This document shows positions 1-64,000 of a stretch of DNA of 64,000 nt, piece after piece. Positions within the stretch are counted from its first letter, which is position 1, and the number at the start of each line of letters is the position of its first letter. The position numbers and the translations under genes are program-made. The DNA is from Ciborinia camelliae (lineage: Eukaryota; Ascomycota; Leotiomycetes; Helotiales; Sclerotiniaceae): positions 678,405-742,404 of the forward strand of contig JANPYM010000003.1 in NCBI GenBank assembly GCA_025890175.1. Reading direction: 5' to 3'. The notes under the pieces are model-generated. The model had not been told where the DNA came from. It saw only the letters and a program-made list of their open reading frames with translations, and searched no databases.

Positions 1-436
1 TGATATCTGTCGGATTCCTCGATTGCAAGTGGGTTTTGATAGAGATCTGATTAATCACTCAATCAACGATCGAATCAGCGAAAAGAAATATATAAGTTGA
101 GAAAAGGCTTCTCATAGTTCCTGTCATCTGAACTTGGAGATTTAGAAATGAATGTGTATTGTCTGAATATTGGTTCGCCACTAGCAGATAAAATATTATG
201 TCCTAACTGCTAAATCTTAGCTGTCTCCCACGACTTTGTTAGACATGGTAATCCTCCCCCCTCAAATGACGCTAGATTGATCTCCACCTGAAGCCCCTTC
301 AGATTTGTAAGATGCAAACCGTTATAGCAACGCCCCATACAACCCATGATAGCCTGAAATCCGAAAGAAGATGCAAAAATATTCCCTATCCATCCCATAG
401 TAGCCCTAGGAAAGATTGTAAAAAGTTGCAATCAAC
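1..436. other. intergenic, downstream of DUF7918 gene
   Basis: This stretch lies 3' of the minus-strand DUF7918 gene. I see no open frame with protein-like composition, no repeat array and no RNA gene. It presumably holds the 3' UTR of that gene. Confidence 0.5.
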
Positions 437-1861
437 TCAATCGGAATCTCCTGTAAGATCAATCTCGAGATATTCGACCACCCTTGATCGCTTCACCACT
501 CTAGATCCACTGCCAGCTTCCTCTCTTTCCCGCTTGTTCTTGTTCTGTTCTCTTTCCTCCTTGGTCGTCTTCTCTTCTTTTTCCTGCTTGATCTTCTTTT
601 TTTCAATGGATGAAGTACCATTTCCCTTGTAGGAATGGGGTTAGCGTTGGCAGAGACTTCATGGATTGAACATACCAGCATCTTTCCCAAAAATTCTTGA
701 AGCTGAACCTTCTGGGCTGCATCGAGGTTATCGAGATCAAAAGGCCCTGAAGCTACATCTGGAATTGGCGAAGGGGAGGGGGAAGGGGATGGCTCTGGGG
801 TTCTTGGGAGTATCAAGAGAGATTTGAGTGATTCTGATATTATTTAGCAATATGAGATGAGTAGAAGGGGAAGCTAACCTTTAGATCTATACTTGAATCG
901 ATATATTGCAATCGGGTAGTCTTTCCCATCTATAAAATCGATGTTCCAGTAGACAGGTGCTTCTATAGCTTGAGGCGCTCCTAATCTAAAATTGAATTAC
1001 ATGTTAGCATATTCCTGCCAATTAGGAATTCCGTAGTAATATGGGATGGCTGCTCACGCAGTACCGTGCGACATAGCTTTGCCTTTTAGCGCCCTTTCGT
1101 GCACTGGTGTTGATGTATCGACATTGAACTTGACAGGGTGCGACTGCCTAGATGATTGCCTTCTTTCACCTCTGCGATAAACTTTCACTACAATCTCTCC
1201 CACGACACTCAACCGCTTGGCATCTTCTTTCACGGATGCGAGCTTCGAATCATCGACGCCTTCAAGAAAACAGTTAGTCTAAAAACCGATGGTTACTTTT
1301 TATCACAACAGCTTCCGACTTACTAGTAGCTATGCTGCTGAATTTGAATGGGTTTAAAAAAGCACTCCTATTCTGTAGGACAGTTGTGACTCCTTTTACC
1401 ACTTTAGTCCTGTGAAAATTATCAGTCTTTTGGGGGCGAGAAGGGGGTAAAGAATAGAGGCTTATAAATATGAGACATTGTAAAAATAATGCTTAACCAC
1501 ACTATAATTAAGACGTATATTCAAGATCCGCCATACAAGTGAGAAGCTTAAAAAATGGCGCATCTTACCAAGGCATCTTTTTGTCAAAGTCTGTATGGGG
1601 AGAACAGACCCTGCTGCCATCTATGAAAATTCGGAGGCTGAGAGTCGGCGAGTCAAATTTATATGTTTCATCCACCTCAACTTTGATACTGAACTCTTTG
1701 TCGGTACATGATTCGACATATCTAGCAACTGTTCTGGAAGCTTGATAATCTCCTACATCTCCAGGTATTGTCTTGAATTGGTTGTCATCGTATTCTTGGA
1801 GAGCTTGATCATCGACGCACACTGTAACCTTAATTCCACGAACAGCCTCGAGAACCGCCAT
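437..1861 (-). CDS. DUF7918 domain protein (fungal, function unknown)
   Basis: Six exons on the minus strand read as one 344-residue protein: 1569-1861, 1324-1409, 1058-1259, 879-985, 676-833 and 437-625. Frame is kept across every junction. Donors are GTAAGA, GTAAGT, GTGAGC, GTTAGC and GTATGT. One acceptor (before 1259) is AAG rather than CAG/TAG. The N-terminus (MAVLEAVRGIKVTVCVDDQ), the central ALKGKAMSHGT block and the YWNIDFIDGKDYPIAI block are typical of the DUF7918 family, which is widespread in Pezizomycotina and has no known biochemical role. The last exon is a Lys/Glu-rich, probably helical tail ending in EIDLTGDSD. That acidic hydrophobic end resembles a SUMO-interacting motif, which is only inference. 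Family assignment is firm; exon 3's start is the least certain point. Confidence 0.85.
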
Positions 1862-3937
1862 GGCTGAGCAGTGCGACTATCTAGAGAACGTGTGTCAATC
1901 AAAAGTGTCGTGAATTCTCTCGTGATTTTAACGGCTTGAAATAGTGTAGCTTACTTTTCGGTTGAGAGTTCAAAGTCCTAGCAGATAAATGCAAATGCGT
2001 ATGTCAACTGATACCTTTGTGAGATAGAAAGAGAAAGATTGAAAGATGAGGTATTGGGGGCGTGCACAGCACGCACGTGTTTCAGAGTATATCTTTGACC
2101 CTTTCTTAGCTCGGATGTCGATACTTCGGAATATAAGTTTATTGAACATGTAGTATGTTATGTTGTATGTGCTATGTACAGGAACTGTAAAGTAGGTAGA
2201 GGGTATTGTACAATAAAGAAAGCTAAGCTACTTTAGGTAATGGGGTAGACCTAGGTGACCTCGGTCATCTATACTATTATAGTGAATATGGTATAGTGAT
2301 ATGATCTTCAACAAAGTTTTTCCGTTTCGAGCTGGTTACGTGACTTACATAACCTCTAGAGGAACAGAGTTCGAAGAGAAAACGGAAAGAATAATACGGC
2401 ATACAGAATCGAACCACCCCTAGTGGCCTTCGCAGAACATTTTCTTCGCCAAGGCTCTGAAACAATTTTCGTAGTAGAAGCTTTTTGATCACCAAAAAGA
2501 TGGGAAGGTAAGTTCCGGTCCCTTCCTTCCCAGTACGAGACACCATACCATTCCATTCTCTCGGCCATATGTAGGAATCAAATTGTGTGAATATCGTCAC
2601 AAAAGGAAGTCGCGCTGTCACGTGCCGAGCTTGATTTTAAAAGTTCATCTCATATCGTCCTCTAATTCTCTCACCCAATACTTCGTACTGTTTGATATGT
2701 CATCAAAGAATCGTTTTTCGGCCATTGTATAATTCTCGGGGAAGGAGGAGGGGGGGGGGGGNNNNNNNNNNGTTATTCTTATACTCTTCTTTAACCACAA
2801 GAATGCCCGAGAGGGATCCAGAGACGTAAGAATCCGTGGAGAATTTTGGCTTGAGAAAGAGGTTAAACCAGCAGCTCGTTAAAGATGTGAACCTATCAAC
2901 TTGATATTTCATTCCTCTGTAAGGTAAGTGAACTTGCTATGGTGTTATCTGTCGATTCTTGAGATGTGGGTAGTAAGAGTTCGGGAGTTTTATATTATAT
3001 GGGAGAGGAATGTTTCATTAAAATAACTAGGGGGTTATACAACCAGGATACGATTATGTAAGCTATAAGTGATCACTCTTTTCTCCACAGTAGGTAGACG
3101 ACGGTATGTAAGGGGTGTGGAAGTACCCTAAAGAATAGAGAATCTCGGAAATGCTTTAAAAATGAACGCCTTAAGGAGGCCCATGGCCTGTGGCTCAGGG
3201 CTCATGGCTCATGGCTCAAGGTTCAAGGCTCACGGTTGACTGTTCAAGGCTCATAATCTCACCACTCAAACCGTTACCAAAAATCACGAACCACAATCAA
3301 AGTCTATAACATATCCAGAATTATCCCAAAATAGACCATACAAAACCGGTAGTACCAGTTCTAAACGAGGGTCTAACAAGTACCATAGATCAGACATCCA
3401 CACGATTCTAGGCAAAAGGGTGCGGTACCGGTCCGATATAGTAAGTAGCTTTTCCAGCAATTACTGTAAGCCAGGTCTAGGTAGAAAATATCAAGGCTGA
3501 AGCCATCAAGGATGTATTTCGACTCTCGAGCCACCACAAACTGAAATGTGCCGGTACATAGATTTAGGGTTTGAATTCTTCTCACATCTATAATCGAGAC
3601 TCCATGTGTTTGAAGTCCAGTTATACTTCCCGCTAGTCAAATCTCGTGTGATTTCTTTATCACCGGGGGGTTTCCCTCATATGCGAAATAGATTTTAAGT
3701 TTTCTTGGAAACATGCTTGGGTTACAGTTGAAACGTTGTTTCCAGTCTTACCCTTACCCGCTTTTATTAATGTGTTTCTTGATACAGGACTTGGATCATA
3801 GGACTATGGATGGATGGAGATTCGAGAGTTCTATTTGCGATCTAATCAATCAATCAATCAAAAGAAGATAGATAAATCTTCGCGTTCTCGCCTCGTGCTG
3901 TTGGAATGTATGTATAGACTATGGGTTCGCTTACGTA
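1862..3937. other. intergenic, no gene seen
   Basis: No convincing gene. Open frames here are short and have no protein-like composition. It holds an assembly gap at 2762-2771, a run of short direct repeats of the GGCTCA/TCAAGGCTCA type around 3190-3250, and an increasingly AT-rich approach to the inverted-repeat element that starts at 3938. Confidence 0.5.
2762..2771. other. assembly gap (10 N)
   Basis: Ten N follow a homopolymer run of G at about 2751-2761. The true length of the G tract and of any missing sequence is unknown, so nothing that spans this point can be trusted. Confidence 0.98.
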
Positions 3938-4801
3938 TACACCCGATTTAATAACGTATTTACAAATTCAAAATTCTAACTTAACGAATATAACTTCAAA
4001 ATCATTAAAATTGAAGTTATTCATTTTATCAATTGATATAATTATTTTTATCACGAGGACGACTTGGGAATCTAATGAATAAAGAACTAAGGTTCGTATT
4101 GATGAAAATCTAGATTCTAATGCTAGAAGAAGGTGCAGGATAGCTAGATAGCTGTACTGAACTGGCGCTAGTGCCTAGCGCATAGTACTAAGCGAGTACT
4201 ATACTTAGAACCTAATACTATAGAAAATGTATTAGTTTCAGTAGAAGGGGATGTGGATTCAAGATCTAAACTGGGACTGCTTATAAGCAAGGTCCTAAGC
4301 TAATACTACGCTAGTATAGTCCCCATGTGACCTGATAAATCCACCCCTATTACTACTATAGGAATGAAGAGCATTCACCACCAGGCACGTGATCATAGGT
4401 CACGTGCTAGTCACGTGACCCGTACCCCTGTAACTTCGTCACAATTTTACAAAAGAATTTTTTTAATTTGAAATTATATTGATTGAGATATAAAAGAAAC
4501 AAAAATTTGAAATTTATTTTGAGGTTCAATTAATTTAACAACGTGTTTCCACGTGTTTCCATTTAAAAACATTATATTTTAAATCATTTATTTCTAGTTC
4601 AATCAATATAATTTCAAATTGAAAAAATTCTTTTGTAGAATAGTTGTATTAATTGATAAAGTGAATTGTTTCAATTTTAATAATTTTGAAGCTATATTCG
4701 TTAAGTTGTAGATAATTGAATTTTAAAATTTTTAATGTAGATGTTTTTGATGAGGCAGTTAAAATTACATGATTTGGAAACACGTTATTAAATTGGGTGT
4801 A
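3938..4801. mobile_element. nested inverted-repeat (TA-flanked, MITE-like) element
   Basis: The left end reads TACACCCGATTTAATAACGT. The right end is its near-perfect reverse complement, ending GGGTGTA at 4801. Homology between arms continues inward with gaps: the block TTAACGAATATA.CTTCAAAAT.ATTAAAATTGAA at about 3980-4015 is mirrored at about 4670-4705. A second, inner inverted repeat pairs about 4438-4485 (TTTACAAAAGAATTTTTT) with about 4597-4640. Inside, at about 4528-4560, a copy of the terminal motif (ACAACGTGTTTCCACGTGTTTCC) reappears, suggesting one related element inserted in another. There is no coding capacity. TA at both ends fits a Tc1/mariner-type target site. AT-richness fits RIP decay. 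Class is inferred from end structure only. Confidence 0.65.
4398..4420. repeat. palindrome with two CACGTG boxes
   Basis: GGTCACGTG and CACGTGACC form a perfect 9-bp inverted repeat around a 5-base spacer, giving two E-box (CACGTG) cores. A third CACGTG lies just upstream at about 4386. A diverged copy occurs at 40554-40576, so this is likely part of a dispersed repeat rather than a local promoter element. Confidence 0.6.
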
Positions 4802-7171
4802 CTATAAAATAGCAAATTATAAGTAGAATAACCTGGATTTTTGGTGCTCGAAGTTCTGAGCTTTCTGATGTTATCAGTATGGATTTCATATAAACCATTA
4901 ATGGATCATACACTTTTCAGTTCATTAAAGCAACCAAAAGAAGCTAAATTGAACCTATTTACAATCCTTTCCAATGCCTTTCCTTTTCCCAACCCCTTTA
5001 TATAAACTCGGTGATGTAATCACTTATAAGCCAGCACTATATCTTCCAATCCATCAACCAATCTATAAAGCTAGTAACGACTGGCCTTAAGCTGTCAAAT
5101 TCGGCACTAACCCTACATATATTGTAAATCCTACATAACCTGGAACTCAAGCCCACCTCCTCACGCCACCAGAAAATCCGCAACCCCAAAAACCGGCACG
5201 TGCCACGGAATGGTAAATCATAAGTGGGATCCCCTGCAGGCTGCATCGGCTGTTGCTGAGTTGGGAACCTTCGGGCGGCATGAGTACCTGCAGTAGGTAG
5301 GTAGTATCTACTGTCAGTTGAACTAATCGAAACCCGTTTCATTTCAATTGTGTATACCGCTATAGATGTACAGTATCTGTCTCTTTGTGTTAAGTTGAAG
5401 AATCGAAGCAGTCGAGTAAAAAGGTTGGAGCTTCATACTAGATAACTAACTTAAGGGACACCATCAAATCATAAAGTAAATCTTCGGCTTTAATAGATGG
5501 ATTGACAGAGTTAATACAATAGCTATCTCTGAGAACTAAAGCCTGAGAAAAAACTTTGAATGTTCGGAATAGCCTCAATGGAGACTGGTGGCGGGAGCTC
5601 TTGATTTTATATATAATCAAGGTGGAGGAAGCAAGTTTTAGTTCTAGGCCATTTTATTATGCCTACGTTTGCATGGAGGAAGGAGAGACCATGCAATTGC
5701 TTACATAAGCTTATCCTTGTCATGCTGGTATAAAACCCCCCACCTACCTAGTTGGTCATTTATGAATCCATGAGGTGAGAACCGTCGACTTGTCAATGTG
5801 GACGCAGTGGACGCCAGAAATGTGATTGATAACTTGTTATGAAGGGCATGGATGGATTTCCAATTTTTGAGCGCATTGACCGATCGAGGCCCCAGCCCTG
5901 CCACTTTCTAACGGCAGACCCTTTCAAGTAGCAAAGGAGATGGCGAGTATTATTGGCTCTCGAAATCCCTTTAATACTATCCCAGAGTTCGAAACCGAGG
6001 ATCCGTGATATGTGGGCGTTGGCGTCGGCGATGTCGAATCTGATACATTCTGGACCTTGGATTTGACATCTTCAAGGCCATGGTTTCTATCCCTGTGTCG
6101 ATCACCAGAAAGGGATTGTATAGCGATGGCCAAGCTTCTTAATCATAATACGAGCCGAGCGCAAGGCTATATACCCGTGGAACCCCTTGATTGTACTTTG
6201 CCAAGTTGCCATACCGGTATTTAGTTATGGGAGCCTCGCAACTTTTGCCCAGCTAGGTCAGGAATTACTCATACCGTTCGTTTCCTGTGTGCCTTAATTT
6301 TTGTTACATCTGCTTTGTTTTTCCACCAACCATGGTAATCATTTCTGCACATACAAATTCATGGCCGTGTAACAGAAATTTGGGCACATACCTTTCGTAT
6401 GTTGCATCGTCCAAAAGTATTGCAACTTGAACCTCTGTCTTTTCCTACACCTTTTAAGTTCGACCTAGGTAGATGGCATGAGCTTATCTGGTCGTCTAGC
6501 CATGTTTGATCATGATTAGGTAGGTTTAAACCTCCCAAAGGATTCTAAAAAGTTTCTAGAAGTTAAAAAAAAGAACTACCGGTACATCATTCTGAACATT
6601 ATTCCTCGGATGCAGGTTAGCGTTCCAGAGATATTGACAGACTACCCCATGGTTTCTTCTGCAAGAAGAACCAAAACTTGTTCAAAGCCCTGGCACATGA
6701 TTTCTAAACACCACTAACATGAGTTCTCGTACGTCAGTCTCCACTTTCGAGTGAAAAGTGTGAAACTCCAAACGCACCTAAACAATTAGCATGATGGGAA
6801 TATTTCTTTTGCAATTTATTACCTTCTTACTAGTAATCTTACATACTCATGTACCCCACAATTTTATATTTTCTCATGGGACAATCGTATGAGAAACCCC
6901 TACCTAATGCGTATATCCGAGAGTCCTGATTGTAGGTGCGCATGGTACGGAAACGGAGGCAAGAGGAGGGATATGTGCGGTAGATGGGGGATTGCTCCCT
7001 GTTGTTCAGCTGCGCCATTGACCTGTGACAAGTATGTGGACATCATAAGTTATCATATAACGGGATGGGACCCAGGTTCTTCTCCAGAATGGTTTTGTGA
7101 TGCTGTTTCCCTTTTTCTCTTTTTGTTGATTCTTTTCCGTTACCCCAAATTTCTCTGAGAGCTTCATTATC
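4802..7171. other. intergenic, no gene seen
   Basis: There is no convincing coding region. Small open frames at about 5037-5342, 5924-6224 and 6889-7158 lack family signatures and overlap on both strands. The last few hundred bases before 7172 presumably contain the promoter of the Pth11-like gene; I could not identify specific elements. Confidence 0.45.
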
Positions 7172-8480
7172 ATGTATCTTTCACCCGAATCTATGGCGGA
7201 GTGGCCCGCTCCCAATTACGTCGACCCCGTTAGATATGGACCGGCCGTCATTGTCGTCCACGCGATATGCTTCCCGATTGTTTTATTCATGCTTGGAGTT
7301 CGCATATATACCCGTTTGTACATTTGCAAAGGTTTTGGCATGGATGATTATTTGGCCCTCTTTACTATGGTTAGTCATTTAATATCTCTGCAGCTTGAAA
7401 AAAAAAGCATTAACATCGATATCTCAGGTACCCATAGCCGCTTTTGCTGTCTTGAGCATCTTCGTCGAAACATATGTAGGATGGGATGTCCACGCCTGGG
7501 ATGCTCCTCCAAACTCGCTCACCCTCGGCCTCAAGTGTCTTTATACAACACAAATCCTATTCACTTTGGCCCTCGTTCTTACAAGACTTTCCGTGTTGTG
7601 GTTGATAAGTCGTTTGTTTAAGAGCGGGGCTCCCAAACTTCAACGCTTTACACATTGGATTATGATATATTCGATCGTACACACCACCATCTTCATCATT
7701 ACTCTGATATTCCAATGCAGGTGAGCATAGACCACGACACCTAGTTGTATTGCAATAACTAACAATCCTAAGGCCATTCTATGATTACTGGACAATTTCT
7801 TCAGTTCCTCAGACCAATTGCATCAATCAACAAGTTCATCTCCTTTTTACCGCCATCTGCGGTGCCATCGCAGATTACATAACTGTGTTTTTGCCAATGC
7901 ACACAGTATGGAAGTTACAACTTCCAATCAGGCAGAGGATATCCATCTGCATGCTTTTTGCGCTTGGCTTCCTTGCCTCCACCGCAAGTGTCTTTCGTAT
8001 AATTTATACCTGGCAAGCCACTTCCGAGCAGGATAGAACCTGGACATCAAATACTGTATTCATATGGAGTTCGATCGAGATTTACTTTGGCCTCGTAAGT
8101 CAACATTCTTTGCCCCAGGATTCATCGTGCTCGATTCTAACTTGAAACTGAAGTTTTGCGCATGCATGCCACCCACCGTGGGCTTCTGGAAGCTCTACTA
8201 TCCCAAACTCGTGGGCACCGTCCACAATCGATCGGACCTCAACACCTCCCAGCCAAGCACATTCTGGGGCTCGAGATCGCGATCGGGATCCAAACGCTAC
8301 CGACCGAATTCTCACGAACTCGGCGATATGTATGATGAAGAAAGGGGCATCATTGTGGAGCGGGGTGTGACGATTGAGAGTTTCAAACACCACTCCAACG
8401 CTGAATCTATGGGCTTCCAAGGATCGTGTACGGCAACGGATCCATCACCTCAATCGACCCATTTTACCTTCAAGGCATAA
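7172..8480 (+). CDS. Pth11/SAT4-like integral membrane protein (fungal rhodopsin-like domain)
   Basis: Four exons (7172-7369, 7428-7720, 7773-8094, 8154-8480) give a 379-residue protein with every junction in frame. The N-terminal block RIYTRLYICKGFGMDDYL carries the R.Y.R...G.DDY signature of the fungal rhodopsin-like (SAT4/Pth11-type) membrane domain. About seven hydrophobic segments follow, ending in the characteristic EIYFGLFCACMPP segment formed across the last splice site. The soluble C-terminal tail of about 90 residues is Ser/Arg-rich and variable, as is usual in the family. Such proteins sit in the plasma membrane; some (Pth11) act as G-protein-linked surface sensors, but most have no known ligand. 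A second Met at residue 8 could also be the start. The last intron uses an AAG acceptor. Confidence 0.88.
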
Positions 8481-9350
8481 TGAATCCAGCATGTAATTGC
8501 CTTCATCGAGAATCAACCCAGTCCAAAACCCCCAAAAAACGACCTTGATTCATAATCAACATCATCAAATGATGAAAAAAATCATAGATGATTTATTCGC
8601 CAACACACACACATACATACAAACATACAAAGATAGATACCCATACCCCTATCCATATCCATGAAGAGAAATTAGCATCGCATCGACACTCTTCTTTCCT
8701 TTTTTCTTTCCAATTCTTTTTTTTTTTTTCCAAAAAAAATCTCCCCAACACACGACGCTCAACATACGAGCCCTCGACACCCTAGACAGACATTCTGGGG
8801 TTGGGGTTGGGGGATCTACAATTGATAGATCGATAGCTAGCCGTCACCAATACAGGCGGGGGATCCCCATCCATCCATCCCCGTCTCAACCGAGATCTCC
8901 CTAGTTTGACGGACGGACCTGCTTACGTGGAATTGCTACGTGGAATATCATTTGGAATGTTTGCATGGATGTACCTTGGGGTGATGTAACCGAGGTACTG
9001 TCATTAAGGGGGGATTTTATTGATTGATTTTGATTTCGATTGAATAGAGAGGATGGATGGATGATCTTCAATTTTGCATGATTGCATGAGTGAGGATTTT
9101 TTTCTATACGGGCAGAGTTGGATCGGATCGGATTTTGATCGGATCTGATCGTATCGGATCCACATTTCCGTTTCAACGTTCCATACCTACCTTGGTATTC
9201 ATGCGTGGCGGGGCATTGACATTCATGCATTTGGAATGCCTGTACCCTACCTACTCAGAGTCTGGACTTGGCTGGATTGGCTTATGGTAACTTAACCTTA
9301 ACGCATAAGTTATAATAAGTTATAAGTTAGTTTAGGTTATCGTGATGCAT
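8481..9350. other. intergenic, simple repeats
   Basis: Contains CA/TACA-rich sequence at about 8601-8660, a poly-T then poly-A stretch at about 8720-8740, and GGATCGGAT-type short repeats at about 9120-9165. No gene is apparent. Confidence 0.5.
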
Positions 9351-9469
9351 GATGGGGATGGTGATGGGGATGGTGATGGGGATGGTGATGGGGATGGTGA
9401 TGGGGATGGTGATGGGGATGGTGATGGGGATGGTGATGGGGATGGTGATGGGGATGGTGATGGGGATGG
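9351..9469. repeat. 12-bp minisatellite GATGGGGATGGT, about 10 copies
   Basis: The unit GATGGGGATGGT repeats without visible mismatch about ten times. Because 12 is a multiple of 3 it reads as an uninterrupted Gly-Asp ladder on the plus strand, but there is no protein-like sequence on either side, so I treat it as non-coding. Confidence 0.95.
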
Positions 9470-10944
9470 CGCCTGCAGGTACCTACTTACCTTACCGTAC
9501 CTTGGACCAAAACCGATGAGCCTTTTGAGATATGGTGCCGGTATGTATGATTGATACCTGGGTATGTACTGGATGGTATCTATGTTTCATATACCTAGAT
9601 CTAGATGGATGGATGGATGAATGGATAAGGGAGGAAGGGAGATTCTGCTACGTACCCAAGGTACTGACTGGACCTACTAGATAGGTACCTACTAGGTAGG
9701 TTACCTATTCTTTCCAACATACTGGATTTGATTGGATTGGATTGGTCTGGTCTGGCGCCCACAGAATATTCAATTCGAATATCCAAGTTGAGAATTTTCT
9801 ACTCTCTTCTCTTCGAATTAATCATTCCATCCCATCCCATCCCATCCACACGGCGGAAGTGGGGGGGAGGGGAATCATACACTACCAATACCAATACCAT
9901 ACCAGTCCCAGTCCCAGTATCAACCAACTATACATCGAGATCAGATCAATCCATCTATCCATCCATCCATCCATCAATCACTTCAGCTCGCCAGACTTGG
10001 AGAAACTTTCTTACAACTTGACTTGACTTCTTACGACGTGGATTCGGATTCGGATTCGGATTCAGATTGGATTGGTTTCGTACAGATATATACAGTCAAG
10101 GACACTCAAACACAACAAAAAAAACAACTTCATATATATTTAGTTTTTTTATTATAAAATATATAAAATATATAAAATCTTAAACTAATTTTAATAATAT
10201 AAAAATATTTTAAAAATAATATTAAAAAAATCTTCAAAAAACCCTAAAAAAAAATAAAATTCGAAAATCCGATCTATTATTATATACTACACATAACCAT
10301 TCAATATACTATATAAACTATATCAAATTAATAACACCACTTACATATAATTATCGGTTCACCTCGATGGTATTATTGATATATTAATGGTACAAAACAG
10401 TATATTATAAAAGCATGCAGATCGATCTACGATCGATCTGCGAGCTTATATGCCCGCGCCCCGGTGAATCTGCCCTGCAGATTCACTAGTATCGCAACAA
10501 TAATCTAAATATATTATTAAACTCCTTTAATCTTACTCTATCATTCTATACTATTCTATATCCGAGTCTTTAAAATTGAAATTGAAATTCAAATAATATC
10601 AAATAATATCACATAATATCTTCCTCTCTTTCCTCTTCCTCTTCCTCTTTTCCTTTTCCTTTTCCTTTTTTTATTTTCAAATTGATATTTCAAACCCCTT
10701 ATTTGATTCCATGATTTTAAATAACAATCTTATTAGTAATCGTATAACCTGGGATAACCAGTAATACAGTAGTAGAAAGGAAGTACAGGGTAGAATTATA
10801 GTAGATTAATTTAACTAAGGAGTATATATTTGATAACAGCCCAGCTGCCCTTATATGCTACTCTCCTATACCCTATACAGTATAGCTTACCACGTGATCC
10901 CTGATCATATGACCGGAAACCATGTGACCTGATTCCCCAATATA
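9470..10944. other. intergenic; AT-rich island with a GC-rich repeat fragment
   Basis: The TACCTA/GGTAGG motifs at about 9650-9710 and CCATC/TCCAT runs at about 9825-9970 are followed by an extremely AT-rich block at about 10130-10420 built of TATAAAATATA and poly-A/poly-T tracts. The block is interrupted at 10410-10504 by GC-rich sequence and resumes to about 10800. The pattern resembles RIP-degraded repeat DNA. No gene is seen. Confidence 0.5.
10443..10504. repeat. dispersed repeat fragment (copy A)
   Basis: GCTTATATGCCCGCG near the start and CACTAGTATCGCAACA at the end match, in the same order and orientation, GCTTATGTGCCCGCG and CACTGGTATCGCAACA at about 40526-40631. Copy A has a shorter middle. 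This indicates one repeat family with internal deletion. Confidence 0.6.
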
Positions 10945-11130
10945 TTAGATGTTAAATTTTAGATGTTAGATTTTAGATGTTAAATTTTAGATGTTAAATG
11001 TTAAATTTTAAATGTTAGATGTTAAATTTTAGATGTTAAATTTTAGATGTTAAATTTTAGATGTTAAATTTTAGATGTTAAATTTTAAATGTTAGATGTT
11101 AAATTTTATATGTTAGTTAAATGTTAGATT
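10945..11130. repeat. 14-bp AT-rich minisatellite (TTAGATGTTAAATT)
   Basis: About a dozen tandem, slightly diverged units of TTAGATGTTAAATT, with some units shortened. It directly follows a CACGTG/CATGTGACC-containing segment at about 10890-10930 that resembles the palindromic repeat at 4398. Confidence 0.9.
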
Positions 11131-11920
11131 CTCTCATCTCATTCCACTCTCTGTCTCACTCTCTGCCTCACTCTCTGCCCCTCTCTCTACCTAGATATCT
11201 AACCAACTACCCATCGACCACTCAATTAACCAACCAATCAATCTCCTCCCCCCCTCTCATGCCATTCCCTCTCCTCCTCTCCCCTTTTCTTCCCTCCCCT
11301 CCCCTCCCATCTCCCCCCATATTCTCCCCCTCCAAATTCCACCTATATAAAGATTCGATTCTCAAAAAGACCTACACCTATATACCTACATACCTACATA
11401 CATACCTACCTATCTACCTACCTATATATAAACCACCTAATATACCTAATATACCTACGATGCCGCACCCCACGCCTTCCCTTTCCATCCCTTCCCTTCC
11501 CTTTCCATCCCTTCCCTTCCCTTCCCATCCCAACCCAACCAAAAACACCATCGCCACCCACCCTGGTACGCAAACTCCACCCCATGTGTGTTTTAAAAGA
11601 AAATTGGTAGAGTAAATATATCTGTAAATGTATCTGTAAATGGTAAATGGTAATTGGAAATCCCCGCTCTCCAATGCCATTAATGCAATGCGTTCAACAG
11701 GTTTGCATCCTTCCTTCCCATATCAAATGGTCCCTTTCTCCCCCTTTCCCCTTTTCCCTCCCTCAAAAAAGTCCCAAGTCAAAAAATAAAAAAAATAAAA
11801 AAATATCGAGGAAATCAAAAAAAAACTACATATGCAGAATGGGTATCGTTTGACAACATTGCACAGAAAAAGAAAATATATGCACGCTCGCTATGCCTCA
11901 TCCAACGTCCCCTCGTATGT
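11131..11920. other. intergenic, pyrimidine-rich
   Basis: Strongly C/T-biased on the plus strand (CTCTCTGCCTCA, CCCTTCC and CCATC arrays) to about 11540, followed by A-rich sequence at about 11765-11830. The long Ser/Pro/Leu frame at 11121-11615 is a product of this bias and not a gene. The end of the stretch is the 3' side of the minus-strand gene that follows. Confidence 0.55.
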
Positions 11921-14238
11921 CTAATATTCCCGATATGGTGATGGTGGTGGTTGTGGCAGCCTTTTGCCATCCAAAAATTGTCTCGGCGGTCTCTCATAAT
12001 ATGGATCGGGTTCTTGTCTTCTTCTCCTGGCTTCATATTCCATCCTCTCTTCTTCGCTCAAGCTAAATGCTTTCTTGATCCATCCAAATGCACTCCTCTT
12101 CTTCTTGACTTTCTTTCCATCTTCCATCGTGACCGTGGAGATGTCGCTCATGACGCTCATTCCCATGCGGCTCGGTGCCATTGACCTTCCCAATGAGCTT
12201 GGTACGTGCTCATGATGATGATTCATTGGTGCTGCAGTCCAGGGTCTTTGCAATGGTGAATGCGGGGATGCGTTGACGGGACGAAAGAATTGTTTTTCAG
12301 AGTGAGGGGAAGGGATGAAATCCCTTGTTAAGGCGGGCAGGGTAATATCACGTTCATGACTTTCTAAAATCGGTGCGGAGGTTGCCGAAGAAGGTGGTTG
12401 AACGGATGGTGAAGGGAAAACATCCAGTAATGAACGCATCGCAACGGGAGGATCCGATTCGGAACAATATGCTGAATCGATACCACGAGATGGAGGTGTA
12501 TTCATCGCTAGCTCAGGGCGACGGGGAATACTTAAAGGACCTGATCCCATACGCTCTCCGTAATTTGGTTCTTCCTCTTTAAGATCTGCGCTTCTTTCAT
12601 CTCTATTTCGCCGCTCCTCTCTGTTTGGCTCTCTACTACGCTCTTCTCTGTAACGCTCGTCCCCAAGGTGATCTGGATCGGTTTCTTTTCGCTTCAGAGA
12701 AAAGCGCTTGCGAATCGATGTTCTCTTGCCTACTGGGGCCGGTTGGAGGAAAGAATTTTGGGGGGCTTCTTTTATTGGAGAAGATTCTGGTGAAGTTCTG
12801 GGTGAAGAATCGGGTGAGGAGTTTTGTGAAGGTTTTGGAGATGGAAATGGGGAGTAGGTAGCCGGTTGGAGCAACGAGGAATGAGTTGTTGGAGCCAAAA
12901 TCGAGGAGTTAATTGTTGGAGCGAGGCCCGGGGAATAAGTCGTCGGAGCGAGAGTTGGAGAATATGTCGTCGGAAGAAGCATCGGTGAATACGTGATAGG
13001 TTGGAGAGTATACAATGGTTCAGTCTCAACTTCACTCGGAGATTCTGGCTCTGATTCTGACCCTGAGTCTGGCTCGGGTGTTCGTTCTCGGTCCGGCACT
13101 AAGGCAATTGATGGCAGTGGAGCCGCAATTGCTGGGGTAATAGGGTTTGGATCGCCAGGAAGTTCTTTTACCATGGATGCTGGAAGGTTGCGAGATACAG
13201 GGGAAGCTTGAGCTTGCACTGGGGACGAACTACTGAACTACTCATCGTTAACCAAGAATAATATGATTGATCTTGTGAGCTTACCCTCGAATCCTGACTT
13301 ATCCGACCAGCTCTCCGATCCATCTCTGCCACAATACTTCCCAATTGGCCAAGGGCCACTCCCAGATGATTACCCTTGGTTTGTAATGAGACGTAAGCTT
13401 GATGCCAACCTTCCACATTTCCACACATTGCATCAAAAACCCTCTCCATGTGAGGTTGTTGTTGTCGCCAGATCGCATTATCCTTCTGCTCCGCCAAGTA
13501 TATTGTGAATTCCTTACAAGCATCCATTCCTTGTTGTGCATCGAGAAGACTGTCCTTCATAGCAGCCGCGGTACGTGTAATAACATGCTCAATCCGTTCG
13601 TTGCCACTGACGATTTGTGCTCTAAAAGCTTCGTCTTCCAACATAGCATCGAAGATGGCGATATTCTGCAATGGAAGTTTCAAATGCTTTAATCTCTCCT
13701 CGATATCAGTCTGTGCCAGGTCGAAATCCTCCAGCGTCATCTCTAAAAACCCATCTACCTCATTCACATGTCCTTGTAATATTGACATGACCTGCTCTTC
13801 ATCCTTTGCGATTCCATTGAGCAATAGATAAATCCCAAAGGATATCTGTGCCATCAACTTCCACAATTCGTGATGTTTTTGACCTGGTTTCCTCTGCCAT
13901 CGTAAAGAATGTGTATCTTCGGTAACATCTTGTTCGATTAAGATCTTTCGTCGGGTTGCTGCGTCTTCGAGTTTGGGTTCTGTTCGAGTTGTGTCGCTAG
14001 CCTCTTCCATCGATTCTGCAAAGGCACCTTGCATGGAAATTATTGGATGCTTGGGTGCCATGGCATTTTTGGCGACTTCTTTAACTCTCTTGACCTCTTT
14101 TACTTTGTGCACTTCCTTCATCGTATCGTTATCTAACCTCGTATCGTCTGTTCGCACCTCGAAAAGTGAATCATCATCAGGTTCGAGAATAATCGGAAAG
14201 CCGACTTCTCGATCAGAAGAGGAGTCGTAAAAGGCCAT
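11921..14238 (-). CDS. conserved fungal protein of unknown function, 756 aa
   Basis: Two exons, 13285-14238 and 11921-13237, are joined by a 47-nt GTAAGC..TAG intron with a GTTAAC branch site. The frame runs through with no stop. I do not recognise a named family. Residues 1-120 are acidic, then charged (KVKEVKRVKEV). Residues about 130-310 are predominantly helical and hydrophobic-patterned, with no clear membrane span. Residues about 325-690 are low-complexity: a tandem series of TYSP.LAPTTYSP-like motifs, Pro/Ser-rich segments and an Arg/Glu-rich stretch of RYREERSREPNREERR type. The C-terminus returns to an ordered-looking basic block, KKKRSAFGWIKKAFSLSEEE (about 696-715), then a Pro-rich end. 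This looks like a scaffold or adaptor, but that is inference. Confidence 0.8.
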
Positions 14239-16194
14239 GGTGTCAGTACTTGCCTACTTAGACTTATGCAAGAGTTGACAGTGAGTGCTACATGGATTGA
14301 TTGAACTGTAGCGTATCTTAGCTGCATATGAATATTGACCGGACTCTTGGTATTGCGGATGAGGTAATATACTTTTGATGCAGTGCGCACCACTGGTTGG
14401 TGTACAACAGTGCTTCTAGAGGTCCAGGGCTCGGGATATACGAGAGATGAAAGTTTCCGGAGCGCCCAAGACAGGGAAGATAGGATAGGGACGGTAAATA
14501 TTCACTTGTGCCAATCCAACTCGGTCGTGTTCTAGAATTTCTAGTCTACCCTCCCCTTCAAAAGGTAGAGGGGGTCTAGATCTCCTTGGTGCAGTAGCGT
14601 CAGGAACGGGTGGGAATTGGAAGGTTGTCGAACGAGGCTTTTCGAGGGAAGATGAGTAGATTTTAGTTTGAATTCGGGTTGATCCTTTTCATTATTGATT
14701 TTTAAGTCAAGGGGTACCATGCGGGGGGATGAGATTGACTTTTGATTGCGGAACTTTTCGTTTCAAATTTTGATGTGGCGAATTTTAAAAAGATGAGGAA
14801 TACCGGTAGAGGAGAAGGAAGAAGCAAGGAATGTAAAATTTGAGGACTTGGTGAAAGACGTTGAACTTAAGACGTTGAACTTGTAACTTGTTGTTGGACC
14901 TGGTACCGGTATCATACAGAGCGGGACAAGAAGAGGCTGATGGATGATGGATGGTGGGTGGTGGGTGGTGTATCGTGGATGGTGGGTTGGTTGGAAAAAG
15001 GAAAGGGATCGTAGGTAGAGGAGAGGAGAGTAAGGGGAAAAGAGAGCTTGGAACCCTTGGTGAATATTGATATTTGTGTGTAATATATATGTATATATGT
15101 ATGTATGTATAATATGTACTAGGTAGGTAGGTAAGAGGTAAGAATAAGTATATCTTGGAGGGGAGGGGGGAAGGGGAGGAGAGGAGAGGAGAGGAAGAGA
15201 GGAAATGGGAGACTGGTCGATAGATCTGGTACCTACGTATTATATTTGTATTTATGACCTACACACTATACTACACTACACAGTACACTATAGATACAGT
15301 CTACCAACTACACTACCCAACATTCCAAACCTTTCCCATTCTCTTTATGGAATAAACCATGGAAGGAGATCTTAAGTAACTAGGTAGGTAGCTAATACTA
15401 GTAGGAATCTATCTAGGTACCTAGGACATTGAAAAACCGTTTGAATGCGGGATACACCAAAAATTAACTTTCTCGATAGGGGAATAATAATATCAAAAAT
15501 CAATAGAATGATTAATGATCTTCCTTAGGGGAGAAAATCATCTTCCATGCTTACAGCCTAACCTAACCTACCAGTTATTAGTGTGGTTTTGACTCGTATG
15601 ATTCAAATCACTCAATGCTCATTGCTTTCCCCTGTGTTAACCACTTGGCATTATTTGCTCATAAATCTATTCATTCTTTTTTACTATCTAGGTGCTTATT
15701 ATCTAGATAGGTAATTTACTATATACTATAGATGATAATATCTATATAGGTACTTACCCAATATCTTACATATACTCCAAAAAAAATCATATAATAATCT
15801 AGGTAGGTCAGACTTAAGTCTATGCAATCTGTCTACGGACAGAATCCAGATTCCACACTTTATTTACTACATACAATACATAAATACTAACCTTGGAAAT
15901 TTTAAGTTCTAACCTACAGGACCTACTTAGCTAACCGAACGAAGCACATATCATATCCCATATTAATTGATCGGGTCTCGGCTCGAATGTACTTACTCAC
16001 TACAGAGTACTCATGCATATCCATCTACCTACCTACCTGTCTGATTTGTCTAGACTCTCTCTCTCTCTCTCGAAATTGAATCATAATATCATCGCCCCAT
16101 CAATCTCATCTTATCCTATCCTATCCTATCCCATCCCATCTCCCATCAAATAAGTAAGTTTCCTACCCTCTAGACTCTAGACTATACACCTACC
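14239..16194. other. intergenic, microsatellite-rich
   Basis: No gene seen. Upstream sequence of the 756-aa gene is followed by G/A-rich repeats (GGATGGTGGGT at about 14940-14990, GGGGAGGAGAGGA at about 15160-15205) and many GGTAGGTA/CCTAGGTA motifs. TATC-type and TCTCTC runs occur at about 16050-16140. Confidence 0.5.
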
Positions 16195-16940
16195 TACCTT
16201 AGCGGAGGTACCAGGTGTTGAGAAACCGTTAATATACTATACCTATTATAAAAAGCTATATTTGAAAACTATAAATTGTGATTTCAAAAATAAACCATAT
16301 ATATAAAGATAAATAATCTATAAATATAAATTGTATATAAATATAAATAATATTTAATTATAAATTATATTTTAACAAAAAAGCCGTATTTAAACCGAAA
16401 TACCGTTTTTGAAAATAAATCGTTTAACAAAAAAGCCGTATTTAAACCGAAATATCATTTTTGAATTAAAACATCGTTTTTAAATTAAAATACCATTTTT
16501 GAATTAAAACACCGTTTTTGAAAATAAATCGTTTTTGAAACTATTTTAACTATATAATTTTATTTATTTCTAATTAATCAAAACAAAACATATCCTTTAT
16601 AGTGTAATGGTAATGCGTTTGATTTGAATTTCAAAGTTGAAAAAAAAATTGAAATAGAAAATATGAAATATCTTAATTGATTGATATTTCTTTTTATTTT
16701 TTTTTAAATCAAAAATATTTAAAAACAATTTTTATTTTCAAAAACGCTTTATATTTTCAAAAACGCTTTATTTTCAAAAACGTTTTATTTTCAAAAACGC
16801 TTTATTTTCAAAAACGCTTTATTTTCAAAAACACTTTATTTTTAAATATAATACGAATACTCCACCAACTAAGATATAGTTTCTGAACCTAATCACAATG
16901 AAATCACTGTTTTTAAACCCCTAGTACCTCCGCTAAGGTA
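16195..16940. mobile_element. TIR element, 746 bp, non-autonomous
   Basis: The first 17 bases, TACCTTAGCGGAGGTAC (16195-16211), are the exact reverse complement of the last 17 (16924-16940). Weaker similarity continues inward for roughly 20 more bases. TA at both ends could be a duplicated TA target. The interior is AT-rich and repetitive: two copies of an AAAAAGCCGTATTTAAACCGAAAT unit lie on the left, and about six copies of a 17-bp CGCTTTATTTTCAAAAA unit lie on the right (about 16740-16835). The right-hand units are largely inverse copies of left-hand CGTTTTTGAAAATAAA sequence, so the whole element can fold back. No transposase is encoded, and the family is unrecognised. Confidence 0.75.
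16593..16640 (+). other. tRNA-like relic (D-arm resembles tRNA-Gln/Glu)
   Basis: TATAGTGTAATGGT (16598-16611) matches the 5' stem end and D-arm (box A) of fungal tRNA-Gln/Glu genes. It is followed at the right distance by a self-complementary GTTTGA..TTTGAAT..TTCAAA segment that could be an anticodon arm with TTG in the loop. No intact T-arm (GGTTCGAATCC) follows, only A-rich sequence with TTGAAAT. I call it a decayed or tRNA-derived fragment inside the TIR element, not a functional gene. Confidence 0.3.
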
Positions 16941-19349
16941 CCTAGTATCCATAGTCCGTCCACCACGCGGAAATCTGCACCGCACCTTAACCACAAACCA
17001 CCCACAAATCACAACAGAACAGGAGGTCCAACATATCCATATCCATCCATACATTTAACTTCAACCCCACTTATTAAGTAGAGCCAAAAATCGATCGAGA
17101 AGAGCGTTAATTAAGTAAAGCTCCCGAGGTCATTCACGAATCAACCAACATCTTTATAGAGTAAAGTAAAAAAATCACCGTATTATTACCTAGGTATTAA
17201 TATATCATGCTCAATTCTGCATTGACATCTACCATACCATACCATACCTACTTCGTAGTCGGTCTATTGAAATTGAGATGATATCACTTTACTTACTGAT
17301 TGGGAATAGAATAGACTAGAATAGATTATACCTAAGGTAGGTAATATTGGATTTTTTTGGGAAGAGAAAAGAAAGAGAGGAAATGCTTATAGTTAGTGAC
17401 CTATGGATACCTATAGGTAGGTAGGTATGTGATGTGACATCGTTCCTCTCTCTTATTCTTTCCATGTTTCCCTAAAGGAAGAAAGGAAGGAAGGAAGGAA
17501 GGTTGTTTACGGAATACCTATTTAAGCTAGGTATGTATTTAGGACCTAGGTATGTGATTTGCGATTTGGTACGTAGGTATTCTTATAGGATGTTTTAGTA
17601 TGTATGTACTTACTACCTAGGTAGGTATGTAGGTCGTCGAATTGTGGAGAGGAAGGATAGGTAGGTATGGAGAGAGTATCTTTTTTATATATCTAGCCTT
17701 GCTCCGTATTATATTGTATTGTACTTCAAGACCTCGAATCAAGAGTCAAAACATTCCAAGGTTATTCATCATTCACGAATCAGGAGAAATGAATATCATC
17801 CATCTATTCGATAATTTCCATTTACCTACTTGGGTATCTTTGGCTTAACATCATCAGGTACTAAAATATACAAAGCTTAAAGAATCAATATTGATAAATA
17901 TATTATACCCAGGTACCATCCACCTACCTAGAAATCCATACCTCCTTTTCTCATCTTCCAAAGTTCCAATTATCTACCATTCATATTATCTATATCTAGT
18001 TTGAGATTCTATCTGCACTCTTTATATCTAGGTCTAACCAAATAAATAAATACTCTTGATCGTCCCTAAGTCCAGAGTCCAGAGTCTAGAGTCCAGATAT
18101 CTTTCTACCTAGGTATCTATCATTATCACTCGACTTCCATAAGATATGGATTCTTGCTGACCACTTTCCGTACTCCTCACCTAGGTAGATAGGTATTTAT
18201 AGACCATAGATAGGTAGGGACCTAGCTGGAGGTACCTACCTACCTAACCTAGAATCTTAAACGATGCATAAACATTAACTTAAATAAATATAAATCTATA
18301 TTTCCAACCATATATCACATCACTCCAGCCCGCGGCTTCAGTGATTCATATAAAATTATCTGTATCAACTTTATAGCGAGATGATACTATGGTTTAAAGA
18401 CAGATTCAGATTATATATATATATATAGGTAGTAAGACGTTACAAACGTAAAGGATCGATAGGTAGGTATATAGTAATAAGTAAGTAGTCCGGGGGTCTG
18501 GGTCCCCAACTTGGAATTGAAATGAATGGTCTGTGGATGTCTGTGTGCAAGTATATAGGTACCTACCTAGGTATCTATATAGGTATACATAGATATTATA
18601 TAGATAGATAGATAGATAGATAGATAAGTTCAATCCTTTTTATTTCTCATATCTTCTTATCTCATCTCTTCAATCTATAGTACATCTTCAACCTTTAACC
18701 TCGATATTATTTAATATACAAACAACATGAATTGGATCAATCCACTGGCACATCTCCACTCTTCACGGCATTGAATATGGTACCTACCTATTTCATCTCG
18801 TTACCAATTCACTATATACTGTATACAATCGACCAGGATTGAGACGGACCAATCTCATCAATTAACTTCTGGATAACCGGGATCTGAGAAACAAAACCCA
18901 TATTCAATTCATAAACATATTTCGTGTCGGTTTCAACTTTTCGTCTGGAAGCTCCAGCGGCGGATTTCCTTTTTTTCTTTTCTCGATCAAGATTGATTCA
19001 GGAGAGGAATACTGTTTACGGATTGTGTTGTGTTGTGTTTCATTTTCAATTTGCATATTTATATACCCACATATACATCTTGCAAACATAACCTTACACT
19101 TGGATTCAGTATTGTGAGTTGTGATCTGTTCCGATTAATCGATAGAGCCTGGACTCTGGAGGGAGAAGTTATTGCTTGAGTGATTTATCTACGAACATTA
19201 TTATTTTGATTTTTATCCTTACGATATTGGTTGATTACACAGCCAGCCGTGCAGAGCCAAGATTACTACGTATTCGGGTGCATTATCACAATTCACCAAT
19301 CAACAATCAACTCACCAATCTATTCACCAATCAATTCCATTCACCAATC
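16941..19349. other. intergenic, TAGG/CCTA repeat-rich
   Basis: AT-rich DNA with many TAGGTAGGTA and ACCTAGGTA motifs, a GGAAGGAAGG run at about 17475-17505, an AGAGTCCAGAGTC array at about 18070-18097, and GATAGATAGATA at about 18600-18625. The segment just before 19350, with AATCACCAATC direct repeats at about 19290-19350, is the likely promoter and leader of the next gene. No gene seen. Confidence 0.5.
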
Positions 19350-20364
19350 ATGTCAGACAATAAACTTCGAGCTTTCAAATTCGGGAATGACATCTGGGAT
19401 CCAAGTCATCGATTCGAGACTTCGTGGTTATTATCCCCATGGGCTCTCTTTGCTGTGAGAGCTACTATTGTAAGTATTCATTCTTTCCTCGTCGTCATGA
19501 TGAATTCTACCAAGAAGGAAAGAAGACCAATTGGCTCATGCGGTGATGATTGTCTAGTCCTTCTATGCCTTTTTCGTACTCCTCTTTGGCATCTTTTGGG
19601 AGATTGCTAGAGAAGAAAATGGAGCGGCTAATGCGAGACTTGAGTTCTCGTATTTTACTAGTAAGATACCTACCTACCCCTCTCTACCCCTCACCACCAC
19701 TCTCCACTCTCATCCAGAGGCTCTAGGTTACTAACACCACTATCTAGTCCTCTGCTACTGGGGCATATCCTTCTACTTTGCCTTCGCCGCCCTTCACACA
19801 TTTTCCTACGCGCTCCGCGGTGGAACCCCCCTCCTGAACAAATTCCCACGCCCCCTCCAAGCCCTGCACTCCCTCTACTACAGCAGCATCATCTGCTACC
19901 CGATCCTCGTCACGCTGGTCTACTGGGGCGTCATCTTCCGGACCAAAGTCCCCACAGGCTGGTTTCCGCTCCGCTTCGACGCCTGGTCCAACATCTCCGA
20001 ACACGGCCTCAACTCCGCCTTCGCCCTCTTCGAAATCTTCCTCACGCGTGCCAATCCCCCGCCATCCATCCATCTCGTCTTCCTCCTCGTCATCCTCGCC
20101 GCGTATCTGAGCTTGGCCTATATCACTTATGCGACCAAACACGTATATGTGTATTCATTCCTCGATCCGAGTGTGAAACATGGCATGGTGGCTGGATATG
20201 TATTTGGGATCGCGGTGGGCATATGCATTATTTTTGGCGTGGTCAAGGGATTGGTGCATTTGAGGAAATGGGCCACGGAGACGAAGATGGGCCGGATGGG
20301 GAAATTTCATCCGCGCGATGGGTCGGCGGAGGTGGAGTTGCATAGTTATGAGACGAAGGTTTAG
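19350..20364 (+). CDS. FAR-17a/AIG1-like multi-pass membrane protein
   Basis: Three exons (19350-19469, 19558-19660, 19748-20364) give a 279-residue protein. Phases are 0 and 1 and each junction restores frame. The sequence has about six hydrophobic segments. The stretch LYYSSIICYPILVTLVYWG followed by SNISEHGLNSAFALFEIFL is characteristic of the FAR-17a/AIG1-like family (androgen-induced gene 1 type). Some animal members are threonine-dependent hydrolases of fatty acid esters of hydroxy fatty acids. The role of the fungal members is not established, and an ER or other internal membrane location is inferred. The third exon is markedly C-rich at third codon positions, unlike the surrounding AT-rich intergenic DNA, which supports it as coding. 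The tail is basic, then ends with acidic residues. Confidence 0.88.
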
Positions 20365-20479
20365 GGTTGGGGTGAAAGAAGTGCTCTTTACCCAAGAATA
20401 GAAAGGAAAGAAAAGAGAAGAGAACAGAGTGGTTATCGGATGCTCGATCGAGATTTGCATCTTCGATCGTCATGTATGC

Positions 20480-20510
<31 letters not shown>

Positions 20511-21477
20511 GGTCTTATGATGACGAACGATATTGGAATGGATTGGAATGGAATGCGATGGATGCATGGATGCATGTTATTAACGCGATGCATGCATACA
20601 TGTTTATATACCTAAATAAGTAATGAAGGAAAACAAATGAACATGAGGCGTTTGGAAGGACAGATACATACATACATACATACATACATACATGCATACA
20701 TACATAAACCTGAGTTAGAGAGTTGATACCTATACCTATAAGTACCTAGGTAGGTACCTACTAGGTACTCATATCCCTATGTACCTACCTATCTAGATAG
20801 GTAGATATCTAATATTATATTGTATTTATCACATTAAATCCATCCATTTATTTATTCATTCATTTATTATAAGTACCTATAAGTAAATACCTTAGGATAA
20901 GTAGGTATAAGTAGATATAAATATTCCATCTTTCTTTCTTTCTTTCTCTATATAGATTATTAATGGTGAGTGAGTGAATCCCCTTCCCATCCTCTTCCCC
21001 TTCCATTTCCATCCTATTCCCAGTGCCTCTCATCCCACCTCATCCCACCTCATCCCACCTCATCCCACCTCATCCCACCTCATCCCACCTCATCCCATCC
21101 CATCATTTTCCCACCCCATCCCGCCCCATCCCATTATATTATATTACAGTATCCGAATTCCCCAACTCCTGACTCCCAACTCCCAACTCCTGGCTCCTGG
21201 CTCCTGGCTCCTGGAGATACTCAATATCTAGCCTATTACACCATCCATTCATCGCATCGCATCTTCATCGCATCTTCATCCCATCCCATCTCCTCGCTAC
21301 TGGTATCGTATGACAGAAAAAAAAAGCAAGCAAATTCAACATATAGGTAGGTAGGTATATGTAACTGAAATCCAACCCTCCATCCCCTCCTCCCCCTCTC
21401 CCCCCAAAATCGAAATCGAAATCGAAATCGAATGAATTGGAATTGGAATTGGAATTCCAACAGAGTCACTCATTCAT
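20365..21477. repeat. intergenic cluster of simple repeats
   Basis: Holds (AT)n at about 20486-20511, ATGCATGGATGCATG-type repeats at about 20555-20600, (CATA)n at about 20666-20705, TACCTAGGTA motifs at about 20740-20800, six perfect copies of the 10-mer CATCCCACCT at 21031-21090, CTGGCTCCTGG repeats at about 21190-21215 and (GAAATC)n at about 21408-21431. No gene. Confidence 0.8.
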
Positions 21478-22938
21478 TCATTCCACCTCATATTCCTCCA
21501 ACCCCTGATCATCTTCTTCATCATACGCTTCTTCTTGACCTAGCTGCGAATCACGATCCGATGAATTTCCATCTGCATCTCCATCTCCATCATGATCATG
21601 ATCCCTTCTCATTTCCTGCTCTATACTGGTAGATTCATGATGGGGAACCGGTTCCATAATCGTCACGCGATCGTTTTGGAATTCGACGCTCTTTCGCCCC
21701 TTGGGTTTTTCTTCCGCGGTGGGAGTTGAGATGATGACATCTCCACTCCAAGCTCTGCATCTCTTGACTTCCTCGCCGCATCTGAGACAGGTCCAGCCTT
21801 CTCCTTCTTCGGCTTCGAGTTTACTCGCTATACATACGAAACAATATATGCATCCGCATTCTACGGTTTCGTATGGATTTGTGATGTCGGTTTGCGCATT
21901 CCCAATCACGCCGGTGCTAGCTGCGGCCGCCATGACTCCTTCTTCCGTTGCTTGTGGCGCATTTTGATCATGGTAACAGATAGCACATGTGCGCTCGGGG
22001 AGGAAAGAAAGTTCGCCTTTCTTGGTATTGCTGGAGAGATCGTCGGGGGATGATGTATTGACGAGAGATTTCGTTCGTCTCCAAACGCGTGATAGGAACC
22101 GTCGCCAGCGAGAGATCCCCACAAGAGGAAGAACAAATAGGAGAAATTCGGTAAAGGCATGCCAGACGAGTTGGCGATTAAGGTATTCAAATGATACCTC
22201 CCGGCTGACTTGGCTCGTTGGTGGAGCCAATCGTAATCGCAGGATTCGATCGAGTAAGGTTCGATATCTACCGTTTACGAGAAAGACGAGGAAAGATGCG
22301 AAGGCGGCGGTGGAGTGGATGTTTGTTAAGAGGTCTGTAATTCGGGAGAGTCGACTAATAAGGGGCGAGGGGGTGTTGTATCCGTTGTCGGAATCGACCA
22401 AGTAACTCTCCCAACGACTCCAGGCGTATTTACCACCTACAGTAAAGAGCCCATATAAACTTTTTTGCCATTTCGATGGAGATACCAAGACGGATCCAGA
22501 TTGTCGCGCATCGGTGAATTTCAAATTCTGTAATGTAGCTCCATACGTAGCATCATGATCCCATATACTTAGTTTAAAAAGAATAGCTCGCAGAGCTAGC
22601 ATTATTTCCGCAGACCAATCATCTTGTATATGAGTACCGAAATACTTTAACCCTTCACCTACTTGCCCTTTCAGCAGCTCCAATAACTCTTCATCCAATA
22701 GCTCGGCATCGACCTGACCGACTCGAAACGAGGCACGAGTTCCTTCGCGCCCAGATATTGCATCCCATGTTGTGAGACCCGCAGTCCCTAGTCGGGAGAA
22801 AGGGAAAGGAAGGGAGGAAACGCGCTGGGAGATGGCGGTGTTGCGTCGACGGTTGAGGTGAGTTTGGGCTGCTACTTCACGAGCTTGACGACGAGCGGCA
22901 AGGCGCTGTTGTGCAAGGATAAAATCGTTGGATGTCAT
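21478..22938 (-). CDS. PEX2: peroxisomal biogenesis factor 2 (RING E3 subunit)
   Basis: This is a single-exon gene of 486 residues. The N-terminal two thirds (about 55-285) match the Pex2/Pex12 N-terminal domain, with several hydrophobic helices in the peroxisomal membrane. A C-terminal RING finger follows: C318-C321, C361/C363, C366-C369 and C384-C387 supply the zinc ligands. PEX2, with PEX10 and PEX12, forms the membrane ubiquitin ligase that ubiquitinates the import receptor PEX5 so it can be recycled. The tail after residue about 430 is an acidic, Asp/Glu-rich extension with HDHDGDGDADG, longer than in yeast PEX2. The insertion within the RING between C321 and C361 is also long. No intron is needed to keep the frame. 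Confidence 0.92.
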   Translation of the reverse strand: MTSNDFILAQQRLAARRQAREVAAQTHLNRRRNTAISQRVSSLPFPFSRLGTAGLTTWDAISGREGTRASFRVGQVDAELLDEELLELLKGQVGEGLKYFGTHIQDDWSAEIMLALRAILFKLSIWDHDATYGATLQNLKFTDARQSGSVLVSPSKWQKSLYGLFTVGGKYAWSRWESYLVDSDNGYNTPSPLISRLSRITDLLTNIHSTAAFASFLVFLVNGRYRTLLDRILRLRLAPPTSQVSREVSFEYLNRQLVWHAFTEFLLFVLPLVGISRWRRFLSRVWRRTKSLVNTSSPDDLSSNTKKGELSFLPERTCAICYHDQNAPQATEEGVMAAAASTGVIGNAQTDITNPYETVECGCIYCFVCIASKLEAEEGEGWTCLRCGEEVKRCRAWSGDVIISTPTAEEKPKGRKSVEFQNDRVTIMEPVPHHESTSIEQEMRRDHDHDGDGDADGNSSDRDSQLGQEEAYDEEDDQGLEEYEVE

Positions 22939-23460
22939 CGAGAGAGCATTGAATGGTCAGTATATTTATAGTATGGGCTCCAGGATTGTTATTCTGATGA
23001 CTTGGGAAGTGATGTGATTTGAAATGTGAAATTGTGAATATGCAAGGCTTCTGAGCTGTGTTGATTTGAATGCCGAGGTCCCTTGTCATCTTCCGACTTT
23101 CCGTTTTGGGCAAACGGCGCTAATGTTAATGTAGATTAGCGAGAGAAGCTCCTGTGGATTTCTAGAACTCTACTGGAGTACGAAATTAGTAATCACATCA
23201 CATCACGTTACTCAAAGTTCGAGAGATCCATATCCAAGGTTCCTGTTCCTATTTCTGTTTCTTCTTTTTTGTGTCCTGGAAATTGTAATCATCTTCGTTT
23301 CTGGCCGTCTGGATGTGTTCTTCCAAGCCGATATCAGCAGAATGCTGTGTCCAACACTATTTCCGGGTGAATAATTTGTATCACCCTTCTGCAGATGAGT
23401 ACGCGTACCTTCATACATACTCGCTGTGCGCCCTTTCAAGCCAAAGCATTCAGATATAGC
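22939..23460. other. intergenic, no gene seen
   Basis: This includes the promoter side of PEX2 and the 3' side of a possible small gene. I see no repeats or RNA genes. Confidence 0.4.
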
Positions 23461-23805
23461 TCATCTGTATTTTTGGCTTTTAGACGTCCTATGATATCTC
23501 ATTTGTCTTGCATTTCTTTGAAATACTGCCGGCCAGTGTCGAGGAAGTTCTCCATTCCCAAATATTCCAGTTACTTGGACGAGTGCATGATGCTGATATG
23601 TATATCTTTTACCCAGCTCACTGGCGTCAAGGATGGTTTGGGCTGCCGTTATGAGATTCCTCTGGAGCCGGATGTCCCACCGGATTGGTTTATCTGATTC
23701 CGCTAAATACCCGAGGGTACCGTCGTAATGGATGATGGGTCGATTTTTGATATCATTACAAATAACCAAAACGATTAGTAAAATGCCAAAAGGTAAGCTG
23801 ACCAT
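23461..23805 (-). CDS. possible small protein with signal-peptide-like start (uncertain)
   Basis: An open frame of 114 residues starts at an ATG in MVSLPFGILLIVLVIC, a hydrophobic segment that could be a signal peptide or anchor, and continues NDIKNRPIIHYDGTL and SDKPIRWDIRLQRNLITAA. The open frame extends upstream of this ATG without a stop to about 23930, reading EWAEFLQIECEVLHRCR, so it might instead be the 3' part of a longer gene. Another protein-like stretch ending GRQYFKEMQDK lies in a different minus frame at about 23510-23575, so an intron or frameshift may have been missed. I recognise no family. Confidence 0.25.
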   Translation of the reverse strand: MVSLPFGILLIVLVICNDIKNRPIIHYDGTLGYLAESDKPIRWDIRLQRNLITAAQTILDASELGKRYTYQHHALVQVTGIFGNGELPRHWPAVFQRNARQMRYHRTSKSQKYR

Positions 23806-23999
23806 TGTACAAGCTTCCACATACCGGCATCGATGTAAAACTTCACACTCTATCTGCAAGAACTCAGCCCACTCATGAGAAGAAATCCAAAAGATCGTAA
23901 GAATTTGTGAGATAAGATCTTACATACATGTCTCGTTAGATTCCCATTTGGAGGGGGTTTTTCCCTGGCAATGTTTTACCTTTCCTTTTTCCAACTTCA

Positions 24000-24452
24000 T
24001 CACTTGCCGCTCTCTTCGAATATCTCTCGTTCTTCAACGAATCCTTGTTCCACGAATTCTACCAAAGTCCCTGCATTATCTGCAATGTGCTGACATTTCC
24101 CAGGAGAAAATTCACCGCCCGTAACATTGCTACCTGATGAATTTCTTTTGGTTTCACTTTTCTCGTTCGATAATTTTCCAACTCTACAGTTGATTTTGAA
24201 GGTTTCAATTCTGCTAGTATGGGGTGGCTAGTGAAACTCCCACCGAGTTTACAGTTCATATGTCATGCATAACATCCTTTGGGCCTACTTCCGACGGGCC
24301 CGCCTACGAGTTGCAACAAGGCTGAAGGCGGAAGAATCCTTTCGGGTACTGTTCTTCTGAGACTTAATGGTGCCAAGTGGTGTATCTTCAGGTATTCCTG
24401 AGTGGCTCAGACATTGAATCAAGTCCCTGAGATTGAATATCAGTCCATTCAT
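24000..24452 (-). CDS. small two-exon gene of unknown function, 124 aa
   Basis: Exon 1 (24289-24452) begins MNGLIFNLRDLIQCLSHSG and ends in a very basic ATRRRARRK. A 78-nt intron (GTAGGC..GCAG) is removed and exon 2 (24000-24210) continues in frame with IETFKINCRVGKL and ends EEREIFEESGK. Neither exon is long enough to stand out alone. Joined, they give a protein with a basic N-terminal half, a Ser/Thr/Lys-rich middle and an acidic C-terminus. I recognise no family. The reasons to believe it are the intact frame across plausible splice sites and the coding-like third-position composition. Part of a larger degraded gene is an alternative, because the upstream minus frame (24479-24811) also looks weakly protein-like. 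Confidence 0.38.
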
Positions 24453-25525
24453 GTTAATACTTACGAGATGCTATCCCCTTAAGCCCAAACAACTTGCAAA
24501 GAGGTTAAACGGGTCAGATCAATGTTCCGTTCCGCTCCATCAAGCTTATGTTCAATTGATTGAAAATGGTTCACTACAAATGGGTTTAATGCAAATCCGC
24601 GACTACTGTCACTTGAAGAAAACTTTAACATTCGGCTCAAGCCTAATATCTCATGTCTGTGTAGGAGGAATTGCATGGTTTGCCGCTGGATTTCTGCCAT
24701 TATATATCGCGGAAAAAGAGATTTGCTACCACAATAGGCTAAATGCAGATTCGGCACAGCGTGCGTTCCCAATGCAACTCTTCCCCAGATCTCCAATTGT
24801 CGTACAGCCATGTAATCATTGGTGCATATGCATCATTATCGCATGATAGAAAAGTGAACTCATGACTACTGGGAGTTGCGACTGCGGCTGTGGAATGCCA
24901 AGTTATCGCCGGTCTCTTCCACCGATCAACGGGCTTTGCTATTTCTTACAAATCCCTTTGGGCTTGGTATAGTGCATGGTAAAACGACAAGAAAACTTTT
25001 GATTGGCTTGTGGAGCGATAGCGGATGCAGACTCCACGTGTGACCAATCACCGGCTGTAGATTGCTTCCCAATGCAATGTATGAATCTTAAAACCACTAA
25101 CAACTGGGCTGATGAGAACGGAATTATCTCTTGTAACTTCCCGATCTAATTCTGATCTATCCGATCTATCCTTTCTGGTCTCGAACTCTATGCTGACATG
25201 AGAACGCCCTACTTTGCTGACAGCCAAATAAGCTTTTTTTAGGACATGGAAGGGGAACATGGGCTAACTCGATTTGCGGATTACATTATACTGAACTAAT
25301 CCTTCGTCGAGCATGAATATTCGCTTTTAAGACTATCTAGACAGTAGCCTAATTATTAGTATCATCAGCTTGCCACTTCAACTCTCAGCTTGTGGACATT
25401 CTACGATAGCACAATTTGTATAACTTGTGAATTCCCATATAGTCTATATATTTTTCAAAAGCGTAACTTCATCAAAATCTTCCTACGATCCGAGTACCCG
25501 AGCATTTACCCCATCGTCAAGCATT
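24453..25525. other. intergenic / unresolved
   Basis: Open frames on both strands at 24433-24846 have no recognisable family and conflict with each other. The last few hundred bases should contain the promoter of the Zn2Cys6 regulator. No repeats seen. Confidence 0.35.
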
Positions 25526-27839
25526 ATGGGTTCTGAGGGCTATAGATCCCAGTTTCCATCCCCGAGAATCCCGGAGGAGAACTTCTCGATGTTTTTTGAC
25601 TTTGGAACGCCAGGTAAAGAAGTTCAGACTCCAAATCAAATTACGGCCCAGAGTCACGAATCTAGAGGTGGCATTAGGGTCTCTTTAGCATGTGTTCCGG
25701 TATGTTGAGGATAGCCCTTTTCTGTCAAGTATCCTTACTAATCACCGAATAGTGTCGGAGTCGTCATGTAAAATGCGGAGCAGAAATGCCATCATGCAGT
25801 CGTTGTCAGCAAGATGACAAGCCGTGTTTTTATGCGAAGTCGCGAAGAGGCATGAGAGACAAGAACGCTTCCCGAAAAAGGAACCCAGCAAAAGAACAGA
25901 TTCGAGGACGTTCTGTTGGAATAGATCAAGGACGGTATTCTAATTCGGTTGGAAGCCTAGTTGGAAATTCGTCTGGTGAATCATGGACCGGTGCAGTGTC
26001 TGATGCTTCAGCGAGTCCCGGTAGCTCTTCATCAAGACTGAACAGCGTTAAGCCAGTGGACCCAAGAAGATTGATCGATCTTTACTACAAGTCCGTTAAT
26101 CGGTCCCCTCCCTGTAATCTGTCACTGATGATATGATAGTTTCTTCCACAGAGCCCATCCCTATATCATCCCGAAAGGTCGTTTCCTGAGCAGGCTGGAG
26201 TCTGATCCAGACTCTCTAAATAATCTCCTACCAGTAATGCAATACATTGGATCGCTCTATGCACCCGATCTCCCATCAGCAGAGTTCAGATCTATAGCTT
26301 TAAGTCAGCTAGATCTTCAAATTTTACCACAAAATGGATTTAGCGTTCAAACTCTACTTCTACTAGCCATTGTCACCCACGCAGAAGACGAAAGAGAACA
26401 AGCACGTGCAATTTTGGATAGAAATATATGCATGGCGTTAGATATTGGGATGAATCATCGAGCGTTTGCTGGAATGGAAAGAGACCCAGTATTGGCTGAG
26501 AGCTGGAGGAGGACTTATTGGGGACTGTATGTTCTCGATGGAGTGTTTTCTGGCATCGTTCGTGCTTCTAGTTTCATGTAAGTGGTCTTTTCTGCAGGTC
26601 AAACTTGAATTTTCCAGTCTCGAGTCATCTACTAATATAGATTCCAGCTTGTCTGCGATTGAAGCACATGTAGATCTACCCTGTGAAGATCACGAGTATG
26701 AAAGCGGAGTATGTCATGTCACTTGCCGTTCCCCTTCCCTCGTACAGGGACAAAAATGCTAATCGTCTATAGCACATTCCCCGACCTCGCACCTTATCTG
26801 AATACGACTCCCGTGATTTCGAAGATGAACTACCAATCTTCTCCTCTTTCACATATCTAATCGATCTCGTGCGTATCATCGGCACCATTCTTAGCATCAA
26901 CGACATTACGGGCAAGAATCTTGAACCTGCAGTCACGAATGCAGACGCCATGCTTATGAATTGGAAACTTCATTTGCCCGTAGAAAAACAAGGGGTAGTG
27001 GATAAGAACGAGGAAGTTGATGAGTTATTATTTCAAGCACAAAATTTGTTGCAGACGTATGTTTTATTTTCATTTTCTCTCCCAGACCTATCTATCCATT
27101 AGTTTAATATATGAGAATATCATGTTGACAGTATAATCGTAGGCTTCTAGTGGTTATTCACCGCCCCCTCTCCCGCCTCTACCACTCACCCCTCGAGAAA
27201 ATCTCCCGCTGCGCACCACCACCGCCTACCTCTCCCCCAACCGGCAACGAAGATCTCACTCGCTGGTTACACACAAAGAAAACTATCGAAGCGGCTCAGA
27301 CTGCTATAAACCTATATGCACTGCCGAGCCCAATATTATTACATACGCCACTAGGCATCTGTGGAATTACAAAAGCGACCCTAGCTAATTTGAGCGCCTG
27401 TGCATATGTGTATGATAATAGGGTAGAAGGTGTTGAAGGTAGAGCTGAACGAGGAGGCAAGGGATCAAGTGAGTGGAAGATGGCGAGGGATAGGATTAGA
27501 TTAGGATTAGGAGCCACGAAGGTGCTAGCAGGAGTTTGGGAGGGCGCCAGAGGGACCGAGAGGGAATTGAAGATGATTGCTAGAGGCGTGTTTGCGAATA
27601 CTGCTGCGGGGACGGGGAGTAGTAGGGGAAGTACGCCGGGGATGGCGGGAAGTGTAGGGGCTGGGAATCCGTCGATGAATGAGGAGTTTACGGGGCGCGG
27701 AACAGGATTTGAGAATGGAGGAGGGCTTGGAATGATAGCTGGATTTGAAGAGCATTTTCAAGCGGGAGAGTTGGAGTATTTGGGGATTTTAAATGGGTTG
27801 GCTGTGGGCACGAATGCTGGGGCGCCAACTCGTCGTTGA
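25526..27839 (+). CDS. Zn2Cys6 fungal transcription factor
   Basis: Six exons (25526-25699, 25753-26090, 26140-26577, 26648-26708, 26773-27056, 27143-27839) read as 663 residues. The zinc cluster is complete: C56-x2-C59-x6-C66-x6-C73-x2-C76-x6-C83. The first intron splits it between C56 and C59. A basic linker rich in Arg/Lys follows (YAKSRRGMRDKNASRKR). The middle region (about 155-420), with LIDLYYNFFHRAHPYI, SWRRTYWGLYVLDG and VDLPCEDHEYESG, is the fungal-specific transcription factor domain (Fungal_trans type). The C-terminus is Gly/Ser-rich. It should bind DNA in the nucleus, probably as a dimer; target genes are unknown. An in-frame ATG at 25427 would add 33 residues. The intron after exon 2 has a weak GTCCGT donor. 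Confidence 0.88.
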
Positions 27840-30800
27840 ATTGAGTCATAGATGTCGCCGATAAATGGAGAAGAATTTATGAGAGAAAGACTCGGAATCA
27901 ATTACAAGAATCTATATGATGTAGGTGCTAAGAGCGAGACTTACGACAGGAGTTCGATCTGTTCCATGCCGGGTGTCTAGATGCATTTAGGAGAAGCGGA
28001 ATAAATGGTTGAGAAATACTCGACCAGATACATAACCTGGCGTAGAAAAGAAAACAAGAATGAATGAATGCATGAATGAAAGTAAGCATAAAAGTAAGAG
28101 TATATTGTACAATTACAATTAAAGTCTCCGCCGCGGGGCAACTCTATGCAAACAATGAAGTCAGTTGATGGATTCTAAAAGAACAGTGTAGTCTACATAT
28201 GTAGAAGGTAAGATCTTACTTACATACTATATATATTTTGGATCAAGTGATGTTATAGGGTGAGACTGAGAGATGCATGCGTGATTTCACTACCTACCTA
28301 CCTACCTACCTACCTACTTCTGTAAAACTTGGATATATATACTTTTGAATAAGCATATACATATCTACATAGATGTAGGTACCATATTAATACCATATTA
28401 ATAAACATAGTAAGCCCCCCATCTTAACCTAAGTTAAAAAACGAGAGAAAATAGGGCTCTCCGTATGCAAGCCACTCACTATATACGCATAATGATCGCT
28501 CATGGATTGAGTTACCTAGTAATTACCAGCAGCAACCATTCTAGATTACGGTAATATCAGATACGATACGATGCTCATCTCAATTCTTATTCCCCAGGCT
28601 CATTTACATCATGAATCGCATATCTGGTATGATTGTACTGTAAAGCTAGGATTATATGGAAATTGGATATTTGGTGGGTAGATTGTGGGTTATTGTGGAG
28701 GATTGGTCGATGGTTTTATGGCACATTGGGAGTTCTGCTATTTTATCCTATTTTATTGGGTATCTACCTAGGTACTTAATAGGTAGATATGGATATTTAT
28801 TTACATTTCTTCCTTCCTTCGACTCTGTTCCATCAACTTTTCTATAGTTTACCTTCACACATTATTAGGGCTCGTTTCCTGGACCTGTGTCTGAGACCGG
28901 GTACGTATATAAGGTTAGGTAGGTAGGTGGTTTGCTGTAGCTGGAGTGTTGTATATATACTGGGGGTACAGAGGTATTGAAAATGATGATAATTTCACCT
29001 CATCATCTCCTCTCATTTTGTTATCCATCCGACCTAGGTATTTATCATCAATATTTATGGTTGTTATTCATTATTTCTCCCAATGATACAATACAATATC
29101 GTTGATTCATTATTATCCGATTTATTTCCATGGGATGGGAATGATATTTATTACCTATCTAGATAGATATTTTATGGCAATAATTATTAACCGTAACTAT
29201 AGCGAAGACCAAGCAAAGGGATTCCGCAGTTCTCGAATACATGGAACCGGAAGATGTAAGTGTTTTTCACATATGATTGCAAGTATGTTTCAACTGTCGG
29301 TCACTCTGCTTTCTCTGATTTTCTAATCGTAGATGTGAATCTTTCGGTTCTTTTATAGAGATGTCTGGGATATTTCTGTGATGAAGTGGAGAATCCTTGA
29401 AGTGCGGGGAGCCCTCAAGCTATAGATAGATACCTAGTTTTGAGGATCGATATTCACTTCATGTATTCTATGCGTCAGCTTTTCATACTACCTAGGTATA
29501 CTAATCCTAAACGCCACGCCCATTGGGATACATCTCAACCAACCTCCAAGTTGAATGCTCGCTCCGTGTATACGTCTCTTCCCACACTCTCCCATCTCTA
29601 TTATAAAAGTTCATCTCGATTCGGTATACTCTTCTCGCACAAAATTATGACAAAGAATATCTAGATGCTTTCAGGTTTCCTGGCGTGCAAACTACCATTG
29701 CTGTATGCAATATAAAGTCAAATGGTTTTATCTAAGAAGTTATGAGATGAGATATGAGATGGGAAACATCATATCGTTGCGCGAGTACTTCTGAAGATGC
29801 AGTAACGATAACTTTTTCTACGACCAGTTCAAACAATCGTTGTCACTCAGGTAGATAGCGCACATGTTGGGAAGTTCCGTAAAAAAAGAGCATGGCGTAT
29901 ATCCTCGCTCGTCTATTAACTAAAGTAAAGCCTACAAAATATCAATTTTGTAGCAGTTTAAATTCCATGTTAGCGTTTTCCACTTGTCTTGGTGACTCGA
30001 TACTGTATAAAATTAACAACTTCTAATCCCTTTTATGCCCGGAAATCAGGAAATCATGCTCGAGTGATGCGATTGTATACAGTAGGGGCTATTATCTTTA
30101 GTACCCTGCCACTTCCAGTGTATTATTCACTTCAAAATCTTGAGACTCCGTCATGAGGGATCGTCTATAAGACGACCGTTCCACGGCAAAGTTGATCAAT
30201 CCATCCAATCATTAGCGAAACTACCAATTCAGTATTCCCAGGGCAAAAGGACAAATTCAAAGACAAAAGAATAGGATTCCCTCAATACTTGCGAAGGGCG
30301 TAATGATGATAACGGAACTCGGATTACATGCATCTTAACTTTGTGATGAGAATGCTGAGGGGAACAAAGTATAATTAGTGACTTGAATTACAGACAGTGA
30401 AGATTTGGATTGAGTATTATCCAAGAGAATGTCATCAGAAAACCCGGGGAGATTTCTATAACTATTTCACTTTCGATGATAGAATGTAGTGAGCATAAAT
30501 ATCTCATGACAGTGGAACTCTGGTTGTCGAGAAGTGACAAATCTCTGACCTGTAAGTGGAACTGATCTACTCATAAAATCTCGGGATTATAATTTTGAAA
30601 GGATTTTTGTCCTATAAGCAGCAGTTCTAGAGGCGCATTGTGATTCTTTCGGAAGATTCTATTTACGGTTCTGATTCCTCGTTTTATAGTCTTTGCGCCA
30701 TACAAAGCAGCAATCTGATTTACTAAACAAGTCCACAGCAGCTAGAGACGGTAATCTTACCCAGCATGATTGAAAACGTAGTATCATCACTTAGTACTGT

Positions 30801-33800
30801 GCTGAAGTTTATAGACTTGTATATTCATCATATTTCATCATATATCAAACTATCGAGAAAATCAAACGAGTTTTGTTGTCGTTCTTCGAACATGTAAGAT
30901 GCCACTACACAGAAGGGTAAAGTTTCCATATACTATATGGGATTTGTCGAAACAAACTATTTCTTAACTTCCTTAGGCAACGTAATTTTACGACCGAGAC
31001 CTGGATAGATGTGACGCTATGCCATCGAGTAATTCTTTATCTCTCCTTCCTTGCACTCTTTCCCTCTACTCATTACCAGCTGAAAATAATTCAATAGACA
31101 AGGCAAAAAGTGTTTCTGTAATCATTTTTGGAGAGAGAATATCTATATAAAGCAAAGTGTTGGGAAAGTGTTTTTGTGGGATCAATTCTTTTTAAATAAA
31201 CTAACTTTTTCATTTTTTTTTTGGATCTTGAGGTTGAATCAATTTGATATGACTTTGGTATATCTCGCTGATCTTCTAAATACAGTTTTGTATTGGCCTT
31301 GCTAAAATATTGGTCCCTCACTTGGTATTTTAGATATACTACTTGCAGTTCCCAGGCCCGCCAATCTTTGCAGGAATGATTCACACAGATCAAGGCCAAG
31401 AGTCATCCAGCCCTTCACCATTCACTCTATTGAAGCCCTTCGGAAGTATCTACGAATGCCATTCGCAATCTGACTCCTAACAATTCCGTCCTAGTAATTT
31501 AACACGCAAAAAATCAAAGCAAATATGGACTCGGGCGGCGTGGGAAGACTTTCAAGGGAATCTACTTCTGCGTGACGAGTCTGACTACTTTGTGTTTTTG
31601 CATTCATGCCCGTCGATAATGAAGGTAATTTCTTTGCAGAATTTGAGGTCAACATCCATGCTGAGCATGAGACGAGAATAAAAGTATATAACATCTTTGG
31701 CTAATGACAATAATAACATGTGGAATTTTAGGTTCGCCGACAGCGGGATTCGAAACATCGGATAATATTCTGTTTTGTACGATGTTATTCCCAATGCAAG
31801 TCTTAATAGGTAGGTAGGTATTGAAAATAGCGACCTGTGACTGCAGTTTGTGCTTCTCGGACATGATTATCCGGTCTCAATCTTCTATGCACCGAATGCC
31901 ACAGCACTTGTGATTCAAGATGGAAAATTCTTTAGGCAAACGAACATGGAAACGTGAATTAGCCTCTGTAAAACTTTCCAGAATGTGCTGATAAACTTTA
32001 TATCGCACCCTTATAAAGCAGAAAGCCTGCAGACTTGAGCTATCATAGAGCCAGGGGTTAGTGTAAAATCCGGGGAAATGTTGTGAATAAATTACTTGGT
32101 CACATCCACTTTGCATGCCTATCCATTCTCAGCCGCGATCAAAATGACCCTGGAAATGTTGTGTGTTTAAATAAATCCACTGGATGGGCCATTTCGCAAT
32201 GCAGCTACAGCATAAAGATGGATTCAAAAACCAAACTTGTCTACGATAAGCCTCCCAGCTTCCGAATCTTGGTGTCAATTCTCTCTCATCACTGGGAAAA
32301 CCATGGTGTTTGGTCTGTATGACAGTGTGTAAATATGACCGGACGAGAGAGAATTGGCAACCAAATGAACGACCAACGATAGCACTGCAATTGTGACGTA
32401 AAAATATGATGTATGGCAGTGACAAATTGAACGGGTAGCTCCCCTGGGACCAAAGACCATGTAGAAAATCGCGAGAGAAACGTGTGCTCAAGTAATATGG
32501 AGCGAAACAAAGGAGACACGAAGACCATTTCAGTCTAAATAATTGTCTATTGCTCGCTTGCAGTGAGAAAAAAAGAGAAGAATCGAAGTATTATGAGTCA
32601 CGAAAAGGAGAAAATTTGAGGAGCGCGCGCTAGCGATAAATCGGTTGGGAATAGCCGTCATCTACTAGCCTAGGTTTCTTGGCTCCCTGATGGTACCCAG
32701 TCGATGTGAGTGCTCACATGCCAACTTGAGCCCGTGCACCTTCGAAGTGATTTAAGAAGGCCGAATATTGATTTCAGCTCTGATTGTAAAAGCAAGAACG
32801 GCCGCAGGTTGCATTGTTTATGTTTCCCTGTTCGTACATTGTTACTGCTTCAGGTTTCCTGGGTCTAGTTGGACCTGGCCGACGGTAAAATGTATTATAC
32901 AAGGTGTTCGATCACAGCACTTTCAACCGAATGTTGAAATATGAAAACGCTCAAAAAGAGACAACGATAGCGATATATCGATATATGGATGATAAATATT
33001 TTATAGGATGGTAGTGGGAACGATAGTTCACAGACAAGAATACTAATCACACTATCGATTCATATCCCAGGATGAGATATTGATCATAGGTCTGGTTCGA
33101 TGATATCAGAATCTCTCCCCTTCTTCCGAATACTCACCATCATATGGCATAAACTTCTCTCGAAAGATGGCATGCCTGTCGAGAAGAGAACCATTCGCGG
33201 CTGCAGCTTTAGTAAGCTTGGATACCTCGAATAATTACAAATTGTGCCAAACTTTATATAGGCCCCTGGAAGTTCGACAGATTCGTAGAAGCAAGAAGTT
33301 CTACACAGTATAGTGAATGGGGCACAGGAAGTTAGACACGCATGATTCGTGCCAGAGCCGCATTATTTATGTAAACCACACCGGCGGGATCTGAACTTGT
33401 ATGCCGGTAATGGCACACATGATATTCACTCCTTAGATTGTACTTTACAAGGCTTCATCAAAGCCGAATTTGTGTACTTCCGAAAAATATTTTGCCCTAC
33501 CATGAAAATGTGAAAATATCTTCAATAGTGGCAAATAAGGACAAGTCTGATTGATAACCCTACAGCCCAAAGCAGGCTAACGGATCTTGTGGATGGTTAT
33601 CTTCTGTTATATGGTTGGAATTCACTTACTTTTGTTCTTGATTTCCCCGAAACACCAATGAAATTATAATCAAAGAGTATAAAAGCTTTTGAAAACTTTG
33701 TATTTATTAACCGGACTTTGCGAAAAAAGCGAAACAGCGAAATGGCCGAAAAGTCTTCTCCGCCCGTAGAAATTGGGTATGGATAATTGCAGGGTATTTG

Positions 33801-36800
33801 TTGTTTGTCTACGCAGACAGTGATGATGAGGATCGGGATCTTGATATTCGCGGCGGTGATAAAAGAAATTCGCGACAGCGACACTAGTGCGCGCGTAGGT
33901 ATACGCCCAACATCCTGGAACTTGTGACGGGTTTCGATCTGTGTGCATAGATAATAGAGTCTTGCTATAACCTTAACTTTTCCTAAGCTCCACACTTTCT
34001 CAAATTGTATCTTGTTGACTAGATATGATATTGATCTACCGTGGATTATATAGTAGCATCTCGCTTCCGATAAATGGCTAAATAAAAGTCGAAGGCAGTC
34101 ATATCTCAGTAGAGAATTGAGATCGATATGCTAAATATACGTGATGCGTCAAACAGGTTCAATGGATTAAGGAATGAGATATTTGGTTGGCCCAGTCAAT
34201 CTACAGTCTGGACTGACATAGAAATGTTTTGAGCTACTTCCATGCCAAATACAACCCCCTGTATGTACCTTTCGAGACAACGCCTAACCCTAAGATCGGT
34301 AGCAAACTAGCTGTGTCCACTTTCACCATGTAGGAAATGGACAAAACTGGGAAGAGACTTTGCTATGCTCAAAGAAACTTAGAAAGAAGTGTTGTACCCC
34401 AAAGATGGAGTGAATTCGGATAGTTACTTTGCAATTCGCATGAAGTTAAGGACAGTAAACAATCTCAATGCTTTTGGCACCCACCACTTGAAACTTTCAT
34501 TTAAAAATTGATTAGCAATATTCCGTAACCCGCAAGTGATCATATTAACAGACTAAAGGGGGGATCAGAACAACGAGATACTGATTTCAGAGCTTGCTCA
34601 CCCTTCATAATGATGGGAAATAGCCGGGAAATGACCGACAATTGATCGATGATAGCTCTCATGTGATGTGCCCAGCATCCAAGGATGATCCAAAGACAAC
34701 AAAAATCCAAAACTCAGATGGATTGAATGCAAGTTCAAGATGTTAAGGTTGGAGACTTCCACCCATGATGAAGTTCCGTAATTTTTCTGGGATTTCCCAA
34801 TGTCCACAAGTTTCCATCGTACACAAGGGACGACCGTGATGTAGTCAACAATTGTTGAGCTCCAGCCACATTATATCTCGTTTCTGCTAGACTCTTACAC
34901 ATGTTAATGACCGATGGGTGGATGGCGTTTATGTGATTGTGTCAGAAGCGCTCGTGAAAGTTGGGTTGTCATCCTTTTGTTTCATACATCGTGGGTTCTA
35001 TAAAGCATCCTGGAGGAACGAGATTTTGACATGCTAGTAGTGGACTTTGGGATATACTGACTCATATTTGAGACTATATTGTTAAACGCCTTGGATAAAA
35101 TCCTGCATTGGTATCAGAAGAGTGAGATAAGATCTCGGGGCGCTCATAGTCAGTGGCCCTTCTGTCATGTATTTTATTATCATTCTGTCGAATTTGATGT
35201 GACAGTAGCGTGAACTGTCAGAGTACCGGTGCGTATGCGATTGGTCTCGATATGCTTTCAAGAAGAGGTATCTTCAGTAAGCCATCCACGGCAATGTGGA
35301 AATTCCGTTGATATAAAAGGCTATAAGCGTGTGAGAAATCCGATCATGACCATCTGTATCAAATGAATTAAAATGTTGCACATTCAAGCGTTGTTCGAGT
35401 AGTCCTTTGGAAGCTTAAGCTTCAAGAGGGATATGGGGCCCGCCTCTTCTGGGTATAAATCACATGATCTAATTAGTCATCATCCAGGAGAGGCCCCATG
35501 CCTTGGATGTCAGCCACAATTCTCAAGGGTTTGATGGAGAGGTCACCTTCTATACGCAACAACTTCCCTCATATGAAGAAAAGGAGGTGATGAATTAACC
35601 ATCCTTGCCAGCAATACGTCAGAACTTAATGTCGGGAAGCACGTACGTGCTCAGTCTGACAAGTAGTACAGTATACGGTCAAGGCTTTTGTTAGTTTGGG
35701 GGTTTAATTAAATAAACGCTCAGGAGTCCGATCATCGTCCATCACCTGCAAGTGGGGTTAAGAGAAATAAGATCCTACAATCTCACTCTCATGGCTTCCA
35801 TCTCGTGGTTGAAGTTTCTATACGGGTTGGTCAAGAACCTGGGGGCGTGGGCAGCGTGGGCATTCGATCTATAGAATTCAGATCTTCTCTGCACTTCTCA
35901 AGTCACCAATGACCTTATTTCGTTGTAGATATCTTACCTTATGTCTTGTTGAAAGGGAACGAGAGTTTTCAAATCCCCCTTTTCAACAGAGGGTGTTTGG
36001 TTCATACAAAATACGATGGATAAGGAATTCTCCGATCAATCGAAAAGCCCTGCAAACTTAATCTCATCAATTGAAATCCCCGGCCCTTGCAAAACTCAAT
36101 TTCATATATTCCATACAAAGACCACCCCTTCATTTATCATCCACCCAATCCTTTTGAAATCTATTTGGATGGAAGCGCTCTCCTATTAAGTATGAGAGTC
36201 TGACTCTCATCACATTATCCGCGTAAGGTTACCACGTCCAATAATCCAATTGACCCTTCAAGATTCTAGTGGCATCAAGTTGACATCAATCCAAGTTACC
36301 TAACCCAACCCATGAAATCCTCTCTATGAAAACAAATCCTTTTTCCTTCTTCTTTCCTTTTCCTTTTATTTCCGAATTAATCCCGAATCATGTGATAAAT
36401 CGGGTTATATACTTGATTTGGTTAGAATATCCCAAAAAGAGAGCCACAGCCGCTGTGCATGAACTTCGATGATGAAGACTGTGGCTTGATTGATAATGGC
36501 CTTCTTGGCCTTTGGGTAGGCAATCAATTGCCGTGGAATATGTTTTTGTTACGAAACCATGATGTAAACCAAGCTTTTACTAGTGGAAGTTCATCCAGGC
36601 TTCCCGGCATGAGTTTACCATTTCTAGATTCTAGATTAATTCTAGAACCCTTTCAGATAACGTTGGAATGATCATGCCAAATATGGGAATCCGAGTGGAT
36701 CAATACATCGTCTACGGAAGTAACGGGGCAATCTGAACCAAGAAGATCTTGAAACGTCAGAATAAGCGAAAGTAAGTTTTTGAAACGTGGGGACAGGGGT

Positions 36801-37353
36801 GGTTGTCCTATCAAATTGTCTAGAAGATGACCATCCAATTTACCCCTCAATATAAATTTATATAATAACAGCCTCATGGCGTATTCTGCCATCCATTGAT
36901 CCACTTTTGAGTGAAGGAGATGGACGATATAGAGCGAAACAAATGAGAGAGAAGGGATTAGGAACCTCGATTCAGCATGTTTACCGGTACATTGGGCACA
37001 ACCGAGACTCAAATAAATGAATCTGATGAATGAAGTTTTTTAAGCCATTGATAGTGGATTCATCATGATGGATTCAACAAGGATAGGACTGCTTGGGGCT
37101 TTTGAAAGTACAAAAGGGTTTGCATCTGCGCAAGATTCAACTTTTCACTCTGCATCGCAAGAATTGTTTTTTCTTCTCTTCCGTTCCTTCTCTCATTCCT
37201 TCGAGTTGTTGCCTTGACGGTACACATTCTTTTTCAAAGTCATTCTTTTCTTAAACTCTCATTTACAGGTCTGGTGACCATTCTTTCTAAGTAACAATAT
37301 CACATATACATAAAACATTCAAATACAAACTACCACAAGGAGCAAATCTCAAA
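27840..37353. other. 9.5-kb gene-poor stretch
   Basis: No reading frame on either strand is convincing over this interval; the longest are about 100-130 residues and lack composition or motifs of real proteins. Simple repeats are confined to the left end: (CTAC)n at about 28289-28316 and TAGGTA motifs around 28760 and 28910. From about 29.7 kb rightward the sequence is of ordinary base composition, without obvious RIP-type AT islands, tandem arrays or terminal inverted repeats. A canonical intron-like segment (GTAAGT..CTAATCGTAG, about 29258-29333) occurs but yields only a tiny product. A heavily spliced gene, a long non-coding RNA or a distal promoter for the cellobiose dehydrogenase cannot be excluded. 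Confidence 0.45.
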
Positions 37354-39832
37354 ATGCGCACTTCTTTACTCACCCTTGGCTTTGCCGCTAGAGCACTTGC
37401 TCAAACAGCTGCTTCATACGTGGATGCTAACACCGGTATCACATTCGAGGGAGTTACGGACACAACCGGATTCAAGTTTGGTATGGTTATGGAAGCCAAT
37501 GCCACATCTGACTTCATTGGTCAAATCGTAAGAACATATTCATTGTATCATTACTGCACAAAATACTAATATTAATTAGGTCTTTCCAAGCACAGATGGC
37601 TCAGGATACGCAGGGGTTTCATTGACTGGTGATATGGTTGGCAGTATGTTGATTGTCGCATGGCCAAGTGGAACTGATGTCATCTCTTCGTTGCGTGAGA
37701 CTAGTGGATACACTTCTCCAGGTGCCTACGCAAATACCACTGCGCAATTGTTGCCAATTGCAAATGGTACCTTTGTCAACTCAAGTCACTTGTCATATAC
37801 CTTTCTTTGCCAATCTTGTATTGGAAATACTTATACCTTTGCTTCGGGTGCCAGCCAAGTCATCCTTGGATGGGCTCTTGGAAACGGCACTGTCACAAAT
37901 GCAGCATCTTCCACCGATGCGACTTTCACATACCACGGATCCGGATATGGTGATTTCGGTATTGAAACTGCCAATGCTGTAAATGAAAATTTCGCTAAAT
38001 TTGCCGCCATGGCTAGCTCTGCGGTGTCCAGCAACACGACCTCATCTACCGATACCACAACCTGCTCAAACGCTACAGTGTCAACTTCTGATTCAACATA
38101 CGACTATATTATCGCGGGAGCTGGTCCAGCCGGTATTATTGTTGCCGAGCGTCTAGCCGAGAGCGGAGCATCTGTATTGATGTTGGAAAGAGGAAATGTT
38201 TCCACATATGCAAGCGGTGGCAGAGCAACAGTTTCATGGAACGATACCGTTACTCAATATGATGTTCCTTCCATGTCATACTATCTCACAACCGCCTCTG
38301 TCAGCAATGAGTACTGCACAGACACTGCCTCAATGGCTGGATGTCTTCTTGGTGGAGGTACCATGGTCAATGCCTTGATGTTCGTCCGCCCACAAGAAGC
38401 TGATTTCGATGACAAATGGCCAACTGGATGGAAATGGACCGATGTCAGTTCGTCCGCCGACAGACTCTATGAACGTAACCCAGGTACCACCAACCCTACT
38501 GCAAACTCCGAACGTTACGATCAAGGCGCATGGAATGTTCTCTCTTCATTCTTGGATAATCTCGGATGGTCTGAAGTTGATGCTATCAAATCACCAAACG
38601 AGAAGACCCAAGTTTACTCTCATCCACCTTGGGATATTCAAGATGGTCTCCGTGCTGGTCCTGTAAAGTCTTACTACCCTCTCGCTACTGCCATGAGCAA
38701 CTTCAAGGCTCAATTCAACACGAAGGTTATTAGAGGTATCCGAAGTACCACAAACAGCTCCACTTTCTCTGGTGTTGAAGTTGAGAACGCCAGCACTGGT
38801 GTCCGTCAAATCATCAACCTCAAGGCAGGTGGTAAGCTCATCCTCGCAGGTGGAGCCATGTCCACTCCCCGTATCTTGATGAACAGTGGTATTGGACCAA
38901 CCGACCAGATAACCACCGTCAAAAACGGAAGCAGCTGTGTTACCCTCCCATCCGAATCCGATTGGATCAACCTCCCAGTCGGCAAGAACCTCAAGGATCA
39001 CCCAATCTTCACTCTCGTTTTTAACGTCACCGGTTCCATGGCCAGCAACTTCACCTCTATGGCATCCACCGCCTTCACATCACCAAGCACCACAAACATT
39101 GACCTTTTCGCCCAACAAAACGGACCACTCGCTCAATCTGGCCAAAGATTGAACTTCTGGACTTCCCTCAACACTACCACTGGCACCAAGTACTTTCAAG
39201 GAACATGCAACTCTCCTGCAGCTGGCAAAGTACGCATCAAGCTCTACCTTACTCACGGTTTGACATCTACAGGTGTTCTGGGAATAACGGGCGCAGGCGC
39301 AACAGAATTCACTACCAACCCCTGGATGAACACCGCCGATGATAAAGCCGACATCGAAACCATGATCGACTACTTCTTAGACGCAGCCAAGAACAGTACT
39401 ATGTTGACTCCCGCAGACAGTTCCGTTACCGGAGCATCTATGGTAGCAGCTAGTAGTTACACAACTGGTGATCATTATACGGGAACTGCTATTATGGGCG
39501 AGACCAATGATGGATCGAGTGTTGTGGATACCGATACCAAGGTTTGGGGAACCGACAATTTGTTTGTCGTTGATGCTTCTATTCACCCTGATATGCCTAC
39601 TGGTAATACTCAGGCCATCGTCATGGTCGTTGCTGAGCAGGCTGCGCAGAAGATCTTGGCGCTGAGTGGAAAGACTATCTCTTCCTCCAGTACACCCACA
39701 CCAACTACTTCATCTTCATCTTTGAGTAGCAGCAGCGTTGCTTCGGCTACTTCATCAGCTTCTTCGGCGGCGGCTACCGTTCCAAGTGATGATGATGATA
39801 CCTGTCCAGCTGGTTATGAACTTGAGGAATAG
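37354..39832 (+). CDS. secreted cellobiose dehydrogenase (cytochrome + GMC flavodomain)
   Basis: Two exons (37354-37527, 37580-39832) give 808 residues. A signal peptide (MRTSLLTLGFAARALAQ) leads into an N-terminal CDH-type heme b cytochrome domain (about 19-205) with the expected ligands M77 (GDM) and H177 (YHG). After a Ser/Thr linker comes a GMC-oxidoreductase flavodomain: dinucleotide motif AGAGPAGIIVAERL at about 237, and the catalytic His-Asn pair H727/N734 in IHPDMPTGN. Cellobiose dehydrogenase oxidises cellobiose and passes electrons through the heme to lytic polysaccharide monooxygenases outside the cell. There are many N-glycosylation sites. The Ser/Thr-rich tail (about 758-795) looks like a linker to a carbohydrate-binding module but ends in DDDDTCPAGYELEE with no CBM1. 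The enzyme call is firm; a substrate preference cannot be read from sequence. Confidence 0.93.
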
Positions 39833-40932
39833 AGTAGAGATTTCCTTGCTCTGAGAGCTAAGAAAATGGACGAAGGATGAAGAGGAGGAATTGATTCTTT
39901 GTATATATATATTTACGTTATACCATTCTTGATAGCGTTCTTGCAACTGCGATTCATGTATAAATTCCACATATTTACTTAATCGTATCCACATCCACAG
40001 AGAAGATTAACTTGCTGAAGTATTCATCTGATTGTCATATATATGAAATGTCGGGGATGTGAATTCAACGTGCTAGATTATTAGAATTTGGGTGATAGGG
40101 ATGAAATACTATTTCATATTCCTAAACCAAGATGAAATATGTTTGTCTTATGGTCTGGGCCGCAGTTCAACTATGAAAGGGGTTGGATTCTGGAATTCGC
40201 TTGGAACATTTGAATCATTGGGAGTATTAAATAGATTTGCAACAATCAACTCATTTCGAACAACAAATCTATTCAAATAATCAACCCATTTTTGGAGATT
40301 GATCTCTTTTCAAACATTGAAAGCTTGGATCCCAAATGGTCTGCCAGTCCGGACGATTGAACACGCTGCTCAATCTCAAGGTCCTTACGATTTCGCGTTA
40401 AATGAAATGTATGTGCATTTTACGTATGTATTTTTTGGTATCACCTTGGTGGTGAGAGGTCAGACGTCTCTTACAAACTGAATAACTATTGATTGATGAT
40501 GTTCTAGAACTAGGTGCTACGAGGGGCTTATGTGCCCGCGGGGTGACTAGTGCGGTCACGTGTTAGTCACGTACCCATTCACTCATCACAATGCCCAATG
40601 AACCAAGCATTCACTGGTATCGCAACAGTATTTGACCTTCAGAAGCAAAAAGAGTCACCAGTGGCCGTTCAACTACAGGCTTATGGTATATATAGGGGTA
40701 AGTGAGGCTGGATGGGAGGGCTATAGGTATAGTCATGACGATAGAATTGTTGTTTGATTCAATCTCGATAGGAAATGTTATCAGACCTAAACAGAAGTAC
40801 AACATGGAAGACAACCTAAGCCATAAAACAATTTCACCCGCAATCTTGACCCACCCGCATACTTTTGTTGGTCCTCCATTCATAATCCACCAACCATCCT
40901 GAAAATTGCTTCATACAATATTGATCTTGCAT
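39833..40932. other. intergenic between convergent genes
   Basis: Convergent 3' ends of the cellobiose dehydrogenase and the dioxygenase-like gene. Short frames at 40092-40481 and 40611-40902 have no support. It contains a dispersed repeat copy at about 40525-40632 with CACGTG boxes. Confidence 0.5.
40525..40632. repeat. dispersed repeat (copy B) with CACGTG palindrome
   Basis: GCTTATGTGCCCGCG at the left and CACTGGTATCGCAACA at the right match the ends of the fragment at 10443-10504. Inside, GGTCACGTGTTAGTCACGTACCC (40554-40576, written here only to note its match) is a diverged copy of the double-E-box palindrome at 4398-4420. This copy links the two otherwise separate fragments into one family. 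Confidence 0.6.
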
Positions 40933-43579
40933 TCACATCAATTTGTCAAACTCCTTCTCCCCCTCGGGCGGCTGCAAATAATTATCCTCCAACCATTCAT
41001 ACTGACCCTCCACAACCCCGAAATTAAACGCGACACGACTCTTGCTACTGTAGTTCGCTTCACTTGTATGCATAAGATTCCCATGCATCAATACGAGGGT
41101 CCCCGCTTTCACTTCCAATTTCTTGTATCCGAACCCTCCATTTTCATTCTTTCGCGGGAGACTCGTATCAGAGACATTTTCGATCCGCGCAAAAACCGGG
41201 GTATCCAAATCGGCAAACTCCGGTCTTCCTTTCGCATCGGCCCTGCACCGTCGTGTAATCGGTTGTACACGATGGCTTCCAGGCGCAACTGCCAAACATC
41301 CATTTTCCGTCGTGCAATCCTCGAGAGCATACCAGAAAGTCGTGCAACTAGACGGGTCCGTGAAACCGGAACAGCCATCCTGGTGTGGGATGACACGCGC
41401 GCCTACTTCGGCTGCTTTGACTATGATGAGACTTTGTATGATGCGCGGATCCTTGTAGCCTAGAGATTTGGCGAGGGCGGAGTGAAAGGGGTTTATGATT
41501 GCCTTTCGAAATGCGGGCATGACGCAATGGATTCCGCATCCGAGACGCTGGATGCGTTTTAAAGGCTCGATGTTGGGTTTGAAGGCATCTTGTGGAAGGG
41601 GTATGTTAGTAGTACGAGAATGGATTTGGGAACCGCAACTTACATTCGGTTAATGTTGCTATTGCACGACCGGAGGGGTGGACGTAAGACTCTTCTCCAG
41701 GGAGATAGGAATGCTTTTGTACCCTTTCGCCTCCACGAGCAAGTGTCTCTGCTGCTTCATGCACAGTCTTGAGTAAAACGTCTGTTTGACCACCTGACAT
41801 TGCATTTGGAATGACGAGGTAACCATTGTCTCTCCAAAATTGTAATTGCTCGTCACTTAAACGACCTTTATTGGACTCATCAGAGGCAACTGATTTTGAA
41901 ACCGAGCCAATGTCCTCTGGTTGTAAAGTGGTCCGGTTGACAACGGGAGCTTTGTCGGGTGAGTGATGGATTGAGTTTTCCATGAAACTTTTCGTGGGTT
42001 CTCTTACAGGAACTAAACGGCCTTGGAGCACTTGGGATTTCCATTTGAAAACGACTGGAATGGTCTCGGTGATATTATCCCCAAGAGGCAACTCTAGAAA
42101 TTGGGACTTCATTTCCACAACATCGGGGATGACTTCAGTGATAGTATCCCCAAAAGAAGGAGAGTGCATATCTACCACTTGCGAGTTTGACTCTAAAATT
42201 TTGGTATTGTTATTTCCTTGATTGTTGCCATTGCAACCATTCTTATTGTTCTGATTCCCAAGCAACAATCGAGAGATAAGTGGACCGTATTCATCTCTGA
42301 CGGATAGATCATTGACATTTACGCCCTCCATAGCCGACAATTCCAGTGCGATATTCCTGGGATGCAAGGTATCAGCTATCGGTACATCAGTGGCGTTTGC
42401 ATTGCTGGAGCCATTAGAACCGTTGTTATTATTCTGATTTCCAAGCAACATTGCGAAAAGGAGTGGTCCATCTTCGGCATTAGCTGAGGATGTACTATTG
42501 ACGGGAGCTTCTTCGAAATTATCTTGGGAATGCTTCAACTCAAAAGCAACATTCCTGGGATCCAAAGTATCAACTATGACTGTGTAATCTAAAAAACGTG
42601 GAATATTAGTGTTCTGCTGACCAGCCATCAGCGCCAAGATTATTGGTCCATCCTCGCCATTTTCAGAGTATTTAACGTCATCCAGAACTTCCCCAGCATC
42701 ATTTTGAGAAGGCTTGAATTCAAGAGCGACAGTCCTAGGATCCAAAGTATCAGGTATGACATCAGGCCTATGAACGGGGACAGGCTGGTTTCTCTGACCA
42801 GCCAACAACCCTAAGACTATTGGACCATCCTCGCCGTTATCAGAGGATGTATAGTTATTGAGAATTTCCCCAGAATCACTTCGAGAAAGCTTCAACTCAA
42901 GAGGATTATTCCTAGGATCCAAAGTATCAGGAATGGCGCCACCACTGACCGGTGCAATTACTGCAGCAGCAAGGTCATTATTGTTCTGATTGTTGAGCCG
43001 CAATCCTAGAACTACAATCATAGAAGAGTCAGTGACTTCTTGTAAAGAAAAACCTTCGGGGGAAAATGAGGAATCAGAACTGCATACGCATGAGATGTAT
43101 ATGATGAAATATTCATGCTAAATTTAGATGTTGGAGAGCATGATATGGAAGAAATGATAAAACTTACGGATGGTACCACCCTCGCCATCGCTTTTAACAA
43201 TGGATGCATCACCGTCAATTGGCTCTTCAATTTGATTTCGAGGGGGTTTCAGTTCGAGGGCATAATTCTGAGGATTTAAGGTGTCTGCAAGAGCCATGTC
43301 TTGAGTCACGGCGTTATTGTTGTTATTTCCCATCAACAGTGTTAGGAGGAGTGGTCCATCCTGATCTTTGCTGATAAATTCGTTATCAATGAAAGATAGA
43401 TCACCGTCACCTGCTTCTTCGACATCGCTGTGAGACGGTTTCAGCTCGAGAGCATGATTCTGAGAATTCAAGGTATCTGGAATAGCTCCAGAATCTCTAT
43501 TATTATTTGACAGTGTCCAGAGGTGAGCTCCATGACTGCGAGATTCCTCTGTAACTTCATTTAACATCGAGGATGTCAT
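40933..43579 (-). CDS. PhyH-like Fe(II)/2-oxoglutarate dioxygenase with six N-terminal repeats
   Basis: Three exons (43168-43579, 41644-43011, 40933-41588) give 811 residues. Residues about 520-811 are a phytanoyl-CoA dioxygenase (PhyH) domain similar in outline to PHYHD1: Fe ligands H662 and D664 (PHQD) and H767, with R778 for 2-oxoglutarate, in LMHTSEANYSSKSRV. The enzyme should hydroxylate a small molecule or lipid, with Fe(II) and 2-oxoglutarate; the substrate is unknown. Residues about 33-409 are six imperfect repeats of 55-65 residues. Each has DTL.PRN.ALELK, an acidic middle, (E/D)DGP(L/I)hhhLLhGNQNN and an Asn-rich end. Residues 410-520 are a linker with degenerate repeat traces. There is no signal peptide. 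Two introns fall exactly where the repeat and catalytic frames join, supporting one fused gene rather than two neighbours. Confidence 0.85.
42197..43483 (-). repeat. six coding repeats of the dioxygenase N-terminus
   Basis: Repeat starts in the protein are residues 33, 97, 164, 223, 283 and 349 (IPDTLN, LADTLN, IPDTLD, IPDTLD, IVDTLD, IADTLH). Each ends in a hydrophobic run followed by G(N/Q)(N/Q)N. Units 3 and 4 are the most alike and unit 6 the most diverged. An intron interrupts unit 2. The repetition is visible at the DNA level as recurrent GGATCCAAAGTATC(A)-type blocks on the plus strand. Confidence 0.9.
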
Positions 43580-44591
43580 GGCCGTCGGATATAATAAGAA
43601 TGAATGTGGAATAGATAACGGAAACTTTTACTTGGTTTTCGGGTGGTGCGAAATATTGTGAGTTCAAATACTGTGCTTCATTTCCTCTTTCTCTGCTCAG
43701 TTCCGCAGCAGAAGCATTCGATATGGGTCGATGGCTTAACCTCTACTTGAACGCCACTTCTCGGTAAGCTCCTAATCTGAAACATGAGGAGCGGAACATG
43801 TAATGAATTGGGAAAACGGTGCATATCGTCTTCAACGGCTGCTCGCTCTCCCTCATATTGTAATGGTGCAATAAGCTGCTCGAAGTTACCCTATCGGATC
43901 ATCCGCTTTACATATCGTCATCAACCATGCATGGTCCAAGAAATAACGATCAAAAAAACAAGGAAGTTCCATGGTAAAATATCCCGCACACCAAAACCAT
44001 TCAACCTCTTTAGAATTTTATATATCAAATAAGTCCATCAATATCCATTAACTTTGATTTTATCATTCGAGTAAGAGTCAAAATATTAGGTTATTGAGGA
44101 TAGAATATTATATTGAATTGTAGATGTTTTTGATGCTTTTGTTTTTCTCTAGGTGAGTTTGGTGCGTGATTCTTTTCGTCCATCTGAAGGTATGAAGGCT
44201 GCTCTCGTCTACTCGATCGGATCCTTTGCATATTGCCATCCAAGCCTTTCCAATAAATAATGATTACTTCGCATGAATAATCGACAAAAAACAAGAAAAT
44301 TGAAGAATCGGAGAGAAATATTCAGATCCGAAAGGAAGCCACCGGGACGGGGCGGGGTAGAAATTGATAGTAGAGTAGAATTAACCTTGCCCCTCGCACG
44401 CAACCACTAGCATCGATCGAATCAATTCTTAATCTCGATCTTTCCCAATCTTACACTATAAGTGGCTTATAGCGAGGCTTACCGGAGGTCATACCCAAAA
44501 AGTGTATTAGATTGATCTCTACCCCCCTTTAATCAGATATCCAAGTCTTCTCAAATATCCTCACAACCGTGACTTCTAAAAGCGTATCAAA
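43580..44591. other. intergenic between divergent genes
   Basis: Shared upstream region of the dioxygenase-like gene (-) and the SnoaL-like gene (+). It contains a short hairpin, CTATAAGTGGCTTATAG, at about 44455-44471. Short frames at 44091-44403 are not supported. No other structure was recognised. Confidence 0.45.
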
Positions 44592-45160
44592 ATGGGACCT
44601 CACCACAACCACTCCCTACACATCCAGCAACGAAAACATAATGACCATGACCACATCATGAAACGTCTAGATGGATATATCAAAGCATACAGAAAGGGAG
44701 ACACGGAAGCCATCATGAAATTCTACCATCCAGACAACTTTGTCTACTCAGACTTTAGTGCGTCTATCCTTTCTTTCCTTCTCCCCTTCTTCCAGCTCCA
44801 TGCATAATCCACTACAAACCAAAACTCCAAACCATCCCCCTCAAGCCCACTAACCTCCTCTCCTCCCCAGGCACCTCCAACCGCCAACTGATGGGCCTCG
44901 AAGAAGTAGCCTCCCATTACACGCACACCTTTAACGATTTCCACGATCTCCAAATCCGCACGCTTTCCGTGCACGGCCACAAAGATTTCACAGCCTGGGA
45001 ATGGGAGATCTCATGCAAGCCGGCTATTGATCAAGAAACGGGCAAGCGGTTGGCGAAAGAAGAAGCAGAGTTGAAGAAATTGGTGGGGTGTACATTGATG
45101 TGGTGGGAGGATGATAAGATTGTGAGGAATCATGATTATGTGCAGCTTAAAGAGGTTTAG
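44592..45160 (+). CDS. SnoaL-like (NTF2-fold) protein
   Basis: Two exons (44592-44757, 44871-45160) give 151 residues; the intron runs GTGCGT..CCCCAG. After a His-rich N-terminus (MGPHHNHSLHIQQRKHNDHDH), the protein reads MKRLDGYIKAYRKGDTEAIMKFYHPD and then ASHYTHTFNDFHDLQI. This is the pattern of a SnoaL/NTF2-like fold domain: a helix pair followed by a strand-rich barrel with FTAWEWEI and WWEDDKIVRNHDYVQL. Members range from polyketide cyclases to small-molecule hydrolases and many are uncharacterised. There is no signal peptide, so it is likely cytosolic. No neighbouring biosynthetic genes suggest a pathway. Fold assignment is fairly confident; function is open. Confidence 0.75.
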
Positions 45161-46326
45161 GGGAGAGGGAGTAGGATGGTAAGACGAGGAAAGGAAGGGG
45201 TAGGGGAAGAGGGAATGGACTCTGGTTGTCCTTTTGGAAAAAGGAAGGATTGTAGTCGGATATGCGTTTAATCATTTGTGATTTGTTTGTGCTTCATGTT
45301 TGCTGCGATGGCAATGGAAAAAAGTCTGATGCGGGGAAGCTGTCTTGGGATTGGTGAAGCGTGGTACTATTTCATGCAGCATTCATATGTCAAATTGATC
45401 AGTGCTTAGTATGCGAAATGAAACTTGTATATGTTGGTGACGATCAAACCATTAAAACTAATCCCTTCTTTCGTTCTATACAAATTTCCAGCTTTATTCC
45501 TCGCCTTATCCTCTTTCCTCCCCTCTTCTCATGTGTATTGATCCCATCATCTCAAGCAGCATGGATTTGGCAATCCCCAAGAATTACTGAGATAAATGCG
45601 CTATTCCATTCTTGATTCTAGCTCAGTACTACAATACCCCAAAATGATCACGAGGAGATTGACGACCTGCAAGTATCGGATAATTGAAAGCCAATTATCT
45701 AATCGTAAGACTTAGGAAAATCTAAGATATGACTTGGATCTTAAGGTATAGAGGAAGATATACAAGATGGTCGAGGATACACCAATCGTCTGGCTTTGTG
45801 TCAATATCTAGAGGAACTATATAAATATCGGTCATGGTAATTGCGAAGAAAGATTAAGTCTCTGGATTGTCCTCCCAAGTTGGTCCGTTCGTAGGTGCTG
45901 AGCAGTGGCTTATCAAGAACTTCCAAGAACGTGAAATCATCATCAGTGCATTATTGAATGAAGAGTAGGAGTAGAGTAACTTGCTCGTTGCAATACATAC
46001 GATATGGCGAGTATACTCATCTTTCTTTTAGAATACACTTCTCATTCGTTATCTCAAGAATATAAACCAATATCACAAATGGAGCATTAGGCACAGAATT
46101 TGTTTGAATTTTAAAAATTCCTATCTCCGCGCTGGCTTATAGCCAAGGTGGATATGCGTTCTCCTATTCGGATGAAATACTGACATAAAGAAATTTGCTT
46201 TCTCCTATTTGGCTTATAGCCAATGTGGATGAAACTGACAGAAAGAAACCGCTACCATAATTACTCCTCTAGCCTCAGTTTTTTAAATCTTGAAAAGAAA
46301 AAGAAAATTGAAATGAGAAGCCGCTT
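45161..46326. other. intergenic with a small imperfect duplication
   Basis: There is no gene. Two imperfect copies of a segment containing TGGCTTATAGCCAA, then GTGGAT, then ACTGACA.AAAGAAA, lie at about 46131-46190 and 46195-46252. The core is a short palindrome capable of forming a hairpin. Confidence 0.5.
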
Positions 46327-47741
46327 CTACAACTGCCTCAACCAAACTAGCTTATCATGAAAATGTGAGAATCTCTGCGGGTCTTGTCGATACTCAGACA
46401 CTGACACAGAATCTACTGCTCCTTGCTTTTCGCTGATAGCAAAAAGGCCTTCATCCTCAACTAATTTTAACACTCGTTCAAGATCACCAGGTGCTACACA
46501 TATTGTCGTATAGTGCTTGAGCAGCGGGTTTGGAACGAGTTTCTTCGAAACAGGGTCAATGTGCATAAATCGTGCCATGGCGCTCATTGGAACAGGTTGG
46601 GGTTTCGGGGGAGGTGGTGAGTTGCCTGGTGCAATAATCTCTTGCATAAGCTTAGACTCCCGAAGTATTTTGGCATATTTTGACAATAGACAGTGTTCAG
46701 AAGCGTCAGGTAATTGTGAGCATGTATGCATCTGCTTTGCAAGGTATCCGTCTGGGTTTTCTGCGTTGTTCTAATTGGTATTAGCACGTAACTCTTTAAA
46801 CTATTGGATTCATCTTTCACATACTCTAGATACAGAAGTTTCACTGGATTCCGCTCGAGGGGTCTTTGAGGGGCTAGCATTGAACAGATAGTCTTCTTTA
46901 TGGTGTTCGTTCTGATGCGGTTGGGTTGTAATGAAGTTTGGCACCGCATCGGTGTTGACAGATGCCACCGCAGTAGGCTTCTGATTTTGGGAGCGAGTCA
47001 GTGGGTCTTTGTCCACATCAAGAGGTTTTGGTATCTCAAAATCCCCAAATGTTGGTTGCTTTAACTGCTAATAATTGTTAGATCATCAATCCCGTTCATA
47101 ATTAAAGGAAAGTAACTTACAATTGCATTATTTCTGCGCTTTCCGTGTCCCCATTGATATCCTTTTGGGTTTTCTGTCTTATTCTAATTGCTATTAGGCC
47201 GTGAACCTACAACAATTGGATTCATCATTCACATACCTGAGGTGCTTTTTGAAAAGGCTTACTGGACTTTGCTTGGGGAGTCATTTGGAGGCTAGCGTCG
47301 TATAACTTTTCTTCTGTATTGTGATCATTCTGATAGATATTAGAACATGATACTTCCTGATGATTGGATTCATTATCGGCATACCTCTGTTGCTGCAAGA
47401 TCAATAATTTTCCGTCCTTTTTGGATAAGGAGTAATATTTCTGCACGAATGGCTTCAAGATCCCTCTCTGTGCTTTCTTCACGCTCCCATTTTGCAAAAG
47501 TATCGCCAATTTCCTGCAAGAATTTGTTCGTGGTGGACGAGCCTGGGAACTGAGCCTTGTGAAGTCCAATGTCAGCATAGTAAATTTTCAAGATACATCA
47601 AGGCTGAGAATTTACCTTCGTCTCATCGTAAGCTTTTCGAATCGGACCAAGGGCTGCGCAATCAGTTGAATTATATTCGATTTCTTCGAGTGCCTCGGAA
47701 CAACGGTTGAAAGCGCGTTGATATGCTGAAGGGTTCGCCAT
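46327..47741 (-). CDS. protein of unknown function with duplicated exons, 378 aa
   Basis: Six exons (47616-47741, 47385-47555, 47237-47329, 47121-47183, 46825-47064, 46327-46770) are all phase 0 and give 378 residues. I recognise no family. Exons 1-2 (residues 1-99) form a helical domain, MANPSAYQRAFNRCSEALEEI to ILLLIQKGRKIIDLAATE. The middle is Gln/Asn/Ser-rich and duplicated: KLYDAS..MTPQAKSS in exon 3 matches YLFNAS..KTPRAESS in exon 5, and ENPKGY in exon 4 matches ENPDGY at the start of exon 6. Introns 2, 3 and 5 are near-copies of one another, so the DNA duplication included introns. Exon 6 carries a separate ordered-looking end with PPPPKPQPVPMSAMARFMH and LERVLKLVEDEGLFAI. There is no signal peptide or membrane span. 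Confidence 0.75.
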
Positions 47742-48670
47742 CTTGAACTAAATTGTAAAATAAGATATCAGCATGAGAATATGAACGTTAAACTGTTTGC
47801 TGATTGAAAAGCGTAAAGAATGGATCATGAATATGTAAATATGATTAAAGAAGGAGCGTATGAAAATTTTCCAGCGTGTTGAGATAGTGATAGAGAATAG
47901 AAGCAGATAGACAGATATAGAGAACGAATATTCGAGCGCAAGATTCCGATCTAGGAAAAGCCAAGATCATAAGGAATCATCACAGTTCAAATTCAAACAA
48001 TATATTGCGATCTTCAAACACAAACTCATTCTGCAATGCTGCAGTCGCGTATCTGGAGAAGAGAAGAGACTTACAACAATTTTTTCTCGCAGCGTGGTTT
48101 GCACAATTCCCTTCTGCAGATAAAAGCGCTTGAAATCAAAATAGTAGATCGATCCGCTGGAAGTAAAAGAAGTTATGTTGTGGATGGGAGGGGGAAAGTT
48201 GAATTGAAGTTCGAGTTGATGGTTTGATTCTAGGGCAACAACAACCTTAGCGCGAGAGGGGTCAAGCTAAGGAAAGCGGGATTTGAAAGCGGGTTAGAGA
48301 GTTCATTAATAGTGAGACATTTGATAAACATAATCAAAAATGAATTTTAAGGAATCAATGTATTGGTGGTGGTATTGGAATGATTTTGACTCAAATACGG
48401 AGATATGTACGTCTTCAACGGGACCCCACTCGCTACCTGACAACTAGACTGGACGGATGCAACTTAAGGAATCTGAGTATAGGTGATGAATAGAATGAAA
48501 GATTGTTTTGATCAAAATCAACACTTGTTATGGAAAATGAGACTTGTATACTTGTATAGGTATGCTTGTGACGACCAATCACTGGAACCAATCCCTTCTC
48601 CCGCTCCTTGTAAATTCACCGCTCCTTTCCTCGACTCATCTTAACTCTTTTCCACTCCTCTCTCTTTCAT
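47742..48670. other. intergenic, no gene seen
   Basis: Upstream of the exon-duplicated gene and downstream of the NRAMP gene. It includes A/T-biased sequence and a C/T-rich tract at about 48590-48680. The open frames at 48036-48227 and 48544-48765 have no support. Confidence 0.45.
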
Positions 48671-50453
48671 CTAATCATCACCCCCAATTCCCAATCCCAA
48701 AAATGTCAATAGCGCAACATTCATGCCAGCAACCACAAACCAAAGCAGCCACGCCACCCCTATAACCACCCACCCATTAGCCAAACTAACCATCCCCTCT
48801 CCCCCATTCTCTCCCATTTCTCCCTCCTCCCCCCTCAAACCATCACCCAAAACCCCCACCACCCCATCCCTACCACCAACATCAACTCTAACCCTCATAT
48901 ACCTATCAAAACTCGTATACCAAACCAAAGGAAACGTAATAAAGATCAACGAAACCGAAAGCACCACATTACACGCATTCAACGCATCAGCGAGCCCTCT
49001 CCGACCCGTCGCTGCAGCAACACTAACCGCCGGAACAATAGAAATAAATCTCGTAACCAGCCTTCGCCAAAAAGGCGAAAGATGCCAATCCATGGCGCCC
49101 TCACAAATAAGCTGTCCCGCCATCGTCGCGACGATTCCCGCGCTCACCCCCGAGAACAACAATCCCACCGCAAAGATGGTTCCTGCTGCGTGTCCCATCG
49201 TATTCACGAAAAGATGATACATGCCTTGTAAATCGGCGTCTTGATCGGCTTCCGATAAACTCGCTGCGGCCACGATCAAGATGGCCGAATTGACAAAACT
49301 GGCGACGACGAGGAGGGTAATGCAAAGTTCGGTGATGGTATAGGACATGCAAGATTTGATGGCAGATAATGTTGGACGGTAGAGCATGATTGCGAATTGG
49401 GAGTCGGAGATGCGAGCCTCGTGGTATTTTTCATTCTGGTGATCGAATTCACGCATGCGGGCTTGGACGAGACCGGAACCGAGGTAGATTGTATGAGGCA
49501 TAAGGTTTCCACCTAGAATCGCACAGGATTGGAAGAGGCTGATGATATTGAATTAGCAGCGAAGAAAGTATGAGATAGGAGTGCTCGCCCTTGACCCATG
49601 AACAATGTTCTAGAGGGGAGTAGACCCTTGAAGACTTCACCGGCTGGGGCCGAGATAAATGAAAGTTCTATACAGAACATTATGAATATTGAAACGACGA
49701 ATACGGAGATGAACATCTCAAAGACTCGTAAACGTCGTATAGAGCCATCTGGTTTATAAAACAACAAAATGAAAAGAGTGTCTGAAACTGATATCACACA
49801 TCCGGCTGTCAGAGTGATCTTAGGATTGAGTAGATTGAGTGCAATAGCTGTGCCGATCACCTGAGTGAAATAAGATATCTGTATATATAGAAGGGGGTGA
49901 GAATAAAGGTACTTGTCCAATATCAGTACATATGATAGCAGCCTCTGCCAGAATGTATAAAGCGATATTCAACCAAGGATGCAAATGAGCTCGATTCATC
50001 TGAGCCAAGTCCATACCAGTCACACATCCTAGCTTTGTTGAGAGCGCCTACTTTTTCATTAGCACATATCCAGCTCCGATTCTTCATCCCCTGAGAAAAA
50101 CCGACCTGAAGAAATACAGCTACAAGGTTAGAAAATGCCACTGCACTGAGTAATTTATACTTAAATTTAGCACCTGCTGTTAAATCTGACTGGTAGTTAT
50201 CAGGATCGATATATGCAACGCTGATGATGGCACCTGGCCCTATGAATTTCGCAAACTTCCATAGCAATTCTGCTACTCGTTGCGCATATCGTAGAGGGAG
50301 GGACGCTTGGGGGAAACGCGAATTTGAGGAAGAATCTTCAGGTTCACTGTTGGTCACTACGATGATGCTTGATTTTCTCTCGATGGAATGTTTCGACTTG
50401 AGACTGCAATCTGTAGGTTCGGCCAAGGAAATATGAATCCCGGGTTGATCCAT
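48671..50453 (-). CDS. NRAMP-family divalent metal transporter
   Basis: Four exons (50106-50453, 49913-50047, 49589-49860, 48671-49538) give 540 residues. After a cytosolic N-terminus of about 65 residues, TM1 carries FIGPGAIISVAYIDPDNYQ; the metal-binding DPGN of bacterial and yeast NRAMPs reads DPDN (83-86) here. QMNRAHLHPWLNIALYILAEAAIICTDIGQ and the TM6 segment GGNLMPHTIYLGSGLVQ (MPH at 265-267) confirm the family. These proteins import Mn2+, Fe2+ and similar ions with protons across the plasma or endosomal membrane. Intron 3 begins GC rather than GT (GG|GCGAGC) and ends CAG. It is the only frame-preserving solution and rebuilds GQGLFQSCAILGG. A low-complexity Gly/Glu loop (GGRDGVVGVLGDGLRGEEGE) lies before the last helix. 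Confidence 0.9.
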
Positions 50454-51041
50454 ACTTGATTATATTTGAGAACTACTCAAGAGGTTGAACATCCCTCATA
50501 ATCATATCTTGAAGTATACGAAGAGCCATATCGCGGATTTTACAGCTTGATATGAATTTGCCAACAGGTTTCCATCGACACCCACGTCTGTCACCCCAAA
50601 GGCTTCATTATACCAAGGCATTTGCAATTGAATTCTCTGATCGCTGGATAAATGGAAGACTGTAGTGATGTGTGGTGGGACAACATCGCCAAGTTCTTCA
50701 GCTCAATTCCACATTCTGCCATCGCGAGCCGCACCGATGTTTTCCCTGCTCTTCTCTAAGGGACTGAGAACATGTGATGAGTATTGATCACTAGATAAAA
50801 TGCAGTGAAACTTTAGGCACTCGGCTTCCTTGTAATGTAATGTAATAAAGTTCAAGAACCAAAGAAAACATTGTGCCGTTTCTTCGGGCAGAGGTAGGAT
50901 TGCATTCGCATTCACATGGCGGTCTCATGCCATTCTTTTGATTATTCGTTGTGGAATTAATAGCTAAATTGACTGGCACGAGGTATCTCCATTCGACAGT
51001 GATGGGCATAGGTTAATTTCATATACTCGAGTAGATTAAGA
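50454..51041. other. intergenic, no gene seen
   Basis: Spacer between the NRAMP gene's promoter side and the 3' end of the exchanger gene, both on the minus strand. It contains no repeat, RNA or supported open frame. Confidence 0.45.
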
Positions 51042-52254
51042 TCACTGCCGAATGATAAAGAACTCACCCAGCAAAAATACCAAATACAAGCCCACCAATG
51101 CCCAACCCATCCATCTTCGGGCCCCCACGAATACGACCCCGCAAAGCATTACACTAGACCCCCACATACAAGCCACCTCGAAAATCCCCAAGCTCTCTTT
51201 CAAAGCCTCTAGATCACCAACTAGAAAGAGGAGACCCGCACATAATGATAATAGAAAAATGTTTGAGCCAGCCGTGTTCGCTACGATGATTCCTCCCTGC
51301 CTTTTCTTCCCGGAAAGTATGGCAACGAGTTTTTCTGGAAGAGTCGTTGCTAGTGAAAGGACGGTGGTGCCGAGCGTGGTCGTGGATAGAGAAAGTGACG
51401 TTGCAAGAGAGGTAAGGCTATGAGATAGAATATAGCCGGAGAGGGAAAGCGCGAGGAGACCTAGTACAAGATGTACGATATGGTAAAGAGTTGAATGAGG
51501 TATTTTGCGTAGAGTCTTCTTGGGATCATTCTCCAAGCTGAGTTCTTCGCTTTCTTCTTCAAAAAGTTCTCGTTCTGGAAGGGTTTCATAGTCATAATTA
51601 GTCCGTGACATGGTTTGTAGTCTAGTGCTACCCGAGGGTATTGGAGAATGTGACTTTTCAAAGGCAGTCTCATCAAACTCCCTTTCATCTGAAGAAGTAT
51701 CGCTGTCACTATCCGAATCATCTTTCGGCGCTGCCACGATTCCTTTATATATTGCATATGCTATCGAGGCGACATATATTCCGAAGGCAGCGATGAGCGT
51801 CGCTCCTACAATTCTTCCCAAAGATTCGAAGAAAAGGATGAAAATCGAAAAGAGAGTAGTAATGATAAAAAGGACGGTGGTATAAATCTTTGAGCTTCGA
51901 TCAAATGTAATAGAGGTGGGGCAAAAGATAAGACCTAGGGAGAATGCACCTAGGATATTCGAGATGGATGATCCAATGATGTTACCAATTGCGAGTGAAG
52001 ATTGATGTTGTGATATGGCGGCAACAACCACAATGAGCTATTCTTGTCAGTTTACTCATACTAGTCTGAATTTTCTCACATACTTCTTCCCATTCCGCAC
52101 CTGCAGTGAGCAACGCAATCAATGTTGGTGATACATCTAGTCGAGTTGCCAGTTTGGCGGTGTTGTCAATGAATTTGTCGGCACCAAATTCAAGGACAAA
52201 GAGACCACTGATGAAAGCTGCGATATTAAAAGCGATATTATCGAAATCTAACAT
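51042..52254 (-). CDS. CaCA-family Ca2+/cation exchanger
   Basis: Two exons (52084-52254, 51042-52037) give 388 residues. Both alpha-repeats of the Na+/Ca2+ exchanger superfamily are present. Alpha-1 is SPTLIALLTAGAEWEEL plus GNIIGSSISNILGAFSLG (about 42-92). Alpha-2 is LGTTVLSLATTLPEKLVAIL plus VANTAGSNIFLLSLCAG (279-325). The acidic residues in AEWEEL and TLPEKL are the expected ion ligands. About 10 membrane spans surround an acidic central loop (DDSDSDSDTSSDE) that could be regulatory. Such antiporters move Ca2+ or related cations across internal or plasma membranes. I start at MLDFDNIAFN; an open frame continues upstream to 52527 with poor coding character, so a short additional 5' exon is possible. 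Confidence 0.85.
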
Positions 52255-52859
52255 CTTATCTGGTTGCTCGGGATTATTTGAAAGAATCTTTTGGGAGTAA
52301 GAAGCTGCGCGAGAGAAAGGTATCTGTAAGTACTCGAGTACTTTCATCAAGCAAGAAAGAAAGATCAACAACCGAGATTCGCAAAGTCTGTACGAGCCCC
52401 AGATGAAAGAACATCTCATATAGCTGTCAATACCCGCAGGAAAGATAGGATAATAGTTTAATACAACACAAAACATCAAAGCTAACGGGTACCAACAGAT
52501 TTTGCGCAACGATGTATCACACGGCACATAGCCGTTCCAAGACCCCTAGGGGTTAAAGATATATGATCGTTACATTCTATGTTATACAGTACATTATGTA
52601 TGGCTTTAGTTATTGAGTCGTGAGATGGACAAATTACTCCGATTATCTCAATACCCTGAACTTTCTATCATCATCATCCTGAAAAAACGGATGGAAACTA
52701 CATAGCCAAGGAGACTCCGTCATTCTGAAAATTTCCCGAATTGTTCATTACCCAATCCAAGTCCCATCCCAACTCCCTATCAATATCTCCTTTGAAGACG
52801 AGAGCTTGTCAAAGCCTCGAATTGTTCTTCAAACCCCCATTTTCACAAGAAGGCCACCC
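52255..52859. other. intergenic, possible 5' exon of the exchanger
   Basis: The minus frame continues upstream of 52254 through ILSNNPEQPDK and an acceptor-like CTTACAG, so part of this stretch may be a 5' exon or leader of the exchanger gene. The rest shows no feature. Confidence 0.35.
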
Positions 52860-53902
52860 TTAAACCCCTGCTTCAACGGCCGACATTCCTAAACTCCAAT
52901 CGATCTGAGCATGTTCCCCATGTCTCTCATTCAACCACTCATTCGTCTTCTTGAAATGGCCACAATCAAACCACCCCCTACTCGCACTCAACGGACTAGG
53001 ATGTACACTCAGCAACACACAATGTTTCTTTTTATCCACCTTCGCCACTCTCTTTCCTGCCGGATTTCCCCATGCCAAAAACACCACTCCATTTGTTCGC
53101 TTAAGAGCAACCGTATCTATAACCTTCTGAGTGAATTTCTCCCATCCATGGTTTGCATGGGAATTGGCTTGGTGAGCTCGAACGGTAAGACAGGTATTGA
53201 TGAGGAGGACACCGCGATCTGCCCAGGGAGTAAGGAGACCACCATTATTTGGAGGAGGCTTGAAGTCTGGGTAGTCTTTCACGAGGGCTTTGAATATGTT
53301 TTTGAGTGAGGGTGGAGCAGGTGTAGGGGCGCGGACGGAGAAACAGAGACCGTGGGCTTGATTGAAATTATGGTATGGATCTTGACCGATGATTACGGCT
53401 TTGACGGTATTGAAAGGTGTATGTCTTGACCTATTTATTTGACATAATTAGCTACTTGACACTCAAATTGAATAGAAATGAGTGACCGGCGCAAGGATAA
53501 GATATAATGAAGGAATAAATACCAAGAATAAACATCTTCCATGGGTGGAAATATCTTATCCTTCCCCTCCAATTCCTTCTTCAAAAACTTCTTCAAGTCT
53601 AAAAACTCTTTCCCAACAATCTCATCTTTTAACACTGCCAACCAGCTCTCATGAAGTGTTTCAATCTCCAATTTTAACAGATCTTTCTGTTCATCTGTCA
53701 ATGTAGCTACCCATTTTTCTTTATTGAACTTCAATGCTACTGCTACTGGAGCTGGTTCAACAGTTTCCGTAGAGGTAACGGTGACTTTGGTGGTTGAAGA
53801 AACAGTTTTTGGTGGACCAAAGAATGAGGTAATTGATCCGTTTGCTCTAGGCTTCTTAGCATCATTGGTGAGATTTGTGGTTAATTTGCGTTTGAGAGAC
53901 AT
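52860..53902 (-). CDS. UNG1: uracil-DNA glycosylase (family 1)
   Basis: Two exons (53523-53902, 52860-53430) give 316 residues. The glycosylase signature motifs are intact: GQDPYH (142-147) with catalytic D144, GLLLINTCLTVR-type strand near 202-211, and HPSPLS (270-275) with the leucine-loop region. It removes uracil from DNA, starting base excision repair. The N-terminus has a basic nuclear-type segment (KRKLTTNLTNDAKKPR) and ITSFFGPPK (about 24-32), which resembles a PCNA-interacting (PIP) box as in other UNG proteins. An in-frame upstream ATG at 53941 adds MILVRCRQIPIPI, basic and without acidic residues, which could encode a mitochondrial form. The intron (GTATTT..AATAG) splits the codon for W127. 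Confidence 0.94.
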
Positions 53903-54455
53903 GATGGGAATGGGAATTTGGCGACAACGGACCAAGATCATGGAAAGGATATTTTGAAGAATGTTGGTATGGGTATGATATTATATGAAATGCCCATAAA
54001 AGTGAGGTGAGGGTGAGGTTTATGGGAATCCAAATTTTGAGCTCTGTTGGGTCAGAGCATATGATGCGGTTCGGTTCGCGTCAGGGAAGCCTTCGACGCG
54101 TAAAGTTCAACTGGGATACGCGAGGTCAGCGCAAGTGGTGGGTAGGTGGGGTAAGGTATGTTAAGCTAAAAGAGAGGGGAGAAGAGAGAAGATACATGAC
54201 AATAACAATGACAAGGACAATGACAATCTAGCTTCAATAAAGTCATAATTTGAATTTCTTTTCTTTTCGTTTGTTTGTTTTCAAGTCTTGAATATATTAA
54301 TGCTATTCGAGTGATCTTATTGTCTATGATCTCTAAAACTATACAAGTGTCCAAAGAACCGCTCAAAATCGCTATGCAATCAAACAAAGTTGGTAGTACA
54401 TTTCCGTTTCCTTTTATACGCCCCAATTAAGCAAAAAGGGGAGATTTTTGTTCCA
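53903..54455. other. intergenic, no gene seen
   Basis: Promoter and leader side of UNG1 and 3' side of the carrier gene. ACAATGACAAGGACAATGACA short repeats lie at about 54198-54230. No other feature. Confidence 0.45.
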
Positions 54456-55884
54456 TCATTCGGTTCCTCGCTTTCGTTCCGCTTTCTCATTCACGCTTCT
54501 GAATGCTCTCTTCCCTACTTCATAACAACTGATCATAATCGCACATGCTGGAGCGACCTTCAAAGTCCTGGCTACCCATCCCCTCCATAAGCCTCCAATA
54601 CCCTCTTCTTTGAAAATGTGCATAAGAAACCTTGGCATGGATTGTTCTTCGGGGGCCAAGACCTTTTCAACCCCTATAGGTGTTTTCCCTGGTTCCTGAA
54701 AGATTTGTCTTCGTGTTTTTCCAACATCGAAAGGCATAGTCAAAATGGAAGCGACGGCTCCGGAAGTAGCTCCAGCAATGAAACTATCGAGGAATGTTGC
54801 TGTGTGATTTTCTCGACTTTGTGATCTGGTGCGTATCTGACTTCTGGAGGTATTCTTGTCATATGTTCTCCCTCGACCCCGCTCTCGTGCATCTGTCAAT
54901 GCCCCTCTTATGGATTCGTAACCCCACCAGTAAATTCCGGAAAATGGAACATCCCTCCAAAGTGTTAAAGTTAATCCTCGCCACAGAGACGTGTAGCCGT
55001 GAAGCGAAACCATTTCACCAACGCTTTTTACAGTTTCTGAAAAGTGCGCTCCCCCAGTTGCCTGACTAGCCTGCATTCTTGTTCTAAACATTTCGATCGG
55101 ACTGACCACCGCGGCAGCTATAGTTCTAGCAGAGGCGCCGGCAGCAAGAGGGGCGTAATTATCATGGAACATTCGATTGACGGGACTTTGGCTGTTAAAT
55201 CGCAGCCAATCGTATCCTGTAAAGTAGATAATATTTGAAGGAACCGTCATAACCAAAGTAGGTGATAATCCCCGCCATAAAGTTGTGATCCCTTCATTCC
55301 GCGCAATCTTTCGCATGCCATCAAAGGTCGAATTAAATGTTTTCCTTTGTGTTTCTTCCACGACACATCCAACACCCTCCATTGCGCTCATTCTGGGTGC
55401 AGCCATACAACCATCGCTCGTTGTGCCGCTTGTAAAGAAGACTTCCCGGCAGCATGCTGTTATCCCTAGATTTGGTGGAAGTGTGCCGAAAGTTTGAGGG
55501 GACGCAAGAGCGGCTTTGCGAATCGCTATTAAGGGAGATTGAGAAGGTTGTGACTGTAGACGAACTCTAACAACATCCAAAGGAGTTACTATCATAAGAG
55601 TGTTAGCTGAAGTTGTGATGGGTGCGATGGATTTCATATTCTGGTGGCGTACCTAATAGTGATGTTAATAGACTTCCAGACATTGCCGAGATCATCTTTT
55701 GAGACGCGGTGATCTCGATATCAATATCCTCATCATTGCCCGTCATAGCTACAGTTCCCGATTCTCCAGGTATTAGGTCATCTCCATGTATTCTATCATG
55801 TCCTAAATGCTCATGTCCAAAATCTGTTGGGGGTTGGTCGGCCACAGGTGAAGGGCGACTATCCCAAAGACCGGCGCCGGACAT
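54456..55884 (-). CDS. MTM1: mitochondrial carrier, MTM1/SLC25A39-40 type
   Basis: Two exons (55653-55884, 54456-55588) are joined by a 64-nt intron, giving 454 residues. Three mitochondrial-carrier repeats carry the P-x-[DE]-x-x-[KR]-x-[KR] signature: TPLDVVRVRLQ (from residue 79), SPIEMFRTRMQ and MPFDVGKTRRQ. Between the first two helices a long matrix loop contains four cysteines (ACC..., DGC, GVGC), a hallmark of the SLC25A39/40-MTM1 branch. Animal SLC25A39 imports glutathione into mitochondria; yeast Mtm1 is needed for manganese loading of Sod2. The protein should lie in the inner mitochondrial membrane. The acidic N-terminal extension of about 65 residues (DDEDIDIEI-like) precedes the first helix. 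The symbol is by branch similarity, not by proven orthology. Confidence 0.88.
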
Positions 55885-56428
55885 AAAACTTTTTGTTTGT
55901 GTGGAATGACGTCGAATTGACGAATAATTTCGAGCGATATCGATGTAAGGTAAGGTAAGTTGAGGGTATTAAAATGAGAAGCAAGCAATCATCAACGTCG
56001 TTGAATCATTTGTATATCTTCGTCTTTCCCCTCACTTATGTTCTACTGAATATGATGATGTAAAATAAAACAGTAGCTCAATTTCTTATATCGTAAAAGT
56101 GAATAGACCACTTCTACCCGCGATCTCTCAAGGTGGTTCCAATTTTCTAATCGCAATCAAAGAAAATTTGGGAAAAGGAACCGAGCCGAGCGATAACGGA
56201 ACGGAACTTCCAGCGATAAGATGAATTCTTATGTCAGCAGTGATAGATAGCGCTGCAGCCTGCATCAATCAGCACTGCTAGGACTTTCTCTTAAATCAAT
56301 ACCTAGGTACTTATTAGTAACCTACCAGCTATTCACATCAGAGAAAAACATGAATATCCTACTGGTGAATATTTCCTAATTTGAATTCATCTCATCCTCA
56401 CCTACAATATCCATCTAAATTGTACACA
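55885..56428. promoter_or_regulatory. shared divergent promoter region
   Basis: This 544-base interval lies between the start codons of the MTM1-like carrier (-) and the F-box gene (+), so it must hold both promoters. I could not name specific binding sites. A CTAGGTAC/ACCTAGGTA motif occurs at about 56300. Confidence 0.5.
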
Positions 56429-58043
56429 ATGGATGACTCCAATCCCGAATTAGAAACATTCCGCAAGCAATGGAAGGAAGAAGTGACTAGAAGGACAAAC
56501 ACTACCCAATCACTTCCAAGTCCAGACACTCCTGTGGCTGGCCCTTCTAATTTGTCACAAAGACCCCCACGGCCAAAAAATATCTATGAAATCCCTAAAA
56601 CCGCAGACGAGGATAAAACTGATGAACCACAATCTTTACACTTCGATGGACCAAGTGGCACCGCCGAGGAAATAGACAATGATGATATTTATCCATACGG
56701 TAAGAAGATTGGCCTCAAGGAGCCACAGTCAGCTTTGGAACATTATGAAAAGGCGGTAGAGAGGGAAGGTCAAGGTAGTTTAGGAGAAAGTCTTGATCTC
56801 TACCGCAAAGCATTTCGAGTAAGTTTACCAGTCTCAACTGAACTCAATTTACAAAACTCTTATTGACAATCACAAGCTTGACGATCAAGTTGATCGAAAA
56901 TATAAGAACAAACATTTTCCACCTTCTGCCTTTCCGCCAAAACCTACCAATGCAAACCCATCGAACGCCTCTGTCACAGTACCTAATACCGCACACCACT
57001 CACTAGATGGGCCCCCACCGAGCATCAAACAATTGATAGAAAGCTTCTCAGGTTTATCAATTGAACGAGCACCACCTGAAATTGAGGGAACCCCGGCTCC
57101 TCCATGTCCCATTGCAGATTTACCCGATGAAATCCTTATACACATATTCAAGGAAGTGGCAATTCGGAATGTGGCAGAGTTTGCACGACTCTCACAAGTA
57201 TGTAAGCGCATGGCATATCTTGTAGCTACGGGAGAACAAATCTGGAAAAGGATATGTTTCGGTTCAGAATTCGGCTTCGGAGCAATGCATTATCAATGGC
57301 AAACAGACATCATGGGAGAGCCCCTCGATATAGAGTTTCAACGGCTCCTACCCTCAGAAGACTTGGATAAAGAACCCGCCTTATCAATAACCCTCAACAA
57401 TGACAATATAACCCGATCCCTACTACAATCAACCTATTCATCATCTTGGAAACAAATGTTCCGCCTCCGTCCGCGCATCCGTTTCAATGGCTGCTACATA
57501 AGCACTGTAAACTATATTCGACCCGGTCAAGCCTCTCCTTCAGCAGTAGCATGGAATTCCCCAGTCCACATTGTGACATACTATCGCTACCTCCGTTTCT
57601 TCCGCGACGGGACAGCAATCTCTCTTTTAACCACCACTGAACCCAGCGACGTCGTTCACCACTTAACTAAGGAGCTTGTCGAATACCATAGGAAGAACCA
57701 ATCTTCTCACCTCCCCTCCTCAGTGATTGCCGACGCTCGCCGCGGCCGCTGGTGCCTGTCCTCCCTCAACGATTCCCCTCCAGATTCAGCCCTCGAACCC
57801 TCTGTAAAAACTGGGGGATTGGAGGGTACAATATATGTGGAAACTGAAGGTGTCCATGAAAAATATTTGTATAGGATGGAGTTGAAAATGACTAGTGCAG
57901 GGAAGACAGTCAAAAACAACAAGTTGGCTTGGAATGGATTCTGGAATTATAATAAGTTGACGGATGACTGGGGGGAGTTTACATTGAGGAACGACAAGGC
58001 TTTCTTTTGGAGTAGGGTGAAGAGTTATGGGGTGGGCGCATGA
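56429..58043 (+). CDS. F-box protein, Pof7/Hrt3 (FBXO9-like) type
   Basis: Two exons (56429-56818, 56877-58043) give 518 residues. The N-terminal exon ends in SALEHYEKAVEREGQGSLGESLDLYRKAFR, the TPR-like helix pair found before the F-box in this family. The F-box is CPIADLPDEILIHIFKEVAI to QIWKRI (about 207-256). The C-terminal half (GCYISTVNYIRPGQ, TYYRYLRFFRDGTAISLLTT, KLAWNGFW and EFTLRNDKAFFWSRVKSYG) matches the FBXO9/Hrt3/Pof7 C-terminal domain. It should recruit substrates to an SCF ubiquitin ligase through Skp1; substrates are unknown here. The gene is transcribed divergently from the MTM1-like carrier. An upstream in-frame ATG at 56381 would add 16 residues. Confidence 0.9.
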
Positions 58044-58563
58044 TAAGGTTGGATCTTGTGATCTCAACATCAAGGTGCAGTAGCAAGGTTTTTACGTAGG
58101 TAGGCTGGATGCATATCAACCTCCCAACGGACGAGAAGATGCCCATAAACTATCTTCCCCCAACACATCTCGGCAAACATAGTGGCGCTGGATATATTAA
58201 GCTGTACAGACTATAATTTTCAGAAGGGTGAGTTCAATATCGACAGGGCGGCATTTAGGCGTTGCGTTTCGTATTGAAATGGGTGATAACCCAGAAAGAG
58301 GTGTTGAAATTGTGATATAAGATGATCGAAAATGAGTAATGATTATGATCCTGAGCATAGAATGAATAGAACATGCACAATACTCGTAAAACGACACTGC
58401 CCATTTACAATGGTATTTGAGATCTAAATTAATTCTTGGAGGCAGGGGGAAATTTCGGGGAATACGCCAAATGATTATCACTTATTATTGATTTCCTCCT
58501 TTTTGAGAACATTGGCAAAAAAACGAAGTCTCAAGATAACAAACTTAAAAGTCGACAAGATTT
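58044..58563. other. intergenic, no gene seen
   Basis: 3' region of the F-box gene and upstream region of the deformylase gene. The minus frame at 58197-58481 is Ile/Ser/Thr-rich and has no support. Confidence 0.45.
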
Positions 58564-58848
58564 ATGTCATCTTCAATCTTTCATCACCCAATTCTCCCTC
58601 TGAAACATTCCCCAAAGTCTAGAACAATGAACCAAACAAACACCATGCAATCCCGAATCATCGCCGGACAAAGACGTCACGTGCCCGATGACACCACGTT
58701 TCTAAAGGGTTCTCCTTCAAGCACTTGGGCCCACTACAAAAAAGTGATGGAAAGAGTCATCGATCGAATCTCGTCTGAATTGTTCAAGGACTTTAATGGC
58801 CAGCAAGTTGCCCTCAACGGCGATATCAAGACAGCTGGTAAAATCTAA
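58564..58848 (+). other. upstream ORF overlapping the deformylase start
   Basis: A 94-codon open frame (ATG at 58564; further ATGs at 58627 and 58645) ends at 58848, overlapping the first 53 bases of the deformylase gene in another frame. Its sequence (IAGQRRHVPDDTTFLKGSP, then YKKVMERVIDRISSELF) has protein-like composition but no recognised family. It may be a translated uORF that lowers deformylase translation, or an unrelated small gene or exon. Confidence 0.4.
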
Positions 58849-59923
58849 AGCCATATTCCTCCAAACAAGCAAAGCAAGGACCTTCTCCCTTTTTTCCAGA
58901 ACAACCGAGCCCGCGAAAAACTTCTCGCAACATCAACATCTGGCCTCAACGTCCAGACGTATTCCACTTGGTCGCAGGAACTTCTCAAGTTCGAGACCTC
59001 TTTCTCTGCTCAAGAAATCGACAAAAGCAGTCAAGATGGTTAAGGAAGATGAATATATCTTGACGCTCTCGTGCCCCGATCGTCCGGGCATCGTCCACGC
59101 AGTCACGGGATTCCTCTCCCAACATAATCTCAATATTGTCGATTCACAACAATTTGGAGATCCGACCAGCTTGAGGTTTTTCATGAGAGTGCATTTTGCT
59201 CCTGCTCCCTCCTCGACTTCTGCTTCGGCCGAGGCCAAGAAATTGAGCGTCGAGGAATTGAATGCAGCATTCGGGTCTATCGCTCAGGAAATGAGTATGG
59301 ATTTCCAACTCGATTCTTTGGCCAAGAAACCTCGAGTTTTGATCATGGTATCGAAAATCGGTCACTGTCTCAATGATCTCCTGTTCCGTCAAAGTATTTC
59401 TCAGTTGGGTATCGAGGTCCCTCTGATCGTATCCAACCATCCGGATTTCGAACCGTTGGCAAAAACCTACCAGATTCCCTTCCATCACCTCCCGGTGACG
59501 GCGGCGACAAAAGCAGAGCAGGAAGGCAAGATCTTGGAACTGGTCAAGGAGAACAACATCGATCTGATTGTGCTCGCGCGATACATGCAGGTGCTCAGCC
59601 CCACGTTGTGCACGGCGATGAGCGGGAAGATTATCAATATTCATCACTCGTTCCTGCCGAGCTTCAAGGGCGCCAAACCGTACCATCAGGCGTATGATCG
59701 CGGCGTGAAGATCATCGGGGCCACGGCACATTTCGTCACGAGCGATCTGGATGAGGGCCCCATCATCGAACAGAATGTCGTGCGCGTGGGTCATGGGCTT
59801 AGTCCCAAGGAGTTGACCCTCGAGGGTAGTAATGTGGAGAGTAATGTTTTGGCCACGGCCGTTAAGTGGGTTACGGAACGGAGGGTGCTTTTGAATGGTC
59901 ATAAGACGGTCGTTTTTAACTAG
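58796..59923 (+). CDS. formyltetrahydrofolate deformylase, mitochondrial
   Basis: Single exon, 375 residues. Residues 1-80 are rich in Ser, Arg and Lys and almost free of acidic residues (SKARTFSLFSRTTEPAKNF), as in a mitochondrial presequence. An ACT domain follows (EYILTLSCPDRPGIVHAVTG, about 86-170), then the formyltransferase fold (VLIMVSKIGHCLNDLL from 181). The catalytic triad of this fold is visible: N281 and H283 in NIHHSFLPSF, and D319 in SDLDEGPI. The enzyme (PurU type, 10-formyl-THF hydrolase) splits 10-formyltetrahydrofolate into formate and THF and so balances one-carbon folates. An internal Met at residue 81 (59036) sits exactly at the presequence/domain border and could give a cytosolic form. 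A uORF overlaps the start. Confidence 0.92.
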   Translation: MASKLPSTAISRQLVKSKAIFLQTSKARTFSLFSRTTEPAKNFSQHQHLASTSRRIPLGRRNFSSSRPLSLLKKSTKAVKMVKEDEYILTLSCPDRPGIVHAVTGFLSQHNLNIVDSQQFGDPTSLRFFMRVHFAPAPSSTSASAEAKKLSVEELNAAFGSIAQEMSMDFQLDSLAKKPRVLIMVSKIGHCLNDLLFRQSISQLGIEVPLIVSNHPDFEPLAKTYQIPFHHLPVTAATKAEQEGKILELVKENNIDLIVLARYMQVLSPTLCTAMSGKIINIHHSFLPSFKGAKPYHQAYDRGVKIIGATAHFVTSDLDEGPIIEQNVVRVGHGLSPKELTLEGSNVESNVLATAVKWVTERRVLLNGHKTVVFN

Positions 59924-60845
59924 GCGTTGTGTGTATCTACCTATGTATATATGAGGGGAATGTGTGGGGAGAAATCAAAGGGCCCGGGGTTTATAAAAGT
60001 CTCGAGAATCATGTATGGAATTTGGAAAATTTTCGTTGCAATTTATATCCCAATCATCTTCCTCCTCATCTTCCTTCTCCTTCTCCTCCTCATCCTCATC
60101 ACATGATTTATCCCCTTTATCCCATTCCATCTCCATCCAAAAAAAGTTAAAACGCAATGGAAATCGGGTTTTTATATTTTGATTATGTGATCTGATGTGA
60201 TGATGTGATGATATGATGATAAATGTTTTTCTTTCGAATTTGTGGGTATTCCGGAGGTGGAAAATTTATTTATTTATAGGTATATATGGGTATATATGGG
60301 TATAGATATCGGGGTGTGATGTGATATAATATGATGGTGAGATTTTTTAGGAGGAGATGGGAGGGGAGCGGGTTATTGGGATAGGAGAGGGGAGGGGAGC
60401 GGGTTATTGGGTTATTGGGATAGGAGAGGGGAGGAGCGGAAGGAGCGGGGTCCTTAAGGTTACCTACCTAGGTACTTCTGGATTTTATATATATACCTAC
60501 AAACTCAATACCTGCATAATATCAATAAGCTTAATATCAGCGAGCCATCTCCCTCCCTCCCTTCCTCCCTCCCATCTACCTACCCATCTCCCTCCTTCCC
60601 TCCCTCCAGCTCTCCTAGAATATGCAATATCCAATATCCAATATCAAAGTAGCTAGGTAGATAGATATCTATCTAGATAAATCTTTCTCGGATGGATTTA
60701 TAGAAAGATAGATAACTATTTACCTACATATCTATTTAATTGGGAAGGAGGGAGGGAAGGAGGGAAGGAAGGAGGGAAGGAGGGAAGGAAGGAAGCTTTA
60801 TTGATGTATACTTAGATGGATGGGTAGGTATGTAGATATTTGAGG
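59924..60845. repeat. intergenic simple repeats, purine and pyrimidine tracts
   Basis: GGGGAGCGGGTTATTGGG direct repeats lie at about 60360-60430. A C/T-rich tract (CTCCCTCCCTTCC type) lies at about 60547-60610 and an A/G-rich tract (GGAAGGAGGGA type) at about 60739-60795, imperfect reverse complements of each other. TAGGTA motifs are interspersed. No gene. Confidence 0.75.
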
Positions 60846-61241
60846 TACAGCAAAACCCCTCTATAAGAATATTTTTTTTAGCGCTTTTTTTAAGGATATC
60901 AAGGGGTATCCTTATATAGAGATTTCGGCTAATCCCGGTGGGGTAGCATTTTGGCCCAAATATATATCGACCAATTTCGATCAAGCATAAATTTAGTATA
61001 ATTTTTATAAATATTTTTATACTTTTTATAAATATTTTATACTTAAAGAAATATTCTTATAAAAAGGTTTATTATAAGCTAGATTTCAATTTTGGAACCG
61101 AGATTCCTAAGGATAATTCTTATAAGCGGAATATAAGGATATAGCTATTTTTTATATCTAAATATTAACGGGACTCAAAATTATATTCTATTCGAGGGGT
61201 TATCCTTATAGAGGGGATCCTTATAGAGGGGTTTTGCTGTA
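60846..61241. mobile_element. pogo-like MITE, 396 bp
   Basis: Left end TACAGCAAAACCCCTCTATA (60846 on) is mirrored exactly for 22 bases at the right end (61220-61241, finishing CTGTA). TA at both ends fits the TA target duplication of Tc1/mariner/pogo elements. The CAG..AAAACCCC terminus is of the kind seen in Tigger/pogo-type elements. Short ATCCTTATAGAGGGG sub-repeats occur near the right end, and CTTATAAG-like motifs recur inside. It has no coding capacity and must be mobilised in trans. Confidence 0.8.
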
Positions 61242-64000
61242 CTTGTATCTAGGAAATGAAATGCGCGTGATGGTATGTGGGATGGTATATAACTTCATGC
61301 GCTTTAACATGCGTTTTGTTTCATCAATGGTGATACAAGCATAGGTACCTACCTACCTACTCAGATATGCAAATTACTGTACAAGCCGGCGTAATGATAT
61401 TACAGTATTCCAGGACCCAAAAAAAACAAAAAAAAAACAAATACCTTAGCAATGAAAAGAAAAGAAAAGAAATCCAGTCCCTACCTACCTACCTAATAAT
61501 ACAATCATAAAAAGAAATCATCATTATTACTCTCGGGAATCGCATTAGATATGGATATAGATTTGGAGCTGGTAGCCCTTCCAGGTTTCTTTTATTCATA
61601 GGTATGGTATGGTATGGTATATGGATAGGTAGATAATCGTGAAACATTTCATTTTATTTTATTTGGGCGTTGGTTGATCGCTCTACGGACGGCGGTATAA
61701 GTTATTATAATAAGAGATGAGATGGGATGAGATGAGATGAGACCCAAATATGAATCAACAAGTTGTTAAGTTGTCAAATTGTCAAATTGTCGGTGATACT
61801 TTGGTCCTGGGAGTAGGTATCTATTTGATAAATTGTATGGTATGGTATTGACGGTATTGATGGTACCGTAAAAAATCTTGAAGGGATTTGAGGTGGATGT
61901 GGATGTGAATGTGGATGTGGATGTGGATGTGGATTTGCATGAATTGTTGAAATAGGTAAGAAATTCTTTCATGATAGCCCTGGAGTAGTAGCATAGTAGG
62001 TACTAGGTAGGTAAGGTAGGTAGTATGATACCTGGACGGGCTGCCCAGGTAGGTAGGATTTAAGGTTCATTTGTTATATGCGTGAGGGGCTCGTGCGTGT
62101 GGTATATATGTAATATGTATGGTAATGTATGGTATGGTATGGTATGATATAACAATAATATGGGAAATTGAAATTGAGAAGGAATAGTAGAATAGGGATA
62201 TAGAGATTAATGCAAGCGGACTGAGTTTGTCGAAGGAAGGACGTGGTTTTGAAGGATGTTTTGCTAATAAGTCTAAGGTTAGGTATTTAAGGTTGTTGGA
62301 GTACAGTACATATGGTTTTTGGTGTCTGTACTCGAGTATCATGTGTATTGTATGTACAGCATATCCAATGTGCATTCTGTATGATGGATAGATTACAGTA
62401 CATAGATTGAGGGGTTTGGGAAGGGAAATTTTTAATCTTGACACTAAGCTTGAGAATCATCGTGGTTTAAATTTCCTACCGAGACTTCCTAGATTTCCTT
62501 CCCACTTACTTACATGCGTTGGCAAAGTACCTAACTTCTAAGAGGCTAAGATGCGGGAGTTGAGTTGTCCACATGGATGATGGATGGATGCCATATGCTG
62601 CGCTGTAAGGATGGGAGTGGGAGTTGATGAATGGTTGGTTGGCTGGCTGGTTATATTCAAGACCATGGATGGCGAAGAGTTCTTTTGGTTTGTAGAGACT
62701 AGACATAGTTCACGAGGAAAGAAAATGTGATCATGCTGGAGGCTTTAGTTGCATAGGTTGGTAGCTACAAGCTGGAGATGAGTGATATTCTCAATAGAAA
62801 TGCATTATTTTATCTTCTTAATGGTATACTCGAAAGTATTAACCATGTCGAGAATTGAAATCTTGAGTAACTTGTAACTTGTGACTTGTCCCTCAAGTAC
62901 AGTATTGTTCTAGCGGTCTTCGATGCATAAACATCAATGGATGCCATGATCAAGCTTCTTTGATGTATACATGAATCAACCCTACCATTCTCTTCATCCA
63001 TTTCGACAACTGAAGGGACATCGACCATACCAATCATACGTAGTATTATTGCAAATACGATGAATGGAATGTAATCTTCCATCTCTCAGACTGTACTTTG
63101 TTTGACCTTACCATTTATCTACCTCCCTCCCACCGGTCCCTCACTAGAGAACGAACGATAATATCAGGGCAAACGATTTATTTGATGCAGCCAGCCAGCG
63201 AGCCAACCAACCAGTCAGCCAAGTTCTAACCAGCCAAACAGTCAACAGCCAAGTCGTTACTAGACCAAACAATATTACGACCACATATATAAAACATCTT
63301 TGCTGTGGATGATGCGATGCGCATTGTGGACGAATAGCTACATAGCATAAAATCCTGAGTAAAGCCATAAAGCCCAAAGCCCAAAGCCCAAAGCTCAAAA
63401 CAAACCCAGCCCAAATTCGCATATGAGAATCATACCCGTCGTTCATTGGCCGAGCCTTTCCCTAACATAAAGTGACGGCACGGGCCATTCGAGCCAATTA
63501 ATGTCCCCTGAAATTTTGATAGGTAGAATTTAACTACCGGGCACTAAGCAATTGATGCTACGCTCAACTTGGTGTGCTTGTATCTGTATTAAGAATCCCC
63601 TTTAATTTTTATCCGATCTTCAATTTCACAATTTGATTGATTGATTGATGGAATAGGAAATCATATCAGCTCATCAATTTATATTGATTTTTCATTTGTT
63701 TAAAATCTAAAGAAAAAGTTATCTCCCCCCCCGCGCGCGAGAGTGAGAGAGAGAGAACGTGGTTGGGAAAATCAAGGACAAACTCATACTCACTCATTCA
63801 GTCATTCATTCATTCATTTATTCGTTCACTCATTCAAATCGTTCTATCCATTCATTTTTCACTCTTTCAATTTTCTATTCTGTACGGCCACTTTTTGAAT
63901 CGACCCATTCTATCAATCCACCCATCTATCAATCCTGTGTCCACCTTAACTTTGTCCCTCAAATTAAATTCTTATCCGCAGGAGCCCCCATCTGATACAA
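61242..64000. other. intergenic, microsatellite-rich, no gene seen
   Basis: Contains TACCTACC runs (about 61345 and 61480), GGTATGGTAT at about 61600-61620, GAGATGAGATG at about 61713-61740, GGATGTGGATGT at about 61890-61935, AAAGCCC heptamer repeats at about 63365-63400, CAGCCAG/ACCAACCA repeats at about 63186-63260, (GA)n at about 63738-63755 and CATTCATT at about 63797-63835. Open frames here are short and repeat-driven. Confidence 0.5.

Follow-up and report, generated by a model that had tools for sequence, protein, structure and literature searches.

Does a gene of the camellia-blight fungus Ciborinia camelliae (Sclerotiniaceae, Leotiomycetes) join a PhyH domain to a long array of unfamiliar repeats, and if so, what might the joined protein do? 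The gene lies on the minus strand (as do all features below) of the window, by which we mean the whole 64,000-nt stretch analyzed here. Its three exons yield, after splicing, an 811-residue product that is 100% identical over its full length to the public C. camelliae record NHQ30_002725 (P0001). A sequence-only reading of this DNA had proposed six repeat units and a PhyH domain in one protein, and re-deriving the product from the spliced gene gave the same arrangement.

Gene structure

Exon 1 (43168..43579), whose spliced frame matches the deposited protein, encodes a worn N-terminal motif, unit 1 and the initial portion of unit 2. Intron 1 (43012..43167; 156 nt, GTAAGT...TTGTAG) gives in-frame stops upon read-through. 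It interrupts unit 2 within its hydrophobic motif, and splicing rejoins the two parts (GGTI joined to LLGLRLNNQNNN). Exon 2 (41644..43011) is a single open frame that completes unit 2 and continues through units 3-6 and the linker into the first part of PhyH; exon 3 (40933..41588) supplies the bulk of the domain and the stop codon. Between them, intron 2 (41589..41643; 55 nt, GTAAGT...ACAAG, phase 1) falls within the PhyH domain. These exon edges are the junctions (43168/43011 and 41644/41588) named in the sequence-only reading. In a Pfam scan of the whole protein, PF05721 matched residues 530-779 (41032..41836, a span that includes intron 2) with an E value of 9.8e-29 and 101.6 bits, the cut-off being 22. 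The position of intron 2 is apparently common to relatives; judged by eye, unspliced metagenome frames exit the domain there.

Because exon 2 by itself encodes four units plus the PhyH start, the fusion is independent of splicing. The notion that two adjacent genes were falsely merged draws some support from a lichen MAG in which repeats and PhyH stand on two consecutive locus tags (P0151 and P0050). It is nevertheless barely credible, given one frame running through four units, the linker and the domain start, and an identical arrangement in relatives and in unspliced metagenome frames. Since exon 2 spans the repeat-PhyH junction, we reject a gene-calling artefact at the C. camelliae locus, short of sequencing error, and regard the fusion as genuine. 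P0151, from Heterodermia, is probably one half of a split gene model.

The repeat unit and its distribution

Each unit in the C. camelliae protein runs from DTLxPRNxALELK through an acidic spacer to DGPLLLxLLxGNQNNN. Two cores can be written for the family: A, DGPLLLxLLLxNQNNNN, and B, (I/V)xDTLxPRxxALEL. The DTL motifs start at residues 35, 99, 166, 225, 285 and 351, and the A cores are spaced 59-65 residues apart. By pattern and profile, the units are assigned as follows: unit 1, residues 35-89 (43313..43477); unit 2, residues 99-149 (42977..43285, with intron 1 inside the span); unit 3, residues 166-214 (42782..42928); unit 4, residues 225-273 (42605..42751); unit 5, residues 285-333 (42425..42571); and unit 6, residues 351-394 (42242..42373). 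Ahead of them, a worn seventh hydrophobic/Asn motif covers approximately residues 16-28 (43496..43534, extent by eye), where the profile matches residues 22-46/47 with 20-23 bits. Above 15 bits the unit profile has seven matches in this protein, which in the A-then-B phase correspond to the worn motif with the first B, five A-B pairs and a final A without a full B.

These units were among the training sequences of the profile, so fair controls are shuffled sequences and the PhyH rows (73) that fall outside the clade described below. Among 940 shuffled versions of the 47 unit-bearing proteins the best score was 7.7 bits, and among the 73 outside rows it was 5.3 bits. In residues 1-420 of the C. 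camelliae protein, DTL...ALEL occurs six times and GPLL five times, and neither occurred more than once in any of 20,000 shuffles. Comparison of the cores between the six units gave pS 0.64, pN 0.25 and a ratio of 0.40 (codon bootstrap 0.29-0.52); from this ratio, the cores are constrained. Purifying selection thus acts on them even as the number of copies varies, a combination that is new. Both Asn codons are used (35 AAT and 16 AAC in residues 33-409), which means that the Asn runs do not form a pure trinucleotide tract. Spacers between a B core and the next A core are net negative in 110 of 116 cases, with a mean charge of -4.1 and lengths of 11-40 residues; this count takes 116 of 124 spacers, the eight dropped having fewer than 8 or more than 45 residues. 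They vary in sequence and length and include acidic types, above all in Sclerotiniaceae, and Asn/Ala-rich types.

The earlier suggestion that the repeat is undescribed held in the collections searched: the unit has no significant match in Pfam, NCBIfam or the PDB, and its motif letters drew no paper from the PMC library. Within the portion of the PMC library that the queries reached (motif letters, SS1G_06266, Botrytis/Sclerotinia PhyH, Asn-rich dioxygenases and fungal PHYHD1; subscription papers and preprints lie outside it), no description of the unit was found, nor does one appear in the available parts of PMC9815663, PMC5485727 or PMC11878562. Being unnamed in the libraries searched, the family merits an entry of its own. 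Across nine repeat regions, five Pfam families matched one member each at E 0.011-0.086, apparently by chance, as did LpxD on exon 1 (E 0.12). A Monilinia PhyH transcript in the accessible part of PMC5987419 is 91-92% identical to homologues from B. cinerea and two Sclerotinia, and we therefore take it to be a different, more conserved gene.

To follow the unit across fungi, we assembled 129 distinct proteins (26 from one search and the best 120 of 168 matches of another, the C. camelliae protein included). The search behind the 26 proteins, like that for repeat-only proteins, scored approximately 8,000 candidates sharing most words, within length windows. Among the matches listed, 47 of the 129 proteins bear the unit, including every Sclerotiniaceae protein (Ciborinia, Botrytis/Botryotinia, Monilinia, Sclerotinia and Stromatinia). 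The unit-bearing matches also comprise Dothideomycetes (Microthyrium, Venturia, Ascochyta, Boeremia, Setomelanomma and Alternaria), Paramyrothecium of the Sordariomycetes, seven lichen-fungus proteins, for example from Trapelia and Caloplaca (Lecanoromycetes), and three metagenome proteins. The unit-bearing PhyH clade thus spans four classes of Pezizomycotina among the matches listed. Classes were looked up for Ciborinia, Microthyrium, Venturia, Paramyrothecium, Trapelia and Endocarpon; the remaining unit-bearing genera are placed where we take them to belong. An apparent remnant of the unit is seen in Endocarpon (Eurotiomycetes, P0123).

A first tree took 77 of the 127 rows having enough PhyH domain; the unit-bearing fragments P0024 and P0026, whose domains are too short, were not placed. 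In this tree, 45 unit-bearing rows and nine without the unit form one 54-row group (SH-aLRT 100), and the 23 rows outside it all lack the unit. In a second tree of 42 hand-chosen rows, human PHYHD1 included, the 25 clade rows (24 from the 54-row group plus P0078) again form one clade, with support of 100/100 and a stem of 2.33. Across both trees the stem measures 2.3-2.7 changes per site, a length that calls for caution, though unit and pocket agree with the clade; the pocket columns were included in the alignments, and clade and pocket are thus not fully independent. The clade is a well-supported sister branch of PHYHD1 in several classes of filamentous fungi, with members in Botrytis, Sclerotinia and Monilinia. 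The sequence-only reading took PhyH proteins to be normally stand-alone, which is borne out outside the clade, where most rows have 300-340 residues, but not inside it, where fusion is the rule.

Because nine clade rows lack the unit, the unit label needs nine changes on the first tree, at least four of them forced by supported branches. By eye, P0051, P0123 and, weakly, P0040 retain remnants; P0035 is flagged partial, and P0050 adjoins a repeat-only model by locus tag. The other four (P0049, P0052, P0054 and P0055) begin at, within or just ahead of PhyH, so that absence of the unit there is not informative. The simplest reading of this pattern would be one fusion origin followed by losses or cut models.

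Copy number ranges from one to seven units per protein (>15 bits; 47 proteins among the matches listed). Eight of the 47 have only one, although some of these models may be cut. The annotated models of six B. cinerea entries have 6, 5, 5, 4, 4 and 4 units; one entry, P0023, has an apparent shifted stretch. In 15 of 18 chosen proteins the closest match of the first unit is another first unit, and in 10 of 18 that of the last unit is a last unit; the front end of the array is fixed and the rest more mobile. Of 77 units scoring above 30 bits in these proteins, six have their closest match within their own protein. Outside Sclerotiniaceae (15 named proteins, 32 units), N12 is kept in 27/27, P3 in 24/24 and E40 in 18/18 of the units having the position.

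A search with the repeat gave 41 matches, 37 of them new. By eye, 11 of 24 inspected metagenome matches (from 33 that were new) continue into the PhyH start. Also new is a repeat-only paralogue, annotated in three Sclerotiniaceae. In Sclerotinia nivalis it is OCU04_011617 (P0130), with 299 residues, five units and no PhyH, separate from the PhyH-fused OCU04_005275; the others are P0140 of Botrytis tulipae and P0147 of B. paeoniae. Each of the three species also encodes a fused protein (P0030, P0021 and P0015, respectively). P0130 is closer to P0140 and P0147 (148 and 140 bits, 49% and 70% identity) than to any fused protein (best 121 bits), and the repeat-only protein therefore looks like a conserved second gene, apparently worn in B. 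paeoniae. In the C. camelliae genome, two protein searches (best candidates scored) gave only the fused gene, with neither a repeat-only paralogue nor another copy of the repeat. Among the matches listed, the repeat is seen with no catalytic domain except PhyH.

The enzyme domain and its pocket

The closest PDB sequence match of the domain is human PHYHD1 (PDB entries 2OPW and 3OBZ; E 1.4e-27), with which it shares an H-Q-D...H...R site. H662-Q663-D664 (41377..41385) provides iron ligands one and two, and a further segment (41035..41070) holds H767 for iron and R778 for 2-oxoglutarate. An intact Fe/2-oxoglutarate site, as claimed from the sequence alone, was confirmed, each of these four residues (H662, D664, H767, R778) being present in 52 of the 54 clade rows. 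In addition to its long repeat arm, the C. camelliae protein differs from human PHYHD1 in belonging to a separate clade. The nearest outside group consists of ordinary fungal PHYHD1-like proteins (e.g., P0056; approximately 40% domain identity), which lack the unit and have a KHQW pocket, most with lengths in the range given above. Such an ordinary gene also occurs in C. camelliae (C5:1593417-1594409), its best stretch being 67% identical to a Cercospora protein.

The substrate of PHYHD1 was assigned in 2025: according to the available portion of PMC12709175, PHYHD1-type enzymes, including a fungal one from Choanephora, demethylate free 2'-O-methylnucleosides, and human PHYH did not. In the docking described there, the ribose contacts K102, H105, Q139 and W277, and F161 stacks. 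Only one of the four ribose contacts is kept in the C. camelliae protein: by alignment, R608 and C611 (41536..41547) stand where PHYHD1 has K102 and H105, Y797 (40978..40980) replaces W277, and Q139 is retained as Q645. S667 takes the place of F161; across the clade, 51 of 54 rows have S, V or T in this column. At the four pocket columns, 71 of 73 outside rows have KHQW (one further row is gapped). Of the 54 clade rows, 46 have RCQY, and K, H and W are absent from all 54 at the three altered positions. RCQY appears in a single row counted as outside, the short metagenome entry P0078, which lacks the unit and groups within the clade. That the clade keeps its Fe/2-oxoglutarate residues yet swaps the docked substrate contacts of PHYHD1 is new. 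Because the docked KHQW contacts are replaced by RCQY and the catalytic residues are retained, the substrate probably differs from that of PHYHD1. Labels such as 'phytanoyl-CoA dioxygenase' on clade proteins may mislead.

Possible roles of the array

We give a probability of roughly 0.45 to the reading that the protein is a PHYHD1 paralogue that has diverged, acts on a new small-molecule substrate and carries a flexible, multivalent arm of sticker-like cores. On this view it is one member of an old, separate branch of PHYHD1-type Fe(II)/2-oxoglutarate oxygenases in Pezizomycotina bearing an N-terminal unit array. The hydrophobic cores of this arm would act as stickers, either on each other or toward repeat-only partners, held apart by the acidic and Asn/Ala spacers. 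The array could then gather an enzyme of the cytosol or nucleus, or tether it in place, with the number of units, which differs among species and isolates, tuning the strength of gathering. The enzyme itself would act as a hydroxylase or demethylase on some small molecule that is not a 2'-O-methylnucleoside. A sticker-and-spacer pattern, with like motifs and poorly conserved polar or charged spacers, occurs in C. camelliae and Sclerotiniaceae and is weaker elsewhere. The earlier proposal of self-assembly or multivalent binding remains plausible. In favor of the sticker arm are the fusion in one exon and in relatives, the single clade, the constraint on the cores and their conservation beyond Sclerotiniaceae, the mostly negative spacers, aggregation-scale peaks on all six cores, the changing copy number, the repeat-only paralogues, the altered pocket and the ordinary PHYHD1-like gene retained alongside. 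Points against it are the weak spacer acidity outside Sclerotiniaceae, the nine clade rows lacking the unit and the failure to find a repeat-only paralogue in C. camelliae. The eight single-unit proteins fit poorly with multivalency, subject to the possible truncation of some models. A charge-hydropathy plot places the array marginally on the disordered side (-0.004), and the N-termini of 3 of 11 relatives and the C. camelliae linker fall on the folded side. In an amphipathic-helix test, hydrophobic moments were near zero in four of six cores. A simple regular expression found no PTS1- or PTS2-like pattern in P0001-P0053.

The closest rival to the sticker arm is an array of short linear motifs in which the DGPLLLxLLL or xALEL cores dock a specific folded partner without self-assembly. 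Conservation of both cores residue by residue, the LxxLL-like spacing seen by eye and the existence of single-unit members would suit such docking, as would acidic spacers flanking hydrophobic cores in Sclerotiniaceae. On the other hand, the spacers are acidic in only 9 of 14 cases in named proteins outside Sclerotiniaceae, the Asn run is left unexplained, and aromatics are few (12 in 377 residues), whereas typical acidic activation domains are not aromatic-poor. We therefore rate docking as rather improbable. Its partners might be, for example, a co-activator, a transport protein or a scaffold protein, and the array would then work somewhat like acidic transcriptional activation domains. Less probable again, and something of a long shot, is a self-directed system in which PhyH, with its remodelled pocket, would hydroxylate Asn, Leu or Asp residues of the LLLxNQNN/ALEL units, on its own arm and on repeat-only proteins, thereby switching assembly. 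PhyH being the sole catalytic domain found with the repeat among the matches listed is consistent with this, as are the coincidence of pocket change and fusion in one clade, the strict conservation of N12 and E40, and repeat-only relatives that would serve as trans substrates. However, characterized PhyH enzymes mostly act on small molecules, and neither a signal peptide nor a dibasic pattern for processing is evident by eye in the C. camelliae protein, which is therefore not an obvious secreted peptide precursor. Self-modifying borosin precursors combine enzyme and substrate peptide in one chain; the likeness to the self-directed reading would lie in that fusion, and the enzyme class differs. 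If the self-directed reading is true, the C. camelliae protein would unite an oxygenase with a tandem substrate of its own, and another gene would encode substrate only.

An amyloid-like function, raised as a possibility in the sequence-only reading, fared less well than multivalency. In this scenario, LLLxNQNN would form cross-beta structure with Asn ladders and template the repeat-only protein; the strictly conserved Asn positions and a free-standing repeat protein in three species, resembling a template/effector pair, speak for it. All six cores are peaks on an aggregation scale, a kind of test that the earlier reading had suggested for the LLxGNQNN segments, but so are 15 other stretches (21 in total). 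The criterion for Q/N-rich prions is at least 30 Q/N per 80 residues; the maximum is 24 in the C. camelliae protein and no more than 27 in all 47 unit-bearing proteins. Leu-rich and acidic make-up, as seen here, is unfavorable to amyloid. Neither the whole protein nor nine repeat regions matched an amyloid-motif family (HRAM, sigma, PP) in Pfam, and the 10 scanned reading frames of the window encode no receptor-type domain. We thus consider the amyloid reading doubtful at best. The HET-s, sigma and PP motifs of fungi, to judge from the part of PMC5485727 available, share with the unit a short repeated motif and related motif proteins elsewhere; their partners are HeLo-type/NLR proteins, whereas here the partner is an oxygenase, and the C. 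camelliae unit has a Leu-rich core and long spacers. Variable copy number, together with the 177-nt tandem DNA repeat formed by units 3 and 4 and with two units of this protein that are mutual best matches, could also be read as a tolerated minisatellite, a functionless in-frame tandem duplication. Purifying selection on the cores, conservation across classes and the matching of first units to first units make this very improbable.

With its unchanged catalytic residues, consistently different pocket and unnamed repeat family, the clade is a clean test case for how an enzyme may come by a new substrate along with a repetitive arm, and equally for the role of a conserved hydrophobic-plus-Asn motif. 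The neighborhood of the gene is not typical of a secondary-metabolite cluster, judged from ten chosen reading frames at 21-60 kb of the window. Nine of these match Pfam at E <=0.01: a cellobiose-dehydrogenase-like flavocytochrome, a SnoaL-like protein, Nramp, an Na/Ca exchanger, uracil-DNA glycosylase, a mitochondrial carrier, F-box, formyltransferase and Pex2/12. Between array and enzyme, the linker holds a second, distinct repeat of approximately 21 residues (consensus GDTITExIPDVxEMKSQxLEL) in two copies, GDTITEVIPDVVEMKSQFLEL at residues 425-445 (42089..42151; DNA family D7, 70% identity) and GDNITETIPVVFKWKSQVLQG at residues 448-468 (42020..42082; same family). Relatives of this linker repeat also occur in Botrytis, Monilinia, Sclerotinia and Stromatinia proteins.

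A second repeat and the family in databases

Between the six-unit N-terminal array and the PhyH domain, the PhyH protein carries a second type of repeat, present in two copies (42020-42151) of about 21 residues each with the consensus GDTITExIPDVxEMKSQxLEL, which differs from the array unit. This linker repeat is also carried by proteins of Botrytis, Monilinia, Sclerotinia and Stromatinia. Several public entries for this PhyH family (P0035, P0040, P0049-P0052, P0054 and P0055) appear to be cut short or broken in two where the repeats lie, and the array-PhyH fusion may thus be hidden in databases.

Outside the window, the array repeat also occurs without any enzyme domain, as a separate gene in Sclerotinia nivalis (P0130), Botrytis tulipae (P0140) and B. 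paeoniae (P0147), the last copy being worn.

Surroundings of the PhyH gene

Downstream, tail to tail with the PhyH gene, lies a gene for a cellobiose-dehydrogenase-like flavocytochrome (CDH-cyt plus GMC oxidoreductase; 37580-39829). Upstream and divergent is a small gene of apparently two exons (44592-45160), the second part of which shows weak SnoaL-like similarity, under the Pfam cut-off.

Elsewhere in the window are two tandem repeats, one of 10 perfect copies of a 12-nt unit (9350-9469) and one of 12 copies of a 14-nt unit (TTAGATGTTAAATT; 10945-11116). An AT-rich stretch (16001-18000; 31% GC) contains tandem repeats of 17 to 52 nt and may represent degenerate mobile DNA or DNA affected by RIP. 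The sole undetermined or withheld stretch in the window is a run of ten Ns (2762-2771).
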